From Candidatus Poribacteria bacterium (lineage in GTDB: Bacteria > Poribacteria > WGA-4E > PCPOR2b), in assembly GCA_022822005.1 (NCBI GenBank), contig JAJECO010000008.1, positions 1 through 64,000 of the forward strand: a stretch of DNA of 64,000 bases, in the 5' to 3' direction. Positions 1-64,000 of this stretch are shown here, piece after piece (the first letter of the stretch is position 1; every line of letters begins with the position of its first letter). The position numbers and the translations under genes are program-made. The notes under the pieces were generated by a model. The model did no database searches, was not told the origin of the DNA, and saw nothing but the letters and a program-made list of their open reading frames with translations.

Positions 1-9
1 TTCCCAACA

Positions 10-1323
10 GTTTGGAAGAAGTTTCCCGCTTGAAGGGAATTGAAACTGTGGATCCACAACCAACAACACCAATGCTTCCCAACAGTTTGGAAGAAGTTTC
101 CCGCTTGAAGGGAATTGAAACTGTGGATCCACAACCAACAACACCAATGCTTCCCAACAGTTTGGAAGAAGTTTCCCGTTTGAAGGGAATTGAAACATTC
201 TCCGAGGAAGCAGTAACAACAATGCGTGTCCTTAGTTTGGAAGAAGTTTCCCGCTTGAAGGGAATTGAAACATCACTATCGTCAGCATCCGCCTCAAACA
301 ACCTCTTTGTTTGGAAGAAGTTTCCCGATTGAAGGGAATTGAAACTCTCTATCTTCATCCTCGAGATCAATCTCTGAGGAGGAGTTTGGAAGAAGTTTCC
401 CGCTTGAAGGGAATTGAAACTTGTGGGGTTGCTTTACTTTACTACTGAATGGCAGTAGTTTGGAAGAAGTTTCCCGATTGAAGGGAATTGAAACTTGATA
501 TAATTGTACGGTCTCCGCTATCGCTGAACCCGGTTTGGAAGAAGTTTCCCGATTGAAGGGAATTGAAACACGTTAGCCGTAATCGGCCGGGATAAATTTG
601 CAGTATGTTTGGTAGGAGTTTCCCGATTGAAGGGAATTGAAACACAGCACCGTTGGTGCAAGGAGATCATTGGGCTGATAAGTTTGGAAGAAGTTTCCCG
701 ATTGAAGGGAATTGAAACATAATACGGATTCTCGCCGCATTCCTACCGGTGATATGTTTGGAAGAAGTTTCCCGATTGAAGGGAATTGAAACCCACCGTG
801 TCCTTACCTTTGCGCCCACCCTGCTGACGCGTTTGGAAGAAGTTTCCCGCTTGAAGGGAATTGAAACCATTATACTTCCATGTGGAAAATCATCAGGCGG
901 CAGCATTGGAGATTCGTTTGGAAGAAGTTTCCCGCTTGAAGGGAATTGAAACTTCGCTGCTTTCTTGGCTCTGCGATTCTCTCGCCACTGTTTGGAAGAA
1001 GTTTCCCGCTTGAAGGGAATTGAAACTTGCCATCATGGAGGAACCTACTTGGTCTTGAGGGGTTTGGAAGAAGTTTCCCGCTTGAAGGGAATTGAAACTC
1101 TTCCGTCCAATCAAGTCCGGCAATCTCACATTTCAGTTTGGAAGAAGTTTCCCGCTTGAAGGGAATTGAAACTTTTTCGCCAACTAAATGGGCGATGATG
1201 ATTACTTCTGTGTTTGGAAGAAGTTTCCCGTTTGAAGGGAATTGAAGCGCGAAAGAGAAAGAAGAGACAAAACTCGCCAATAATAAGTTGGGTAGGAGTT
1301 TCCCGCTTGAAGGGATATGAGTT
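10..1323 (+). CRISPR. CRISPR array, type III-associated repeat, left end outside the window
   Basis: Seventeen 37-nt direct repeats begin GTTTGGAAGAAG and end GGGAATTGAAAC, and a decayed eighteenth follows. Most spacers are 35-39 nt; one is 48 nt (868-915). Repeat starts: 10, 85, 160, 235, 309, 384, 458, 533, 607, 682, 756, 831, 916, 990, 1062, 1136, 1212. Repeat base 20 varies between C, A and T in blocks: A dominates from 309 to 792 and C elsewhere. The repeat at 607 has two changes in its 5' half (GGTAGGAG). The last repeats are degenerate (1212 ends GAAGC; 1287 is heavily altered), so the right side is the old, leader-distal end and the leader should lie left of the window. The 3' ATTGAAAC end is typical of the 8-nt crRNA 5' tag, implying plus-strand transcription. 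The repeats probably serve the Cmr/Cas6 genes at 10-20 kb. Confidence 0.98.
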
Positions 1324-1336
1324 TCAATTCCCTTCA
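1287..1336 (+). repeat. Decayed terminal CRISPR repeat plus inverted half-repeat
   Basis: The final repeat (1287-1323) keeps the central TTTCCCGCTTGAAGGGA but is altered at both ends. It runs into GTTTCAATTCCCTTCA (1321-1336), the reverse complement of the repeat's 3' half. The two halves can pair (TGAAGGGA with TCCCTTCA), so the array ends in a potential hairpin. Confidence 0.75.
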
Positions 1337-1344
1337 GTTTGAAC

Positions 1345-1514
1345 AGGACTTATGCAAATTTAGCACACGGGGGTAGATTTTTTATTTTTAACCCTCTAAA
1401 TCCCCTAACCCCCTAGCCCCCTTGTCAGGGGGAAACGTGACTGCGGACTCCGTGATCGGTGCCGGTAGCTGCGCCCCCTAGCCCCCCTTGTCAGGGGCGG
1501 TCAGGGGGACTTAT
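1345..1514. repeat. Dispersed intergenic repeat, family R2
   Basis: It starts AGGACTTATGCAAATTTAGC and contains the C-rich block CCCCTAGCCCCCTTGTCAGG. A near-identical start and C-rich interior recur at 62368-62500. A related pair of ends (AGGACTTACGCA / TGCGTAAGGCCT) bounds 20128-20301. The right end is unclear here because another repeat (R3) abuts it. Confidence 0.6.
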
Positions 1515-1685
1515 GCTAACCTGAGTTGCTAGTTGCTAAACCGGCTCGGCTTGGATAGGCATATCCAAGCTATCTTTGCGCGTGTGCAGTGGATTTGTCA
1601 ATCCACTGCGAGCAGTGAGAAACTCGATTTCGTTTTCATTCTTCCGTTTTGTGCCCTTTCACATCACTAGCAACTCGCGTTATGC
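1515..1685. repeat. MITE-like element, family R3, copy 1
   Basis: The ends are inverted: AACCTGAGTTGCTAG on the left and CTAGCAACTCGCGTTAT on the right. The interior (about 1541-1616) holds two perfect hairpins, GCTTGGATA/TATCCAAGC and GCAGTGGATT/AATCCACTGC. The right end touches the Shine-Dalgarno sequence of the next gene. A second complete copy lies at 22551-22727. Confidence 0.75.
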
Positions 1686-1698
1686 TAAGAGGACAAAA

Positions 1699-3198
1699 AT
1701 GGCACGACATCTATCACCCTTCCTGATACTCCTCTTGATACTCTCCCTATTATCGTCGGCGACCGCGCAAGAGTTCTCCGCGAGTGAGTGGAGAAGGTTG
1801 TCGGGCTATCCCAGCTACGTTTGGGACGTTGAATTTTCGCCACAAGGCACCTATTTCGCCTTAACCGTTGACGACAATACAACGGAACTTTACAACTGGG
1901 ATTGGCAGCGAATTTGGCGGCATCAAGGCCGTTATAGAGATGAGCACCACCACGCGGGTGCACTCGCCTTCTCCCCGGACGAGCAGTATCTTGCGATAGG
2001 GGCGCACGGCAAACGGAATGAGATTGCTATTCTGCGGCTTGCCGATTTACGCGTGATTCAGTACCTCAAGGGGCATTCGGATGTCGTTCGGAGTGTGAGC
2101 TTCAGCCCTGACGGGAGTTACCTCGCCAGCGGAAGTGAGGATAAGACGGTAAGAATTTGGCGGCATACCGGCAGTCAGTTTACCGCTCACCAAATCCTAC
2201 GCGGGCATTCAGACGTTGTATGGAGCGTCCATTTCGATCCGACAGGGGATTACCTCGCGAGTGGGAGCCGAGATCGCAGCATACGAATTTGGCGGCAGGC
2301 TAACCGTCGGTTGATTTTTCACCAAGCCCTGCACCTCCATACAGACTGTGTCAGGAGTGTACGCTTCAATCCGGACGGGAATACCCTCGCCGGCGGCAGT
2401 TGTGATGCAACGGTAAGCATCTGGCGGCATACCGGCGATCAGTTCATCCACCTCCAAACCCTGACAGGGCATACCGCGAATGTATGGGATGTGAATTTCA
2501 GTCCCGATGGAAGCTACCTTGCCAGCAGCGGTCGTGATATGACAATAAAGGTGTGGCGGTATAACGGCGGTCAATTTTCTCAGGCCCAAACCCTACGCCG
2601 GCATCAAAATGAAGTGAATAGCGTTAGTTTTAGTCCGGATGGGAGCTACTTCGCCAGTGGCAGTGCTGACAAAACCGTCAGGGTTTGGCGGGTGGAGCGT
2701 ATCGGTGACAAATCTCCTCCAGAACAACCGAGGCAGCCGGGTCTCACAAAGGCGCTTGATTTCGAGGTAAAGGCTTTCAACGGAGAGCTCCTGTCGCTGA
2801 AGAAGTATCGTGGGAAGGTGATTCTGCTCGATTTCTGGGCGACGTGGTGTGAGCCGTGTCTGGTTGAAATGCCGAATGTCAAGCGGATTTACAGAAAATA
2901 CAAAGACCAGAATTTCCAAATCATCGGGATCAGCTTGGACACGAATCGTTCAAGGCTGCGTTCTTACCTGCGGCGCGAACGTATACCATGGCCACAATTT
3001 TTTGATGGAGCCGGGTGGGATAACAGCGTTGCCCAGAAGTACGGGATTAATAGTATCCCGCAGACGTATCTCATTGATGGGAACGGTTTTATTCGTAAGG
3101 AGAATCTGCGTGGACGAGCCCTTGACGTCGCTGTTGGGGAGTTAGTTACAGAGAATAACCATCGAAAGAATTTTCGTAAAGTGCGTAGAAAGCGATAA
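1699..3198 (+). CDS. Secreted WD40 propeller - thioredoxin (TlpA/redoxin) fusion
   Basis: The chosen ATG has AGAGGA six bases upstream and opens a clear signal peptide (MARHLSPF...LLSSATAQ). An in-frame start 41 codons earlier would sit inside the R3 repeat and bury that signal. The mature protein has seven WD40-type motifs (the last five with FSPDG-like cores and VRIW-type ends), fitting one seven-bladed propeller. A redoxin domain of about 140 residues follows, with FWATWCEPC (cysteines 384 and 387) and the cis-proline stretch SIPQTYLID. The family role of such domains is disulfide exchange or reduction outside the cytoplasm. The propeller is presumably a partner-binding platform (inference). 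The C-terminus is basic. No operon partner: the next gene starts about 500 bases on. Confidence 0.9.
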   Translation: MARHLSPFLILLLILSLLSSATAQEFSASEWRRLSGYPSYVWDVEFSPQGTYFALTVDDNTTELYNWDWQRIWRHQGRYRDEHHHAGALAFSPDEQYLAIGAHGKRNEIAILRLADLRVIQYLKGHSDVVRSVSFSPDGSYLASGSEDKTVRIWRHTGSQFTAHQILRGHSDVVWSVHFDPTGDYLASGSRDRSIRIWRQANRRLIFHQALHLHTDCVRSVRFNPDGNTLAGGSCDATVSIWRHTGDQFIHLQTLTGHTANVWDVNFSPDGSYLASSGRDMTIKVWRYNGGQFSQAQTLRRHQNEVNSVSFSPDGSYFASGSADKTVRVWRVERIGDKSPPEQPRQPGLTKALDFEVKAFNGELLSLKKYRGKVILLDFWATWCEPCLVEMPNVKRIYRKYKDQNFQIIGISLDTNRSRLRSYLRRERIPWPQFFDGAGWDNSVAQKYGINSIPQTYLIDGNGFIRKENLRGRALDVAVGELVTENNHRKNFRKVRRKR

Positions 3199-3714
3199 AG
3201 CCCCTTGCTGGCAGCAGGAACATCTCCAGAGATTTGTCAAGGTCAAATTATAGTAGATTTTAGAATCGCTCATGTAAAGAATGAGTGCAACAGAAACCAA
3301 GGACGTTGTGGATCGGGCTTCCTAGCCCAACAGTAACCCGCTCATCGGGGCAAGGATGCCCCTCCCACAGACGGAATAGGATTCATAGTTTTTTGGTTTC
3401 TATATGGTGTTTTGTACTTTCTTTTGACATGAACCTTTAGAATTATTTAGACACTCCCCAATGCACAACCAACCCTAGTCACGATTTATCGGACCTCCTA
3501 AATCCCCCAACCCCCCTAGCCCCCCTTGTCAGGGGGGAAGATGAATTGGAACTTGTCAGAGGGAAACGATTGTCAGGGGGACTTGTGGACCCGCTGCGTA
3601 AGTCCTATGTTAATAACGTGATGCGTGAAAATCATTGGTTCATTCAGCCCCAGCGGGGCGATATGTGTATCCGAAGGGTGGAACGTAAGAAAAATGAATG
3701 AGGAGAATTGAGAG
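3199..3714. other. Intergenic region with repeat fragments
   Basis: No gene seen. It holds R1-type fragments (ATTATAGTAGATTTTAGAATC near 3247 and TTAGAATTATTTAGACACTC near 3437), a C-rich R2-like block ending TGCGTAAGTCC near 3604, and a REP-like palindrome (3645-3666). Several small hairpins are possible, but there is no T-tract terminator clearly tied to the upstream gene. Confidence 0.6.
3645..3666. repeat. REP-like palindrome AGCCCCAGCGGGGCGAYATGT
   Basis: GCCCC-AGC-GGGGC is a perfect stem followed by GATATGT. Copies in one or the other orientation occur at 29078-29100, 29131-29152, 45122-45142, 45175-45194, 61405-61427 and 63544-63566, all intergenic. Confidence 0.75.
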
Positions 3715-6700
3715 ATGAATGCAGAAACGCGGAATGTAAATGAATTGTTCAGTGGCACCAAAACATACAGAATCCGTCTGTATCAGCGCGATTACGTCTG
3801 GTCCATAAAAAATTGGGGGGAGCTCTGGGGGGATATTAAGAAACAGTGCGATCTAAGACTGAAAGCCGAAAGCAGTGCGAAACAACATTTTACTGGTAAT
3901 ATTATCATACAACCGGAGGGAGACAGCATAGAACTTCTCGACGGTCAGCAGCGTTTAATAACCTTTCAAATCATCCTCTGTGCAATACGGGATATCTGGA
4001 CGGTTTTCGACAATACAGATGCCGCTGAACGGGTTCATCGTTTGATAGTGAATGAAGGGTTCGATGAATCAGAGCCCATTAGACGATATAAACTGCTCCC
4101 ACGTGAGGGATCGGATCGGGAGACATTCTTCTCCATAGTGGAGCAAAACATGGTGATGAATGCGGTGGACGGATTCAGGAGATATGGTGAAGGCTGGCAT
4201 TTGAGAAGGAGGTACGGAGAAAATAGTGATGAGGGTGAGGAACATATTCTTCATATGACATATTGGTACTTCAGGTCCGTGGTTGCGAAGTATGTGGCTA
4301 CGAACTACGACAAACTCCATAACCTCTACCGCACTATCGTAGATGATTTTACAGTTGTTCAAATGGAGGTTGCCTCAAGTGATGAATGTGCACGGGTATT
4401 TGAGCTAATCCGTGGCGATAATACACTTAGTGCATTCGATCTTCTCAGGACCAACCTCTTTCTTAGAGCGGGAACTGGGAAGGTTAGGGATGAATTATAT
4501 CGCCCATACTGGCATCCTTTCTGGCGTCCTTTTGAAGAATATCAGTTTTTAAGATATCAGCTTTCGCAGAAAGATGAAGCAAACCTTTTCTTGGCGCATT
4601 TTCTCAAGGCGAAAGGGAAGATTGGGAATGCTGCTATTCTTGAGCCTACTCCCAGACGACTTGATAATAGGTTGTATGATGCCTATCAGACCTACCACGG
4701 GGAACTATCAGAAGAAATGAACCTTGATGAAAACGACCTTCAATTCGTCAAGCATGAATTTCAAGAATTGGGTAGGTATGTACAAGCTTATCAAGAAATA
4801 CATGATAGCGATTCAGAAATTGGAAGTCGACTCAAACTTTATGAGTATCAAAAGGTCTACTATGGGGGCGGACTTAGTGACTATGTTTCCTATCGTTTTA
4901 TAAGAGAACTAATACAATTTATATTGTACATAAAAAATGAGTTGGGCGTGTCAGATAGCCTACTGACCTCTGTTTTGGATTTTATGGAATCTCTTATAGT
5001 TCGGTTTGTAATATGTACTGGCGAAATAGTTGACAGCGTTGATGATTCTGAGCCCAAGGGTAAGGAGGAACGTCTTCTTATAGCAATATTTGGTCGTGAA
5101 GAGGGTGATTGTTCAATATTTACTCGCTTAGAGGACTGTTTATTGAGCAATGTCTTAGACATTGACACGAAGCGTAACAAGCTTAGCAGCTCTGGGGGGG
5201 TTGAAACACCGAGCGAGTTTAGGGAACTTAAAATTTTTCCTCTCGAAGTTGTTGATAAGGCTTTGCGTGACTACTGTCAAAATGACGTGCCTGATGCCGT
5301 GCGTGGAGAGGACACTGATTACGAGGCTCCCCGGTACGCATCGGGCAGGTGGGGTTCGCTCATTTGCTATATCCTGTATGGAATTGAACCGATGATTGCC
5401 AAAGAACAGGGGATCGCCAAAGCAGATTTTTCTAAAATGCTTGATCATATTGATCATAGCTACGGGGCACACGCGAAGCGGTTATTGGAGCATTATCCAC
5501 AAAATATAGGGAATCTGACGGTATGCTCCCGTTTGTGGGAGGTAAATGATGGGTGGGATGTGAAGGAAATTGTTGAGCGAGAAATAAAACTGATTGAATA
5601 TTTTAACAAAAGATGGCCCTCAGTAGAGGACTGTCTTGATACAATGATTCAATCCGCACAATGCGAACTTATCGGAACCGATGAAGGCATAAAAGAACTG
5701 TCACAAATCGTAGTCCACGATACCCACATTGAGGGGATTGATTGCAACGACAATCAGCAAGTCGTATTAGACAAGAACAGTATCTTTTTTACTTGTGCTG
5801 CAGCGGCGTGGTCTCGGTTGAAACCTTACATCCAAGAAGATGCAGAGTTGAAGGCCCGTGCCTTGGATCCAATTGAGTTGAATGACGAGATTCTCTATGA
5901 GAGAGTTGTGGCAATTACCTGCTCCGGTCATGTGCTGCGCGGGCAAGTGTGGGATTTTAATGAGGATGCAATCCGCATGAGGATCAACGGGCAAGATGTC
6001 ATCGTATTCAGGCGGGGGTTGTATGAAGTTGAAACGATGAAGCAGTTTGAAGTTCAAGTCAGCAATTTTGTCCAAGACCCACACAACGGGCAGTATGGCG
6101 TTCTTGAATTTAGTAGCAAACAATCGGAAGATGATGAACGATTAACAAAATTGTTTGGGGAGGAGTCAAAAAGGGTTCATGTGCATATATCTCAGGTTCC
6201 CAACAAAGATTTTCATTCACTGCAACCGGGTCAGAGGATAGCATTTAACATCGCTCAAACGGAGGAAGGGGTATACGCCCGTAATATAACCCTCAGAGGT
6301 GTTTTTTATGAAAGCCTTCAAGCAGAGGAACGTAATGTTATTAGTACCTACGAAGGCACAAGAGAACTGTCACAAATTGTAGTACACGACACCCACATTG
6401 AGGGAGTTGACCCCAACGACAACCGGAAGGTTGCACTAGACAAGAATGATATCCTTTTTGCCTGTTCAGCACAAGATTGGTCCATCTTGAAGCCCTACAT
6501 TCAGGAAGATGCAGCGGTGAAAGAACGGGCACTGAAGCCAATTCAGTCGCCTGCCGACAAACTTCAAGTCAAGGATTCGATTCTCAAATTCGACGTGACA
6601 GCAGTTACCCGGTCAGGGCACGTGCTTTGTGGATGGGTAGAGGACTTCGATGAAGATTTAATCAGTATGAGTATCAGTACGGCATGGACGGACATAAAGT

Positions 6701-7095
6701 CGGAAGATATAAATGTAATTGTATTCAAGCGGGGATTGTATGAAGTTGAAATGATGGAGCGGTTTAAAGTTCAAGTAAGAAATTTTTCCCAAGACCCACA
6801 GAACGAGCAGTATGGCGTTCTCGAATTTGGTGGAAGGCCAAACGATTGGGGCTCTAAACGCCAACACCTCACAGAATTATTCGGTGAAGGCCCAAAAAAG
6901 ATTGGTGTCCATATATCTCAGTGTCCCAACGTAGACTTTCGTTCGCTGCAACCGGTGCAAGAGATGGAATTTAACACCGCTCAAACGGAGGAAGGGCTAT
7001 ATGCCCGTAATATAACCCAAGTTGTTTCAGATACGCACACCCGCCGCCGTCCCCGCCGCCGTCCCCGGCGCGGCCGCCGCCGGAGAACCCGATGA
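3715..7095 (+). CDS. DUF262/DUF1524-like protein with duplicated Sm-like + cold-shock-like C-terminal modules
   Basis: The N-terminal part is a DUF262 (GmrS/ParB-like) domain, with YQRDYVW near residue 23 and the hallmark DGQQR at 76-80. Around 577-600 (DHIDH ... NIGNLTV) is a weak match to the DUF1524 HNH-type nuclease pattern that usually partners DUF262 in modification-dependent enzymes; the match is degenerate. The C-terminal half holds two copies of a segment of about 210 residues (roughly 658-865 and 880-1105), each starting ELSQIVVHDTHIEG. In each, a stretch resembling an Sm/Hfq fold (SGHVLxGxVxDFxED...VIVFxRGLYEV) is followed by a cold-shock-like stretch (YGVLEF...VHISQ...SLQPxQ...YARNIT). 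The last 20 residues are mostly Arg. The gene sits between a CRISPR array and cas genes, which suits a defence role acting on nucleic acid (inference). The start has GAGGAG/GAGAG upstream. The Sm and cold-shock assignments are by eye. Confidence 0.85.
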   Translation: MNAETRNVNELFSGTKTYRIRLYQRDYVWSIKNWGELWGDIKKQCDLRLKAESSAKQHFTGNIIIQPEGDSIELLDGQQRLITFQIILCAIRDIWTVFDNTDAAERVHRLIVNEGFDESEPIRRYKLLPREGSDRETFFSIVEQNMVMNAVDGFRRYGEGWHLRRRYGENSDEGEEHILHMTYWYFRSVVAKYVATNYDKLHNLYRTIVDDFTVVQMEVASSDECARVFELIRGDNTLSAFDLLRTNLFLRAGTGKVRDELYRPYWHPFWRPFEEYQFLRYQLSQKDEANLFLAHFLKAKGKIGNAAILEPTPRRLDNRLYDAYQTYHGELSEEMNLDENDLQFVKHEFQELGRYVQAYQEIHDSDSEIGSRLKLYEYQKVYYGGGLSDYVSYRFIRELIQFILYIKNELGVSDSLLTSVLDFMESLIVRFVICTGEIVDSVDDSEPKGKEERLLIAIFGREEGDCSIFTRLEDCLLSNVLDIDTKRNKLSSSGGVETPSEFRELKIFPLEVVDKALRDYCQNDVPDAVRGEDTDYEAPRYASGRWGSLICYILYGIEPMIAKEQGIAKADFSKMLDHIDHSYGAHAKRLLEHYPQNIGNLTVCSRLWEVNDGWDVKEIVEREIKLIEYFNKRWPSVEDCLDTMIQSAQCELIGTDEGIKELSQIVVHDTHIEGIDCNDNQQVVLDKNSIFFTCAAAAWSRLKPYIQEDAELKARALDPIELNDEILYERVVAITCSGHVLRGQVWDFNEDAIRMRINGQDVIVFRRGLYEVETMKQFEVQVSNFVQDPHNGQYGVLEFSSKQSEDDERLTKLFGEESKRVHVHISQVPNKDFHSLQPGQRIAFNIAQTEEGVYARNITLRGVFYESLQAEERNVISTYEGTRELSQIVVHDTHIEGVDPNDNRKVALDKNDILFACSAQDWSILKPYIQEDAAVKERALKPIQSPADKLQVKDSILKFDVTAVTRSGHVLCGWVEDFDEDLISMSISTAWTDIKSEDINVIVFKRGLYEVEMMERFKVQVRNFSQDPQNEQYGVLEFGGRPNDWGSKRQHLTELFGEGPKKIGVHISQCPNVDFRSLQPVQEMEFNTAQTEEGLYARNITQVVSDTHTRRRPRRRPRRGRRRRTR

Positions 7096-7189
7096 GTTAT
7101 ACGCTCGTAATATAATTCAAGTTGATGGGCGTGTTGATATTTTCATCGCGACCAGACAGGACGTGCACAGACGCCTAATTCTTCCGTAG

Positions 7190-7208
7190 GGGTTGGGGCG
7201 CCCAACCC
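7190..7208. terminator. Perfect 8-bp GC-rich hairpin downstream of the DUF262 gene
   Basis: GGGTTGGG, loop GCG, CCCAACCC, about 95 bases after the stop codon. There is no T-tract, so intrinsic termination is uncertain; it may only be a dispersed palindrome. Confidence 0.3.
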
Positions 7209-7432
7209 TGCCTGCTCTCGGACCAGGGGGACAGATGGAATGCGAGCACCTACAATTTTACTTAATATTTTCTAAAGTTTGGACAATTTTCCGTAGGTTG
7301 GGTTGAAGTGTATCGGGGCTAGGAAGCCCCTCCCACAAAGGGTAATGAATCTCGACCTGCAGGAGAGCTGCTCATATTGAAACGGGCAGGGGGGTGGCGT
7401 TAAGGATTTATAGGTCCTGTTAAAATTGGCTG

Positions 7433-8818
7433 CTAAGTCAGCGGGGACTCAGCGATAATTTCTAGCAACTTCCGCTTGCGGGCATGACGTTTTCGGAAGT
7501 CCGTCAGATAAGCAGCCCATTGATGCTCTCGGTCAAGGTGCCGATAGAGTTTCTTTAGCTGAGCCAGGTATCGTCGAACCTTCCGATAGTCCCTCTGCTG
7601 CCGGGAAAGGATGGTGTGATCAATAACCCGTTGATAGAACGTAAGGGCGGTCTCGGTTTGGTGAGAACTGAGAAGCGTGAGAAGTTTTTCGGTGAACTGC
7701 GACACACGCTGGCAGGTTGGATCCTGTAGGAGGTCCCAGTATTCGTCAACGGAGAGAGGGAATGTTTGAAGTGCCTCCCACGCTCTATCCTCCCGTTGGA
7801 GGGTAAAGAGGGTCTGTATCAACCGATATCCCTCGTCTTCGGACTGGGCAAGCCGAAGGTAATCTTCGCTCCGACCGGATGCAAGATATAACGCAAGCAG
7901 GAGCCGAACATGCGCCCGTCGGTCTGGGCTGTCATCAAGATGTTCTTCAATTTCCGCCTCTAACTCTGACGTATCTCTCTCCCCCAAACAGAGTTGTTCG
8001 AGGAAATCCGTCAGCAGCGGCGTGAAGACCCCTTCCGCATCAAAACTGAGCTCCAACAGCATTTGCCAGTGTGCAAAGAGTACAACCGGTGCCCGCGCGT
8101 GTGTGACGATTTCTATGAACGTTTTTGTGCATTTATTGACGAATCGGGGCAATTCGCTTTGCTGGAGTGTGTCAGGGTAGCGTATGATGGATTGATGTAT
8201 CAGCGCGTGTAGGATTGACAGGGCGCGTTCTATTTCGCCCGATTGTGCAAGAAATGACGCGTGTTGTCTCAAACCTTCAAGTTCGCTTAACAGATGATGG
8301 AGCTGGCCCTGTTCGAGAAAGCCGTCTCCAAAAAGGCGATCGATCTGTTCCCGGTAACCTGTGACGAGCGGCAGCGGTTCGGTGCACGCTGGGACGACGG
8401 GAACCTCTGAATATGCCTGAGCAATGGGAGCCAGTTCCGGTGCGCGTCTGAGTAGCTCTGAGATGACCTGTAACAGGTTTGACTTCGGTTTTTCGGCAAG
8501 GGCGGTGAGTACGGGTTCGAGGGAGAGGATCGCGTCCGGCTCGTGAACATAGGTCAACAGGAGTGCGACAATATGTTTACAATCCCCGCCCCAGTCGTAT
8601 AGGCACGAACAGTCGGCGTCGGCAATCCCTGTCGGGGTCAATTCGACGGTGACGCGATACGGTTCGATGTCCGTTCCCTCGCATGTCGCTGACAGGGTAT
8701 AGTCGTGGAGGGTCGGGTTGCCAATTGCCCCGTCATGAAAGTAGTCTAAGCCGCGCATGTAGCTTTGCTCGGTGCAGCGTTCTTGGATATGATACTGTGT
8801 GATTTCGGGAAGTTCCAT
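7433..8818 (-). CDS. SWIM zinc-finger protein
   Basis: The N-terminal 100 residues carry a SWIM finger: CSC near residue 70, then GGDCKHIVALLL, giving the CxCx(n)CxH zinc pattern. The remaining 360 residues are helical and rich in Leu, Glu and Arg, without a motif I recognise. SWIM proteins bind DNA or proteins and are often found beside SNF2 helicases, but none is near here. The gene is convergent with the DUF262 gene and lies next to the CRISPR genes, which may be coincidence. The start ATG follows the repeat-rich spacer. Confidence 0.8.
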   Translation of the reverse strand: MELPEITQYHIQERCTEQSYMRGLDYFHDGAIGNPTLHDYTLSATCEGTDIEPYRVTVELTPTGIADADCSCLYDWGGDCKHIVALLLTYVHEPDAILSLEPVLTALAEKPKSNLLQVISELLRRAPELAPIAQAYSEVPVVPACTEPLPLVTGYREQIDRLFGDGFLEQGQLHHLLSELEGLRQHASFLAQSGEIERALSILHALIHQSIIRYPDTLQQSELPRFVNKCTKTFIEIVTHARAPVVLFAHWQMLLELSFDAEGVFTPLLTDFLEQLCLGERDTSELEAEIEEHLDDSPDRRAHVRLLLALYLASGRSEDYLRLAQSEDEGYRLIQTLFTLQREDRAWEALQTFPLSVDEYWDLLQDPTCQRVSQFTEKLLTLLSSHQTETALTFYQRVIDHTILSRQQRDYRKVRRYLAQLKKLYRHLDREHQWAAYLTDFRKRHARKRKLLEIIAESPLT

Positions 8819-9338
8819 GGCTATTGAAAGTAGTAGGCATACGCCGCATGCCGTAACCGTTCGCTTTTATTCAATTTAACGCAAAGCCGCAGAGACGCAA
8901 AGTGAAAACTACACATGTCGCCCCACCCCGATAGGATTCTCGTGAAGCGGACCGGGATTCAGAGCAACTGGAGCTATAGTAAAGTTTAGAATTATAGTGA
9001 ATTCTATAATTACTTATACACCTTCGATACACAACTAACCCCCTAAATCCCCCTTGTCAGGGGGACTTCATGAGGCTTTGATAAGGGGCACTATTGGTGA
9101 ACGTCTACATATTTATATTGTTCACCATAATTGGACACTCTGTACCGGCGCAGTTGAAAACAGCGCCTACCGGGGATTGGAAAATCTGGGCTATCCTCCC
9201 GGTAGGTGCGGTTTCTAACCGCACCGCATCGGCGCGTCCCGAAAATCGGGATCCCGACGTGTCGGGAAAAACAGCGCCTACCATACATGGGGATCGAAAT
9301 GGTTTTCACGTTTTACGTTTCACGCATCATGCCGGGTA
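8819..9338. other. Intergenic region with R1 repeat and GC-rich repeats
   Basis: No gene seen. It contains a complete R1 element (8995-9132), then a block with GGTAGGTGCGGTTTCTAACC and AACAGCGCCTACCATACA (about 9150-9290), which recurs inside another R1 element near 61300-61365. Confidence 0.6.
8995..9132. repeat. MITE-like element, family R1, copy
   Basis: The left end TAGTGAATTCTATAATTAC and right end GTTCACCATAATT are imperfect inverted repeats of about 28 bp. The interior has CCCCCTTGTCAGGGGG and the invariant segment from CTTCATGAGG through GGGGCACTATTGGTGAAC. Close copies: 53475-53654 and 61047-61218. Confidence 0.75.
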
Positions 9339-9614
9339 TCAAACAACAATTGTCTTGGGGTCCGGCGTTACGTCTCCGATAGCAGGCACTTCAATGCGAT
9401 TGGTGCAGGCACCGCAGAGCCTATAGTACCGAACCGAATCCTCAGATGGATCAATAACGCGATCAACGGCGCGCTTCAATTCGGCGTACTCCGCCCGGCT
9501 CAGGTGTGCTTCAAACACGCTGTACTGGACGCGGGTGCCGAATCCTTTGAGCGCCTTTGCCAGTTGATTGCGCCTGCGGTCGTCTGGAATATCGTAAGAG
9601 ATGACATAGAACAC
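9339..9614 (-). CDS. cas2: CRISPR adaptation protein Cas2
   Basis: Ninety-one residues, the normal size for Cas2. It opens with the beta-strand MFYVISYDIPDDRRR, carrying the conserved Asp of the ferredoxin-like fold. FGTRVQYSVFEAHLS and the late SVRYYRLC are typical of the family. Cas2 forms the scaffold dimer of the Cas1-Cas2 spacer integrase. The start is GTG, supported by AGGAGG eight bases upstream. It is separated from cas6 by a small membrane-protein ORF and repeats, so it is probably transcribed apart. No cas1 lies in the window. Confidence 0.95.
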   Translation of the reverse strand: MFYVISYDIPDDRRRNQLAKALKGFGTRVQYSVFEAHLSRAEYAELKRAVDRVIDPSEDSVRYYRLCGACTNRIEVPAIGDVTPDPKTIVV

Positions 9615-9628
9615 CGAGTTTACCTCCT

Positions 9629-9671
9629 ATTGTCTGAATCAGGATTCTCAGGATTTAAGGATTAACAGGAT
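9629..9671. repeat. Short dispersed repeat, family R5
   Basis: TTGTCTGAATCAGGATTCTC followed by a GGATT/AGGAT run. A second copy lies at about 45031-45070. Confidence 0.6.
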
Positions 9672-9702
9672 TATATGACTCAATTTATAGTAAATGTTAG
9701 AA

Positions 9703-9829
9703 TTATGGTAGATTTTAGAATTACTTAGACGTGATGAGCGAACCAAGTCACGAACCTTGTTCGCCGAGTTACGGCACACGGAGTGTGCCTACTACTATTA
9801 ATGTCTACTTATTTTTAGAATTCACTATA
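9703..9829. repeat. MITE-like element, family R1, short copy
   Basis: The left end TTATGGTAGATTTTAGAATT and right end TTTTTAGAATTCACTATA are imperfect inverted repeats. A further half-end (TTTATAGTAAATGTTAG) lies just left, suggesting nested or repeated insertion. Confidence 0.65.
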
Positions 9830-9888
9830 GATGTCGGTATTTCTGAATCGGGGTCAAACCCAATTGGCACGAAATGGCGCGACTGACA

Positions 9889-9957
9889 TTGCGCTCCGCT
9901 GGAGCGCGGGGCTTGGATGCATCGATGTTCTATAGACATTGCGCTCCGCTGGAGCGA
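9889..9957. repeat. Paired short palindromes CATTGCGCTCCGCTGGAGCG
   Basis: Two copies of the 15-bp palindrome CGCTCC-GCT-GGAGCG, each preceded by ACATTG. Two more variants lie at about 10364-10382 and 10410-10430, so they flank the small membrane ORF on both sides. Confidence 0.7.
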
Positions 9958-10024
9958 AAAACTGAACCAATCAACGATGCCGACGCATCAATGGATTTTC
10001 AACGATTCGCAAGTTAGGCTATTT

Positions 10025-10231
10025 ATGAGCATTTCTGAATTAATCAGTTCACCACCATTTTTGATAATTGTCGCTATATTCGCTATATTGCTCGTCATTG
10101 GGATCGCCAAGCGCGCCATCCGTCTCTTAGTCTGGCTCGTCGTTATTTTTGTGATTCTCGTCTGTTTTAGTATTGTCAAACAATCTGACCTGTTCAATTG
10201 GTTTGAGAATATCTTCAAAATAGCGAAATAA
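10025..10231 (+). CDS. Small two-helix membrane protein (hypothetical)
   Basis: Sixty-eight residues from the ATG beginning MSISELISSPP. Two hydrophobic stretches (FLIIVAIFAILLVIGIA and LLVWLVVIFVILVCF) are separated by KRAIR, so it is a likely inner-membrane hairpin. The reading frame is open 36 codons further upstream, but that part overlaps a palindromic repeat and is unlikely to be coding. The ribosome-binding site is weak (AAGTTAGG). I do not recognise the family. It lies on the opposite strand to cas2 and cas6. Confidence 0.5.
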   Translation: MSISELISSPPFLIIVAIFAILLVIGIAKRAIRLLVWLVVIFVILVCFSIVKQSDLFNWFENIFKIAK

Positions 10232-10497
10232 AGAGAAACGGAACGGCCCCGATTTACCGAGGATGCCCGATCTACGGGTGTGTGGAGGCTACGGCATACG
10301 GCGTATGCCTACTACTAGTACCTTGCGTTATCTTAACCTAAGTTGCCATTCTGCTATACACATTGCGCTCCTCCGGAGCGCGAGGACTGGACGTATCCGC
10401 ATTGCTATAGACATATCGCTCCGCTGGAGCGAAAGACGAAAACTATTAGCCTAAACCGAAAACCGATGGATTTTCAAAACTAGCGCCGTGCATTATC

Positions 10498-11517
10498 TTA
10501 GCGGGAGGTTAGGCGATATTGCCCATGCCCGAAAGCGGTGTGGTGCCCGATGTGCAGATATTCGCCAAGAAGGATGAAAGGGAGGAACGACTCCAACTCC
10601 CCTTCAAAGCGAACTTTACCGATGAACCCGTCCATGGGTATGGAAGCCTCCGTACGGTAGGAATAGCGATCCTTTTTCACCCAGCGGAGGTGGAGTTTAC
10701 TCCTGACGGAACGGGCAGCCTCAATCAGCCCGGGGGCGTCCACGTCGAGGTCTTCGCCGCAATGGAAGTAACTCAGGAAACGGATGCGGCGGAGGAGATT
10801 GCGGATGAGGTGTTCAAATGTTAGATTCCTCGTCCACTGTCCATTAACTTTGATACTGGTGGGGGTGAGAAATTCCAGTTCAACCGTATCGGTGACGGGG
10901 GGCGCGCCGCCCATCACATCGTCAAGTCGGAGAACTATCCCCTCATCCGACAGCATCTCGGTCTCTGCCATGTAAATAATCCGGCTATGGTCTGGTAGGG
11001 AACGCAGATCTGCGTTCCCTACGGAAGGTTGATTATCCGTTTCCGGATCGCTACTATGTACAGAAAGGCTTTCTACCCTCTCAAGTTGGCACCCGCCACG
11101 CTGACCCCGGATCCCGATCCGCCGTTTTCCCATCTCATGGAAGGTGAACACCATCCACGGTAACAGGTCTATCGCCTCGCCAATGAGAATTAGATTGCAA
11201 GAGAATGTATCTCCCGGCGCATAGTCGAGTTTGCCGGTGCGGGGCGGTTCAAGGATAAACGGGTGCGGGGCAAATGGCTGGCCTCGGAGCATCGGGCTAT
11301 CGTCGGGGACGGGGGTTTCAAAGCATTTGGAGTAGACGCACTGCCCCGGGAACTGGCACCCATCGTCGCATTCCCTCCCAGCACCGACGCAGGTGATTTT
11401 TCGCAGGAGGTATCCGAACCGGCCGCGGAAGATGTTGCCCTTGTGTCGGGGCATCTGCAGCGGTTCTTGGACGGTGTAGGTGAAGCGGTAGCGCGCGAAG
11501 CGGAAGTTTGGGAGCAT
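10498..11517 (-). CDS. cas6: CRISPR pre-crRNA processing endoribonuclease Cas6
   Basis: 339 residues. The C-terminal region (GFIGKVRFEGEL...FLPFILLGEYLHIG, then the Gly-rich loop TAFGHGQYRL) is the conserved RAMP ending of Cas6 proteins of type III systems. The N-terminal half carries a cysteine-rich patch (CDDGCQ...CVYSKCFE near residues 51-66) that may bind zinc. Family role: it cuts CRISPR transcripts within the repeat to leave the 8-nt 5' tag. It is the last gene of the minus-strand cas series, 51 bases after the CARF-HEPN gene, without a strong ribosome-binding site of its own. Confidence 0.9.
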   Translation of the reverse strand: MLPNFRFARYRFTYTVQEPLQMPRHKGNIFRGRFGYLLRKITCVGAGRECDDGCQFPGQCVYSKCFETPVPDDSPMLRGQPFAPHPFILEPPRTGKLDYAPGDTFSCNLILIGEAIDLLPWMVFTFHEMGKRRIGIRGQRGGCQLERVESLSVHSSDPETDNQPSVGNADLRSLPDHSRIIYMAETEMLSDEGIVLRLDDVMGGAPPVTDTVELEFLTPTSIKVNGQWTRNLTFEHLIRNLLRRIRFLSYFHCGEDLDVDAPGLIEAARSVRSKLHLRWVKKDRYSYRTEASIPMDGFIGKVRFEGELESFLPFILLGEYLHIGHHTAFGHGQYRLTSR

Positions 11518-11568
11518 GGGTTTTTATTGTCAGCATTATTGTTGAGTTTTGCTTCTGCCCTACCCAAT

Positions 11569-12717
11569 CTATGGGACTAAATTATTTGGGGCAAATTCTT
11601 TAAATTCGTTGAAAAGGTTTTTGATTTCTTCAACTGCATTAGCAGAGCCTTGGGGGTGGTAACGCATGCCGCAATGTGCGAGGTCGTTTCGGATAGTGAC
11701 ACACTTATCCCAAAGCTGACTAGCAGTCATCTGCGCTGGGTCCAGGACTGTAAAAGGAGAATTTGAGCTGGCACTAAGTGCTGTTTCAGCATTTCCTCTA
11801 CTTCCCATATCCAACCACCCTGTGTTATCTCTGAGGCATCTCCACGAAATCAACCATTCTCGTATCAAAGTTATTGCTTGGAGATAATGTTGATTTTCAA
11901 CATACCACTTGATTTGCAGATATTGCGCTTTAAGGCTTTGTCTCGGAGAATTAGATGGATTATACACTGCCATTTGCTGATAACTTTGCTTCAACTGATT
12001 TACCAACATTTGGAAAGGCGGAGCTGGTGCCGCAAAATTCAAACCATTAAAAGTAAACGCAGCGGTTTGTGCTTCAAGGGTTCTATTCGTGAGAAGTGAA
12101 TCGGACAAATTGGTCAGTGCATTAGCGATAGCTGCTGGAACATCCAAATCGGCAATCGGACGTGCATCCCCTGTCTGTAGGAACATTGTCACCGCTCCTA
12201 GCCAATCAAGTAGACTGACGAATGGGGTGAGATCAAAGACCGGCTTTTTTGGATCGCTTCGTTCTACTGCCTCATAAGCCCCGTAGATGACTCGTTCAAT
12301 TTCCACGTCACGTTTAACTTTCCGGACGTAGGCAAGGGCGAGAAATGTCAAAAACGGAAGTGAACGGAAACCATGTGTAATATCGAAAAGTACTTTGTCA
12401 TTATCTTCAATCTTCTCAACAACGATATTAAAAATTTTCCACAGTTCCGTTTCATCGGACCCTTCTGGAATTGGAACAGAAACGACTTTCGTTCGTTTAC
12501 CAAGTAATTTATTTAGGAAGGTTAACCGTGCGGTTGTCTCATCATCTGACACAGATTCCTGTGCTGCCGATTCAGTAGCAAAAATATACAACGATTCTGG
12601 GTTGAAAAATTCGATAATCGCCTCAGCAAAAAATTGAGTTGGTTGTGAATCCTTTTCTTTAAAGGTATAGGTACTTGTGTGTAGTTTACCGGTTCCTAAG
12701 AATGTAAATGCTTTCAT
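11569..12717 (-). CDS. CARF-HEPN CRISPR ancillary ribonuclease (Csx1/Csx2-like, DxTHG family)
   Basis: 382 residues. The N-terminal Rossmann-like CARF domain contains FDITHGFRS (D112, T114, H115, G116), the DxTHG signature of Csx1/Csx2 proteins. The C-terminus has the HEPN ribonuclease motif RNDLAH (R343, N344, H348). Proteins of this architecture are activated by cyclic oligoadenylate made by Cas10 and then cut RNA non-specifically. AAGGAG lies ten bases before the ATG. It follows cmr6 after 199 bases and precedes cas6. Whether it is closer to Csx1 or Csx2 needs a profile search. Confidence 0.9.
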   Translation of the reverse strand: MKAFTFLGTGKLHTSTYTFKEKDSQPTQFFAEAIIEFFNPESLYIFATESAAQESVSDDETTARLTFLNKLLGKRTKVVSVPIPEGSDETELWKIFNIVVEKIEDNDKVLFDITHGFRSLPFLTFLALAYVRKVKRDVEIERVIYGAYEAVERSDPKKPVFDLTPFVSLLDWLGAVTMFLQTGDARPIADLDVPAAIANALTNLSDSLLTNRTLEAQTAAFTFNGLNFAAPAPPFQMLVNQLKQSYQQMAVYNPSNSPRQSLKAQYLQIKWYVENQHYLQAITLIREWLISWRCLRDNTGWLDMGSRGNAETALSASSNSPFTVLDPAQMTASQLWDKCVTIRNDLAHCGMRYHPQGSANAVEEIKNLFNEFKEFAPNNLVP

Positions 12718-12916
12718 GCGATTAAGCTCCTTGAAACTTCATAACAGTTTTTGTCATCTAAATACGGTGTTAAGTCATCTGGGTAAGTTTTTCTGTTCTA
12801 TCAATCCCTATCACTCTTAGATTCATCTTTGCCCCAACGGACCGGGCTGAATCTAGTTAGTGCTATGTATCACCGAGGCCAGCGATGTACCGCAGATCGT
12901 GCCATTGCGTTGAATT

Positions 12917-14242
12917 TTAGGCATAGACTAACGCAAATTGAACGTAACGAAATCTCGATCCGCCAGAGCTGCCCCCTAGATAAGCAGATGCAATTTCCCC
13001 GGCTGTAACGACAACTACTTTAGTGTCCCCATCACTTTCTTCCAATTGATTGGAAACCTTTATCAACTCCTCTTGTAAACCTACCAATTCGTCCGATGGT
13101 AGGTTTTTGAGGGTTTTGCGAAAAGTTGTACTGTAGGTAAGGCGTGGCAGTTCCAAAATCCTTGACGAAAGTAGACTTGCCTTAAAGTTATCCCAGATCC
13201 ATGTTCCAAAAGGTGATACCGTTGCATAACCGTCATCTGGTTCAATCAAGGTTGGATGTATTCCGTCTAATTGGTTGAGCTCAATGTAATCGCCTCGTGT
13301 TGCAACCTGAGCCAGTTGTACTGCACAATTTTTAACCGATGTTATGTCAATTAACTGTGGGTCGGGATTGGATGTGCTTGGGTTGGAAAACTGTTTGCCA
13401 GCTTCATCAAGACTAATTTGCTGCGGCTTTTCAGGACGTTTTCTAAGCGGGCTCTTAAAATTCGCATCAGGTCTGAGACTGCGTGGTATATCAGTGTGCC
13501 GCTTGCGGAAATATCCGTATCCGACAGCGGTCTTTGCTCCCAAACCCTTGTCTCCCAATGTTTTGTCAACCCAATCCGTGGCGGTGTTAATCAGAGCTTG
13601 TTCTTTCGCCAAAATCACAAATCGAAAAGACGTTTGCCCAACGGTCAAGAAATTGATTGGAATTGGATTCTGCGTATCAGTCGGCAGGTCTGTACCTGTG
13701 TAGTAATCAGAAAAATGTGGATTCATTATATCAAGTGAAAAGGTTACACTGTCTATCGGATAGGCAGGGAGAAATTGCACATTTCCGGAGGATTTTTGGC
13801 TACCAAAGACAGAGAGAAAATTTCTGTCTGCCAACGCCAAATTTTCGTCGTTACCGAAAACCTCCTGAATTACCCAACTCCGCACAACACCCTTAAAGGC
13901 ACTTCCAGGGATATAAGGAATACCGTAGACATGGTCAAGCGTCATATTAGTTTCCTGAACATGTTCGCCTCCAAGTCCGATAATCATCCGCCAATCTACT
14001 TCGTAGAACTCACAGAAATGGCGATAACTTTTTATCAAATAATCGAGTTGGTTTGTTTGACGGGCTATGAGAGGGGCAATCGCCCCCTGTGAGTCGCCAA
14101 GGACCGTTGAGTCAATTGAAAATTTAACTTTTCCGCCGCTGTCTGGTTCATTTTCCAAGAAATACTGGTAACGCAAGGCAAAGTTTGAGATCTTATTTCG
14201 ATTAACGAGCTGTTGCGTGTCATCTGGGCAATAAATCGGCAT
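12917..14242 (-). CDS. cmr6: Type III-B RAMP protein Cmr6
   Basis: 441 residues. The first 260 are a classical Cmr6: GIPYIPGSAFKGVVRSW near residue 110 and the Gly-rich loop LGDKGLGAKTAVGYGYF near 235-250. Cmr6 caps the crRNA 3' side of the Cmr backbone and contacts Cmr1. It has an additional C-terminal extension of roughly 170 residues not usual for the family, without a motif I recognise. Its ATG overlaps the cmr5 stop codon (TGATG), showing translational coupling. Confidence 0.93.
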   Translation of the reverse strand: MPIYCPDDTQQLVNRNKISNFALRYQYFLENEPDSGGKVKFSIDSTVLGDSQGAIAPLIARQTNQLDYLIKSYRHFCEFYEVDWRMIIGLGGEHVQETNMTLDHVYGIPYIPGSAFKGVVRSWVIQEVFGNDENLALADRNFLSVFGSQKSSGNVQFLPAYPIDSVTFSLDIMNPHFSDYYTGTDLPTDTQNPIPINFLTVGQTSFRFVILAKEQALINTATDWVDKTLGDKGLGAKTAVGYGYFRKRHTDIPRSLRPDANFKSPLRKRPEKPQQISLDEAGKQFSNPSTSNPDPQLIDITSVKNCAVQLAQVATRGDYIELNQLDGIHPTLIEPDDGYATVSPFGTWIWDNFKASLLSSRILELPRLTYSTTFRKTLKNLPSDELVGLQEELIKVSNQLEESDGDTKVVVVTAGEIASAYLGGSSGGSRFRYVQFALVYA

Positions 14243-14640
14243 CAGTTATCGTCCTCCACGTCTTTCATCAATCCATCAACGAAACGCCGGACCCAATTTA
14301 ACAAAGCGAGTGTCTCGGTCGTAATTCGACGATATTCGTTAGACGGTTTATTAATGATAATATCAACAAGGTCAACATTTTCCCCCAATTCAACCAACTG
14401 TTTATCATCTAGCCATTTGCCAATCAGATCATACAGTTTTATGTTTCCGTTATCTCGCTTGTTGATGAATGCCAACGCCTGCCCAAGCCCATTGGTTTTG
14501 ATTAGTACTGGCAGTTTTTTCGCACCGGATTTGTACTTTTTCTTGAGATCCTCATCAGTATTTTGAGCAATTTCTTTAACGCAATCATAAGCGAAGGCCG
14601 CACGTCCTTGCTCAATACCTCGAATGCTGTTTTCGTTCAT
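14242..14640 (-). CDS. cmr5: Type III-B small subunit Cmr5
   Basis: 132 residues from an ATG preceded by AAGGAGG at ideal spacing. A longer frame exists upstream but overlaps cmr4. Helical, beginning MNENSIRGIEQGRAAFAYDC, with the family-typical KKLPVLIKTNGLGQALAFI and the late ETLALLNWVRRFVDGLM. Cmr5 forms the minor filament that stabilises target RNA along the Cmr4 backbone. It is tightly packed between cmr4 (10 bases) and cmr6 (overlapping). Confidence 0.95.
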   Translation of the reverse strand: MNENSIRGIEQGRAAFAYDCVKEIAQNTDEDLKKKYKSGAKKLPVLIKTNGLGQALAFINKRDNGNIKLYDLIGKWLDDKQLVELGENVDLVDIIINKPSNEYRRITTETLALLNWVRRFVDGLMKDVEDDN

Positions 14641-14650
14641 TGCTGCCTCC

Positions 14651-15643
14651 TTAACCTCCGTAGATTTTTGTCCGAACAATCCCTTTACCGATTGTTGCAT
14701 TCCCACCTAGTTGAATTACAGTAGGAAGTCCATCTTCAAAAAATTCCATCACCTTTTCCGACTCATCGCGCCCCTCCTTCTTGTCTTGGGCGTTTAACTG
14801 GAAGATGCCTTTATTAGCATTGTTCTCTTGAAAGATGGGCGAGGTCAAGGCAAGTGAGTAAAGAATCGAATCAGAGGGGAGGTATTCTTCGTACCACAAA
14901 GCTCCCTTTTGTACAATTCCCGTATCTTGGTTAATCTTGATTCGTGCGATGACCTCCGTTGAGAGCGTTACAAAGTCACGAAAATCATCATCGCTCAGTA
15001 CAACAAGGCTTTTTTTAATTTTTTCACTCCAATAATTGTAAACCTGGTCCGATGGCAAAACGTTTTCCGCAATCCAATTAGCTAGTTTCTTACAATCTTT
15101 GGTACTATTTACCTTGAAAGTGTACTCTTCCAGAACAATCTTGCTGTCGCTGATAATGAGATCACAGTTAGGCGGCACCTGATTCTCCCCCGGAAGCGAT
15201 CCATTAAACTCGATATCATCCGGTTGGCAAATAGAGAGATCGTGTTTGAAACGTTCAAGCACTGCTGGACAGGTGATCCAGCCGAAAACCCCTGAAACCG
15301 ACTTGACTGGAAAAAGCAGGAGACGTGCATCGGTAAATCCCAAGGCCCCTGCATGCAGGTTATTTTGATCCGCACTATCAGGACCAAACGCCAAGTTAAT
15401 AGCTTTTTTGTAGTTTTCATCGTCAACAGAAGTGATCTCCCAACCAAGTTCAAGCCCTTTCAAATTGGGTTGGGTGCTAAAAACTTCCCGAATCCCGCCC
15501 TTAATGCCTGACGCTTCGATCTTGGGATAGTCCGTATGCTTTTCGCGTTGGATCGGCAAATCAACAATGCCGAGATCACTGCCACTTCCAGCGTGCAATG
15601 ATGTTTCAACGATTAAGAACAGAGGTTTTGCAGATTTAAACAT
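14651..15643 (-). CDS. cmr4: Type III-B backbone RAMP ribonuclease Cmr4
   Basis: 330 residues. The N-terminal LHAGSGSDLGIVDLPIQRE followed by ASGIKGGIRE is the Cmr4 signature; an Asp in this loop supplies the target-RNA cleavage in characterised Cmr4. The C-terminal LGGNATIGKGIVR is the Gly-rich RAMP loop. The ATG chosen has AAGGA eight bases upstream. A GTG six codons earlier overlaps the cmr3 stop and is the alternative. Several copies form the helical backbone and cut the bound target RNA every six bases. Confidence 0.95.
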   Translation of the reverse strand: MFKSAKPLFLIVETSLHAGSGSDLGIVDLPIQREKHTDYPKIEASGIKGGIREVFSTQPNLKGLELGWEITSVDDENYKKAINLAFGPDSADQNNLHAGALGFTDARLLLFPVKSVSGVFGWITCPAVLERFKHDLSICQPDDIEFNGSLPGENQVPPNCDLIISDSKIVLEEYTFKVNSTKDCKKLANWIAENVLPSDQVYNYWSEKIKKSLVVLSDDDFRDFVTLSTEVIARIKINQDTGIVQKGALWYEEYLPSDSILYSLALTSPIFQENNANKGIFQLNAQDKKEGRDESEKVMEFFEDGLPTVIQLGGNATIGKGIVRTKIYGG

Positions 15644-15660
15644 AATGGTTTCCTTCGTCA

Positions 15661-16758
15661 CTATTTTGGCACTGCGCCAACATACGCAAGACCAAACCCC
15701 TCTTGTGTGCGTTGGTCGCCAATGTTTTTATAATGCAAACAGTCTAAAACTGTTTCGGCTTTTGTACGATTAATTAATCGAAAATAGTAAACACTCCCAG
15801 CAGGAACTGCACGATACGCCTTTTTGGGGTTTCCGTTTGCAACATCCCATCCCCCAATAGTCACGTAATTCCCTACCGCGGCAGTAATTAGCTCAATATC
15901 TCCGTGGAGGCACTTAGGTAACCAGCCATCATCAAAAATGGCGTGTGTTCCTAAATAGAGTTTGAATTTCTTGGATTCATCTATTACATCGCGAATTTTG
16001 GCGCGATCACTAGCCAAAAGCAGATCTGGTTGCTGGATAGTTTCATTGTAGGTAAAACCTTTTCCTTCCCCGCCTAGTTTTATTAACGCGCTTTTGGGAA
16101 GCGGATCTATTCCATTGACATCAACCACAAATCCCAACTCTGAATCACTGAAGCGCTTCATGTTAATCCGATAAAGCATACCCTCGTCAACTGTCAATGT
16201 CTTGTGGCTTCGGGTAATACCCACCTTCGGTTCATCTATGATAAAGCCTGAATTTTCTGACGTTAGTCCCGAGGTTTTGCCAAGCAGATATTTCCGCAAG
16301 TTATCGCACGAGATATAGCCGCCTGCATGTTCAACCTGCATCGTAGGATCATTCCATGTTAGGAGATTGGACAATTCCGAATTGGATCTTGAGGAAGAGG
16401 TGCCACTTTGCGATTCAATTGATAGTGGATACAGTGTCGCGCTTTCTGATTTCTTTTCGGACACCAAATCGCGCGGAGTTAGATAGTAGAGCGAACCGCC
16501 GTTACGTCCTAAGAACACCCCCTTGACCTGGATTGATGCACCTAAGAGCGACTGTTTTGTGCCGATAACCGATTCCATCTGGTCACTGGCAAACTGTGCC
16601 ATATCACCGCAGAACGCAATATAAGCAGTCCGCAACGCTCCCATCACGGTTGAAGGAAACGGCGTTTCGATTGAATAGCCTTCCGATTGCTCGCCCCGTG
16701 TGAAGGGACGACCATCGCGAAAGAAAAAAGTGTCATTCGGTTTCAGAAACAGTCTCAT
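15661..16758 (-). CDS. cmr3: Type III-B RAMP protein Cmr3
   Basis: 365 residues, usual length. MRLFLKPNDTFFFRDGRPF followed by PFPSTVMGALRTA is the Cmr3 signature. The C-terminal VPAGSVYYFRL and EGFGLAYVG are the conserved closing elements. Cmr3 with Cmr2 binds the crRNA 5' tag at the foot of the complex. Its start overlaps the end of cas10/cmr2 by 26 bases. Confidence 0.95.
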   Translation of the reverse strand: MRLFLKPNDTFFFRDGRPFTRGEQSEGYSIETPFPSTVMGALRTAYIAFCGDMAQFASDQMESVIGTKQSLLGASIQVKGVFLGRNGGSLYYLTPRDLVSEKKSESATLYPLSIESQSGTSSSRSNSELSNLLTWNDPTMQVEHAGGYISCDNLRKYLLGKTSGLTSENSGFIIDEPKVGITRSHKTLTVDEGMLYRINMKRFSDSELGFVVDVNGIDPLPKSALIKLGGEGKGFTYNETIQQPDLLLASDRAKIRDVIDESKKFKLYLGTHAIFDDGWLPKCLHGDIELITAAVGNYVTIGGWDVANGNPKKAYRAVPAGSVYYFRLINRTKAETVLDCLHYKNIGDQRTQEGFGLAYVGAVPK

Positions 16759-18655
16759 CCCTTTTTCCTCCCCGCGCGATAAAGTTAATAATTTCTAAAA
16801 AACAGATAAAGTCGTCAAATTTTATCAACCTATTAGCCAGCATCAAAGTTAAATCTTGAACATTTTTGTCAATTCTCTGTTGAATTTCCGCATCTGAACG
16901 AACCTTTTCGCTCGTTGCACGTCGGATTAGACGTTCAAGTTCGGATTCAACAACGCCGGGCAATTCAAGTAGGCCATCACGGTCAGTAAGGCGTGTAAAG
17001 ACATCGCGGAAGGTATATATGAATTTCTTGGAAACCTCCCCTGTCTTAATAAGTTCAATAAGGTTTCGGCTTACTTTAATCATATCAATGTCTTCACCGC
17101 TTTCAACCTTGTACTTCCATTTAAAGACCGTCTGTGAGATGTTACCAGAGTGCTTCAGCAGGGCGATACCGAGGGCGTTTTTCCCGTCAACAGATTTTGC
17201 CTCCCGCTCCATGGCACGGGCTCGATTCAGCACATCGCCCAGCGGCACTTTACAGTGGGCGATACAAACACCGGCGGATGCTGTTGATGCGGGGTTTTCA
17301 CCACTGTTTAGGTTTGGAAAATTACAATGGAGCTTACAAAGGATCTCTAGTAAATCTTCAAGGTTTGCCAAGGCGAGCACATCGTCGCCACCAGCATAGA
17401 TGAGTTTCCCAAGGTAATCTTCATCCACGATTTGTCGAACTGTTGTCGTATACGCATTCAATTTACTGCTGATCTTTGTATGCGCTTTCCAATTCTCGGC
17501 TCGTGAGATGGTCTTTCCCATCCCGTCCCCGTCTAGGACAATCACTGCAAAGTATCGACTCGGATCGAAGCCAATATGATTGTTGATAAGCTCCCGGCGC
17601 AGCTTGTTGCATTGGCTGATTGTCTCTTTCTGCTCTATCTGAGCTTTTTTGCTGATGCCGTAGTAACGTTCAAGATTGTGTTCCGAGAACGACTCTTCAA
17701 AGAGCCAGTCACCATCAATATTCCAGCTCTTTTGAATTCTTTTAATTTTACGGACAGGGTCCACAGTTACTTCGATCCGATTGCCGTTAGCGTTTTTAAG
17801 TCTGTTAACTGATTCAACAAACTCCTTGTACTTTTCCGTTGCTTCTTTGTCGTTTGCAATCCAAAGTTTGACATCAGCGGTGGATACCTCCGAGGTCGAT
17901 TGAAAAGAGAGTTTTTCGATCTCTGAATGTTTCTCGCCAAAATACTCCCCGGCGAGACGCTTGGTAAGACAAACCGTGCAAAGTGCCTCACCCTGCCGAC
18001 AATATTTTGCCCGACGCTGTGCAAACCGATCCCACCATTCCATTGGATTGTCGTTACCGTTATGAAATATTTCTCGTTCGCCACAGAGCGAGCATTTACG
18101 TCCACTTTCTTTGACTTGTTCAAACGCCCGGCAGTTTTTGGCAGAGGCAAGCCGAGTTCCGGTTTGAGCATACCAATCCTTATACTCCTCACTGTTTCCG
18201 CTTGAGACAACCCAATAGAGCTCAAAGAAATTCTGAACCTGTTTTTTAAAGAGCTGATCCGCGTAAGTGCTATCCCATGTTCCTTTATCAACTGTCTTAA
18301 CGAAGATTTCAACCGCGTGTCTTGCCATCTTCTCAAATTCACATTGGACAACCGCTTCAACATATCGCATTGTTTGGGCTAATTCGCAAATTGAGAAATT
18401 TTCGCTCCTAGCAAGAAAGAGATTCGGAAATGAGGGAAGCGTAATATCTGCTTTCTTCCAAGAATCAAATGGCGAATCCTCTCCAATTGACGGATAGATA
18501 ATGTTGACCCCCTCTTTTGCGTAAAGCTGATGGATTGCGGTTGCGTTGAGGTGTGATAGAATATAACTACCGAGCCACAAATCTTCTGTTTTCCGCGCAG
18601 TTGTGATGAATTTTTGTACGGGCGTAATCGTGAATAAGATGAGATTTTCAGTCAT
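16733..18655 (-). CDS. cmr2: Cas10/Cmr2, cyclic-oligoadenylate synthase subunit without HD domain
   Basis: 640 residues. It starts directly with the Cmr2 segment ITPVQKFITTARKTEDLW, so the N-terminal HD nuclease of many Cas10 proteins is absent. A zinc-finger insertion has C188-x-x-C191 and C226-x-x-C229. The palm domain carries VIVLDGDGMGK (D375, D377) and the active site YAGGDD (GGDD at 422-425), expected to make cyclic oligoadenylate when target RNA is bound. A second palm-like region with ASAGVCIAH follows. The protein is thus predicted to signal but not to cut DNA. It overlaps cmr3 and starts ten bases after cmr1. Confidence 0.96.
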   Translation of the reverse strand: MTENLILFTITPVQKFITTARKTEDLWLGSYILSHLNATAIHQLYAKEGVNIIYPSIGEDSPFDSWKKADITLPSFPNLFLARSENFSICELAQTMRYVEAVVQCEFEKMARHAVEIFVKTVDKGTWDSTYADQLFKKQVQNFFELYWVVSSGNSEEYKDWYAQTGTRLASAKNCRAFEQVKESGRKCSLCGEREIFHNGNDNPMEWWDRFAQRRAKYCRQGEALCTVCLTKRLAGEYFGEKHSEIEKLSFQSTSEVSTADVKLWIANDKEATEKYKEFVESVNRLKNANGNRIEVTVDPVRKIKRIQKSWNIDGDWLFEESFSEHNLERYYGISKKAQIEQKETISQCNKLRRELINNHIGFDPSRYFAVIVLDGDGMGKTISRAENWKAHTKISSKLNAYTTTVRQIVDEDYLGKLIYAGGDDVLALANLEDLLEILCKLHCNFPNLNSGENPASTASAGVCIAHCKVPLGDVLNRARAMEREAKSVDGKNALGIALLKHSGNISQTVFKWKYKVESGEDIDMIKVSRNLIELIKTGEVSKKFIYTFRDVFTRLTDRDGLLELPGVVESELERLIRRATSEKVRSDAEIQQRIDKNVQDLTLMLANRLIKFDDFICFLEIINFIARGGKRDETVSETE

Positions 18656-18664
18656 AGTACATTC

Positions 18665-19501
18665 CTATGTGATAACTGCGTTGATGAAATCCCTCTGTCT
18701 CAGCTTGTAATCGTGAGGGGGTGCACTTGGAAAAATAGAGTTAAGTTGTGTGACAACCGGGACAAAGTTATTACCGACTTTCTGAATACGAACGTGAATC
18801 GGTGAAGCCATCCGTGGATCGTGATCGCCCAAAGCCTTATGGTTGTGATTGTGTGTTTCCTGTCCGATCCTGTGGAGTAGGGCATCAACATTAGGCCATA
18901 GTGTATTACCGAAATGGACTACTTTAATCACCGGGTAATCTGGAAAGGGCGGAATTGTGGAGGCAACCTGAATCTCGTTAGTCCCTTGATTGAATCTCCC
19001 CGGTGAAATCCCATTAAGGGTTTGAAACACCTGGTTTTGGAGCTGCGTAACGTTACCAAAGCTCCAGGACTGATAACGAATTGAACCAAATCCACGTCGT
19101 GAGCGATTGCCAACACCGCCAAGTAGGAAGCCAATCTCAGCAATTTTTTTATATTCGCTAAGTATTGGAGCTACAAGCGTGAGGTTAAAGTTGTTGTTAG
19201 GCAGATTAGGCAGATAAGCTAGCATCTTAAAGTGAGGATTATGTGGAAGCGGAGGATAGGCACCAGATGGCAATGACGCTTGACCGGAAATACGAACCGA
19301 TAAAGGCGATCTCTTTTTGGTATTACCAAATAGGTCTCTTTCCTTGTCGCGTAAATTATTTTCATCTTCTCCCACCACTGCCCGCCACCAATAACGAAAT
19401 AGAGCTTTAAACGGCGGTGGTCGAAGTTCAGGTGTTTGGTTGTCTGCCCCACGAAGAAACATCGGTGTCACGGTTTCAAGTTCCAATATAGTTTTATTCA
19501 T
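18665..19501 (-). CDS. cmr1: Type III-B RAMP protein Cmr1
   Basis: 278 residues. The N-terminal ETVTPMFLRGADNQTPELRP followed by FKALFRYWWRA is the Cmr1 signature. The Gly-rich RAMP loop GFLLGGVGNRSRRGFGSIR lies near the middle. It sits at the head of the Cmr complex near the crRNA 3' end. The protein is at the short end for Cmr1; the C-terminal RAMP domain looks reduced. AAGGA precedes the ATG, and a good promoter lies about 110 bases upstream. Confidence 0.93.
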   Translation of the reverse strand: MNKTILELETVTPMFLRGADNQTPELRPPPFKALFRYWWRAVVGEDENNLRDKERDLFGNTKKRSPLSVRISGQASLPSGAYPPLPHNPHFKMLAYLPNLPNNNFNLTLVAPILSEYKKIAEIGFLLGGVGNRSRRGFGSIRYQSWSFGNVTQLQNQVFQTLNGISPGRFNQGTNEIQVASTIPPFPDYPVIKVVHFGNTLWPNVDALLHRIGQETHNHNHKALGDHDPRMASPIHVRIQKVGNNFVPVVTQLNSIFPSAPPHDYKLRQRDFINAVIT

Positions 19502-19612
19502 TGTGCTTTTCCTTGAACAGAGCTCTGGTTCTCCAAAGCAATAAATTGATATGAAATCATTTTAATACAGGCAACATTTTTTATCAAAAAAATTGCGATT
19601 GTCCATACATAC

Positions 19613-19641
19613 AGTATAATACTGCACCACTTTAACGTCAA
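19613..19641 (-). promoter_or_regulatory. Sigma70-type promoter for the cmr operon
   Basis: On the minus strand: TTGACG (19641-19636), a 17-base spacer, then TATACT (19618-19613). This gives transcription towards cmr1 with a leader of about 100 bases. It separates csx3 from cmr1, so the cmr genes can be expressed without csx3. Confidence 0.65.
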
Positions 19642-19751
19642 CATTTCCTTAGCAAGTCTGGACGGGCAATGAATTGCCCTACTACGAACCAAGAGAACTT
19701 CGGCTTCAGTCAAGCGGATTGCTGTCCTGCTCAACCTGTTTGTATCAAGAG

Positions 19752-20093
19752 TTAGTCGATCAGATTCCCAACTACATAGTCGGGATTGGAACTATGGCTG
19801 ATTACCACAACGTATTTATTCAATTTCGGGTCAAAGCAGGCAACCGCTGCAAATAGGTGTGCCACTTTGTGAGCCAAGACCATGGCGACCGGCAATGATG
19901 CAGGGCCATTAATCTTGAGTAAACCGCCTCCGCTTAACTCGCCTGCTTGCGTCATAGCGTCGAGGCGCGCAAAGGCATCTTTGACAATTTGATCATTGGT
20001 ACCTGGCTTACCAAAAGCGACGCGCAAAACATCACCATCGCGAGTAATGGTGTAGGTTGATTCATCTGAGGGATTGCTTGCAATCGGCTGCAT
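19752..20093 (-). CDS. csx3: Csx3-like ring nuclease (Crn3 type)
   Basis: 113 residues, family-like length. The second half fits Csx3: GGGLLKINGPASLPVAMVLAH, then VACFDPKLNKYVVVISH and the ending DYVVGNLID. H79, D88, K90 and H100 have the spacing I recall for the catalytic and binding residues of Csx3. The known role is degrading cyclic tetra-adenylate, switching off the CARF effectors. AAGGAG precedes the ATG. It lies first in the minus-strand cas series, 250 bases before cmr1. I assigned it by eye; a profile search should settle it. Confidence 0.8.
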   Translation of the reverse strand: MQPIASNPSDESTYTITRDGDVLRVAFGKPGTNDQIVKDAFARLDAMTQAGELSGGGLLKINGPASLPVAMVLAHKVAHLFAAVACFDPKLNKYVVVISHSSNPDYVVGNLID

Positions 20094-20127
20094 CTTCTTC
20101 TCCTTTTCCGATTTTGCAATTTAAATC

Positions 20128-20301
20128 AGGACTTACGCAAAATTTCTTCCTTTGCCGGTGCAATTGGAAGGGCGCCTCCATCTCCGTTCCCGATTCTCGT
20201 GGATTCCGATCTTATCGTCTTATCGGAGGAGTCTTTGACCTTCCTCTTCCTTCCCTCCTTCTGTCCAAAACTGCCGATTAAGCGGCGAATGCGTAAGGCC
20301 T
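20128..20301. repeat. MITE-like element, family R2-like
   Basis: Inverted ends AGGACTTACGCA and TGCGTAAGGCCT bound 174 bases. The interior differs from the C-rich interior of the other R2 copies, so only the ends are shared. Confidence 0.55.
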
Positions 20302-20585
20302 ATTAAAAATAAATTCGCGGTGATTCGTGTAGATTGGCGGAAACTTACGGTTTATAGTTACACTTCCCTTTTAGATGAACCGAAAATTTTATTGATTCAT
20401 AACTGACATATTAGTCAAATACTGGTTCAATTTAACACATCTTCATCAAAAAAAAACAAGAAAATTTACCCATTCGTCTGAGGTTTCCGAAACACACGGA
20501 AAATCCATCGAAATAATTCTGGGGGATTCGACATTTTTTGTCAAGCGAGAAGTTTGCCGAAATGTCCATATCTCACAGATTATAT

Positions 20586-20616
20586 GACCTCCATCGCTCT
20601 TTAAGGGAATTGAAAC
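20586..20616 (+). repeat. Solitary CRISPR-like repeat
   Basis: GACCTCCATCGCTCT followed by TTAAGGGAATTGAAAC. The last 14 bases match the 3' end of the array repeat exactly; the 5' part does not. It follows an AT-rich stretch of about 250 bases that resembles a CRISPR leader. It may be the remnant of a second array with a different repeat 5' half. Confidence 0.5.
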
Positions 20617-21085
20617 AATCAAGGACAGGGCGAATCCGGAGCGTGGGTTGTTCAAACCGGGTGTGGACGGGTTAGAAACGGCGTTGATATATCTACTACG
20701 ATGTGATACAATTTCAGGAATTACGTACTCAAGCCCCGAGATTACCCCTACCTATTTCTATTTTTGATCATGCCAAGAAACCGAGGCGTGAAGCGTGAAA
20801 CGTGATATTGAAAGGATGGAAGAGAATCGAATGTGAAGCCGCATTCTTTGTTTAACGCAAGGACGCAAAGATACAAAAACCAGAAAAATGGGATAACGGG
20901 AAAATTGGTAAATCAAAGCTCTCTCGCCTTCTGGTTCTCTCGGCCCTCCCGTCTTCCTTGTGACTCTGCGCCTTTGCGTTGAATGATTGATACGCCTTCT
21001 CGCCTCCGAATCGAGCGATGATACGCATTGAATTAGGAGCACTCTTCATCTATTCAGACAGGAATTTTTAGAACGCGAGGTTATT

Positions 21086-22363
21086 ATGAAAAAGATTATA
21101 GTTTTTTTGGCTGTATCCGCGTTGCTGTGCGGCAGTGTTTTAGCAGCAACAGCGACGGAATGGCCCCAGTGGCGGGGTCTCAATCGCGATGGGGTCTCCG
21201 ATGAAGTGGGGCTACTTAAGGAGTGGGGGCCAAATGGTCCCAAAATGCTCTGGAAGGTCTCACTTGGAGAGGGATTTTCGGGCATCTCTGTTTCTCAGGG
21301 ACGTGTCTATACGATGTTCTCCGAAGGAAACGATGAGTTTATTATCTGCCTCAATGCTACAGATGGAGGGGAGATTTGGCGTTTCCGATCGGATGACAAT
21401 TACCATGAAGGCCAGGGTGGCAATGGACCGCGTGCAACGCCGACGATTGACGGGGATCTCCTGTTTACAGTCAGCGCCCATGGCAAGCTGTATGCCTTGA
21501 ACGCAGAAAACGGGGAAAAGGTCTGGTCACACGACCTGCAACGAAAGTTCGGCAGCAAAATGCCGAGATGGGGGTTCAGCACATCGCCGTTGGTTGATGG
21601 GGAGTTGCTTCTGGTCGAAGTCGGCGGGAAAGGTGAAAAATCGATCGTTGCTTTTAATAAAAATAGCGGCGATGTGATATGGAGTTCTCATAAGGACAAA
21701 CTTGGATACTCGTCGCCTATCGCCATTACGGTTCAGGGAGTTCGGCAAATTATCTGTTTTACAGGGACGAAGCTGGTTTCTGTTTCTCCAACCGATGGAA
21801 CAATTTACTGGCAGTATCCTTGGAAGACCGGCTACGATGTCAACGCCGCAACGCCAGTCTTTATCCCGCCGGATAAAGTCTTTATCTCCTCCGGGTACGA
21901 TAAGGGTGCTGCTGTGCTGCAGATGCGAGTTTTTATTTCGCATGATGATGATCGGACCGCAGTGGAGCAAATTAAGGAAAACCAAGGCAAAGTAAGGATT
22001 AGAGAGGTTTGGAAAAATCGCAAGATGAAGAACCAGTTTTCTTCATCAGTGCTTCACGAAAATTACTTGTATGGCTTCGACAACTCTATCTTAAAGTGTA
22101 TTGAGGCAGACACCGGCGAGGAACAGTGGAAGACCCGTGGATTTGGAAAGGGGACGGTGATACTCGCTGACGGTCACTTGATCATTCTCAGTGATCGTGG
22201 CAAGTTGGCGTTAGCCGAAGCGACACCCGTGGGATACACAGAGAAAGCAAGTGCGAAGGTACTGAGTGGACTGTGCTGGACTGCACCGACGTTAGCAGAT
22301 GGCAGACTTTATGTACGTAACGAAGAGGAGATAGCCTGCTTAGACGTGACAGGGAAACATTAA
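21086..22363 (+). CDS. Secreted PQQ-type beta-propeller protein
   Basis: 425 residues with signal peptide MKKIIVFLAVSALLCGSVLA. The mature start EWPQWRGLNRDG is typical of PQQ-like (BamB-fold) proteins common in planctomycete-like bacteria. Blades are marked by repeats such as LYALNAENGEKVWSHD, IVAFNKNSGDVIWSS and IKCIEADTGEEQWKT-like segments. There is no catalytic signature, so it is probably a structural or substrate-binding propeller in the periplasm. It is paralogous over its full length to the next gene. Confidence 0.9.
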   Translation: MKKIIVFLAVSALLCGSVLAATATEWPQWRGLNRDGVSDEVGLLKEWGPNGPKMLWKVSLGEGFSGISVSQGRVYTMFSEGNDEFIICLNATDGGEIWRFRSDDNYHEGQGGNGPRATPTIDGDLLFTVSAHGKLYALNAENGEKVWSHDLQRKFGSKMPRWGFSTSPLVDGELLLVEVGGKGEKSIVAFNKNSGDVIWSSHKDKLGYSSPIAITVQGVRQIICFTGTKLVSVSPTDGTIYWQYPWKTGYDVNAATPVFIPPDKVFISSGYDKGAAVLQMRVFISHDDDRTAVEQIKENQGKVRIREVWKNRKMKNQFSSSVLHENYLYGFDNSILKCIEADTGEEQWKTRGFGKGTVILADGHLIILSDRGKLALAEATPVGYTEKASAKVLSGLCWTAPTLADGRLYVRNEEEIACLDVTGKH

Positions 22364-22742
22364 AAAACGGATCCTGTCGAAAAAAAAGCAGAATGCTAAG
22401 GACGTGAAACGTGATGTCCCGATAAATCCCCGATGAATCGGGACAGGCGGGACAGGCTATGAAACGTGAAAATGATTGGTTCATGGGTTCATTAGTTCAT
22501 TGGAAACTAATCTGTGCACGGTTTCTTAACATGAGCCTAAGAAATACCTTATATTAACCTAAGTTGCTAGTTATGGAAGATGTTGTAAAACGGGAGAATG
22601 GGAACTGAATAAAACCCATTACCTGCTCGCAGTGGATTGACAAATCCACTGCACACGTACAAAGATGGCTTGGATATGCCTATCCAAGCCGAGCAGCTTG
22701 GATGACTAGCAACTCGCGTTATATTATGTCAAGGAGATTTAT
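22364..22742. other. Intergenic region between the two PQQ-propeller genes
   Basis: No gene. The left half has CCCGATAAATCCCCGATGAA-type palindromic repeats; the right half is the complete R3 element. Confidence 0.6.
22551..22727. repeat. MITE-like element, family R3, copy 2
   Basis: The ends match copy 1 in the same orientation (AACCTAAGTTGCTAG left, CTAGCAACTCGCGTTAT right). The interior (22623-22696) is the reverse complement of copy 1's interior, with GCAGTGGATT/AATCCACTGC now before GCTTGGATA/TATCCAAGC. It ends seven bases before the AAGGAG of the next gene. Confidence 0.75.
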
Positions 22743-23981
22743 ATGACAATGGAAAATAGAGTTTATGTCTTGCTTAGAAGATGCGCTGCGGTGTTATTTG
22801 GAACTTGGTTTTTGGTTGGTGGTGTGTTGGGCGCTGACGCAGATTGGCCGCAATGGCGGGGACCCAATCGCGACGGGATTTCGTCTGAAACCGGATTTAT
22901 CAAAAATTGGCCCAAAGCAGGTCCTGAGGTGTTGTGGCACATCCCGCTTGGCGATGGCTACTCTGGTATCTCTATCGCTCAGGGAAAAGCTTACACGATG
23001 TTTGCTGAAGGGAATGATGAGTTTGTAATCTGTCTGGATACGTCCGACGGTAAAGAGATCTGGCGATTTCGGTCGGGTGGAAAGTTTACTGAGCAACGTG
23101 GTGATGGTCCCCGTTCTATGCCGACTGTTGATGGCGATTCAGTGTTTGCGCTGGGGGCAGAAGGGAAACTCTATGCTTTAGACGCTCACAGCGGGACGAA
23201 GATATGGTCACACAATTTCGTAGAGGAGTTCGGTAGCAGCATACCGACCTGGGGCTTCTCTTCATCGCCTATAATCGAAGGGAAGCTGGTTATAGTTGAA
23301 GCCGGCGGGAAAGATGAAAGAGCGATTGTTGCGTTCGATAAAGAGAGCGGTGATGTCGTATGGGCAACCCACACAGACGCGGTAGGGTATTCATCACCCA
23401 TTTCTATCGAATTTGGCGGGGTTCGGCAGATTATTTTCCTAACGTCGAAGACGCTCGTCTCTGTGGCACCAGAGAACGGACAGGTTTACTGGAAATACGC
23501 TTGGCCAGAGGGCATCAATATCGCCACACCGGTTTTCATCCCTGACGATAAAATCTTTATCTCCGCTTCCTATGATAAGGGAGCCGTTCTCCTCAAAATG
23601 ATAACCGATGGAGATGGAATAGGGATTGAGGAGGTATGGAAGAGCCGCGTGATGAAAAACCATTTCAACTCATCAGTGCTTCAGGGCGATTATCTGTACG
23701 GATTCGACAATGCCATCTTAACGTGCATTGAGGTGGACACGGGTGAGGAACAGTGGCGACACCGTGGCTTTGGGAAGGGCTCTCTGCTGCTTGCGGATGG
23801 CTGCTTGATCATCCTTGGCGAGGGAGGAAAGTTGGCATTGGCTGAAGCGACCTCCGGCGAGTACAGAGAAAAAGCTGGGTTTCAGTTGTTCGATGATAAA
23901 TGTTGGACTGTGCCAACGTTGGCGGGCGGGAGACTTTATCTCCGAAATCAGAAAGAAATGGTGTGTTTGGATTTGAGGTAA
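22743..23981 (+). CDS. Secreted PQQ-type beta-propeller protein, paralogue
   Basis: 412 residues. The signal region MTMENRVYVLLRRCA...GGVLGA precedes DWPQWRGPNRDGIS. It aligns throughout with the preceding gene (for example SFGKGS/GFGKGT, SSVLQGDYLYGFDNAIL), so the pair arose by tandem duplication. AAGGAG lies six bases from the ATG, right after an R3 element. Role unknown beyond the propeller fold. Confidence 0.9.
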   Translation: MTMENRVYVLLRRCAAVLFGTWFLVGGVLGADADWPQWRGPNRDGISSETGFIKNWPKAGPEVLWHIPLGDGYSGISIAQGKAYTMFAEGNDEFVICLDTSDGKEIWRFRSGGKFTEQRGDGPRSMPTVDGDSVFALGAEGKLYALDAHSGTKIWSHNFVEEFGSSIPTWGFSSSPIIEGKLVIVEAGGKDERAIVAFDKESGDVVWATHTDAVGYSSPISIEFGGVRQIIFLTSKTLVSVAPENGQVYWKYAWPEGINIATPVFIPDDKIFISASYDKGAVLLKMITDGDGIGIEEVWKSRVMKNHFNSSVLQGDYLYGFDNAILTCIEVDTGEEQWRHRGFGKGSLLLADGCLIILGEGGKLALAEATSGEYREKAGFQLFDDKCWTVPTLAGGRLYLRNQKEMVCLDLR

Positions 23982-24243
23982 TTTTTAGTAGATTTCCGAA
24001 TAAATCAGATACTCTCAATGCACAGCCAACCCCCTAAATCCCCAACCCCCCTAGCCCCCCTTGTCAGGGGGGAAACCATTGGGAGACTTGGAATGTAACC
24101 CTCTTAGCATTCCGTTCCGCCTGTCTCGATCTTATCGGGGAGACCAAGGGCAGACTTTGGAAGTGTTTTGTCGAGATATGAATCTCGACCTACAGGCTAT
24201 CTAGCAATATAGGTTACTTTAATTCATTTTAGGAGAAGGGTTT
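23982..24243. repeat. R1-type left end and C-rich block upstream of the enolase-superfamily gene
   Basis: TAGTAGATTTCCGAATAAAT and ATGCACAGCCAACCCCCTAA are R1-type. CTAGCAATATAGGTTA (about 24206) resembles an R3 right end and lies just before the AGGAG of the next gene. Confidence 0.5.
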
Positions 24244-25596
24244 ATGTCCAAAGAGACGGACATTCGGATTCTGGATGTGAGCTATGATTTCGAGGAATAC
24301 CAATACCGCACCCCACTCAAGTTCGGTGGCGTCCCAATAGACAATTGCGGACTATTGAATGTGCAAGTTCAGGTGCAGACACGCGACGGAAAAGAGGCAG
24401 CAGGTTTGGGGTCTATGACGCTTAGTAATGTGTGGGCATTTCCACCGCGTTACGTCCCCTATGACCAGAGCCTTGAGGCGATGAAGCGTCTCTCAGAACG
24501 GTTGGTGGAAGCCACACGTGGGTGCAATCTGTGCGCTCACCCCGTAGATCTTTCCGAGGCACTTGAAACGGAATTCCTGCGAATCGCAGCGGACATTTCT
24601 GCGGAGATGCAGCTTGCCGTACCCATTCCGAAGCTGTGCACGGCGGTTACAGGAAGCCCCATTGACGCAGCCATCCACGATGGATTCGGCAAAGCAAACG
24701 GTATCAACAGCTACGATGGGCTCGGCGAAGAGTTCATGAGTCACGACCTTTCGCACTACCTCAATGAAAAATTTGCTGGTAAATATCTTGATCAGTACAC
24801 CCTACGAAAGCCGAAGCCACAGATGCCGCTCTACCATCTGGTTGGTGCATTGGACCCACTGACCGATGCGGATCTGCCGAACCGCCTTGATGACGGACTG
24901 CCGGAGACGTTACCGGAGTGGATTGTCGCAGATGGCCTGACGCATCTGAAAATTAAGTTGAATGGAGATGATCTTGATTGGGATGTGCAGCGGGTACTCT
25001 CGATTGAGGAGGTCACCGCTGAAACACAGGCAAAGCAGGGCGTGAGTGAGTGGTACTACTCCGCGGACTTTAATGAGACGTGCCAAGATGTTGAGTATCT
25101 GTTGGCATTTCTTCACAGAATCCAAGAGGGTGAGGGACACGCCTTTGAAAGGTTAGCGTATATTGAGCAGCCGACCGATCGGGATCTCAAGGCGCATCCT
25201 GAGAACAGAATGCACCGCGCAGCGGAGATTAAACCGGTTGTCATCGACGAGTCCCTGACCGACTTTGAAACTTTTCAACTCGCACGAGAACAGGGCTATT
25301 CTGGGGTCGCGCTCAAAGCGTGTAAGGGGCAATCTCAAGCGTTGTTGATGGGGGCTGCGGCGATTGAATATGATATGTTCTTGGCGGTACAGGATCTGAC
25401 CTGTCCGGGGGCTTCATTCCTGCATTCCGCGGGGTTGGCTGCGCGGGTGCCGCGAGTTACTGCCATTGAGGGTAACGCTCGCCAATTCTGTCCTATTGCA
25501 AACGAGGCGTGGAAGGATAAATTCCCCTCAGTCTTTAATATCACTGATGGAACGGTTGGCACTCATGTTCTGACAGGGAATGGACTCGGACATTAG
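24244..25596 (+). CDS. Enolase-superfamily protein (mandelate racemase/muconate cycloisomerase type)
   Basis: 450 residues. The barrel part shows the superfamily landmarks in order: LKIKLNGDD (a KxK-like strand near 240), the first metal Asp in SADFNE (near 278), the Glu of YIEQPTD (near 310), VIDESLTD (near 338) and VALKACKGQS (near 358). Such enzymes abstract a proton alpha to a carboxylate to racemise, epimerise or dehydrate acids. The N-terminal capping domain is long. The substrate cannot be read from sequence. AGGAG precedes the ATG; no operon partner. Confidence 0.82.
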   Translation: MSKETDIRILDVSYDFEEYQYRTPLKFGGVPIDNCGLLNVQVQVQTRDGKEAAGLGSMTLSNVWAFPPRYVPYDQSLEAMKRLSERLVEATRGCNLCAHPVDLSEALETEFLRIAADISAEMQLAVPIPKLCTAVTGSPIDAAIHDGFGKANGINSYDGLGEEFMSHDLSHYLNEKFAGKYLDQYTLRKPKPQMPLYHLVGALDPLTDADLPNRLDDGLPETLPEWIVADGLTHLKIKLNGDDLDWDVQRVLSIEEVTAETQAKQGVSEWYYSADFNETCQDVEYLLAFLHRIQEGEGHAFERLAYIEQPTDRDLKAHPENRMHRAAEIKPVVIDESLTDFETFQLAREQGYSGVALKACKGQSQALLMGAAAIEYDMFLAVQDLTCPGASFLHSAGLAARVPRVTAIEGNARQFCPIANEAWKDKFPSVFNITDGTVGTHVLTGNGLGH

Positions 25597-25606
25597 TGGA
25601 AGTGTC

Positions 25607-25720
25607 TTATGGTAAATTTTAGAATTATTTAGACACTCTCAATGCACAGCCAACCCCCTAAATCCCGCCCCCGATAAATCGGGATGTACCACTTGTCAGG
25701 GGGACTTGGGAAACTTCGCG
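25607..25720. repeat. R1-type left end with C-rich interior
   Basis: TTATGGTAAATTTTAGAATT, then ACACTCTCAATGCACAGCC and a block containing CCCCGATAAATCGGGATGTA. The right inverted end was not found; CGCGTAAGTCCTG near 25762 is R2-like. Confidence 0.5.
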
Positions 25721-25823
25721 TAGGTTGGAGTTGTCTGTTCCGAGACCAGGATAATCGAAGCGCGTAAGTCCTGTCTTTTTAGATCTTCAGGGCGATAGCC
25801 ATTGATCATAGCATCAGAAGTTT

Positions 25824-26597
25824 CTATTCCGTTTTGTTTCCTTGATTTATAAATGAACTCAACAGATCTACGGGTATCGGGAAAACGAGTGTTGAGTTTT
25901 TCTCGGCTGCAACTTCAATTAGGGCTTGCAGGTAACGCAGCTGGATACCGATTGGATTTCTGCTTAAAGTGGTTGCGGCTTCCGTTAAGGCTTCGGACGA
26001 TTCCAATTCTCCCGTAGCGTGGGTGAATTTAGCCCGACGTTCCCGCTCGGCTTCTGCTTGTTTCGCCATCGCGCGTTGCATTTCTGCGGGCAGATCTACA
26101 TGCTTAATTTCCATGGAGATGACGCTGATGCCCCACGTTTCGCTGTTCCTTTGGATAATTTCTTCTAACTCTTCATTCAGTTTTTCGCGCTCGGATAAGA
26201 GGTCATCAAGTTCTGCGCTTCCAAGAACGCTTCGGAGCGTTGTTTGCGCTAACTGACTGATTGCGAACCCAAAATCTTCGACCTCGACCACTGCTTTTGC
26301 CGCCTCCACGATTCTGAAGGTTAAAACAGCGTTCACACTTACCGAGACGTTGTCCTTAGTAATTACGTCCTGCGGTGTCACGTCCTGTACGACAGTTCGA
26401 AGACTTACGCGCTGCATCCGCTCAATCCAGAAGGGTATGAGTAACACGAATCCGGGTCCCCTCGCCCCGGTCAAACGTCCCAACCGGAAGACAACTGCCC
26501 GTTCATATTCTTTGAGGATCCGCACAGAGGTCATTATCGCTATCACGAGAACAACCATCGCGATCCCCAGCTCGTTCATAAAGTTGATTTGCGGCAT
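25824..26597 (-). CDS. Slipin / stomatin-like SPFH-domain membrane protein
   Basis: 257 residues. One N-terminal membrane helix ([15 protein letters not shown]) precedes the SPFH domain with [44 protein letters not shown] split over two strands, and [14 protein letters not shown]. The later [15 protein letters not shown] is the coiled-coil helix. Slipins form ring oligomers organising membrane microdomains and are often beside NfeD proteases; none is seen here. AAGGAG precedes the ATG. Confidence 0.93.
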
Positions 26598-26649
26598 TTA
26601 CTTCTCCTTCTTTCTCTAATTTATTGAAAATAGTAAACCTAATTGAGTA

Positions 26650-27669
26650 TCAACCTTTTTCTTTGAGGTTCCTTGCATATATTGCCCACAGCACAAAACA
26701 GGTGGTTTGTAGATTTGCTGTCGGCTGTTTTAATTCGATAGGGGTTGCGCTGATGAAACTCCCGTCTTCCCCTTGCACATCCCTCAAATACCTCAGTGCG
26801 ACCTTATCCGCGTTTAACGGATCTTCCCCAATAACCAGAGCAAGAACCGCGTAGGCGGTAATTTCCGGATCGCTCGGTGCACCTTTCCACATACCAAATC
26901 CACCATCATCATTTTGCATCTGCTTAAGCCAAACAAGCTGCTCATCAATATCGTAGACGATTGATAAGCCCTGCAATACCCACGACGTAACAAACACACT
27001 TGATCGTATCCCGGGCCCCATTGACCATCCGCCATCGTAGTTGATGCGTTCGGCGAGCCAATCGGCAGCTTTAGGCACAGGGGAAAACCTCCGGTCAAAA
27101 TCCAGTTGTCCAAGCCCTGCAAGCACAGCGGCTGTGTAGAGTGGGTTGCTGGGTTCGCGTAAGTTACGCCCCCAGCTCCCGTTTTCTTTTTGCACTTCTC
27201 GTAGCCATTGGAGCGCATGAAACTGCTCATCCGGATTGGTTTCGGCTCGCTTTAGTGCAATGGTGGCAAAAATGGTATGAGCGGTATTTCCGTTCCAACT
27301 TCCGTCGTCTTTCTGATTCTGTAGTAAATAGGCAACCCCTCGACGTATAACACTTGAACCGGACCCCCATCCTTTTAGCATCAGCGCTTGCATCGCAAAC
27401 GCAGTAACCTCAGCATCGCTGTCTCCGCCCGGTGTAAGGGGCCATCCACCATCTTCGTTCTGATGCTTGACAACATACGATGCAGCCTGCTCAATGGTAT
27501 CATAGGGTGATTTCACTGCCATCCCCGCGGTTGTTTGTAGGCTCAGTGCAACCAGAAGTAGACAGATCCATAACTTAGAAAAAGTGTGCTGTTGAACAAT
27601 AGGAAAAGGGAAATTGGATGGGGGAGCGCAGGAACGCAGTTTTCTACTTTCCATGTTTCTTGGTCTCAA
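26650..27669 (-). CDS. Prenyltransferase/squalene-cyclase-fold repeat protein, exported
   Basis: 339 residues. A hydrophobic stretch (LWICLLLVALSLQTTAGMA) near residue 40 is a likely signal or anchor. The rest consists of alpha/alpha repeats with the QNEDGGW / QKDDGSW / QKENGSW / NYDGGW / QNDDGGF motifs of the terpene-cyclase/prenyltransferase toroid. No cyclase DxDD active site is evident, so a binding role is more likely. The TTG start has AGGAGG at six bases; an ATG five codons later is the alternative. Confidence 0.82.
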   Translation of the reverse strand: MRPRNMESRKLRSCAPPSNFPFPIVQQHTFSKLWICLLLVALSLQTTAGMAVKSPYDTIEQAASYVVKHQNEDGGWPLTPGGDSDAEVTAFAMQALMLKGWGSGSSVIRRGVAYLLQNQKDDGSWNGNTAHTIFATIALKRAETNPDEQFHALQWLREVQKENGSWGRNLREPSNPLYTAAVLAGLGQLDFDRRFSPVPKAADWLAERINYDGGWSMGPGIRSSVFVTSWVLQGLSIVYDIDEQLVWLKQMQNDDGGFGMWKGAPSDPEITAYAVLALVIGEDPLNADKVALRYLRDVQGEDGSFISATPIELKQPTANLQTTCFVLWAIYARNLKEKG

Positions 27670-27733
27670 TTTCTGCCTCCTTTCGGAGTAAGCGCATGAA
27701 GATTGCCGAGCAATTTACCGAGTACACCCTCGC

Positions 27734-28861
27734 CTAATTTGTGTGTGGTTCGACAACGACCTTATAGACACCCTCCTCCCCAAGCATCCGGATACCTTCC
27801 TCCAGGTGCGCTAAGGGAATATGATGCGTAATGAGATCTTTCAGGGGCACCTGGGTTCGCTCTAAGAAGTCGAGGGCGGTCTGGAATTGGATCTGTGGAT
27901 ATGCCCACACGCCACAGATGTCAAGGTCTTTATTGCAGATCTGGTGTGGACGCACATTGACGGAACCTGAATCGGTGTAGTGTCCCACTTCGATCACTTT
28001 GCCGCCGCGACGGACAAGGTCAATGGCTTCAGCGAAGACACCCGGTATTCCGGCGCATTCGATTGCGATGTCCGCGCCCGCTCCGCTTGTGAGCTCCTGA
28101 ACCTGCTCGAGGCGTTGCTCGAGAGAGGTATCACCAACGTTGATGGCAACGTCCGCTCCCATGTGTTGCGCCATATCTAAGCGACTGTCCACAATATCGG
28201 TAGCGATAATTGTGCCCGCGCCGGTGCTACGGAGTACGGCAATCACGAGGAGTCCAATGGGACCGCAACCAAGGACTACAACACTATCCCCGATGCCGTA
28301 ACCTGCCCCAACTTGTGGCACCCCCGGCGCATGTGCACGTTCTACCGCACGGGTTGCAACCGCAACTGGCTCGGTCAGGACGCGCAGCTCTTTAGGGACA
28401 CCCTCTGATACTTTAAACACCCAAGAGTTGCCGTGGATGTAGGTATATTCAGAAAACTCGCCGGTCAGATAGGGTGGGGTTTCACAGTTGCTAAACCCGT
28501 AGATGGTTCGACTCGTACAGAGGGTCGGACGGTGTGGAAACCGCAGACAATAGTAGCATTTCCCGCAGTTCTTTGAACCCGGGACCACGGTTACCGGATC
28601 TCCCTCTTTAATCGGTCCTCCCATCACATTCATCACCTGATTCGCATTTTTGCCAATTTCAGCAACAGTGCCGACAACTTCATGCCCCGGAATTACGGGG
28701 AAGTTCAGATTTGTATGACCGAGATACATGTGTTTGTCGCTACCACAAATTCCGACTTGGTCTACTTGAAGCAGGAGCGCATCATCGGCAGGAGTTGGTT
28801 TTTCAAATTCACGAATCTCGATTTGTCCTGGTTCTGGCATTACTGCAGCTTGTACTTGCAT
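27734..28861 (-). CDS. Zinc-dependent alcohol dehydrogenase (MDR family)
   Basis: 375 residues. The catalytic zinc region is GICGSDKHMYLGH and GHEVVG. The structural zinc loop is CGKCYYC...LC (four Cys). The NAD(P) fold has VVLGCGPIGLLVIAV and the cofactor-selecting Asp in ATDIVDSR. It resembles sorbitol/threonine dehydrogenase-type polyol dehydrogenases. AAGGAG precedes the ATG. The gene stands alone. Confidence 0.92.
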   Translation of the reverse strand: MQVQAAVMPEPGQIEIREFEKPTPADDALLLQVDQVGICGSDKHMYLGHTNLNFPVIPGHEVVGTVAEIGKNANQVMNVMGGPIKEGDPVTVVPGSKNCGKCYYCLRFPHRPTLCTSRTIYGFSNCETPPYLTGEFSEYTYIHGNSWVFKVSEGVPKELRVLTEPVAVATRAVERAHAPGVPQVGAGYGIGDSVVVLGCGPIGLLVIAVLRSTGAGTIIATDIVDSRLDMAQHMGADVAINVGDTSLEQRLEQVQELTSGAGADIAIECAGIPGVFAEAIDLVRRGGKVIEVGHYTDSGSVNVRPHQICNKDLDICGVWAYPQIQFQTALDFLERTQVPLKDLITHHIPLAHLEEGIRMLGEEGVYKVVVEPHTN

Positions 28862-29259
28862 TTTGAAAACTCCTTATGTTTATATTTGATGTATATTTGC
28901 TTTTTTTGATTTGGGTTCCAAATAATCTCAATTATTTCCAACGCAATGCGCATCGGGACTTAGCTATGAAGGGTAACCACAAGGGTTACCCCTACAGGAG
29001 TGGTCCCTGCACCCATGGGTCTTTTGAAATGGTCGAGGGGACCTCGTTCCTACGGCTATTCATCAATCGCGTGCAACACACATGTCGCCCCGCCGGGGCT
29101 TAGGAGAAAGGAAAAATGCCATCGGCTATATACATGCCGCCCCGCTGGGGCTAAAAACGCATTATCCTATTTTTTCGTCTTTCCACGCGTCTCTGGTGGT
29201 TAGGCAGAGTAACCACAAGGGTTACTCCTACAGGAATGACGCCCGCTACGTTTTCATTA
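28862..29259. other. Intergenic region with two REP-like palindromes and a repeated GGTTACC segment
   Basis: No gene. It holds REP-like copies (29078-29100, 29131-29152) and two copies of GTAACCACAAGGGTTAC (about 28972 and 29208), each followed by CCTACAGGA. Confidence 0.6.
29078..29152. repeat. Two REP-like palindromes
   Basis: ACATGTCGCCCCGCCGGGGCT and TACATGCCGCCCCGCTGGGG, the reverse orientation of the copy near 3.65 kb, in tandem. Confidence 0.7.
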
Positions 29260-29865
29260 TCACTTGATCTGTTTATCAATCCGATCAAAGGTTGCACGCG
29301 CCTCGTCCGCCGTCAATGGCGGAAGCGGATGCACCAAGTGAATACGACCTGTCCGGCCAATTAGCGCAACTGTAGGCGTCTCAAGCGGTATTCCATACTG
29401 GCGAGAGACTTCACCTTTCCAGTCCAAGAGGAAACTTGACAGATTAAATTCTTCGGCAGCGTCTTGGAATTCAGCCTTCATCTTGCCCCGCAGAAACAGA
29501 CGTGCGGAGAGAGGTAGGCTCGCTCCATTGGCGATAGGAAGAATCTGCAGCCGTTCATTATATCGCTCAACAAGAAGATTGAGCCAAGCTCCCCCACGAT
29601 CAACGCTATCCTTATCAAAACCGAATAGCAACACATTCTCCCCGCGGAATTTGCTCAACTGAATTTCTATGTCATTCTGGTCCTTGAGGGTAAAATCGGG
29701 GGCTATCATCCCGTACTCTGGAACGACAAGCGGTGAGGAGGCACAGGTCAGGAGAATGAGTGGGACACATAAAATCCCGCCGAGTGAAGCATAAGGCGCA
29801 AAACGTGAAGCATAGTGCGGAATTCGTAAAGCGTACGTAAAGTTGTTTGTCTTCCTCCGTCCCAT
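29260..29865 (-). CDS. Redoxin/peroxiredoxin-like lipoprotein, active cysteines missing
   Basis: 201 residues. A hydrophobic stretch ending LILLTCASS looks like a lipobox, with Cys about residue 41. It is followed by a thioredoxin-fold domain: APDFTLKDQNDIEIQLSKF, NVLLFGFDKDS where CxxC or a peroxidatic Cys would lie, then YGIPLETPTVALIGRTG. The redox Cys is replaced, so a non-catalytic role is likely. The N-terminal part before the lipobox (LRIPHYASRFAPYAS) derives from a dispersed repeat, and the true start may be downstream at a non-ATG codon. It lies 85 bases after the VWA gene, same strand. Confidence 0.7.
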   Translation of the reverse strand: MGRRKTNNFTYALRIPHYASRFAPYASLGGILCVPLILLTCASSPLVVPEYGMIAPDFTLKDQNDIEIQLSKFRGENVLLFGFDKDSVDRGGAWLNLLVERYNERLQILPIANGASLPLSARLFLRGKMKAEFQDAAEEFNLSSFLLDWKGEVSRQYGIPLETPTVALIGRTGRIHLVHPLPPLTADEARATFDRIDKQIK

Positions 29866-29950
29866 TCTGCCCTATCGACAATCATGGTTTATCTCTATGC
29901 AAATTAGCTCTCGATTGCCGCCCCTTCCTTTCCATCTATGATGGCTTGGT

Positions 29951-31105
29951 TTAATCTGTCCAGATCGGTGTCAATACTTTTGTCAACTGGACAAGGCTCT
30001 CCAGATTATGAGCGGGTAAGAAGTAGTCAACATACGGCAGCGCAGTGCGGATACCGCGACAGATTGGCTGATACCCTTCGCTGCCGAGTAGCGGATTCAA
30101 CCAGATTAACTTATACGCTTGGCGGTGGAGCACCTCCATCCCTTTCTGAAGGATATCGGCTTCGCCTCGATCCCAACCGTCGCTGATGAGAATGACGACG
30201 GTCCTGTAAGCAGAGAAAGAACGGCCAAACTCTCGGTTAAAGGCAACGATACTTTCTCCAATCCTCGTTCCCCCTGACCAATCAGGTACAACCTGCGCGA
30301 CTTCACGGAGTCCTTCTTCAAGTCCCTTGCGACGGAGCAGTCCGGTGATGTTAGTCAGTTCGGTACTGAAAACCGCTACCTCGACCTCTTCAAGCGCCTG
30401 TTGCATCCCGTAGATGAATTGAATCAGGAAGGTGGAATAGTAGTCCATCGATCCGCTGACATCACAGAGCAGTAAGATCTTGTTCTTTTTGATCTTTCGG
30501 CGTTTCCGGATTAATTTCAGCGGTTCTCCGCCGTAGGCGATGTTTTTACGCCAACTCTGTCGAAAGTCGATTGTCTTCCCTTTGGTGCTGGTTTTTTTCC
30601 GACGACTCAGCTTTGTTGCCAACAGTGGAACAAGTTTAGCGATAACCTCCTGCGCCTTTTGCATCTCCTCCGCCGTGAATTGACCGAAATCTTTCTGGGT
30701 CAAAACCTGCTCGGCACTATAAGCAACAGTGTCCTCCTCTCCTTCCTCACTATCGTCATCCATCTCCGTCCACTGATCCAAGTTCACCGTTGTTTCTTCG
30801 GCGTTCATTAGATCCTCAAGGGACATTGTCTGCTCTTCTTCCGTGTCAATCCCCATCTCCTGGGGATCGGGACGGGGATACCGCCAGAACCAGTCAAAAA
30901 GGGTATCAAATATCTCCCGATCCGACTCATTAGCGATCAGGTTCATCTTGGCGGCGTCGTAGAAGTCTTGTTGGCGTCCGATGTCGATTAATTCAACGCT
31001 TCGGCAGAAACTAATTTGATTCGTGGTGGTAACATTCACGCCCGTCTGTTTGAGCAACCGGCAGAAAGCGGTAATTTCTTTAAGGAGAGGTTGTTGATCT
31101 GTCAT
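29951..31105 (-). CDS. VWA-domain protein of the CoxE family
   Basis: 384 residues. The C-terminal half is a von Willebrand A domain with the metal-binding MIDAS motif CDVSGSM, later SGGTRIG and ILISDGWDRGE. The N-terminal half is acidic in the middle (EEGEEDT). CoxE-type proteins work with the MoxR ATPase CoxD in maturing molybdenum hydroxylases. It lies 65 bases downstream of the coxD-like gene with mocA before it, which supports that role. The ribosome-binding site is weak, so translational coupling is possible. Confidence 0.88.
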   Translation of the reverse strand: MTDQQPLLKEITAFCRLLKQTGVNVTTTNQISFCRSVELIDIGRQQDFYDAAKMNLIANESDREIFDTLFDWFWRYPRPDPQEMGIDTEEEQTMSLEDLMNAEETTVNLDQWTEMDDDSEEGEEDTVAYSAEQVLTQKDFGQFTAEEMQKAQEVIAKLVPLLATKLSRRKKTSTKGKTIDFRQSWRKNIAYGGEPLKLIRKRRKIKKNKILLLCDVSGSMDYYSTFLIQFIYGMQQALEEVEVAVFSTELTNITGLLRRKGLEEGLREVAQVVPDWSGGTRIGESIVAFNREFGRSFSAYRTVVILISDGWDRGEADILQKGMEVLHRQAYKLIWLNPLLGSEGYQPICRGIRTALPYVDYFLPAHNLESLVQLTKVLTPIWTD

Positions 31106-31170
31106 AGGTCAAGTCCAAATAAGATGTACTAAATCTGTAGGATAATCAGGAAATTTCTGTAAGCCTGATT

Positions 31171-32106
31171 CTATCCACGCATATAGCGCCAATCTGCCTT
31201 TTTGGCGTCAGTCACCTCGGAATCACTTTTGGCACCATCTACCATCTTGTCCAAGCCCACATCTCGGGCTCGTTGAATATCATCCTGATATTTGAAAATG
31301 CAACCGAGTGTTTCATCAACGATGTCGGGATCCAATCCGTCTTTACCCAATGCGATGAGGGCTAATCCCCAATCTAATGTCTCTGCGACTCCCGGTTTTT
31401 TGTAGTAATCGCCTTCTCTAAATACCCGCATCAGGCTACAAAGTTGCTGCGCAAGCATTTCGTCGATATCCGGCAGCTTGGCTTTAACGATTGCGAACTC
31501 CTTCTGCACCGATGGATAATCTATCCATTGGTAGAGGCATCGGCGTTTCAGGGCTTCGTGGATCTCCCGTGTACGGTTTGAGGTTAGCACCACATAAGGA
31601 ATATGTCTAGCGCGAATTGTTCCAATCTCCGGAATGGTAATCTGAAAATCTGACAGGATTTCGAGGAGGAACGCCTCAAACTCGCTATCACTCCGGTCTA
31701 CTTCATCTATGAGTAGCACGGGTGCCGCAGCACCATCAGTCTGAATGGCTTCAAGGAGGGGGCGTTTTAGCAGAAAATCTTCGCTGAAAATATCTGCACC
31801 GATCTGTTCTTTGTCCATCCCCCGCATTTCGTCAATGCGCAATTGGAGGAGCTGTTTCGTGTAATTCCACTCGTACAACGCACTGTTTACATCCAGCCCT
31901 TCGTAACATTGCAAACGGATTAGATTCCCACCGGTCGCGCTCGCCAAGACTTTTGCCACCTCTGTTTTACCGACACCGGGCTCACCTTCAAGAAAAATCG
32001 GTTTTTTCAGGTGATGGGCGAGGTAGATTGTTGTTGCCAGCGCACGATCGGCAATGTAATTCTGTTCCACAAATGTCTCTTGTACTTCTTCAATTGAACC
32101 AATCAT
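31171..32106 (-). CDS. MoxR-family AAA+ ATPase, CoxD-like
   Basis: 311 residues. Walker A GEPGVGKTE near residue 41, Walker B VLLIDEVDRSD near 130, sensor 1 VLTSNRTREIHEAL, and arginine-finger region RRCLYQWIDYPS. The sequence resembles CoxD, which remodels the active site of CO dehydrogenase-type enzymes. AAGGAT precedes the ATG. It is the middle gene of mocA-coxD-coxE. Confidence 0.92.
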   Translation of the reverse strand: MIGSIEEVQETFVEQNYIADRALATTIYLAHHLKKPIFLEGEPGVGKTEVAKVLASATGGNLIRLQCYEGLDVNSALYEWNYTKQLLQLRIDEMRGMDKEQIGADIFSEDFLLKRPLLEAIQTDGAAAPVLLIDEVDRSDSEFEAFLLEILSDFQITIPEIGTIRARHIPYVVLTSNRTREIHEALKRRCLYQWIDYPSVQKEFAIVKAKLPDIDEMLAQQLCSLMRVFREGDYYKKPGVAETLDWGLALIALGKDGLDPDIVDETLGCIFKYQDDIQRARDVGLDKMVDGAKSDSEVTDAKKADWRYMRG

Positions 32107-32149
32107 TTAATATCCTTTTACAGTTAGATTTTAATTGGCTGCCCTGTTT

Positions 32150-32770
32150 TCACGCAGACACGGATTTCTGTAGCGCTTCTTCGTAATCTTTCCGATAGTC
32201 AATGTCCGTCAAGACTCGGTCGGTATCAACAGTTACATAGTGAATGTCACCTGCGTATTTCTTGAAAAGCGATCGAACCCCACCGCTATCCTCATCCAGA
32301 CCGAGGATGTCATCGGCATAGCGTCGGTCAAAAATAACAGGGTGCCCGCGGCGATAGTTGTAACTTGGCACCGCAATTCCACCTGCTGATTGGACGTATG
32401 CGTCGATGACCATGTCCACCAGATCCGGCGTGATGAGGGGTAAGTCTACCAGTGTCATCGCAAACGCATCGGCGGACGCAGAGATTGATTCCACCCCGCG
32501 CTGTGCAGAGGTCAGCATACCTTCCTTATAATCGGGGTTGAATACGATTTTGACCGGTTTGTGCTGGATATGGGCTTGGATCTTCTCCGCCTCGTGTCCA
32601 ATGACGACGATAACCTCGTCCAACTTAGATCCGATCAGATTATCTATCACGGTCTCAATAATCGTGCTTTCACCAAAAGGAAGGAGTTGCTTGGGTTCAC
32701 CCATGCGGGAGGACAGTCCCGCGGCGAGGATGATGCCTGATATTTTGGGGATTGCTTGGGCAGGATTCAT
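32150..32770 (-). CDS. mocA: Molybdenum cofactor cytidylyltransferase-like (MocA) NTP transferase
   Basis: 206 residues. GIILAAGLSSRMGEPKQLLP is the nucleotide-binding signature; the central metal Asp lies in LVDLPLITPD and the product-side motif is RRGHPVIFDR. MocA joins CMP to molybdopterin for xanthine dehydrogenase/CODH-type enzymes. It is first in the cluster, 43 bases before coxD. No molybdenum hydroxylase subunits are in the window, so they must be encoded elsewhere. Confidence 0.88.
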   Translation of the reverse strand: MNPAQAIPKISGIILAAGLSSRMGEPKQLLPFGESTIIETVIDNLIGSKLDEVIVVIGHEAEKIQAHIQHKPVKIVFNPDYKEGMLTSAQRGVESISASADAFAMTLVDLPLITPDLVDMVIDAYVQSAGGIAVPSYNYRRGHPVIFDRRYADDILGLDEDSGGVRSLFKKYAGDIHYVTVDTDRVLTDIDYRKDYEEALQKSVSA

Positions 32771-33080
32771 TTTACGCCTAGATTTAGTTGCCCTTTATTA
32801 TAAGTTATAAGGCACACAATTACGTTGGGCACTTGATTGATTTGTGGATTGACAAGGGCAAGAGCATCAACCTGGTTATGGATTGCGCGTTACATTTCCA
32901 GTCAGCAGATCGTCTATTCTTTCCATAGCTCAGATGGAAATGATACACTCAAAAGTCGATTCCATCAAGTTTTATTTTTTGTATTGGTATCTCCGAAGCA
33001 GTGCTATAGATCAAACACAACCAGCGACCGTGCCACATTTCCCTAGCAAAACTTCGGATTAACGGCTGCGCGGGACTGAT
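32771..33080. other. Intergenic region, nothing recognised
   Basis: About 310 bases between two minus-strand genes. No gene, clear repeat or promoter seen. Confidence 0.5.
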
Positions 33081-34697
33081 TCAATCGAGCACACCGATCG
33101 TTGGTCCGAAGCTGTCTTGATATGCCTGTGCGTCCACCCGTGCGTCGATAAGCGTCGTTCGATCTGCGGCCATCGCCAGCTTCAACTCACTTTCGAACTG
33201 CTCAGGTGTGTTCACCGTGACTCCTTTTAGACCACATGCCGTGGCGATTCCAGCGAAATCGACGGCGTGGAAGTCCAGAGCGTACTCAGGCATGCTGCGC
33301 GATTTCTGTCGGGACTTCATGGTTCCGAGTGCTTGATCATTGATAATGATAAGTGGCACTGCGACACTGGTCCGCGCAAAGGTTTCCAGTTCACCCAGAC
33401 GCATCAACAAGCTCCCGTCTCCGCCGATCCCTACCGCGAGCATGTCAGGTTTCGCGAGCTTTGCACCGAAAATTGCGGGTAGCGTCAGCCCCATGGTTCG
33501 ACCGCCCGCCGTGCCCCAATAGGTGTTGGGGTCATCCACGCGCCAGAGATGTTCAAGCATGGCAATGTAAGCGCCGGTCTCCGAGAATAGGACACCATCC
33601 GCTGGTAGGACAGCACGGGTGATTTCGATAATGTCTTGGGCGGCGAATTGAGCGTTCGCAGGTCGCTTGAAATTTTGGAGAACTTTCTGGCGTATCCCCT
33701 GGATCTGGTCGTCGGAAAAGTCCGGTTGACTGTGCTCGGATAGCGCCTTGAGCGTTTCTTTAAGGTCTCCGTCCACCCGCACCTTCGGATTAGGAGAAAG
33801 TGTTTCATATTCCGGTCGGAGAGCGAGTTCACAGGTTGGCAGATCAACGTTCCACGGCGTATGCGTCATCATCCCGTCCGCTCCGATCAGGAGGACAACG
33901 TCTGCTTGGTCCATCACTTCGGTTTCGATGATGTTGGGACCGTAGTTGCCGGTAAGGACTCCCGCCCATCGAGGATGGGATTCGGGGAAAACACCGCGTG
34001 CATCCATGTTGACCAGTACTGCAGCGCCGATGTTTTCGACCAAGGTTTGCAGTTCTTGGGTAGCTCCTGCCCGTACGACATCCGTACCCGCGATAATGAC
34101 CGGCTGCGAGGCAGCTTGAATGAATTCGCGGGCGGCGGCGAGTTGTGCGCTGTCTGGCGGGGAGACGTTCAGTGAAGCTTTGACCGGCAGGGGATCGCCG
34201 CATTCAACCAATCCCATATCCGATGGGAGGTTTAAGAGAGCGGGACCGGGGCGTCCGTCTGTCGCTTGAAACACCGCCTCCTGAACAGAGGCTGCTGCTT
34301 CGGGGGCGGTTAAGGTGTCTTGATACTTCACTGCGGCACCGAATAGTTGGGTGTGGTCACAGTGCTGTACCATTTCTGTTTGGTCTACATGCGTGGGCGA
34401 CGATTCACTGAGGCAGACAACCGGCATCCGTTCAAAGTAGGCATTGGCAGCACCACCGGCGAGATTGCCTGCGCCAACGCCTTTCACTGACAGCGCCAAT
34501 CCCGCTGTGTTTTGCATTAGACCGTAGTAGGCGGCCATTATTGCGGCAGACGATTCGTGGGCAACACTGACAAAGCTAACGTCCAGCTGCCGTCCGGCTT
34601 CCATCATATCCAGCGGAGAGCCGCCTCCCGGAAGGCCAAAGAAGTGTTTTAGTCCCCGTCCTCTCGCTTCGGTGATAATCAGTTCTGCCAGTTTCAT
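33081..34697 (-). CDS. Thiamine-diphosphate enzyme (acetolactate synthase/benzoylformate decarboxylase type)
   Basis: 538 residues from an ATG with AGGAGA upstream; a start 13 codons earlier lacks a site. Order: pyrimidine domain with FGLPGGGSPLDMM and the ThDP-activating Glu in AHESSAA; central domain; PP domain with TAGGRTMGLTLPAIFGA and the Mg-ThDP motif GIGGDGSL...IINDQALG. It belongs to the family of 2-keto-acid decarboxylating or carboligating enzymes. The substrate is not readable. Monocistronic by spacing. Confidence 0.88.
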   Translation of the reverse strand: MKLAELIITEARGRGLKHFFGLPGGGSPLDMMEAGRQLDVSFVSVAHESSAAIMAAYYGLMQNTAGLALSVKGVGAGNLAGGAANAYFERMPVVCLSESSPTHVDQTEMVQHCDHTQLFGAAVKYQDTLTAPEAAASVQEAVFQATDGRPGPALLNLPSDMGLVECGDPLPVKASLNVSPPDSAQLAAAREFIQAASQPVIIAGTDVVRAGATQELQTLVENIGAAVLVNMDARGVFPESHPRWAGVLTGNYGPNIIETEVMDQADVVLLIGADGMMTHTPWNVDLPTCELALRPEYETLSPNPKVRVDGDLKETLKALSEHSQPDFSDDQIQGIRQKVLQNFKRPANAQFAAQDIIEITRAVLPADGVLFSETGAYIAMLEHLWRVDDPNTYWGTAGGRTMGLTLPAIFGAKLAKPDMLAVGIGGDGSLLMRLGELETFARTSVAVPLIIINDQALGTMKSRQKSRSMPEYALDFHAVDFAGIATACGLKGVTVNTPEQFESELKLAMAADRTTLIDARVDAQAYQDSFGPTIGVLD

Positions 34698-34736
34698 AGT
34701 GTTCTCCTGATGATTCCCTACATTTCGTTCACGCAA

Positions 34737-35138
34737 ACAGTTTGATAAAGGTTTTATGGATTGCTTGACGGCACGTCAGCCTTTATCGTCTATATCAGCG
34801 GTAGTGGATTTGTCAATCCACAACGAGCAGGACGATTAGCATTTATCTGACAGTGTACTAGCAATTTGGGTTATATTATGTCATAAGATGCAGGGTGAAT
34901 CCAGAAAAAACAGCCCGCGCTTTCATCTTGCAGACGGCTAATGACCTACGACTTATACAGTTGAAGGCTCAAGACCAATACTTAGGAAGGGGCGCGGTAT
35001 GCGGTAGTTACGGCATACGGCGCCCCGCAGGCGGGATTCAAAGCAATATGCTTACTGTTTTTGATTGAGAAAGTGATTGCTAAAACCGGACACTCGTGAT
35101 ATATTCTTCACCATAGGTTAGAAAGAACCTCACCATAC
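34737..35138. other. Intergenic region with R3 and R1 remnants
   Basis: No gene. It contains GTGGATTTGTCAATCCAC (34810-34830), CTAGCAATTTGGGTTATATT (34869), which is the R3 outer end, and ATATTCTTCACCATAGGTT (35099), an R1-like right end. Confidence 0.55.
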
Positions 35139-36206
35139 ATGTGGGAGAACAAGGAACGAACTAATATGCCCGGATTGACGTTAGCAAATCCCTACTTGAC
35201 TAACGAATTATCTCCGCCGCCCCCAAGAAGTTACCGCTATGAACAGTGGGTTGAACGAGGATATCAAGCCCGTTTACGATCAATTGCTTCCGATAACGAA
35301 CTGGGCGTTTTGATTGGACAGATGGGTTGGGTAGGAAGCCACGCACATGCACATGGCTATCTGTGGGCTTCGGCGGGCAATATGGGCGCCCTCTTATCGG
35401 AGGCGGTGGATGAAGCTTGTCTGCTCCCCCGGGATCAATCGCCCCGTTACGCCTTGCCCCCTGCAATCACTGTGAAGGGGTTGGCGGGCAGACACGTCCT
35501 CTTAACAAAGTCCGGCTCACGGTTGGACATGATTGCCTTGGAACATCCCGCTCTCAATTTGACGATTGTTGAGGTTGAAGAGGACGGTGTGCACTACCGC
35601 ATGCGCTTCGGAACGCCCGCACTCTCAGCACTCGACGGAAGTCAAGCCAAGCCGCCGAAACCGACGAGTGAGATGTTCCACTATATGCTAATCTTTGAAC
35701 AACTCGAGGCGGACGGTTTCAAAGCGTTGGTGCATCTACAACCCAAGTTCTTGAATCTAATCTCTCGCAGTGAACACGGCGACACATCGCGGTTTTACGA
35801 TTTCCTGAGGGGGTACGAACCGGAGACTCCGATTATGTACGATAAATCTGGCGGCATCGGCTTTGTACAGGAGCGGGCGCCGGGCATCCCTGAACTTTCC
35901 TACGAGAGTCTGCGCCTCTTCAAGGGGGAAGATCTTCCGGCGGATCAACGCAACGAAATGCGCCACATCATTTATTGGGTGGGACACGGGACGTTTTCAC
36001 GCGGGGTCGATATGTTAGATGCGTATAGGCATTCCGAGTATTTTGAGGCAGCGGCTCGAATGTCGTGGGAAGCGAACCAGAATCGGATTCATGCACAGGC
36101 ATATAGCGAAGAGATCGTGAACTGTATCCTTCGTGAGTTCCAAGCGAACCAAGCACCCACCCAAGAGCCACGCCCTGAACGGGATAATTTGTATAATTAT
36201 CCGTAG
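35139..36206 (+). CDS. Hypothetical protein, unrecognised family
   Basis: 355 residues (or 346 if the ATG at MPGLTLANPYL is used, which has AAGGA ten bases upstream). No signal peptide and no membrane segment. Notable stretches are IGQMGWVGSHAHAHGYLWA, LLTKSGSRLDMIALEHPALN, and IIYWVGHGTFSRGVDMLDAY near the C-terminus. Conserved-looking His, Trp and Gly residues suggest an enzyme or ligand-binding fold, but I cannot name it. The C-terminus is Pro- and charge-rich. No operon partner. Confidence 0.75.
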   Translation: MWENKERTNMPGLTLANPYLTNELSPPPPRSYRYEQWVERGYQARLRSIASDNELGVLIGQMGWVGSHAHAHGYLWASAGNMGALLSEAVDEACLLPRDQSPRYALPPAITVKGLAGRHVLLTKSGSRLDMIALEHPALNLTIVEVEEDGVHYRMRFGTPALSALDGSQAKPPKPTSEMFHYMLIFEQLEADGFKALVHLQPKFLNLISRSEHGDTSRFYDFLRGYEPETPIMYDKSGGIGFVQERAPGIPELSYESLRLFKGEDLPADQRNEMRHIIYWVGHGTFSRGVDMLDAYRHSEYFEAAARMSWEANQNRIHAQAYSEEIVNCILREFQANQAPTQEPRPERDNLYNYP

Positions 36207-36249
36207 CTCGGAAATCTGAGACCAGACCTAATTATAATTAACCCCTTTC

Positions 36250-39200
36250 CTACTTGACGATGAGCATCTTCCGCGTGGCAGAAAAATCGTCCGCGGACAG
36301 GTGATAGAAGTACACACCACTCCCTACCTGTTCACCGATTTCGTTCCGACCATCCCAGTGGATTGCTTTCGACCGACTTTCGTAGAACGCTCCACTTCGA
36401 TGCCCAACCTCAAGCGTGCGGACGACACTGCCTGTGCTTTCATAGATGGTCAGGGTCACAAAAGCGTTCCCTGCCAACCGATACGGTATCCACGTTTCCG
36501 GGTTGAACGGATTCGGGTAATTGGGCAGCAGGACGGTCTTTTTCGGAATCAGCGCTGCGAGGAGTTGCTCCAAGAGGAGAATCCCCTGTAGCGACGTTGC
36601 ATCCGTGAGCCCCAATTGTTGTGCCTCCGATAGCCATTTCTTGACATCTACGAGGGTGAGCAAAGATAGACCTTGGGAATGCAGTGCAGGTGCCGCTGCA
36701 TTTGTATTGAGTTCAGCGGCGACAAGGATGATATCGTGAATATGTACAACGCCATCCCCATTTACATCGGCAACGTTCTCCCCTGTCCGCCCATAACTTG
36801 ATGCGACCAACACCAAATCTTGGATGTCCACCGTACCATCACCATTGACATCTCCCTTAAGAGCTTCAGGTAGAGTGGCAGAAGTAATAAATGACGACAT
36901 ATCCCACAACTTCACAGTGGTATCTCTACTCCCGGAAGCCAGCAGCGTCCCATCAGGTGAAAACGATACGGAGGTGACGCTATCCGTATGCTCCTCAGGA
37001 TCCTCCTCAAGTGTAGGGATATGTGTGCGGGTTTTAACATCCCACAACTGCACAGTATCATCATTACTCAGAGAAGCCAGCAGCGTCCCATCGGGTGAAA
37101 ACAATACGAAGTGGACAACCTCCCGGCGTCCCTCAAGGGTGGCGATATTAGTGTAGTTTTTGACATCCCACAACTTCACCGTATTATCATAGCCCCCGGA
37201 AGCCAGCAGCGTCCCGTCGGGTGAAAACGACACGGAACGGACAATCCCCCGATGCCCCTCAAGCGTGGCGATATGTGTGTGGGTTTTGACATCCCACAAC
37301 TTCACGGTAGTATCTCTACTCCCGGAAGCCAGCAGCGTCCCATCGGGTGAAAACGATACGGAATAGACAAACCCCAAATGTCCCACAAGCGTAGCGATAT
37401 TGGTGTAGTTTTTGACATCCCACAACTTCACGGTCCAATCCCAACTCCCGGAAGCGAGGATGGCGCTGTCGGGTGAAAACGATACAGAAGTGACATCATC
37501 CGTATGTCCCTCAAGGGTGGCGATGTTTGTGTGGTTTTTGACATCCCACAACTTCACCGTATCATCATGGCTCCCGGAAGCCAGCAGCATACCGTCGGGT
37601 GAAAACAACACAGAATCGACAACCCACCGATGTCCCTCAAGGGTGGCGATATGTGTGTGGTTTTTGACATCCCACAACTTCACCGTATTATCATGGCTCC
37701 CAGCAGAAGCCAGCAGCGTCCCATCGGGCGAAAACGACACGGAAGAGACAGCCTCCCGATGTCCTTCAAGCGTAGCGATATGGTATGAAGGGATGGGCAT
37801 ATTAAACTGCGCCGTGGAGTTTCCGGTAAACCCGCTCCCGACCAAGAAGACATCAATGGTATTTGTTAGAGTTTCGCCAAGAGTAAATGTGATGGATGCT
37901 TTGCCATCAGCATCGGTTTTTACAGTCTTAATTGTAGCTCCTCCGCTTAACTGTCCGTCCCCGGCAGTGACTGTAAAGATTACCGGTGCATCAGGGAACA
38001 GGTTATCGTACTGATCTCTCACTTCAACGACAAGGGGCTTTGGCAATGGCACACCAAACCAGCCCAGTTGAGCCTCCCCCGATATTTTTACTATTTTGGA
38101 GGGACGCGGCAACTTTGTCTCTGCCACATCCCACAACTTCACGGTATCATCTGTACTCCCAGAAGCCAGCAGCGTCCCATCAGGTGAAAACGACACGGAA
38201 GAGACAGGACTCGTATGCCCCTCAAGAATGGCGATGTTTGTGTGAGTTTTGACATCCCACACCCTTACCGTATCATCCCTGACCCCAGAAGCGAGGATGG
38301 TGCCATCGGGTGAAAACGACACGGAGGTAGCAGCCCCCCGATGTCCCCCAAGCGTGGCGATATTTCTGTGGGTTTGGACATCCCACAACTGCACGGTATC
38401 ATCCCAACTTCCGGAAGCGAGGATGGTGCCATCGGGCGAAAACGACACGGAGGTAACTTCCTCCCGATGTCCCCCAAGCGTGGCGATATTTCTGTGGGTT
38501 TGGACATTCCACAACCGCACGGTATCATCTGTACTCCCGGAAGCCAGCAGCGTCCCGTCGGATGAAAACGACACGGAAGAGACAAACCCCTGATGTCCCT
38601 CAAGCGTGGCGATATGTGTGTGGGTTTTGACATCCCACAGCTTCATGGTAGTATCTGTACTCCCGTAAGCCAGCAGCGTCCCGTCGGATGAAAACGATAC
38701 GGACAAGATCCAATCCCCGTGTTCCTCAAGCGTGGCGGTATTTAAGAGGAGTGGGGCATCCCACAATTTCACGGTAGCATCTTCACTCGCGGAGGCAAGC
38801 AGCGTCTCGGTGGGTGAAAACGATACGGAATGGACAAACCCCTGATGTCCCTCAAGGGTGGCGATATGCGTGTGGGTTTGGGCATCCCACAACTTCACGG
38901 TAGTATCCTCACTCCCGGAGGCAAGCAGCGTTCCATCGGGTGAAAACGATACGGAGGTGACAGCCCCCCGATGTCCCTCAAGAGTATCGATATTGCTTAG
39001 TGAGGCCGCCGCGGAATAAAACTCCACCCGCTCGTACCCGATAGATACCTCAATAATATTTGTTATGGTATATCCAGGGGTAAATGTTTGCGAAGCTTTG
39101 CCATTGGTGTTGGTAGTTACCTCCACAGCCGTGGATTCTCCATTCAGCAGCCCATCGCCTTCGGTGACTGTAAATGTTACCTGAACATCTGGCCGGGGAT

Positions 39201-40560
39201 TGTTGCCTCGATCTCTTACTTCAACGACCAAGGGGTTTGTCAATGCTATGCCAAATACACCCCACTGCTCATCACCTGAGATTTTCACCAATTGGTATAG
39301 CGCCACCCCCTCAACTTCAAATGTTACAGACTCGCTCTCAATAGATACCTTCACATAATTTCTTCCCGGCTTAAGACCAAGAATAAGTGTTTGTGCTGCC
39401 CTGCCGTTGGCATCGGTGGTTACCTCTACAGAGGTGGATTCCCCACTCAGCAGCCCCTCACCGCCAGTAACTGTAAATGTTACCTGAACATCTGGCCGGG
39501 GATTGTTGTTTCGATCTCTTACTTCAACAACCAGAGGGGACGCCAGGGCGGTGCCAACCATGCCTTCTTGACTATCACCGGAAATTATCTCCAAGGTATT
39601 CATCCACTCGGATATGTTCCATAACTTCACCGTTCCATCATCAGATCCGGAAGCGAGGATGGTACCATTGGGTGAAAACGACACGGAATTGATAATCCTC
39701 CGATGTCCCACAAGGGTAGCGATATGTGTATGAGTTTGGACATCCCACAACTTCACCGTATGATCTGTACTCCCGGAAGCAAGCAAAGTTCCATCGGGTG
39801 AAAACGATACGGAGGTGATAATCCTCGGATGCCTCTCACGAAGCGTAGCGATATGTGTGTGAGTTTGGACATCCCACAACCGCACGGTGTCATCCCAACT
39901 CCCAGAAGCCAGCAGCGTCCCCTCGGGTGAAAACGACACAGAGGTGACAGCCCCCCGATGTCCCTCAAGCGTGGCGATATGTGTGTGGGTTTGGGCATCC
40001 CACAACTGCACGGTGTTATCCCAACTCCCAGAAGCCAGCAGCGTCCCATCGGGTGAAAACGACATGGCATCGACAGTCGCCTGATCTTCCTCAAGCGTAG
40101 CGATATGCGTGTGGGTTTGGACATCCCACAACTTCACCGTTCTATCATCAGATCCGGAAGCAAGAGTGGCCCCATCGGGTGAAAACGACACAGAGGTGAC
40201 AGCCCCCCGTCCCTCAAGGGTAGCGATATGTGTATGGTTTTGGACGTCCCACAACTGCACCGTTCTATCTGTACCCCCAGAAGCCAGCAAAGTTCCATCC
40301 GGTGAAAACGACACGGAATGGACAGCCTCCCGAGGCACCTCAAGAAGCGTAGCGATATGTGTATGGTTTTGGACGTCCCACAACTTCACCGTATTATCAT
40401 AGCCCCCGGAAGCCAGCAGCGTCCCATCGGGTGAAAACGACACGGAATGGACAGCCTCCTGATGTTCCAAGGTGACTTGTGCGAGGGTGGTTTGCAAACC
40501 GATCGTTGAAAGAACAAGTAAGGTTAAAGTGAAAATAACCATTTTTTGCATGAAATCCAT
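36250..40560 (-). CDS. Giant secreted protein: three seven-motif WD40 sets, Ig-like domains, dockerin-type repeats, C-terminal sorting-like tail
   Basis: 1436 residues, signal peptide MDFMQKMVIFTLTLLVLSTIGLQ...AQ written here in part. It has 21 WD40 motifs (SVSFSPDGTLLASGS...TVKLWD) in three groups of seven. Two Big_1-like Ig domains separate sets 1 and 2, and one separates sets 2 and 3; each Ig has PLVVEVRD and VTFTVT-like strands. Near the end come two EF-hand-like loops (DVNGDGTVDIQD, DVNGDGVVHIHD) as in dockerins. Then follow YPNPFNPETWIPYRL and the ending SATRKMLIVK, a FlgD-like/T9SS-like C-terminal domain. It is likely exported and cell-surface or matrix-associated (inference). It is paralogous to the next gene; the start context (AAGGAAA before ATG) is the same in both. 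Confidence 0.92.
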   Translation of the reverse strand: MDFMQKMVIFTLTLLVLSTIGLQTTLAQVTLEHQEAVHSVSFSPDGTLLASGGYDNTVKLWDVQNHTHIATLLEVPREAVHSVSFSPDGTLLASGGTDRTVQLWDVQNHTHIATLEGRGAVTSVSFSPDGATLASGSDDRTVKLWDVQTHTHIATLEEDQATVDAMSFSPDGTLLASGSWDNTVQLWDAQTHTHIATLEGHRGAVTSVSFSPEGTLLASGSWDDTVRLWDVQTHTHIATLRERHPRIITSVSFSPDGTLLASGSTDHTVKLWDVQTHTHIATLVGHRRIINSVSFSPNGTILASGSDDGTVKLWNISEWMNTLEIISGDSQEGMVGTALASPLVVEVRDRNNNPRPDVQVTFTVTGGEGLLSGESTSVEVTTDANGRAAQTLILGLKPGRNYVKVSIESESVTFEVEGVALYQLVKISGDEQWGVFGIALTNPLVVEVRDRGNNPRPDVQVTFTVTEGDGLLNGESTAVEVTTNTNGKASQTFTPGYTITNIIEVSIGYERVEFYSAAASLSNIDTLEGHRGAVTSVSFSPDGTLLASGSEDTTVKLWDAQTHTHIATLEGHQGFVHSVSFSPTETLLASASEDATVKLWDAPLLLNTATLEEHGDWILSVSFSSDGTLLAYGSTDTTMKLWDVKTHTHIATLEGHQGFVSSVSFSSDGTLLASGSTDDTVRLWNVQTHRNIATLGGHREEVTSVSFSPDGTILASGSWDDTVQLWDVQTHRNIATLGGHRGAATSVSFSPDGTILASGVRDDTVRVWDVKTHTNIAILEGHTSPVSSVSFSPDGTLLASGSTDDTVKLWDVAETKLPRPSKIVKISGEAQLGWFGVPLPKPLVVEVRDQYDNLFPDAPVIFTVTAGDGQLSGGATIKTVKTDADGKASITFTLGETLTNTIDVFLVGSGFTGNSTAQFNMPIPSYHIATLEGHREAVSSVSFSPDGTLLASAGSHDNTVKLWDVKNHTHIATLEGHRWVVDSVLFSPDGMLLASGSHDDTVKLWDVKNHTNIATLEGHTDDVTSVSFSPDSAILASGSWDWTVKLWDVKNYTNIATLVGHLGFVYSVSFSPDGTLLASGSRDTTVKLWDVKTHTHIATLEGHRGIVRSVSFSPDGTLLASGGYDNTVKLWDVKNYTNIATLEGRREVVHFVLFSPDGTLLASLSNDDTVQLWDVKTRTHIPTLEEDPEEHTDSVTSVSFSPDGTLLASGSRDTTVKLWDMSSFITSATLPEALKGDVNGDGTVDIQDLVLVASSYGRTGENVADVNGDGVVHIHDIILVAAELNTNAAAPALHSQGLSLLTLVDVKKWLSEAQQLGLTDATSLQGILLLEQLLAALIPKKTVLLPNYPNPFNPETWIPYRLAGNAFVTLTIYESTGSVVRTLEVGHRSGAFYESRSKAIHWDGRNEIGEQVGSGVYFYHLSADDFSATRKMLIVK

Positions 40561-40701
40561 TTTCCTTTTTGAATCGTCAATTTTCAGGTCGATAATATTG
40601 TCATAATATCAGATTTCGCGCCCTTTGTTGCATATGCTACCATCGGGCAGATGCGAAAACCCGCCCGTACAAGTAAACCGCGCCGACTAAAAGCGGAAAA
40701 T

Positions 40702-42633
40702 TTATTTTAGAATCAGCATCCTGCGCGTTGCGGAATAATCGCCTGCTGTCAGGGTGTAAAAGTAAATTCCACCTGCCATCTGCTCATTGAGTTCGTTCCG
40801 CCCATCCCAGTAGATTGCTTTCGACCGACTTTCGTAAAATGCTGCGACGCGGTGCCCACCCTCAAGCGTGCGGACGACACTGCCTGTACTGTCATAGATG
40901 GTTAGGGTCACAAAAGCGTCCTCCACCAACCGATACGGTATCCATGTCTCTGGATTGAACGGATTCGGGTAATTGGGCAGAAGTACCGCTTCTTTCGGAA
41001 TCAGTGGTGCAAGAAGTTGCTCTAAGATGAGAATCCCCTTTAGGGACGTTGCATCTGTGAGGTTTAACTGCTTTGCTTTGGATAACCACTTTTTAACATC
41101 TATGAGAGTGAGCATAGATAGGTCTTGGGCATGGAGTGGTGGGGCCGCTGGCTGTGTGTTGAGTTTAGCAGCAACGAGGATAATATCGTGAATATGTACA
41201 ATGCCATCCCCATTTACATCGGCAGCGTTTTCCCCTGTCTGTCCATAACTTGATGCAACTAATACCAAATCCTGAATGTTTACCACACCATCACCATTGA
41301 CATCTTCCCTAAGAGTTTCGGGTGAAGTGGTAGAATCGCCTGGAGAGACGACTGCATTAAATTGCACCGTGGCCACGGTGAAACTCTCCTCAACAAGGGA
41401 TACATCAACGGTATTTTTTTCAGAATATCCGGGGGTAAACGCAATCGCTGCTTTGCCATCAGCATCGGTGGTTAGCTGCTCAACTTTGTGCCGTCCACTA
41501 AGTTTCCCACGCCCGGCGGTGACTGTAAAGATTACTGATGCATCAGGGAACGGATTATCGTACTGATCTCTCACTTCAACAACAAAGGGCCTCGGCAACG
41601 ACACACCAAAGACGCCGTACTGGGAATCACCCGAAATTTTAACAAGTTTTGAGGGACGAGGCGCCTTTAATGCAGCCAAATTCCACAACACCACGTTGCC
41701 ATCGGATCCCCCCTGCCCCCAGTCAACAATCGCGGCGGCAAGAGTTGTACCATCGGGCGAAAACGATATGGAAAGGATCCGCTCCCCGTGTCCCTCTAGG
41801 AGGGTGATGAAAACCTCCCTCCCAACGTCCCACAATCTTGTGACCTCCCATACTCCATAAGCAAGCAAAGCCCCATCGGGCGAAAACGACACGGAATAAA
41901 CAGAGTCCGCATGTCCCTCAAGTGTAAGGATATTTTCGCGCCTATCAACGTTCCACAGCTTCACCGTTCTATCATCAGATCCGGAAGCGAGGGTGGTCCC
42001 ATCGGGTGAAAACGACACGGAACGGACAATCCCCCGATGCCCCTCAAGCGTGGCGATATGTGTATGGGTTTTAACATCCCACAACTTCACGGCATTATCA
42101 TAGCCCCCAGAAGCCAGCAGCGTACCGTCCGGTGAAAACGATACGGAGGTAATGGGCCCCTGATAGCCGCCAAGCGTAGCGATATTTCTGCGGGTTTGGA
42201 CATCCCAAAATTTCACGGTATTATCAGATCCGGAAGCCAGCAGTGTCCCATCGGGTGAAAATGACACGGAATTGACAGCCCCCCTGTGTCCCTCAAGTGT
42301 AGCGATATTCGTATGCGTCGCCACATCCCACAACTTCACGGTAGCCCAACTCCCAGAAGCCAAAAGCGTTCCATCAGGTGAAAATGACACGGAATTGACA
42401 GCCTCCCGATGTCCCTCAAGTGTAGCGATATTCGTATGCGTCGCCGCATCCCACAACTTCACGGTAGAATCTCTAGATCCGGAAGCGAGGGTGGTCCCAT
42501 CGGGTGAAAACGATACGGAATTGACCCAATCCCCATGTTCCAAGGTAACTTGTGCAGGGGTGGTTTGTAAACCGATAGTTGAAAGAACAAGAAAGGTTAA
42601 AGTGAAAATAACTATTTTTTTTATGAGATTCAT
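40702..42633 (-). CDS. Secreted WD40 - Ig-like - dockerin-type protein, shorter paralogue
   Basis: 643 residues. Signal peptide (MNLIKKIVIFTLTFLVLS...TPAQ), then seven WD40 motifs forming one propeller, one Big_1-like Ig domain (FVVEVRDQYDNPFPDASVIF), two EF-hand-like loops (DVNGDGVVNIQD, DVNGDGIVHIHD) and the C-terminal tail with YPNPFNPETWIPYRL and ATRRMLILK. The domain order matches the end of the large neighbour, which looks like an expansion of this plan. The sixth blade is irregular (YGVWEVTRLWDV). It lies 141 bases upstream of the larger paralogue, same strand. Confidence 0.92.
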   Translation of the reverse strand: MNLIKKIVIFTLTFLVLSTIGLQTTPAQVTLEHGDWVNSVSFSPDGTTLASGSRDSTVKLWDAATHTNIATLEGHREAVNSVSFSPDGTLLASGSWATVKLWDVATHTNIATLEGHRGAVNSVSFSPDGTLLASGSDNTVKFWDVQTRRNIATLGGYQGPITSVSFSPDGTLLASGGYDNAVKLWDVKTHTHIATLEGHRGIVRSVSFSPDGTTLASGSDDRTVKLWNVDRRENILTLEGHADSVYSVSFSPDGALLAYGVWEVTRLWDVGREVFITLLEGHGERILSISFSPDGTTLAAAIVDWGQGGSDGNVVLWNLAALKAPRPSKLVKISGDSQYGVFGVSLPRPFVVEVRDQYDNPFPDASVIFTVTAGRGKLSGRHKVEQLTTDADGKAAIAFTPGYSEKNTVDVSLVEESFTVATVQFNAVVSPGDSTTSPETLREDVNGDGVVNIQDLVLVASSYGQTGENAADVNGDGIVHIHDIILVAAKLNTQPAAPPLHAQDLSMLTLIDVKKWLSKAKQLNLTDATSLKGILILEQLLAPLIPKEAVLLPNYPNPFNPETWIPYRLVEDAFVTLTIYDSTGSVVRTLEGGHRVAAFYESRSKAIYWDGRNELNEQMAGGIYFYTLTAGDYSATRRMLILK

Positions 42634-42939
42634 TTTCCTTTTTTGAATCGTCAGTTTTCAGGTTGATGGTATTATTCAGTTTGTAGTTACCCGTTTCTTC
42701 ATCCCAATTTATCGGGGATTCATTGAGCATATCGGGGCAGGCGAGACCAAGCGTGGGGATTCCCCGCCTACGGGTTGTTGCTGCATAGCAGCAGGATGCC
42801 CTGTCCACAGGAGGCGGTGCCTTGGTCACGGTTTCCTGCCCCCTACAAGCTCAATCTGCGAATTGTTGACACCTCATAAATTGCTCATTGACGATGGCAG
42901 AGTGTCAACACGCCGTAGCAATCTTGGGTATTTTGACTG
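42634..42939. other. Intergenic region with palindromic repeats
   Basis: About 300 bases. It holds a segment with CCCAATTTATCGGGGATTCA and ACGGGTTGTTGCTGCATAGC; no gene seen. Confidence 0.45.
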
Positions 42940-44895
42940 TCAGATCTTCCGTGCGAAGGTGTGGCCCTCCATAACCGCATGTTGCAGTGTGCGGGGCGCG
43001 AAGGCATCACCAACGACGAAGCATGTGACTCCGTCCGGTAGCGACTGAGATAGCTCATCAACCGCTTGCCCACCAAACGCATATACGACCGCGTCGTAAC
43101 CGTTCAACTCCCCCTTTGCCTCCGTCCAAGCGTTTTCAGTGACGAGGGTATCACCCTCAATTGCGCGGACATGCAGGTGTGGGTGGATAGCAATCCCTTT
43201 GCTGAACAGACGTTGATACACCGGCGGACGCGTCGTTGCGCCGAGCATTGTGCCAATTGCCTCCATGCGTGTGATGATTTCCACAGATTTTCCCGCATCA
43301 AGCAGTAGCTCCGCGGCACTGGGTCCTTGGAAGCCGTACTCCTCATCAATCACGGCAACACGCTCGCCTATTGGGACCTTACCGTTCAAAATAGACCACG
43401 CATCTATTGCGTTTTCAATACCGGGAACCTCCGGCGTTAGTGGACGCGCGCCGGTCGCCACGACCACGACATCGGGGGTTTCACTTAGGATTGATTCGAG
43501 GGTTGCCGCGCAGTTCAACCGAACTTCTACGCCGGATTTCCGGCACTGTTGTGCCATCCATTCTGTTGCCCCTGAGAATTCACCGCGCAATGGGGCTTTG
43601 GCGGCGATCAATGCCTGACCACCCAACTCGCTGTCCCTTTCGATCAAGACCACTTCGTGCCCACGCCATCGTGCGATGCGAGCAGCTTCAAGTCCAGCGG
43701 GACCGCCGCCGACCACCACCACTTTGCGCGGTTGCTCCGCCGGTGTGAGCGCACCCAATTCGGTTTCTCTGCCTATTGTCGCGTTCTGCACACACGTCAC
43801 GCCGCGTCCGGTATAGATGCGATCGATGCAGCCTTCGTTGTAGCCTCGACACAATCGGATGTCATCTACCTGACCTGCCATTGCCTTTTGCGGCACCTGC
43901 GGATCAGCGATAATCGCACGGGTCATGATGACCAGATCCGCCTGCTCGCTCGCTACAATCTGTTCCGCTTCCATCGGATGTGTTACGCGCCCTGCTGTGA
44001 TGACGGGTACGGACACCACATCTTTAATCGAAGCAGCCAGCGGCGCGTAGGTCGCATGTGAAAAAGTCATGTCCGGCACCGCCGCCGCTTCACCGACGAA
44101 GGTTTCGGCAGTCCCCCCGATGACGCTAAAGTAATCAAGGATTCCGAGCGCGTTCAGATTTGCCGCGATCTCTCGCATCACTGCATTGTCCAGACCTCCC
44201 TTGGTGAAATCATCGCCCGTCATACGGATACCGATGATAAAATCGTCACCACACCGTTCACGGATAGCCTCAAGGACGCGCATCCCAAAACGCAGACGAT
44301 TGGGGAGCACACCGCCGTACTGATCAACCCGCTGGTTCACGTTGAGGCTCCAGAACTGATCAATTAGGTGGCAGTGGCTTGCGTTGACTTCGCATCCGTC
44401 AAAGTGTCCCTGCTTCAATCGCCACGCTGCATCCGAAAAGGCTTGGACAAACTCGGTCATCGTTTCCTCGTCGAGTGTGTGTGGGGTTTCACGATGGTTC
44501 GGTTCACGGACAGGAGAGGGACCATACATCCGATGCAGCCGGTCCACACTCCGTCCCCGTCGTCCACGATGGGTAATTTGCGAAATGACTGGCACATCGT
44601 AGGCGTGCATTGTGTCAGCAAACTCGGCGAGATACGGAATCACACGGTCCTCAAACAGTTCTACGCCGTTCCAATCCTGCGCCGGTGAGGTTGGGTGCAC
44701 CCCCGCCGATCCGAAACACATCAGTACGCCCACGCCGCCCTTTGCCTTTTCCTCGTAGTAACGTCGTGCTTTCTCCTTTGGCATTCCATCTTCCGCCAAC
44801 GCATCCGCATGTGCCGAGGTAACAATGCGGTTCTTAGCCGTGGCATGGCGAAGTTCCAGGGGTGTGAATAGATGTTTAAATTCCGGTGCAGCCAT
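42940..44895 (-). CDS. Old-yellow-enzyme/2,4-dienoyl-CoA reductase-type flavoprotein, N-demethylase-like subgroup
   Basis: 651 residues, the normal length for the FadH/trimethylamine-dehydrogenase architecture. An N-terminal FMN barrel (LFTPLELRHATAKNRIV, QITHRGRRG, CEVNASHCHLIDQFW, LVIMTRAIIADP) is followed by an FAD/NAD domain (VVVVGGGPAGLEAARIA). The iron-sulfur linker reads CRGYNEGC...CVQN: the second of the four usual cluster cysteines is Tyr. CIDRIY next to it is reminiscent of N-methylproline demethylase-like proteins as I recall them. GGGAGA precedes the ATG. The downstream-strand neighbours suggest methylated-substrate catabolism (inference). Confidence 0.88.
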   Translation of the reverse strand: MAAPEFKHLFTPLELRHATAKNRIVTSAHADALAEDGMPKEKARRYYEEKAKGGVGVLMCFGSAGVHPTSPAQDWNGVELFEDRVIPYLAEFADTMHAYDVPVISQITHRGRRGRSVDRLHRMYGPSPVREPNHRETPHTLDEETMTEFVQAFSDAAWRLKQGHFDGCEVNASHCHLIDQFWSLNVNQRVDQYGGVLPNRLRFGMRVLEAIRERCGDDFIIGIRMTGDDFTKGGLDNAVMREIAANLNALGILDYFSVIGGTAETFVGEAAAVPDMTFSHATYAPLAASIKDVVSVPVITAGRVTHPMEAEQIVASEQADLVIMTRAIIADPQVPQKAMAGQVDDIRLCRGYNEGCIDRIYTGRGVTCVQNATIGRETELGALTPAEQPRKVVVVGGGPAGLEAARIARWRGHEVVLIERDSELGGQALIAAKAPLRGEFSGATEWMAQQCRKSGVEVRLNCAATLESILSETPDVVVVATGARPLTPEVPGIENAIDAWSILNGKVPIGERVAVIDEEYGFQGPSAAELLLDAGKSVEIITRMEAIGTMLGATTRPPVYQRLFSKGIAIHPHLHVRAIEGDTLVTENAWTEAKGELNGYDAVVYAFGGQAVDELSQSLPDGVTCFVVGDAFAPRTLQHAVMEGHTFARKI

Positions 44896-45564
44896 GATTA
44901 TTTTCTCCCTAACGCAAATAAGTTAAAAGGTCAGTTCATGTAAAAGGAAAGTGCAAGAAATTAAGGCATCCACGAATTAACGCGAATCTACACGAATAAA
45001 AGAGATAGATTGAGGGGTGTGCATCATTATTGTCTGAATCAGGATTCTCTGGATTTAAGAATTTTCAGGATAGAAACCGGAACGTGAAACGGGACTATTT
45101 TAGAAAGGGACAGGGTGCATTTAGCCCCAGCGGGGCGACATGTTTATAGAATACCGGATAGCCCCATACCCCAAAGCCCCAGCGGGGCGATATGTGCCAT
45201 CTGTCTGAATCGCAGATTGCACTCTCCCACACGAAAGCGATTTATGCACACCCCTCAGATAGATTAAAGATAGGCAAGCACAAGTTTCTTAATCTCGCTT
45301 GTCCCGATTTATCGGGGGATCCATTGGGGGGGGGGTGCGTCTGCGGTCCGTCCAAAAGTCGAAACGTTTGGGCGGGGGTGCCCCTGCGCTCCAATAAACT
45401 GGGATGTAGGATACGAAAACGTCGATTTTGGAAAATCGACCTACAGAGATCTTCAAACACCCAGCGAGCGAAACTATTTTCTTCTAATTCACAGGACCTA
45501 GCCCTTCAGCGCGGGGCAAGATACCCCGCCTACAGTTGGCTGCGTAAATCCTAATTCATAACTC
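44896..45564. other. Intergenic region rich in dispersed repeats
   Basis: No gene seen in about 670 bases. It contains an R5 copy (45031-45070), two REP-like palindromes (45122-45142, 45175-45194), a run of ten G (about 45326-45335) and a GATTTTGGAAAATCGACCTA palindrome. An open frame across 45192-45554 is made of these repeats and is not called. Confidence 0.6.
45122..45194. repeat. Two REP-like palindromes
   Basis: AGCCCCAGCGGGGCGACATGT and AGCCCCAGCGGGGCGATATG, both in the orientation of the copy near 3.65 kb. Confidence 0.7.
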
Positions 45565-46551
45565 TCAAAGGTTTTCCGGTTGGCGTCGCTTCCAATTGAA
45601 CTCGGTCTCACTCATTGGGTCGTCGGGGTTCGGTTCCCAGACCTCTGGCTCGTCATATTTGCCGAGTGCGCGTGCCATCTCGCGGACATGGCTGGCACCG
45701 CTGCCGCAGCAGCTACCGATGTAATTCACGCCCATGTTCTTTGCTTTGGACGCGAACGCCTCCATCTCGTAGCGCGTGAGTTGGGTCGGATCGAGGCGGT
45801 CAGGGAAGGCTGGCGTTCCCGTGAACCAAGGGACTTCATCGGAGCATCGGAACGCTACGGGCTGTGCAGCGAGATAGGCACTGGTGGCGTTACGCATCTC
45901 CTCAATGATCGGATATGTCCGTTCAGGGTCTCTCATGCAGTTGACCCCAACAATATCTGCCCCTGCATCGTGCAGACGCTTGGCACATTCGGCCGCCGTG
46001 ATGTCGTCGTCGGTTTGGTTGCTACCGCGAAAGGACATTGTTATCATCGAAGGGAGATCTGTCTTTGCTTTGATGCGTTCAAGACACAGCAGCGCTTCAC
46101 CCAAGTACCAGAACGTCTCTCCAATGAAGAAGTCTACCCCCGCTTGGGCGTCGATCTGTTCGTCAAACATTTCCGTGACCAGCGCCTGTGAAGATGGGCT
46201 GTCCGCCTCCCATTTCCATGTCGCGCTAAGATCCCCTGCGACGAGTGCTTTATCACCGGCGACCTCTTTGACAATGTGGGTTGCGGCTTGGTTAATCTCA
46301 AACGTCCTGTCGGCATAGCCAACCGTCTCCAACTTTTCGCGGCTGCCGTAGAACGCCATCACCTGTAAAACGTCAGCACCCGCCATGAGAAATTCACGGT
46401 GCATTTCTCGAATTGCGTCGGGATGGGTAACGGCTAATTCTGGGGTGAATGCACCTGCGACGACATAGCCGCGTCTCTCTAATTCAACGATGTAGCCGCC
46501 ATCACCGAGCACGATCCCGTCAGCCAGTTGTTCCAGAATTCCTTTTGCCAT
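45565..46551 (-). CDS. Homocysteine S-methyltransferase-family protein (BHMT-like)
   Basis: 328 residues. The barrel shows GIVLGDGGYIVELERRGY at the start and GAFTPELAVTHPDAIREMH. The zinc cysteines are in VGVNCMRD and in the terminal pair GSCCGSGASHVREMA. These enzymes move a methyl group from a donor such as betaine or S-methylmethionine to a thiol acceptor. AAGGAGG precedes the ATG. It lies between the demethylase-like flavoprotein and the Gfo/Idh/MocA gene on the same strand, suggesting shared catabolism of methylated compounds. Confidence 0.87.
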   Translation of the reverse strand: MAKGILEQLADGIVLGDGGYIVELERRGYVVAGAFTPELAVTHPDAIREMHREFLMAGADVLQVMAFYGSREKLETVGYADRTFEINQAATHIVKEVAGDKALVAGDLSATWKWEADSPSSQALVTEMFDEQIDAQAGVDFFIGETFWYLGEALLCLERIKAKTDLPSMITMSFRGSNQTDDDITAAECAKRLHDAGADIVGVNCMRDPERTYPIIEEMRNATSAYLAAQPVAFRCSDEVPWFTGTPAFPDRLDPTQLTRYEMEAFASKAKNMGVNYIGSCCGSGASHVREMARALGKYDEPEVWEPNPDDPMSETEFNWKRRQPENL

Positions 46552-46654
46552 GTGATTCTCCTCCTTAAAAGAACAGTGCGTAACGAGTAATACGTAAGGG
46601 ATTTCTGCTGATCTGTCGTAGATTAGGTTTACAGGGTTTGTTACACATTACGTA

Positions 46655-47716
46655 TTACATATCATTTTTTTCTGCGACAACTAACGGATTTTCGCCAGAC
46701 GACAGCGGCAGTGCCACAGTCCGTTCCTCGACAATCGACTGATACGCCGCCATCAGCGTTTCGACAGCGATGAGCGCGGTTTCGATGTTGCTCGTCGGAG
46801 GCGTACCGTTTTCGACTGCGTCAATTAACTGCTCCACTGAACCAACAACCGTCGCCCCTTCGACAAACTGATCGTAATCTTGGGGAATATGGTTGATTGT
46901 AACAACCTGCGCACTCGCGTCGATAAACAGCGTCCGGTTTTCAAAGTTGATCATCATCGAGTTGCTGTGACGACGGTCGTTGGTCAACTGCTGTTTGCCG
47001 ACCTCAAGGAATGCGAAGAAATCATCGTAGTCAAGAACAATCTGTCCGAAGTTTTCCATATCAGTTTCTGCGTAGACGTCCCAGAGTTTTCGCCACTTTG
47101 CGGTGACGGTTTTTGGACGACCAAACAGTGCAACCGCGTAGTCGATAGCATAGCAGCCCATGTTGGTCATCTCTCCGCCGCCGGATTTGTGGGGTGGGTC
47201 AAGCCGTTCGGGCCACGCGGACGCTAAATCAAAATCGGTTGGAAAGTTCATCCCGAAGAGATGATGATAGCCCATCACCGCCCCGTGCATTCCCGCCTGC
47301 ACCTCTTCCAACAATCTCGCATAGACTGGTAGAAAACGCACCATTGGTATATCGTGTACGAAATGGATGTTGTGGGTTTTGACAGCCTTAGCGATACGGC
47401 GTGCGCTGTCCAAACTTTCACAGAGCGGCTTGTTGAGGAAGATGTGTTTGCCCGCAGCAGCGGCCCGTTCGACCATCTCCGCCTTCTCCCCCGGATCGCA
47501 GGTCACCGCAACGAAGTCCACCTCCGCGTGATTGATAACCGCCTCATAAGAATTTGACAGAGGCGCACCGAAAATCTCCTGCAATTCTCCCGCACGACGC
47601 GGATTTTCTTCGTATGCGGCGATAACATGGGTATCGGATCTGCTCTTGAACATGTTACAGATGCCTGCGCCGTGTGTGCAACAGTTACCGAGGATGCCTA
47701 CGTTATACGACTTCAT
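46655..47716 (-). CDS. Gfo/Idh/MocA-family NAD(P)-dependent oxidoreductase
   Basis: 353 residues. The N-terminal Rossmann fold has YNVGILGNCCTHGAGIC and the family signature FLNKPLCESLDSARRI, with the Lys-Pro of the EKP motif retained as NKP. The C-terminal part has the MTNMGCYAIDYAVALFG segment. Such enzymes oxidise sugar or cyclitol hydroxyls. GGGAGAGG precedes the ATG. It lies about 105 bases after the isomerase-like gene, same strand; a joint role in sugar or inositol breakdown is plausible. Confidence 0.9.
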   Translation of the reverse strand: MKSYNVGILGNCCTHGAGICNMFKSRSDTHVIAAYEENPRRAGELQEIFGAPLSNSYEAVINHAEVDFVAVTCDPGEKAEMVERAAAAGKHIFLNKPLCESLDSARRIAKAVKTHNIHFVHDIPMVRFLPVYARLLEEVQAGMHGAVMGYHHLFGMNFPTDFDLASAWPERLDPPHKSGGGEMTNMGCYAIDYAVALFGRPKTVTAKWRKLWDVYAETDMENFGQIVLDYDDFFAFLEVGKQQLTNDRRHSNSMMINFENRTLFIDASAQVVTINHIPQDYDQFVEGATVVGSVEQLIDAVENGTPPTSNIETALIAVETLMAAYQSIVEERTVALPLSSGENPLVVAEKNDM

Positions 47717-47821
47717 TTTTACCCTCTCCCCTTCGAGGCAGAGCGTGCCTATTGCTTTGGTTACGGCACGACGAAGCGTGTCTACTACTTTGGTTACGGC
47801 ATACGGAGTATGCCTACTACT

Positions 47822-48682
47822 TTATGCAAAAAGGCGCTTAAATTCTGGCAGGCACTCCCAAAACCCATCTTCAAATGTCCCGTTATCGGGTCGATAGACA
47901 CTTTCGAGGGAGATGCTTCCTTGATAGCTGTCGCGCCGGAGTGCGTTGGCGATCGCTTCAAGGTATGGAGCCACATCCCCTTCTCCGAGCCGGCAGAAGC
48001 GGACCGTTGCTCTTGAGATGTCAGCTTGGCAATCTTTGAGATGGATATGCCCGATGTAATCTTTGATCTGCTCGTAGGCGTCCGGATAGGGGACTTCCGT
48101 ACAATACATGCTGTTGGGGATATCCCATAGAATTTTGAGATGCTTGCTCCCTAAGTCGTCAATCAGTTTTTTCGCCAGAACGCCCGATGTTATCATCGCG
48201 TTGTTTCCGGTTTCAACTACGAGGGTTACGCCCTCCGCTTCGGCTAATTTTACCGGGGCTTCCATGAGCTTGAGCAGCTTATCCCAAGCGCCTGTACTAG
48301 CGATCCATTCCTCCGCACCATTCGCACCGAAGATGATCATCTCTTTTCTGTAACTCATGATTCTAACCAGATCGGTTCCTAACGCTTGGGCGATGCGGAT
48401 ACACCGTTCAAGTCCCGCCATGTGTTCCTGATAGATGGTATCCCCCGGTTCGGTTTCCATCACGGGGAGTCCTGAGAAATTGTGGCGGGAAACACAGGAG
48501 ACTTCTACGCGATATTGTGCAATCAGATCCTTGATTTTTTGGATCTCTTCCGACGTTTGGTCGCCTACCTCCTTGTCCCAAAGGAACTGGAGTTCGGCAT
48601 ATTTGAGGCCTGCTTTATTCATCGCCTGCAGCGCGCCTTCGAGATCCCTACTGATCCCGTTGGTAATGACACCGAGTTTCAT
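47822..48682 (-). CDS. Sugar phosphate isomerase/epimerase-like TIM-barrel protein
   Basis: 286 residues, xylose-isomerase-like/AP-endonuclease-2 superfamily. Metal-ligand positions can be read at VVETGN, KILWDIPNS, YIGHIHLKDCQ, and the closing ISLESVYRPDNG. GGGAGG precedes the ATG. The substrate is unknown. It is probably cotranscribed with the Gfo/Idh/MocA gene. Confidence 0.9.
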   Translation of the reverse strand: MKLGVITNGISRDLEGALQAMNKAGLKYAELQFLWDKEVGDQTSEEIQKIKDLIAQYRVEVSCVSRHNFSGLPVMETEPGDTIYQEHMAGLERCIRIAQALGTDLVRIMSYRKEMIIFGANGAEEWIASTGAWDKLLKLMEAPVKLAEAEGVTLVVETGNNAMITSGVLAKKLIDDLGSKHLKILWDIPNSMYCTEVPYPDAYEQIKDYIGHIHLKDCQADISRATVRFCRLGEGDVAPYLEAIANALRRDSYQGSISLESVYRPDNGTFEDGFWECLPEFKRLFA

Positions 48683-48912
48683 TCTGGTCTGCCTCCCTCA
48701 ATCCCATATTTCTGTGTATAAGTCACAATTGAATCTTATTCAGAAATCGAGTACAATACTTGGTGATTTTAGTATAATAGAGCGCCTAAAGTCAAGGATC
48801 GAATTTAGTCTTTGATATATGCCTCATTTCGCCGAGTCCATTACCTTCCTGTGTAAGTCCGGGCTGCATGCATAGTGCCCAGTCCGGTGTTCTCGTACTG
48901 TAGAGGCGACAA

Positions 48913-50850
48913 TTGAAAGACACCTCTGCCCCCCCAAAAAGCGGCTTAACACTCAAGTCCCTCCTGACCACGCTGCTGCTCACCCCTATTAATGTGGCTT
49001 GGGTCATCCAATTAGAAGTGGTTCGTCATACCTGCCCAACGATTATCCATCCATTCGCAAATGTAATTTTTATCTTCTTTTGGCTGATTCTGATTCAGTA
49101 TATACTCAGTAAAATCTCCCCTATACTCGGCCTTTCCCAGCAGGAATTGTTGACAACCTATGTCATGCTGTGTATTGTCTCCTGCGTCTGTTCGTACGAT
49201 TGCATAGAAGTCTTGATTCCACTTATGGGTCATCCATTTCGGTTTGCAACAATCGAAAACGAATGGCAACAACTATTCTTCAAGCAACTCCCCCAATGGC
49301 TCACTGTTTCTGACGAAAAAGCACTCGCAGCTTACTATGAAGGCGATTCCAGTCTCTACAACAGGCACAATTTTAGCGCATGGCTGATCCCTGCCATTGC
49401 GTGGATCCTGTTCATCTTGGTGATGATGATTGTAATGGTGTGCATCAACACGCTGTTGCGGGTACAGTGGGCAGAACGTGAACGATTGACCTATCCAATC
49501 ATTCAACTCCCGCTCGAAATGGTCCATCCGCGATCAAGGTTCTTTAAAAACAAGCTGATGTGGCTGGGCTTCGGTATCATCTCAGCGATTGTCACGATCA
49601 ACATTCTAAACTCACTCTACCCTTCCGTTCCCTATATCCCCATCAAGCGCCAGGATATCCATCAATACTTTACCCATCGACCTTGGAACGCGATGGGCGG
49701 AGTACGCATCTCTTTCTACCCTTTTGTTATCGGCATTAGCTTCCTCATACCGCTCGAACTTCTGTTTTCATGCTGGATGTTTTTCTGGATTTACAAGATT
49801 GAACTGATGGTTGGTGGTATAACGGGTTGGCGGAATCTCCCCCGCTTCCCTTATGCCAGTGAGCAAGCTTTCGGTGCCTATACGGCGATATTAGTATTTA
49901 TACTTTGGAGGGGGCGATTGCATCTCAAAGGGTTGGTGCGTCATCTGTTGGGATCGCGTGGATCTCCGTCACAAATAGATGACTCTCGTGAACCGACGCC
50001 GTACCGGCTTGCCGTTGGCGGTATAGTTGTTGGTATGGTCTTCTTGACGGTTTTCTCTTACAAAGCAGGGATGTCGTTATGGGTGATACCAATTTTTTTT
50101 GGGACCTACTTCCTATTAGGGATTATGGTTGCAAGAGTCCGTGCCGAATTAGGGTTCATGGTACATGATATGATCGGTATCACACCACACAGCATGATTA
50201 TCAACGGTTTTGGGACACGTCGACTCGGTAAGGGCACGCTGACCATCTTCGCACTGTACCACTTTTTTACCCGCACCAACTGGGCAAATCCGATGCCGGA
50301 ACCCCTCGAAGCCTTCAAGATATCGTCCTTGCGGAATATTAACCCCCGTAATATGGCGGTTGCCATTCTGCTCGCGACGGTTATCGGATCGGCGGTTACC
50401 TTTTGGCTCCTGTTGGACATCTACTACCGGCATGGCGCAGCATCCGGCTACTTCTGGCCAAGCACATTGGGATTCGGTCGTCACGCTTACGGTGTACTTG
50501 AGAATTGGCTGAGTTTTCCCCAAGGATACGATGGACCGGCGCTCGCCTTCACAGGAGGCGGACTTGGGGTGGCAGGATTGTTGATGTTTTTACGGGCGCG
50601 CTTTTTGTGGTGGTCGCTCCATCCACTCGGCTATGCGATGGCAAATAGTTGGGGGATGTACAATCTATGGTGCTGTCTCTTTGTCGTTTGGGTCGCCAAG
50701 CTGATTATCCTACGTTATGGAGGCCTACGTGCATATCAGCGCGCTATTCCATTCTTTCTGGGGATGGCGTTGGGAGACTGTATTGCTGGCAGCCTTGGGA
50801 GCATCTTAAGCATTCTTCTCAACACGCCTGTATATGAATTCTTCCCCTAA
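48913..50850 (+). CDS. Large polytopic membrane protein (DUF6785/DUF6784-like)
   Basis: 645 residues with about a dozen hydrophobic helices (for example VIFIFFWLILIQYIL, IAWILFILVMMIVMVCI, LAVGGIVVGMVFLTVFSY). The N-terminus after SGLTLKSLLTTLLLTPINVAW and the segment GLSQQELLTTYVMLCI recall membrane proteins common in Poribacteria and planctomycete-like genomes; the DUF number is from memory. Function unknown, possibly transport. The start is TTG with AGAGG six bases upstream. It is divergent from the isomerase gene. Confidence 0.82.
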   Translation: MKDTSAPPKSGLTLKSLLTTLLLTPINVAWVIQLEVVRHTCPTIIHPFANVIFIFFWLILIQYILSKISPILGLSQQELLTTYVMLCIVSCVCSYDCIEVLIPLMGHPFRFATIENEWQQLFFKQLPQWLTVSDEKALAAYYEGDSSLYNRHNFSAWLIPAIAWILFILVMMIVMVCINTLLRVQWAERERLTYPIIQLPLEMVHPRSRFFKNKLMWLGFGIISAIVTINILNSLYPSVPYIPIKRQDIHQYFTHRPWNAMGGVRISFYPFVIGISFLIPLELLFSCWMFFWIYKIELMVGGITGWRNLPRFPYASEQAFGAYTAILVFILWRGRLHLKGLVRHLLGSRGSPSQIDDSREPTPYRLAVGGIVVGMVFLTVFSYKAGMSLWVIPIFFGTYFLLGIMVARVRAELGFMVHDMIGITPHSMIINGFGTRRLGKGTLTIFALYHFFTRTNWANPMPEPLEAFKISSLRNINPRNMAVAILLATVIGSAVTFWLLLDIYYRHGAASGYFWPSTLGFGRHAYGVLENWLSFPQGYDGPALAFTGGGLGVAGLLMFLRARFLWWSLHPLGYAMANSWGMYNLWCCLFVVWVAKLIILRYGGLRAYQRAIPFFLGMALGDCIAGSLGSILSILLNTPVYEFFP

Positions 50851-50886
50851 GTGATTCAGTAAGCAAAAAAGGAAAGTCATTCCGTT

Positions 50887-51026
50887 TTATGGTAGATTTT
50901 AGAATTAGTTAGACACTCCTAATGCACAGCTAACCCCCTAAATCCCCCTTGTCAGGGGGACTTTCTAAACTTGACAAAACTCGGAATTGTTGGCAAATGT
51001 CTACTTATTTCTCCAATTCACCCTAA
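50887..51026. repeat. MITE-like element, family R1, copy
   Basis: Left end TTATGGTAGATTTTAGAATT, right end TTTCTCCAATTCACCCTAA, imperfect inverted repeats. The interior has ATGCACAGCTAACCCCCTAA and CCCCCTTGTCAGGGGG. Confidence 0.7.
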
Positions 51027-51134
51027 TTTTGGGTAACCACAAGTGCTTGCCTCCCGCCTGCCTGCTCTCGGCTTGTCGGAGTCCCGATTCATCGGGGATT
51101 TATCGGGGGATTGCTCCTACAGAATTACTCTATT

Positions 51135-52103
51135 CTAATCCTCATCCCACCGCAAGGTGACGCACATCGTTTGGTCGAGCCGTTCATAGAGCAACCTGAA
51201 GGCTTCGACCGCTTCCGTCTTTCCGTCGAGTCGATGCGTTATCATCTCTTGGGGTCGAACTTGTCCACCCAGCAGTAGCCCAAGTGCTACCTTTGCCGCT
51301 TCAACCCGCCGGTACGGGAGATGCGCAGCGCCGAGGATCTTTTTATTCATCACTTTATGGACATCAAGGCGCAGGGGTTCTTTGTGATAGAGACCAATCA
51401 GAAAAATTGTTCCGCCCGCACGTGTCATGTCTTGCGCTTGAGAAAATGCCAGCACCCCGGCGGGTCCCCCGACCGCTTCGATGACGACATCTGCGCCAGC
51501 ACCGTCTGTGAGACGGTTGATAGCCTCGATGGGATCCTCTTCGTTGAAGTTCACCACTTCGTCGGCTCCCAATTTTCTTGCAATTTCGCAGCGCACGGGA
51601 ATCCCTTCAACAACGATAATCCGCTGCGGACCTGTCATCCGCATGACCTGCATACAGAGGTTGCCGATGAGCCCACCACCAAGGATGACGAGGGCATCGC
51701 CCGGTCTGATCCCAGAAGACCATGACCACATGACGGCACTGGTTGTGAGGGGCCAGAAGGTCGCATCTTCAAACGTCACTTCATCGGGTAGGTGTCGAAC
51801 ACCCGCCCCCGGCTCGGCATCGACAACGACATACTCGGCATGTGGGGCGCTTGCCATGACTCTGTCGCCCGGTGCAACTCCTGTGACTTCAGACCCTACC
51901 GCTTCGATGACCCCTGCGGCGGAATAGCCCATGGACGAGTGGGCTACAACACCCTCGTTGGTATACCGACCACCGATTTCGGAACCGCGACTGATGAGCG
52001 TAACCTTGTTCCTGACAAGTACCTGCTTGGGCCCTGGTGAAGGGATTGGCACGTCCTCAAGCACAAAATTGAATTGACCTTCGCGTTTCATCAAGCGTTT
52101 CAT
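51135..52103 (-). CDS. Zinc-independent medium-chain dehydrogenase/reductase
   Basis: 322 residues. The MDR fold has VLVRNKVTLISRGSEIGGRY where the catalytic zinc Cys would be, GVAPGDRVMA, and the NAD fold LVILGGGLIGNLCMQVMRM with VVEG after it. There is neither a catalytic nor a structural zinc cluster, unlike the neighbour. This subgroup (ISxGSE/ISxGTE type) includes BchC-like and other sugar or cyclic-alcohol oxidoreductases. It lies 73 bases downstream of the zinc enzyme, same strand. Confidence 0.85.
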   Translation of the reverse strand: MKRLMKREGQFNFVLEDVPIPSPGPKQVLVRNKVTLISRGSEIGGRYTNEGVVAHSSMGYSAAGVIEAVGSEVTGVAPGDRVMASAPHAEYVVVDAEPGAGVRHLPDEVTFEDATFWPLTTSAVMWSWSSGIRPGDALVILGGGLIGNLCMQVMRMTGPQRIIVVEGIPVRCEIARKLGADEVVNFNEEDPIEAINRLTDGAGADVVIEAVGGPAGVLAFSQAQDMTRAGGTIFLIGLYHKEPLRLDVHKVMNKKILGAAHLPYRRVEAAKVALGLLLGGQVRPQEMITHRLDGKTEAVEAFRLLYERLDQTMCVTLRWDED

Positions 52104-52176
52104 AGTTTGCCGTTCTCCTCAAGGTGTAGCATTCTCTCAGCAAATCGAAAATCCCATTTTTTCGGCGAATCACCCC

Positions 52177-53244
52177 TCATTCAAACACCAGCACCGTCCG
52201 TGCGACCTTCCCTTGGTTCATATCATCGAAGGCTTCGTTGAGTTCGTCCAATGGACGGTAGCGCGAGATGAGTTCGTCGAGTTTAATCTTCCCTTGATTG
52301 TATAGATCGAGGATCCAGAGAAAGTCGACACGCGCACGGGCAGCGCCGTGGAAGGCGCCCATTAGTGTTCGGTCCAGTAGCAGATGCCATCCCTCAACCG
52401 AAATCTCCTCATCTGTGGGCTGCACCCCAACGACTACGGCGGTTCCAGTAGTACGGACCGAGTCAATTGCTTGTCGCGCCAGCGCTGGAAATCCGACAAC
52501 CTCAAAGGCATAGTCGGCACCGCCGCCGGTGATCTCTTTAATCCGTTGGACGGGATCTTCCTTAGAAGCGTTGACGAAGTGCGTAGCGCCCATCTGCTCC
52601 GCCAATTCCAACTTATATGGAACTCTATCAATTGCGATGATTTTGCCCGCCGAAGAGAGAACACCACCTTGGATAGCGTTCAGTCCGACGCCCCCGCAGC
52701 CGAACACTGCCATTGAAGCACCGGCTTCGACCTTCGCGCGATTGACAACAGCACCGATGCCGGTGATAACTGCGCAACTGATAAGACACGTCTTTTCCAA
52801 CGATGTGTCGTCCGGAACTTTGACACAGGCATCGACATGAGCAATGGTTTGTTCAACAAAGGTTGGTCTACTGTGATAAACCGGATTACCGTCTTTCGTC
52901 ATGCGGCTGACGGCACCGGGGAGATGTGTCTCACACAGCGCGGGGCTGCCGTTGCTACAGTTGCGACAGTAACCGCACATGGCATCAAGAGAGAGGATGA
53001 TTTTGTCTCCGGGCGCGACACTGGTTACACCGGGACCGACCTCTCGGACAATGCCCGCCCCTTCGTGTCCCATGACCCACGGCGTTGGTTCACGCTTGAC
53101 GTGCCCATCTACATAGTGGTAGTCGCTGTGGCAAACACCCGCACCGACAATGTCAAGTAACACTTCATCCGCTTGCGGTGGCTGGATTTCGAGCTCCTCA
53201 ATAGACACCGGAGCGTGGGGTTGGTAAAAGACCGCTGCTTTCAT
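52177..53244 (-). CDS. Zinc-dependent alcohol dehydrogenase, class III-like
   Basis: 355 residues. GVCHSDYHYVDGH and GHEGAG carry the catalytic zinc ligands; CGYCRNCSNGSPALC holds the structural zinc. The NAD fold is MAVFGCGGVGLNAIQGG with AIDRVPYK. The sequence looks like class III/formaldehyde-type or mycothiol-type alcohol dehydrogenases. GGAGGAAA precedes the ATG. It probably forms a two-gene operon with the next MDR gene. Confidence 0.9.
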   Translation of the reverse strand: MKAAVFYQPHAPVSIEELEIQPPQADEVLLDIVGAGVCHSDYHYVDGHVKREPTPWVMGHEGAGIVREVGPGVTSVAPGDKIILSLDAMCGYCRNCSNGSPALCETHLPGAVSRMTKDGNPVYHSRPTFVEQTIAHVDACVKVPDDTSLEKTCLISCAVITGIGAVVNRAKVEAGASMAVFGCGGVGLNAIQGGVLSSAGKIIAIDRVPYKLELAEQMGATHFVNASKEDPVQRIKEITGGGADYAFEVVGFPALARQAIDSVRTTGTAVVVGVQPTDEEISVEGWHLLLDRTLMGAFHGAARARVDFLWILDLYNQGKIKLDELISRYRPLDELNEAFDDMNQGKVARTVLVFE

Positions 53245-53853
53245 GGTTTCCTCCAGTTTCTTTATAGGGTATGATCAGCTGATTATCTGTTTTGCGGTGG
53301 CTGCCGCTATTGGCGTTGTTTGGTCATTGTGGCAAATCTGTTGCTTGCCCGGAGATGCATCCCGCCACCCGAACGGAACATGCCAATAGTATAGCAAGGG
53401 AGACAAAAAAGTGCTACTTCATTGTTGGACACAATTCCAATCTACCTCGATACTGAGCTTGTTTAGGGCCATTTGTAGTGAATTCTATAATTACTTATAC
53501 ACTTTCGACACACAACTAACCCCCTAAATCCCCCCCGATAAATCCCCGATGAATCGGGACAGGCGGGATGTACCACTTGTCAGGGGGACTTCATGAGGCT
53601 TCGATAAGGGGCACTATTGGTGAACGTCTACATATTTATATCGTTCACCATAATTCTTCGATCAGGGCAAGATGCCCTGCCTACAGTGTAGGGAGGAATC
53701 TTCTGCCTACCTGCCAAAATCGGTCAAAAAGCGGCAAACTGAATGGCTCTATGAAGTTGCCGCTTTTGCGTAGACACGAACGATGAAAATCAGTAGAATA
53801 AGCGGAAGAGCTGTAGAGACAGCAAACCCACTCGACAGACGGAGGAAGAACTG
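53245..53853. other. Intergenic region with a full R1 element
   Basis: No gene in about 610 bases. The R1 element occupies 53475-53654. The remainder has no recognised structure apart from GGCAAGATGCCCTGCCTACA near 53665. Confidence 0.6.
53475..53654. repeat. MITE-like element, family R1, long copy
   Basis: It matches 8995-9132 at both ends and carries an insertion with CCCCGATGAATCGGGACAGG in the C-rich middle. The TGGTGAAC/GTTCACCA hairpin is conserved at the right end. Confidence 0.75.
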
Positions 53854-55404
53854 ATGACAAAGGAAACGAAAGATTTTGCTCAAGGTGAGAGTGCTGCCAT
53901 CGTCAGGGACATCTCGGCACAGGGCGATTGGGTGCCGTTGATTGATTGGTCGTCCACCTATCCGGGCAATCGCGGGGTCAATCGGGTAGGACGGTATGAG
54001 CTGTACGACGCGCCCGTTGGTGTGCGTATTACGATTGAAGAGGCGCGGAAAGCGGGACCAATCCTTGCGGCAGATCAGGAGTGGGACGGAAACGGTTCAC
54101 TGGTGCCGCTCCGTGTGTGGCAGGATGGGGAGCGATACCATCTGCTCTATAGCTCGCATCCGCGTGTGACGGGTAACCCGGGACTCGGAGGTGCACATCA
54201 CCTCTGCTATGCGGTAAGCGAGGATGGCTATAACTGGACGCGTCCACATCTGGAACAGGTTGAATGGGAGGGATCGACTGCTAATAACATCATTGCGAAC
54301 GGACCGACCGGCACACCCTTTGAAGATCCGCAAGCACCTCCTGAAGAACGGTTCAAAGCAATTGGTCAGGTTGGCGCCAATTTCGATCCCGACACCGGGG
54401 AAAGGCTCGATCCGCAGGAGGCTTACAACCGATGGCGTCAACAGGAGTACCAAGGTAACGCTTACAAGGGACCCCGTATGACCTCTCGTCATTGGGTAGA
54501 GGGCTGGACTTCGCCGGACGCTATCCATTGGAAGAGTGTTGGCAAGTTAGGGGACATGAGTTCTGACGGTGGTAGCGCAGCCCAATACGATCCGAATACC
54601 CAAAGCTATTTCGCGTACATCAGGGTCGGGGGTATGGGACGGCGGGCGACTGGGTTGACTCGCACTAAGGATTTTTGGCATTGGCCCCACGCGGAATTGT
54701 GTCTTTTCCCGGATCCACAGGACCCGCCGGATGTGTCGTTTTACGGTTGTAGCTATTTCCGCTACCCGACTGACCCAAACCTGCACGGTGCCTTTATGGA
54801 GATCTACCATCAGGTGACCGACCATAACGATGCACAGATCGCCTTTACCCGCAACATGACACACTGGTTTCGCCCGGAACGTCGTGCGATTGTCCCTTGC
54901 GGTCCATCTGGCAGTCCTGACTCTGGTGGGGCAAGGCCGTGGGGTGGGCTTTTTGAGCTGCCCGACGGCTACTGGGCAACGATGTATCGTGGGCATACGT
55001 CGCTTCACAATTACCGGGAGAGTGAACCAGCCATTGATCCTGAGCCGGGTGTCCTCATGCTTGCCCGTTGGTTGCCGCATCGTTTTTGTGGGATTGAAGC
55101 AGAAGTGGAGGGACGGTTCACCATTCCGACCGTCAAACGCCGCAACAACGAGTTGCGTCTTAACTACCGCTGCCAAAACGGCGGGTATATCGCCTGCGAG
55201 CTGATTCGGGGGGTGCCCTCACGAATCCATCCTGACGCAGATCCAATCCCCGGTTATTCCTTCGCAGAGAGTGATTTGTTAACCGGCGATGAATTGAGTC
55301 GGGCGGTCACATGGAACGATAAGAGCGATATATCGGGTATCGGTGGAAGTCTCGCGATACGGCTGCGTATGTTTCAGGCAAAGGTTTTTGCCTATTCTGT
55401 CTGA
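53854..55404 (+). CDS. GH32/GH43-like five-bladed propeller protein (putative glycosidase)
   Basis: 516 residues, no signal peptide. Blade motifs RYHLLYSS, LCYAVSEDGYNWTRP, SPDAIHWKSVGKL, TRTKDFWHWPHAELC and WATMYRGH are typical of the GH32/43/62 propeller fold. A C-terminal beta-rich domain follows. I cannot place the catalytic carboxylates with confidence. AGGAGG-like GGAGGAAG precedes the ATG. It lies upstream of a convergent phytanoyl-CoA dioxygenase gene. Confidence 0.75.
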   Translation: MTKETKDFAQGESAAIVRDISAQGDWVPLIDWSSTYPGNRGVNRVGRYELYDAPVGVRITIEEARKAGPILAADQEWDGNGSLVPLRVWQDGERYHLLYSSHPRVTGNPGLGGAHHLCYAVSEDGYNWTRPHLEQVEWEGSTANNIIANGPTGTPFEDPQAPPEERFKAIGQVGANFDPDTGERLDPQEAYNRWRQQEYQGNAYKGPRMTSRHWVEGWTSPDAIHWKSVGKLGDMSSDGGSAAQYDPNTQSYFAYIRVGGMGRRATGLTRTKDFWHWPHAELCLFPDPQDPPDVSFYGCSYFRYPTDPNLHGAFMEIYHQVTDHNDAQIAFTRNMTHWFRPERRAIVPCGPSGSPDSGGARPWGGLFELPDGYWATMYRGHTSLHNYRESEPAIDPEPGVLMLARWLPHRFCGIEAEVEGRFTIPTVKRRNNELRLNYRCQNGGYIACELIRGVPSRIHPDADPIPGYSFAESDLLTGDELSRAVTWNDKSDISGIGGSLAIRLRMFQAKVFAYSV

Positions 55405-55406
55405 TA

Positions 55407-55500
55407 ATCAACGCTCGCGGTGGATTGGCAAATCCACTGCATCTCTGCGGCCATGGCTTGGATATGTCTATCCAAGCCGAACAGCACTAACTATGGTGAA
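55407..55500. repeat. R3-type internal palindromes
   Basis: GGTGGATTGGCAAATCCACTG, shown here within 20 bases as GTGGATTGGCAAATCCAC, then GCTTGGATATGTCTATCCAA. These are the two R3 interior hairpins in copy-2 orientation, without clear outer ends. Confidence 0.6.
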
Positions 55501-55537
55501 TCCTACTTTCACCCCCGGAGCACAGAGAACCTTCAGA

Positions 55538-56269
55538 TCATGCAGGGCCCTCTAGCAGCCCCCGTAGTACTGGCAGTTCCGCTTTGTACGCAGCAACGGT
55601 TGGGTTTTCGGCGGTGTTATCCTCCGGGTGCGGTGTCGGGTTGTTCCACCCCTGATAGTGTCCGCCCCACAGGTGTCGCAGTTCGGAAGAGTTACCGCGC
55701 TTGGAGCAGTGCCATACAGCGGTGTCAAAGATGACCGCTGATCCCGGTGGAACTGTGACCTCCACCTGCCCCTCCCATTCCTCCCCAACATCACCTTTTG
55801 ATTCAACCGAATCGTTGAGTCCACGCGGTAGAACGATTAGGGGACCAATGTGGGGATCGGATCCGTCCACGTAGATATTGCAGAGCACCCGCTCTGGATT
55901 ATCTCGCTGCAGCCCTGTCGGGGGAACCTCCCATGCGTAGTGGACGTGCCAGTGGGTGAGGGTTTCCCCAACGAGCCCGTTGTTAAAGACAGCGGCGCCG
56001 CTGTGTGCAAGGCGAACATCGTCCTGAAAAACCTCCGCCATAGCATCTACAACAACCGCCTTTGCAAAGAAAGGCGCCATCTTGGGTCCCCACTCCAAGA
56101 GCGGGTGAAAGCTGATGGTCGGCTGCTCGGACGAAAAACCATCCTTGTCGTCACACAGTCCCTTGAAAATAGAGCGCATCTGTTCGCGTTCACGTTCATC
56201 GTAGACCGACTCAAGCACACAATAGCCGCGTTCGATGACCTCACGCGCTTTCGATTTCAGATCAAACAT
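55538..56269 (-). CDS. Phytanoyl-CoA dioxygenase-family protein
   Basis: 243 residues. The Fe(II)/2-oxoglutarate fold is recognisable: RGYCVLESVYDERER at the start, the first metal motif region LTHWHVHYAWEVPP, and the distal part VIFDTAVWHCSKRGNSSELRHLW with the second His and the 2OG-binding Arg. The first site reads H-x-H rather than the common H-x-D. GAGGGG precedes the ATG. Substrate unknown; such genes are strongly expanded in Poribacteria as I recall. Confidence 0.85.
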   Translation of the reverse strand: MFDLKSKAREVIERGYCVLESVYDEREREQMRSIFKGLCDDKDGFSSEQPTISFHPLLEWGPKMAPFFAKAVVVDAMAEVFQDDVRLAHSGAAVFNNGLVGETLTHWHVHYAWEVPPTGLQRDNPERVLCNIYVDGSDPHIGPLIVLPRGLNDSVESKGDVGEEWEGQVEVTVPPGSAVIFDTAVWHCSKRGNSSELRHLWGGHYQGWNNPTPHPEDNTAENPTVAAYKAELPVLRGLLEGPA

Positions 56270-56425
56270 TGTGAACCCCTCTCGATTGTAAAGTCATTAC
56301 AGAATAGCACGACATCGTAGCTGCGTCAATTACGAAGGGAAAACGTCGGACTTGCGTTAGGTGAATGTTAAAAACATAATAAGCACGCAGGTTGGGTTAA
56401 AGTTACGGCACACGGCGTGTGCCTA

Positions 56426-59400
56426 CTACTTTAGAATCAACATCTTTCGCGTAGCGGAATAATCCTCGGCGGACAGGGTGTAAAAGTACACACCACTTGC
56501 CACCCGCTCACCGAACCCGTTTCTGCCATCCCAATAGATTGCTTTTGATTGATTCTCGTAGGCAGATGCAATCCGGTGTCCAACGTCAAGCGCCCGGACA
56601 ACGTGGCCAGCTTGGTCATAGATGGTCAGGGTGACGAAAGCGTCCTCCGCTAACCGATACGGTATCCATGTCTCTGGATTAAACGGATTCGGGTAGTTTG
56701 TGAGCAGTTCTGTCTCCGTTGGGGTCAGGGAAACCAAGAGTTGTTCAAGCATCATAATCCCCCGTTTGATGATGGGATCCCTAACCTCAAGTCTCCTCGC
56801 ATTGGTCAGCCAGCCCTGAACCTCTACTGCTGTGAGTGTTTCGGGTATTTGTGAGTGTGCTGATGGTGCAGCGGCTGCCCTATCAAACATGCCCGCAACC
56901 AAGACCAGATCCAGAATGCTGACAACCCCATCTCCATTGACATCCGCTGCTAAATTGCGCCCTTTCGTATCAAGATTGGATGTAATGAAGATCAGATCCA
57001 AGACATTCACACTACCGTCATTATTGACATCTGCTATCGTCGGCGGTGCTTCCGAATCGGCAATAGCGTGAAAAGTGGCTGGACTTTCAATTCCGGTGGC
57101 AGACACAGAAACGGTGTTTGCTCCCAGATTTGGACCCAATATGAGCGTACTCTGTGCCCTACCGTTGGGATCGGTCCTTGTGCTTGTAGTGCTGAGAGTG
57201 CCACCACCCGCGGTAACAGCAAACCTCACTGAAACCCCTACAAGTGCAGAGCCGTTTGTGTCCTGTGCTTCAACGACAAATGGTTGGGACAGCCGTACAA
57301 GGGACGCGCCGTTTTGGTTATCTCCTGAGATTTTCAGAAGGGCGGAATGTGCTCGGTTGTCAAACTCGACTGTAACTCCTCTGCTTTGGAGGGTAGGAAT
57401 ATGTGTGTGGATAGATTGGTAACTCAGGGGATTTCCTCGCACATAAACCTTGTCTCCACTCCCCAACCCCGTATTCGCTATCAGGAGCGTGAGGTCCGAG
57501 ATAGAGTTGGACCCAAGCCCCAATGTTGTCAGGTTAGTTAATCCCGCCACCGGCGATATATCAGATATGGGGGTGCGCCAAATATCTAGGAATGTCAGGT
57601 TAGTTAAGCCTGTCACTGCTGAGATATCCGAGAGGGGGTTGCCATCAAGATCCAGATGTGTCAGATTGGTTAATTCCGCCACCGGCGATATATCCGAAAT
57701 GCTGTTGTCGGAAAGATCCAGTTGTGTCAGATTAGTTAATCTTTCTAGAGGTGAGATGTCTGAGATACCGTTGCCCCAAAGGTTTAGCCGTATCAGTTTG
57801 GTTAATCCTGACAAGGGTGAGAGATTTGATGCGGAGTTGCTGTTAATCCGACGCCCTTCAGTCACATACCCAAGATCCAGATATGTCAAGTTGGTTGCAA
57901 ACTCAAGCCCGGTCAAATTGCTAATGTTGGCGTTTGGTACTTCAAGACGGGTTAATGCTGCCATCTCCCCTGGAGCGATCGGCACCCCCTCTTTTTTGCC
58001 CAAAGCCTCCTCAATGGCAGCGCGGAGATTGGAATCAGGGATGTTTGCCTGAACATCGCTGAAGGTCACCGACTCAGAAATTCCTTCGACACTTGCACGA
58101 ACTATATTCGTGTCCCCATCAGACCCTAGCGTGAGGGTACTCTGTGCCCTGCCCTTTCCATCGGTGATTGTGCTCGTTACACTGAGTGTTCCACCGCCTG
58201 AAGTGACAGTAAACGTCACCGGAACCCCTTCAAGTACGCGTCCGTTATTGTCCCTCGCTACAACGATAAGCACATTATTTGACGCGGTAATCACACCTGA
58301 AATATTCAATAATGGCGCAGGCGTTCGGTTGTCAAACTCAACGGTAACGCCTCTGCTTTGGAGCTCAGGAATATGGGTGTGGATAGATTGGTAGCTCAGA
58401 GGGTTTCCCCTTACATCAACCTCGTCTCCATTCCCTAATCCTGTATGCACTACTAGAGGCGAGAGGTCTGAGATATTGTTGTCTACAAGATACAGGTATG
58501 TCAGGTTGGTCAATGATGCCAAAGGCGAGAGGTCTGAGATACGATTGTCCCAAAGCCCCAACCATGTCAGGTTGGTTAGATCTGCTAACACTGAGAGGTC
58601 TGAAATGTTGTTGCCCCCAAGATGTAGGTACTCTAGCCTTTTCAAACCTGCCACAGGCGATATATCTGCAATGCGGCTGCCAGCAAAATGTAGCGATGTT
58701 AAGCTGGTCAAACCTGCCACAGGCGATATGTCCCCTATTGTGTTACCAGCAAGTTCCAACTTTAGCAAATTCGTTAATCCTGCCAGCGGTGAGATATCTG
58801 AGATGTTGTTACCCCCAAGATACAGCACTGCCATATTGGTTGCATGCTCAAGCCCGGTCAAATCATGAATATTCCCCTCTCTCACGAGGAGTGTGCTCAA
58901 AGTTGCTATATCCGCAGGGGAGATTGGAGCGTTCGATGTTACCCTAAGCTTGGTCTTAATAGCAGCGCGGAGCTTGGCGTCAGGAATGTCCACCGGATCT
59001 CCTGCCACGGCATTGAACATCACCGTCCTCCCTGCAGCAGAAACCTCAACCGCGTTTGCGCCCAGATTGGGACCCAATGTGAGCCAACTTATTGCCTTCC
59101 CATTGTAGTTGGTGGTGGTTCGCTTGACATTGAGTGTCCCCCCTCCAGCAGTAACAGTAAACGTGACGGGAACCCCATGACGCACAGAACCGTCGTTCAA
59201 ATCCCGCACTTGAACGACAAACGGAGCGGGTAACTCTGTATTAGGTAAGCCGTGCTGGTTATCTCCTGAGATTTTCGACACTCGCTCAAGGGCTTCAGAA
59301 AACAGCACAAATGTTGTATAAGCCGACACATTCCCCTCCGTATCAACGATCGCCACATAAATCGGGTGCGTCAGAACAGAGGAAAGACTCGTGCGATCAT

Positions 59401-60379
59401 CAGATGGAATTACACCGTCATAGTCGAACTCAACCACTACCTCTTTTTTTCCTTCCAAGCCACGGCACGCTTTTACCTCCAATCCTCCGCCGGCATCGTG
59501 AATTTCTACTGTCCTCACAAATAGGAGTACCTGATGAAGTCCCTCTGAATCCCTGACTTTAAGCCGAATTGACACACGCTCCGCCCCTGCTAGATAGCTA
59601 CGTGGAGAAATAAGTTCGATGGTGGATGATGATGCTTCTTCAAGTGGAATATCTGGATTGAAGTAGGGATGCACGGATAAAAACTCCGCATTGCACGCAG
59701 ATAGACGATCCATTCCTGGACCATACGACATAACATATCTACCATTGCTGAAATCGTGCGCCAGTCCGAACGCGTGTCCCAGTTCATGCCCTACTGTGTT
59801 CCAACCGTATCCGCCAGGAAGCAACGAATATCCCCCATTTTTTCCGCCCCACCAACCGTGCCCTCGAAAATCTTCTGCGTCAAGGATGATATGGTAGACG
59901 TTTGCATTGAGATCAAACACTTGTGCAATCTCTTCGATTGCCAAATAGGTGCTATTAACATAGTGACTATTGGAGCGTCGTCCATCTACGCGGTGCACCA
60001 GCGGTTCACCTTGGGCGTCGGTCTCCACACGGAAGGTTGTCCTCCCATAGCCGTGTGCTTCCATCTGTTCAGCGTAGAAAGTCTGAACCTTGTGAATCTC
60101 ATCCTTCATCCACTGAATCTCGTCGGCGCGATACGGGCGATCGTTGGGCAAGAAGTAAATCATCCGCACCGTGCGCGGTTCGCCGACGTTCAAGTTCGCT
60201 ATCGCGCGGCGGGCATATTGGTCTGAATACCGTTTATTCCATTGATCGTCAGTAACACCGCAAAAATGCATCCCGTTTCTCGCCAATGGATGGGTAACGG
60301 CAATGGCGAGGTTGAGTGTGCCGACGGTGAGATAGGTTATTATCGCATATAGAATGAAACGAAGAAGTGCTGTTTTCAT
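56426..60379 (-). CDS. Secreted metzincin-like protease with leucine-rich repeats, Ig-like domains and dockerin-type repeats
   Basis: 1317 residues. A signal region (MKTALLRFILYAIITYLTVG) is followed by a zinc-protease domain with HELGHAFGLAHD (198-209) and a Met-turn VMSYG about 10 residues later. Then come Big_1-like Ig domains alternating with two internalin-like LRR blocks (LTNLTxLxLxxNxISDISPLAxL), each block ending GNPLSYQSIHTHIP. Two EF-hand-like loops (DVNNDGSVNVLD, DVNGDGVVSILD) precede the C-terminal tail YPNPFNPETWIPYRL ... ATRKMLILK, shared with the two WD40 proteins. It is likely a surface or secreted protease with protein-binding arms (inference). AAGGA precedes the ATG. Confidence 0.92.
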   Translation of the reverse strand: MKTALLRFILYAIITYLTVGTLNLAIAVTHPLARNGMHFCGVTDDQWNKRYSDQYARRAIANLNVGEPRTVRMIYFLPNDRPYRADEIQWMKDEIHKVQTFYAEQMEAHGYGRTTFRVETDAQGEPLVHRVDGRRSNSHYVNSTYLAIEEIAQVFDLNANVYHIILDAEDFRGHGWWGGKNGGYSLLPGGYGWNTVGHELGHAFGLAHDFSNGRYVMSYGPGMDRLSACNAEFLSVHPYFNPDIPLEEASSSTIELISPRSYLAGAERVSIRLKVRDSEGLHQVLLFVRTVEIHDAGGGLEVKACRGLEGKKEVVVEFDYDGVIPSDDRTSLSSVLTHPIYVAIVDTEGNVSAYTTFVLFSEALERVSKISGDNQHGLPNTELPAPFVVQVRDLNDGSVRHGVPVTFTVTAGGGTLNVKRTTTNYNGKAISWLTLGPNLGANAVEVSAAGRTVMFNAVAGDPVDIPDAKLRAAIKTKLRVTSNAPISPADIATLSTLLVREGNIHDLTGLEHATNMAVLYLGGNNISDISPLAGLTNLLKLELAGNTIGDISPVAGLTSLTSLHFAGSRIADISPVAGLKRLEYLHLGGNNISDLSVLADLTNLTWLGLWDNRISDLSPLASLTNLTYLYLVDNNISDLSPLVVHTGLGNGDEVDVRGNPLSYQSIHTHIPELQSRGVTVEFDNRTPAPLLNISGVITASNNVLIVVARDNNGRVLEGVPVTFTVTSGGGTLSVTSTITDGKGRAQSTLTLGSDGDTNIVRASVEGISESVTFSDVQANIPDSNLRAAIEEALGKKEGVPIAPGEMAALTRLEVPNANISNLTGLEFATNLTYLDLGYVTEGRRINSNSASNLSPLSGLTKLIRLNLWGNGISDISPLERLTNLTQLDLSDNSISDISPVAELTNLTHLDLDGNPLSDISAVTGLTNLTFLDIWRTPISDISPVAGLTNLTTLGLGSNSISDLTLLIANTGLGSGDKVYVRGNPLSYQSIHTHIPTLQSRGVTVEFDNRAHSALLKISGDNQNGASLVRLSQPFVVEAQDTNGSALVGVSVRFAVTAGGGTLSTTSTRTDPNGRAQSTLILGPNLGANTVSVSATGIESPATFHAIADSEAPPTIADVNNDGSVNVLDLIFITSNLDTKGRNLAADVNGDGVVSILDLVLVAGMFDRAAAAPSAHSQIPETLTAVEVQGWLTNARRLEVRDPIIKRGIMMLEQLLVSLTPTETELLTNYPNPFNPETWIPYRLAEDAFVTLTIYDQAGHVVRALDVGHRIASAYENQSKAIYWDGRNGFGERVASGVYFYTLSAEDYSATRKMLILK

Positions 60380-60477
60380 TAATTTGAGTTCCTTTATTAA
60401 GTTGAAATATGTGTAATCGATCTCCTTGACTCGCTGCGAGCCCTACGGCGATTAGAGTATCACGGGGTCAAGCTGTA

Positions 60478-60723
60478 ACGCCGCAGATTGACCTCCCCGG
60501 TCCTGAGGTGCCGTGCTTTCTGTTGGAGTCAAAGCCCGGAGACATCTTTTTCTTAAACATGAATCTCTGGCACGCCTCCTTTGGCAGTAATCCCGGCAGA
60601 CAGCACTTAGCGTTAACTTTCACACCTGAGCCGACGCTTCCAGAACATCTCGCGCTGCTGAAGAAGGATTATCAAGGTGTTCTGAATTTGATGAAGTGGG
60701 TTTCCACTGACGTGTCAGTCTAA
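60478..60723 (+). pseudogene. Truncated phytanoyl-CoA dioxygenase gene (3' fragment)
   Basis: It encodes TPQIDLPGPEVP, then CFLLESKPGD, FFLNMNLWHASFG, LTFTPEPTLPEHLALLKKDY and VLNLMKW, nearly identical to residues about 167-240 of the intact gene 1 kb downstream. The N-terminal two thirds, including the H-x-D metal site, are missing, and the end is changed (WVSTDVSV). It is a partial duplication remnant, not a functional enzyme. Confidence 0.85.
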
Positions 60724-61046
60724 TATTAGTGCTTAACATATCTTCATCAAAAAAACAGTAAACTTTTTAGGTCAACCAAGGCTATTGAGTTTTGAGCTTT
60801 TTAAACCATCTTGGCGGTTAAAACTCCCTGCAATCCGAAATTCAAAACTTCATCTAAATGATCACCCCATTTGTCTCATCTGGCATGTGCCTCCCTGCCT
60901 TGCTACGAACCTTATTATGGTCAGAATACTAGAAGGTTCGATGGAAGTCAACGCCTTTATTGAATTTGACCTTGACAAATCTTAAAGTATCCAAAATAGA
61001 GATTTCATCGTTAACTCACTTGATGCAGGGAAATTTGAGATACATT
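60724..61046. other. Intergenic region, AT-rich
   Basis: No gene. TTAACATATCTTCATCAAAA (about 60733) also occurs near 20436, in the AT-rich stretch before the lone CRISPR-like repeat. Confidence 0.45.
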
Positions 61047-61218
61047 TTATGGTAGATTTTAGGATTATTTGGACACGCCCAATGAACAACCAACCCCCTA
61101 AATCCCCCAACCCCCCTAGCCCCCCTTGTCAGGGGGGAAACTCGTCAGGGGGACTTCATGAGGCTTTGATAAGGGGCACTATTGGTGAACGTCTACATAT
61201 TTATATTGTTCACCATAA
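61047..61218. repeat. MITE-like element, family R1, long copy
   Basis: Left end TTATGGTAGATTTTAGGATT, right end ATATTGTTCACCATAA. It contains the C-rich block and the conserved CTTCATGAGG through GGTGAACGTCTACAT segment. Confidence 0.75.
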
Positions 61219-61241
61219 ATTGGGTTACCAGTCGCCTTATA

Positions 61242-61401
61242 TTATAGTAGATCTTGGAATTAATGAGACGCTCCAAACCGAACCGTATTGCCCCCAGACC
61301 CGGTAGGTGCGGGGAAACCGCACCGCATAGGCGCAGTTGGAAACAGCGCCTACCATACACGGGGAACGAAAGTGTTTATTTATTTTTAGAATTCACCATA
61401 G
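61242..61401. repeat. MITE-like element, family R1, copy with different interior
   Basis: Ends TTATAGTAGATCTTGGAATT and TATTTTTAGAATTCACCATA. The interior holds GGTAGGTGCGGGGAAACCG and CAGCGCCTACCATACACG, the same module as near 9150-9290. It follows directly after the previous R1 element. Confidence 0.65.
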
Positions 61402-61404
61402 TAC

Positions 61405-61427
61405 ACACATGTCGCCCCGCCGGGGCT
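61405..61427. repeat. REP-like palindrome
   Basis: ACATGTCGCCCCGCCGGGGC, the same family as near 3.65 and 29.1 kb. The 63544-63566 copy lies between the two aldo/keto reductase genes. Confidence 0.7.
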
Positions 61428-61482
61428 TGAAATGTAGGGATTTGACATTGCCCGACCTACGGGGATTATAGGGAGAATCGTT

Positions 61483-62310
61483 GTGATAACGGCGGAGCAG
61501 ATTGCTCACTTCCAAACGTTTGGTTTCTTGGGGTTGAAACAGGTGTTCTCGATTGAGGAGATAGGGGAGATTGGTCGGGTTTTCGACGACCTCCTTGAGG
61601 AAGACCGGCGGGGGCAGCCTGCGTTGGATGAGAAACAGCAGTCAAGATACCATCGGTTACAGTCGGTCTATGGGATTGCAGAGAGACCTCCGACCCTAAC
61701 CGGACTTGTGGCAGATGATCGCGTTTACGAGACGGTCTGTCAGTTGTTGGGAGACGGTTGCCGCTGGCTCTGCTCTGAAGGGCACCATTATCTTGGAGAT
61801 ACGAGATGGCACCCAGATGGTGGCAGCACGCAAGACTACTTTTTTATAAAGGTTTCGTTATATCTTGATCCGCTTACGAAAGAGACGGGTTGTTTGCGCG
61901 TGATTCCCGGTTCGCATCGGTCGCCGTTGCACGATGACCTCAAGCATTTGGGGGATCGCGAGGGACCCGCAGATCGCCCGACTCCGCAGATTGACCTACC
62001 CGGACCGGAGGTGCCGTCCTTTCCACTCGAATCGACGCCCGGCGATGTCTTTTTCTTGAACATGAATCTGTGGCACGCTTCCTTTGGTGGTCAACCGGGT
62101 AGGCGTCACCTTGCGTTAAATTTTACACCTGAACCGACGCTTCCAGAGCATATCGCACTGTTGAAGAAGGATTATCAAGGTGTTCTGAATTTGATGGAGC
62201 AGGTGCAGCATGGGCATCCGGGACGGGTGTTCTCGGACGATTTCCTCCAGAGTGATAACCCACGTATTCAGCAATTGGTGTCTACTTGGGTGGAGTGGGG
62301 GTTGAGGTAA
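61483..62310 (+). CDS. Phytanoyl-CoA dioxygenase-family protein
   Basis: 275 residues. Complete Fe(II)/2-oxoglutarate site: RWHPDGG (H110, D112), distal H198 in NLWHASFGG, and Arg 207/208 in GRRHLAL. LRVIPGSHRSPLHDD is the family's conserved turn. GTG start with GGGAGA at good spacing. A 3' fragment of a close paralogue lies 760 bases upstream. Substrate unknown. Confidence 0.92.
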   Translation: MITAEQIAHFQTFGFLGLKQVFSIEEIGEIGRVFDDLLEEDRRGQPALDEKQQSRYHRLQSVYGIAERPPTLTGLVADDRVYETVCQLLGDGCRWLCSEGHHYLGDTRWHPDGGSTQDYFFIKVSLYLDPLTKETGCLRVIPGSHRSPLHDDLKHLGDREGPADRPTPQIDLPGPEVPSFPLESTPGDVFFLNMNLWHASFGGQPGRRHLALNFTPEPTLPEHIALLKKDYQGVLNLMEQVQHGHPGRVFSDDFLQSDNPRIQQLVSTWVEWGLR

Positions 62311-62367
62311 TTATAGCATGAGTGTAGGGAACGGAGATCTGCGTTCCCTACGAAATTGATTGAAAAC

Positions 62368-62500
62368 AGGACTTACGCAAATTTAGCATACAGAGGGTAG
62401 ATTTTTGATTTTTAACCCCCTAACCCCCAACCCCCCTAGCCCCCCTTCTCAGGGGGGAAACTCTTGTCAGGGGGACTTATGAACGCGCTGCGTAAATCCC
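62368..62500. repeat. MITE-like element, family R2
   Basis: Inverted ends AGGACTTACGCA and TGCGTAAATCC. The interior has GGTAGATTTTTGATTTTTAA and CCCCCCTAGCCCCCCTTCTC, closely matching 1345-1514. Confidence 0.7.
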
Positions 62501-62536
62501 AGAGAATTCAGATAAGCAGTTTATCTATTAAAAGCT

Positions 62537-63502
62537 ATGCAATACACAACACTCGGAAAGACAGGACTTCAAGTAAGCGTGGCTGGACTTGGCTGCGGTG
62601 GGTATAGCCGGTTGGGTCAGTCTACCGGTAGAAGTGAAACCCAATCTATTGCCCTGGTTCAACAAGCCATGGATCAAGGCGTCAACTTCATCGATACAGC
62701 GCGGAACTATCGTACAGAAGCCATCGTTGGTAAGGCGCTCAAGGGACGGAATCGGGACAAATTGGTGATTTCGACCAAGACCACGCTTGCCGATGACACG
62801 GGTCGAAAATGTCCGGCGCAGGTGGTCAGTGAATTGGAAGCCTCTTTGCGGAAGATGGATCTGTCCACTGTGGATGTGTTTCACCTGCACGGTGTACAAC
62901 CTTCGGTCTACGATCATGCTGTGGAAAAAATAGTTCCGGCTTTGCTGCGGGAACAGGAGAAAGGGAAATTTCGTTTTCTGGGTATCACAGAGGTCCCTCC
63001 CAAAGATCCGTACCACGAGACACTGGAACGAGCGGTGCAGCAGGATTGTTTCGATGTGGTGATGGTCGCTTTCCATCTCATGCACCAATCAGCACGTGAG
63101 AAAATCTTCAAACATACGATCATCAAAGGGATCGGGGTGTTGAATATGTTCGCCGTGCGGTTGCTGTTCAGCAAACCGGGCAGGCTGAACCATGTGGTTA
63201 TGCAACTGGTGAATGAAGGGAAATTGCCCACTTGGTTGGCGGAGAAGGAGCATCCACTCGGTTTTCTGATTCGTTCGGGCGGTGCTCGCACGATTATCGA
63301 CGCGGCATACCGCTATTGCCGTCATGAACCGGGGACAGATGTGATACTCTTCGGTACGGGTAATCGGACGCATCTGCGGTCCAACATCGACTCTATCCTG
63401 AGCGATCCCTTGCCAGCAGCCGATCTCGAACAGATTGAAGAGCTATTCGGAGCGTTAGTGGACGTGGGTCTGGATGCGCCGGGGCAGCAGCGTCCCGCTT
63501 GA
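62537..63502 (+). CDS. Aldo/keto reductase
   Basis: 321 residues. The barrel starts MQYTTLGKTGLQVSVAGLGCGGYSRLG. The catalytic tetrad can be followed as Asp and Tyr in FIDTARNYRTE, Lys in LVISTKTTL and His in VDVFHLHGVQ. It reduces carbonyls with NAD(P)H; substrate unknown. The ribosome-binding site is weak. It is followed after about 180 bases by a second aldo/keto reductase on the same strand. Confidence 0.93.
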   Translation: MQYTTLGKTGLQVSVAGLGCGGYSRLGQSTGRSETQSIALVQQAMDQGVNFIDTARNYRTEAIVGKALKGRNRDKLVISTKTTLADDTGRKCPAQVVSELEASLRKMDLSTVDVFHLHGVQPSVYDHAVEKIVPALLREQEKGKFRFLGITEVPPKDPYHETLERAVQQDCFDVVMVAFHLMHQSAREKIFKHTIIKGIGVLNMFAVRLLFSKPGRLNHVVMQLVNEGKLPTWLAEKEHPLGFLIRSGGARTIIDAAYRYCRHEPGTDVILFGTGNRTHLRSNIDSILSDPLPAADLEQIEELFGALVDVGLDAPGQQRPA

Positions 63503-63543
63503 AGAGGTTTTTTGTCGAAAATTAACACCAACTTCACCAAAAG

Positions 63544-63566
63544 TCACATATCGCCCCGCTGGGGCT
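63544..63566. repeat. REP-like palindrome
   Basis: CACATATCGCCCCGCTGGGG, the same family as the other REP-like copies. Confidence 0.65.
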
Positions 63567-63679
63567 ATAGTGGTTCATTAGTAGAATTTGCTTGCAGCGC
63601 ACCACAATCTGATATAGAATTGGGATATTGTCAAAAGGTCTTTATCGAGGAATTGGCCCACGGTTTCAAGGAGTGATTT

Positions 63680-64000
63680 ATGGCAACAAACGGAACATTA
63701 TCTATACCACGCCGCCGTTTGGGACGGACAGAGTTGAGCATCCCCGTCGTTCCTTTCGGGACGCAGGGGTTCGGCAACCATTTCGGGTTTGTTTCTGACG
63801 AAGACGCCGTTGCCCTCATGAAGCACGCTGTTAGTATTGGCGTCAACCATTTCGATTGTGCTCGCTGTTATGGCGATTCGCTACGCAAACTCGGCTTGGC
63901 GTTGAAGGAGATACCGCGTGAGGACGTGATAATCACCGGGCGGCTATGCTGCCATTCCGCAGCGGAATGGGGCGGCTACGGTGAGGGAAGACCCGATTAT
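63680..64000 (+). CDS. Aldo/keto reductase, 3' end outside the window
   Basis: 107 codons are visible. RRRLGRTELSIPVVPFGTQG is the N-terminal strand of the family; HFDCARCYGDS carries the Asp and Tyr of the active site. AAGGAG lies seven bases before the ATG. It is cut by the right edge; no frameshift in the visible part. Confidence 0.88.
   Translation, partial: MATNGTLSIPRRRLGRTELSIPVVPFGTQGFGNHFGFVSDEDAVALMKHAVSIGVNHFDCARCYGDSLRKLGLALKEIPREDVIITGRLCCHSAAEWGGYGEGRPDY

Follow-up and report, generated by a model that had tools for sequence, protein, structure and literature searches.

A DUF262-type protein of Poribacteria with a degenerate nuclease domain and a duplicated Hfq-like and cold-shock module

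DUF262 proteins are sensors that fire a DUF1524 nuclease, which raises the question of what such a sensor could do when its nuclease motif is degenerate and a long extension follows it. Here, we consider this question for a gene found in a 64,000-nucleotide stretch of DNA (the window) from a member of Candidatus Poribacteria, which are sponge-symbiont bacteria. The gene lies between CRISPR repeats (approximately positions 1–1320) and a region that begins at 9339 and encodes Cas2, Cas6 and Cmr proteins, as had been noted in a sequence-only reading of the window, and this location suggested a link to CRISPR immunity. The features discussed below are listed in Table 1.

Table 1. Features of the window gene and its surroundings
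Feature	Position	Strand	Remarks
4254-bp segment absent from contig C45 of genome G008 (L114)	3207–7460		17 bp in its place
Dispersed repeat, left copy	3344–3374		Direct partner at 7312–7342 (87%)
DUF262-Hfq-Hfq-CSD (x2) protein, 1126 aa, domains as predicted	3715–7095	+	Intact frame, ATG start, GAGGAG upstream
DUF262/GmrSD_N NTPase-type domain and helical linker, residues 1–435	3715–5019	+	Pfam, alignment, model and Foldseek
Degenerate DUF1524/GmrD remnant, residues 540–640	5332–5634	+	Alignment; model confidence low here
Unit U1, residues 651–862: predicted Sm-like barrel 651–721, Hfq-type barrel 722–784, CSD 785–861	5665–6300	+	Pfam, blastp, alignments
Unit U2, residues 873–1102: predicted Sm-like barrel 873–945, Hfq-type barrel 946–1020, CSD 1021–1102	6331–7020	+	AlphaFold2, Foldseek
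Arg-rich C-terminal tail SDTHTRRRPRRRPRRGRRRRTR, residues 1105–1126	7027–7092	+	13 K/R in 22; not conserved
Out-of-frame 79% copy, 34 bp, of the coding end 6991–7024 (LYARNITQV)	7091–7124	+	Repeat family D10
Dispersed repeat, right copy	7312–7342		Flanks the window gene with the left copy

The DUF262 core and the nuclease remnant

The Pfam profile GmrSD_N matched residues 8–249 of the window protein (E 6.5e-21), in agreement with the DUF262-type assignment of the sequence-only reading. Matches to PADLOC models comprised Orf5, HEC-06, SspE and mREase_IV. The QR (24–25) and DGQQR (76–80, bases 3940–3954) motifs, which are invariant in the alignment, are retained, and the Asn of the FxxxN motif, kept in most relatives, is replaced (FELIR, 229–233). 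The full-length model (pLDDT 62) is poor except for the DUF262 core and the first barrels, and in Foldseek searches the core best matched DndI (1.2e-8) and SspE (PDB 9JFL, 7DRR and 6JIV).

Ordinary paralogues from the same order have a DUF1524 part that reads LEH[IV]MP ... IGNLTLV..LN. In register with the first of these motifs, the window protein reads LDHIDH (DHI at 577–579); NIGNLTV (IGNLTV) is kept, and the approximately 40 aa with LNxxL...LN that should follow it are gone. The protein therefore departs from the His-Me finger of active GmrSD (EHxxP ... GN ... N), with DHIDH standing for EHxMP, and Pfam GmrSD_C found no match in it. A maximum-likelihood tree of 67 DUF262 proteins grouped the window protein with 15 others (support 94/83, and 98/91 for those 15 without it), a placement that is less sure because its row forms a long branch. 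EHxxP is present in none of the 16 clade members, so that the degenerate motif pointed out from the window sequence is a feature of the whole clade, and it is present in 12 of the 13 members of the sister clade, the exception (L011) being a short ORF of 492 aa. Ten of the 16 carry a tail (Hfq-CSD, CSD, three S1 or seven S1 domains) and the other six are partners that lack one; all the clade relatives listed, tailed proteins and partners alike, retain QR and DGQQR (L031 of the motif listing is the gene labelled L002 in the tree). The DUF1524 nuclease of the window protein is thus most probably dead, and the possibility of an active type IV restriction enzyme was rejected given the loss of the nuclease motif.

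The early-branching proteins of L009 (CSD tail) and L035 (Hfq tail) retain the nuclease as well as the tail. Gain of a tail may have preceded nuclease loss, or there may have been more than one gain. A distinct DUF262 group was also seen in L126–L134, with proteins of approximately 750–890 aa that lack EHxxP and whose C-terminal parts have no assigned domain.

The duplicated C-terminal units

The two C-terminal units, of approximately 220 aa, share 58% identity over 221 columns (blastp E 7e-86) and are sisters in the module tree (100/97), from which the duplication most likely took place within the window gene's own lineage. Since then, the units have been under purifying selection, strongest on the first barrel (dN/dS of 0.34 overall and 0.19 in this barrel, Sm1, at a dS of approximately 0.79).

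The AlphaFold2 model of U2 (16 sequences; pLDDT 91.8, pTM 0.87) comprises a five-strand barrel (strands at 6–50), a helical link, another five-strand barrel (92 to approximately 145) and an OB-type cold-shock domain (CSD). In Foldseek, the end part matched CspA, CspB, CspE and Lin28 with probability 1.00, and the two barrels taken jointly gave weak tandem Tudor/KOW-type matches alone; Pfam recognised the CSD in two stretches of the protein (E 2.7e-12). A profile of the second barrel, built from 22 sequences with the window units as rows 1 and 2, found 37 Hfq or Hfq-like PDB chains ahead of anything else (best E 9.2e-9, 3ahu). The Pfam Hfq profile, which gave no match in the window protein itself, matched the relatives of L035 (7.8e-10), L045 (1.5e-9) and L033 (1.8e-6). 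By these profiles, the second barrel is an Hfq-type Sm domain. The first barrel had no match among PDB sequences, so that its description as Sm-like rests on the model. The two copies of an Sm-like and cold-shock module proposed in the sequence-only reading were therefore recovered by family profile, Pfam and U2 model, with the correction that each copy has one barrel more than had been counted.

Several residues typical of RNA contacts have changed. The RNP1 and RNP2 motifs of the window CSD read QYGVLEF and VHVHI, compared with GFGFI and VFVHI, with most RNP aromatics apparently lost, and they are intact in the CSDs of the relatives in L031 and L033. In the Hfq YKH motif, the position of His57 is occupied by Arg in both window units (FRRG and FKRG), relatives in L033 and L035 having YRHG/YKHG, and a basic residue at the K56 position is kept. 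Given the eroded RNP motifs, the Arg at His57 and the acidic net charge of the units (-14 and -13), their affinity for RNA may be weak. The window units are putative binders of RNA or single-stranded DNA (ssDNA), and nucleic-acid sensing is a plausible predicted function of the protein.

The Arg-rich tail that had also been noted is real, though missing from all relatives seen (L031–L033, L003 and L049). Its location between a 34-bp sequence and the 79% copy of this sequence makes it look like a recent local rearrangement.

Relatives and genomic context

The CRISPR neighbourhood is incidental to the window gene. In G008, the closest genome with this locus, the genes encoding the WD40-thioredoxin and SWIM proteins that flank the window gene are side by side and 92.6% identical to their window counterparts, the intervening segment being missing. 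No cas genes were recognised beside the relatives examined, which adjoin type ISP restriction-modification genes, a ThsB-type TIR gene or apparent housekeeping genes. The link to CRISPR suggested by the position of the gene thus did not hold, and a role in CRISPR-Cas was rejected given the empty site in G008 and the positions of the relatives.

Single-unit DUF262-Hfq-Hfq-CSD proteins recur in Poribacteria (L003, L031, L032, L033 and L124), and related DUF262 proteins have S1 or CSD tails in place of the Hfq-CSD tail. Within the same clade, the proteins encoded at L034:7700-11338 and L036:7590-10277 have seven and three S1 domains, respectively. In all seven assessable cases, from six loci, the tailed gene lies downstream of a tail-less DUF262 gene in the same orientation, with a gap of 44–223 bp (L032, L033, L034, L036 twice, L037 and L038); L003, L031 and L124 were left out of this count, as the sequence ends too close to the gene. 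The window copy has no partner DUF262 gene and is flanked instead by the WD40-thioredoxin and SWIM genes.

Type ISP/Eco57I-type methylase genes adjoin the pairs of L032 and L034, and the ThsB-type TIR gene adjoins that of L033, while L036, L038 and L031 adjoin apparent housekeeping genes, pheST and trpA among them (named from sequence alone). The expectation that the architecture would recur beside defence genes was therefore borne out at several Poribacteria loci and not at others, and the defence context of the relatives appears to be partial rather than uniform.

The 17 loci taken from the genome collection all belong to Poribacteria, and the named records are all Candidatus Poribacteria. 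A plasmid tblastn search with the tail, a scan of genome contigs with the full protein and pattern scans of viral contigs returned no match. A wide spread outside Poribacteria was dropped as an explanation in view of the empty plasmid and viral-contig searches and the 17 loci; the scan patterns reach close relatives only, so absence outside this phylum is not proven.

The module itself is more widely distributed. Its profile matched 81 of the 85 genomes of the phylum, many matches corresponding to a conserved protein of approximately 270–330 aa in which a CSD at the N terminus precedes two Hfq-like barrels (for example, L081:4455-5447, L083:3100-4080, L084, L085 and L087), together with ordinary CSDs. 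Pfam Hfq matches in the phylum fall nearly all in ORFs of at least 130 aa, not in a short Hfq of classical type, the exceptions having 96 and 84 aa. In the double-barrel tree, modules on non-housekeeping proteins form one separate group (100/100). Their carriers are DUF262 proteins, TmtA-like sacsin-type ATPases (L040, which adjoins a DrmD-like helicase, and L041), UvrD/GajB-like helicases and an RNase H-like protein (L044), and short ORFs with the module lie near type ISP or DrmD/TmtA-like genes (L045, L046 and L047). In L042 and L123, and similarly in L122, the module is found on a UvrD/GajB-like helicase downstream of a tail-less UvrD paralogue.

These tandem UvrD/GajB-like genes (L042:4178-10076, L122:4009-11386 and L123:4729-10196) have the tail-less gene first and the tailed gene second, the same order as in the DUF262 pairs. 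In L042, a GIY-YIG match lies inside both genes, weak in the downstream one, and the downstream copy has GrpE-, Hfq- and S1-type tails. DrmD-like helicases and TmtA-like ATPases or type ISP genes with fused or nearby Hfq-type modules were seen at L040:7077-13818, L046:235-10504 and L045:8829-12985.

Possible roles of the protein and its module

Among known systems, TgvAB of Vibrio cholerae VPI-2 requires both of its DUF262 proteins and both DGQQR motifs (PMC11411939). The Poribacteria relatives resemble this defence-type system in their two neighbouring DUF262 genes with QR and DGQQR in both, and the AlphaFold models of TgvAB are nearest to SspE and BrxU, that of the window core being nearest to DndI and SspE. 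However, TgvB has a live DUF1524 nuclease whose His and Asn are needed (PMC11411939), whereas neither gene of the Poribacteria pairs, whose downstream member bears an Hfq-CSD, CSD or S1 tail, has kept the nuclease, and the window copy is solo. The type IV enzymes GmrSD and BrxU have Pfam GmrSD_N and a GmrSD_C remnant in common with the window protein, which lacks the EHxxP catalytic motif, and the extra domains reported on the GmrSD family in a phylogenomic study are DUF4268, DUF4357 and DNA_binding_1, not Hfq, S1 or CSD (PMC4619093, PMC8565348). DndI and SspE, the phosphorothioate-sensing nickases that best match the core in structure and share DGQQR, possess an active HNH domain and are associated with a phosphorothioation operon; this motif is missing from the window protein, and no operon of this kind was seen adjacent to its gene. 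The second barrel resembles the RNA chaperone Hfq in its family profile and in the basic residue at the K56 position, but it is one of two barrels fused on a large protein, with His57 lost, rather than a stand-alone protein of 70–110 aa.

Tails of the Hfq, S1 or CSD type are absent from the searched passages of a review on DUF262 defence proteins. The literature searched, mostly papers available without subscription, contained neither this architecture among GmrSD proteins, as the sequence-only reading had supposed, nor anything relevant on the Hfq of Poribacteria or on fusions between Hfq and defence proteins. This suggests a variant of the DUF262/GmrSD kind with a tail not found in the literature searched.

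We tentatively favour, at slightly less than even confidence, a DUF262 NTPase switch with a dead nuclease, in which a module of RNA/ssDNA-binding or assembly (ring-forming) type has taken the place of the effector. The window protein would belong to a GmrSD/TgvAB/SspE-type DUF262 branch so far found in Poribacteria only. Its DUF262 part, with the nucleotide-pocket signature, would most likely still be an NTP-driven switch answering DNA or a partner, as inferred from the family, and the output would be delivered or gated by the C-terminal Hfq-Hfq-CSD module, here duplicated, which may bind RNA or ssDNA and/or assemble Sm-type rings. The state of the NTPase would depend on whether the tail has bound a transcript or ssDNA, or the reverse, making the protein a regulatory or sensing subunit, not a cutter. 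In relatives, by analogy, the tailed protein probably acts with the upstream tail-less DUF262 protein, as TgvA does with TgvB. The domain architecture, its recurrence, the motif loss, the purifying selection acting on the units and the tandem pairs of the relatives are observed; NTPase activity, binding of nucleic acids and a part in defence belong to the interpretation. A branch without nuclease but with RNA-chaperone-type tails suggests that a different output or input is available to DUF262 NTPase switches.

Hfq functions in ring form, and it is conceivable, though unlikely, that the tandem Sm barrels are protein–protein modules with little sequence-specific RNA binding, building mixed rings that would link DUF262 subunits with one another, with other Hfq-tailed proteins or with the CSD-Hfq-Hfq protein. 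Such an adaptor would agree with the general ring-forming nature of Hfq, with the acidic units and their eroded RNA-contact residues, with the strongest purifying selection acting on the first barrel and with the presence of one module on DUF262, TmtA-like, UvrD-like and RNase H-like proteins and short ORFs. Yet CSDs with intact RNP motifs stand beside the module in L031 and L033, and in sister proteins its place is taken by S1 tails, suggesting that what they have in common is the binding of nucleic acids. Domains of the Hfq, CSD and S1 types generally target mRNA, and the tail might instead bind its own mRNA and limit a toxic or costly NTPase, defence being exerted by DUF262 alone or with its partner. 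The interchangeable tails (Hfq-CSD, CSD, three or seven S1) on a constant DUF262 core and the coexistence of nuclease and tail in L009 and L035 are compatible with such autoregulation, but it leaves the duplication and retention of the tail unexplained, and we regard it as quite improbable.

The window copy may also be drifting, considering its lost FxxxN Asn, its long branch and the absence of a partner gene. Taken further, the protein would be a decaying or non-defence one, derived from a GmrSD enzyme that has degenerated and is carried on a mobile segment, with a tail that has little function in this genome. The solo copy, the segment absent in G008, the dispersed repeats around the gene, the eroded RNP and His motifs, the low-complexity Arg tail and the broken 3' repeat all fit this scenario; an intact frame of 1126 codons, the kept DGQQR and the dN/dS of the units over a dS of approximately 0.8 since duplication speak against it and make it improbable.

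Beyond the nuclease-dead switch that we favour for the window protein, there is a broader and rather unlikely scenario, in which a dedicated Hfq-derived double-barrel adaptor that evolved in Poribacteria, distinct from the near-universal CSD-Hfq-Hfq protein, would be plugged into a number of defence families unrelated to each other (DUF262 pairs, TmtA/DrmD-like modules, UvrD/GajB-like helicase pairs and short genes beside type ISP systems), with immunity being RNA-gated or based on a shared Sm-ring platform. If true, it would amount to a hub of bacterial defence built on an RNA chaperone. Since one Hfq-type module is found on several defence-type proteins within a single phylum, the idea of an immunity platform that is linked to RNA or based on rings can be tested directly.

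Some further observations concern the neighbouring genes. At the start of the CRISPR array (1–150), two successive repeat-spacer units of 75 bases are identical, including the spacer. The gene at 1576–3198, which adjoins the CRISPR array, encodes the WD40 propeller fused to a thioredoxin/AhpC-TSA-like domain. The SWIM zinc-finger protein, encoded at 7433–8818 between the DUF262 gene and cas2, matched PADLOC PDC-S62 (7e-12) and is present in three of 13 near genomes, its own genome included. The Cmr region (13004–19601) has 80% DNA identity to G010, while the genes flanking it match G008 at approximately 90%, yet Cmr3 of G008 is merely 46% identical; the type III effector cassette therefore seems to have been exchanged.
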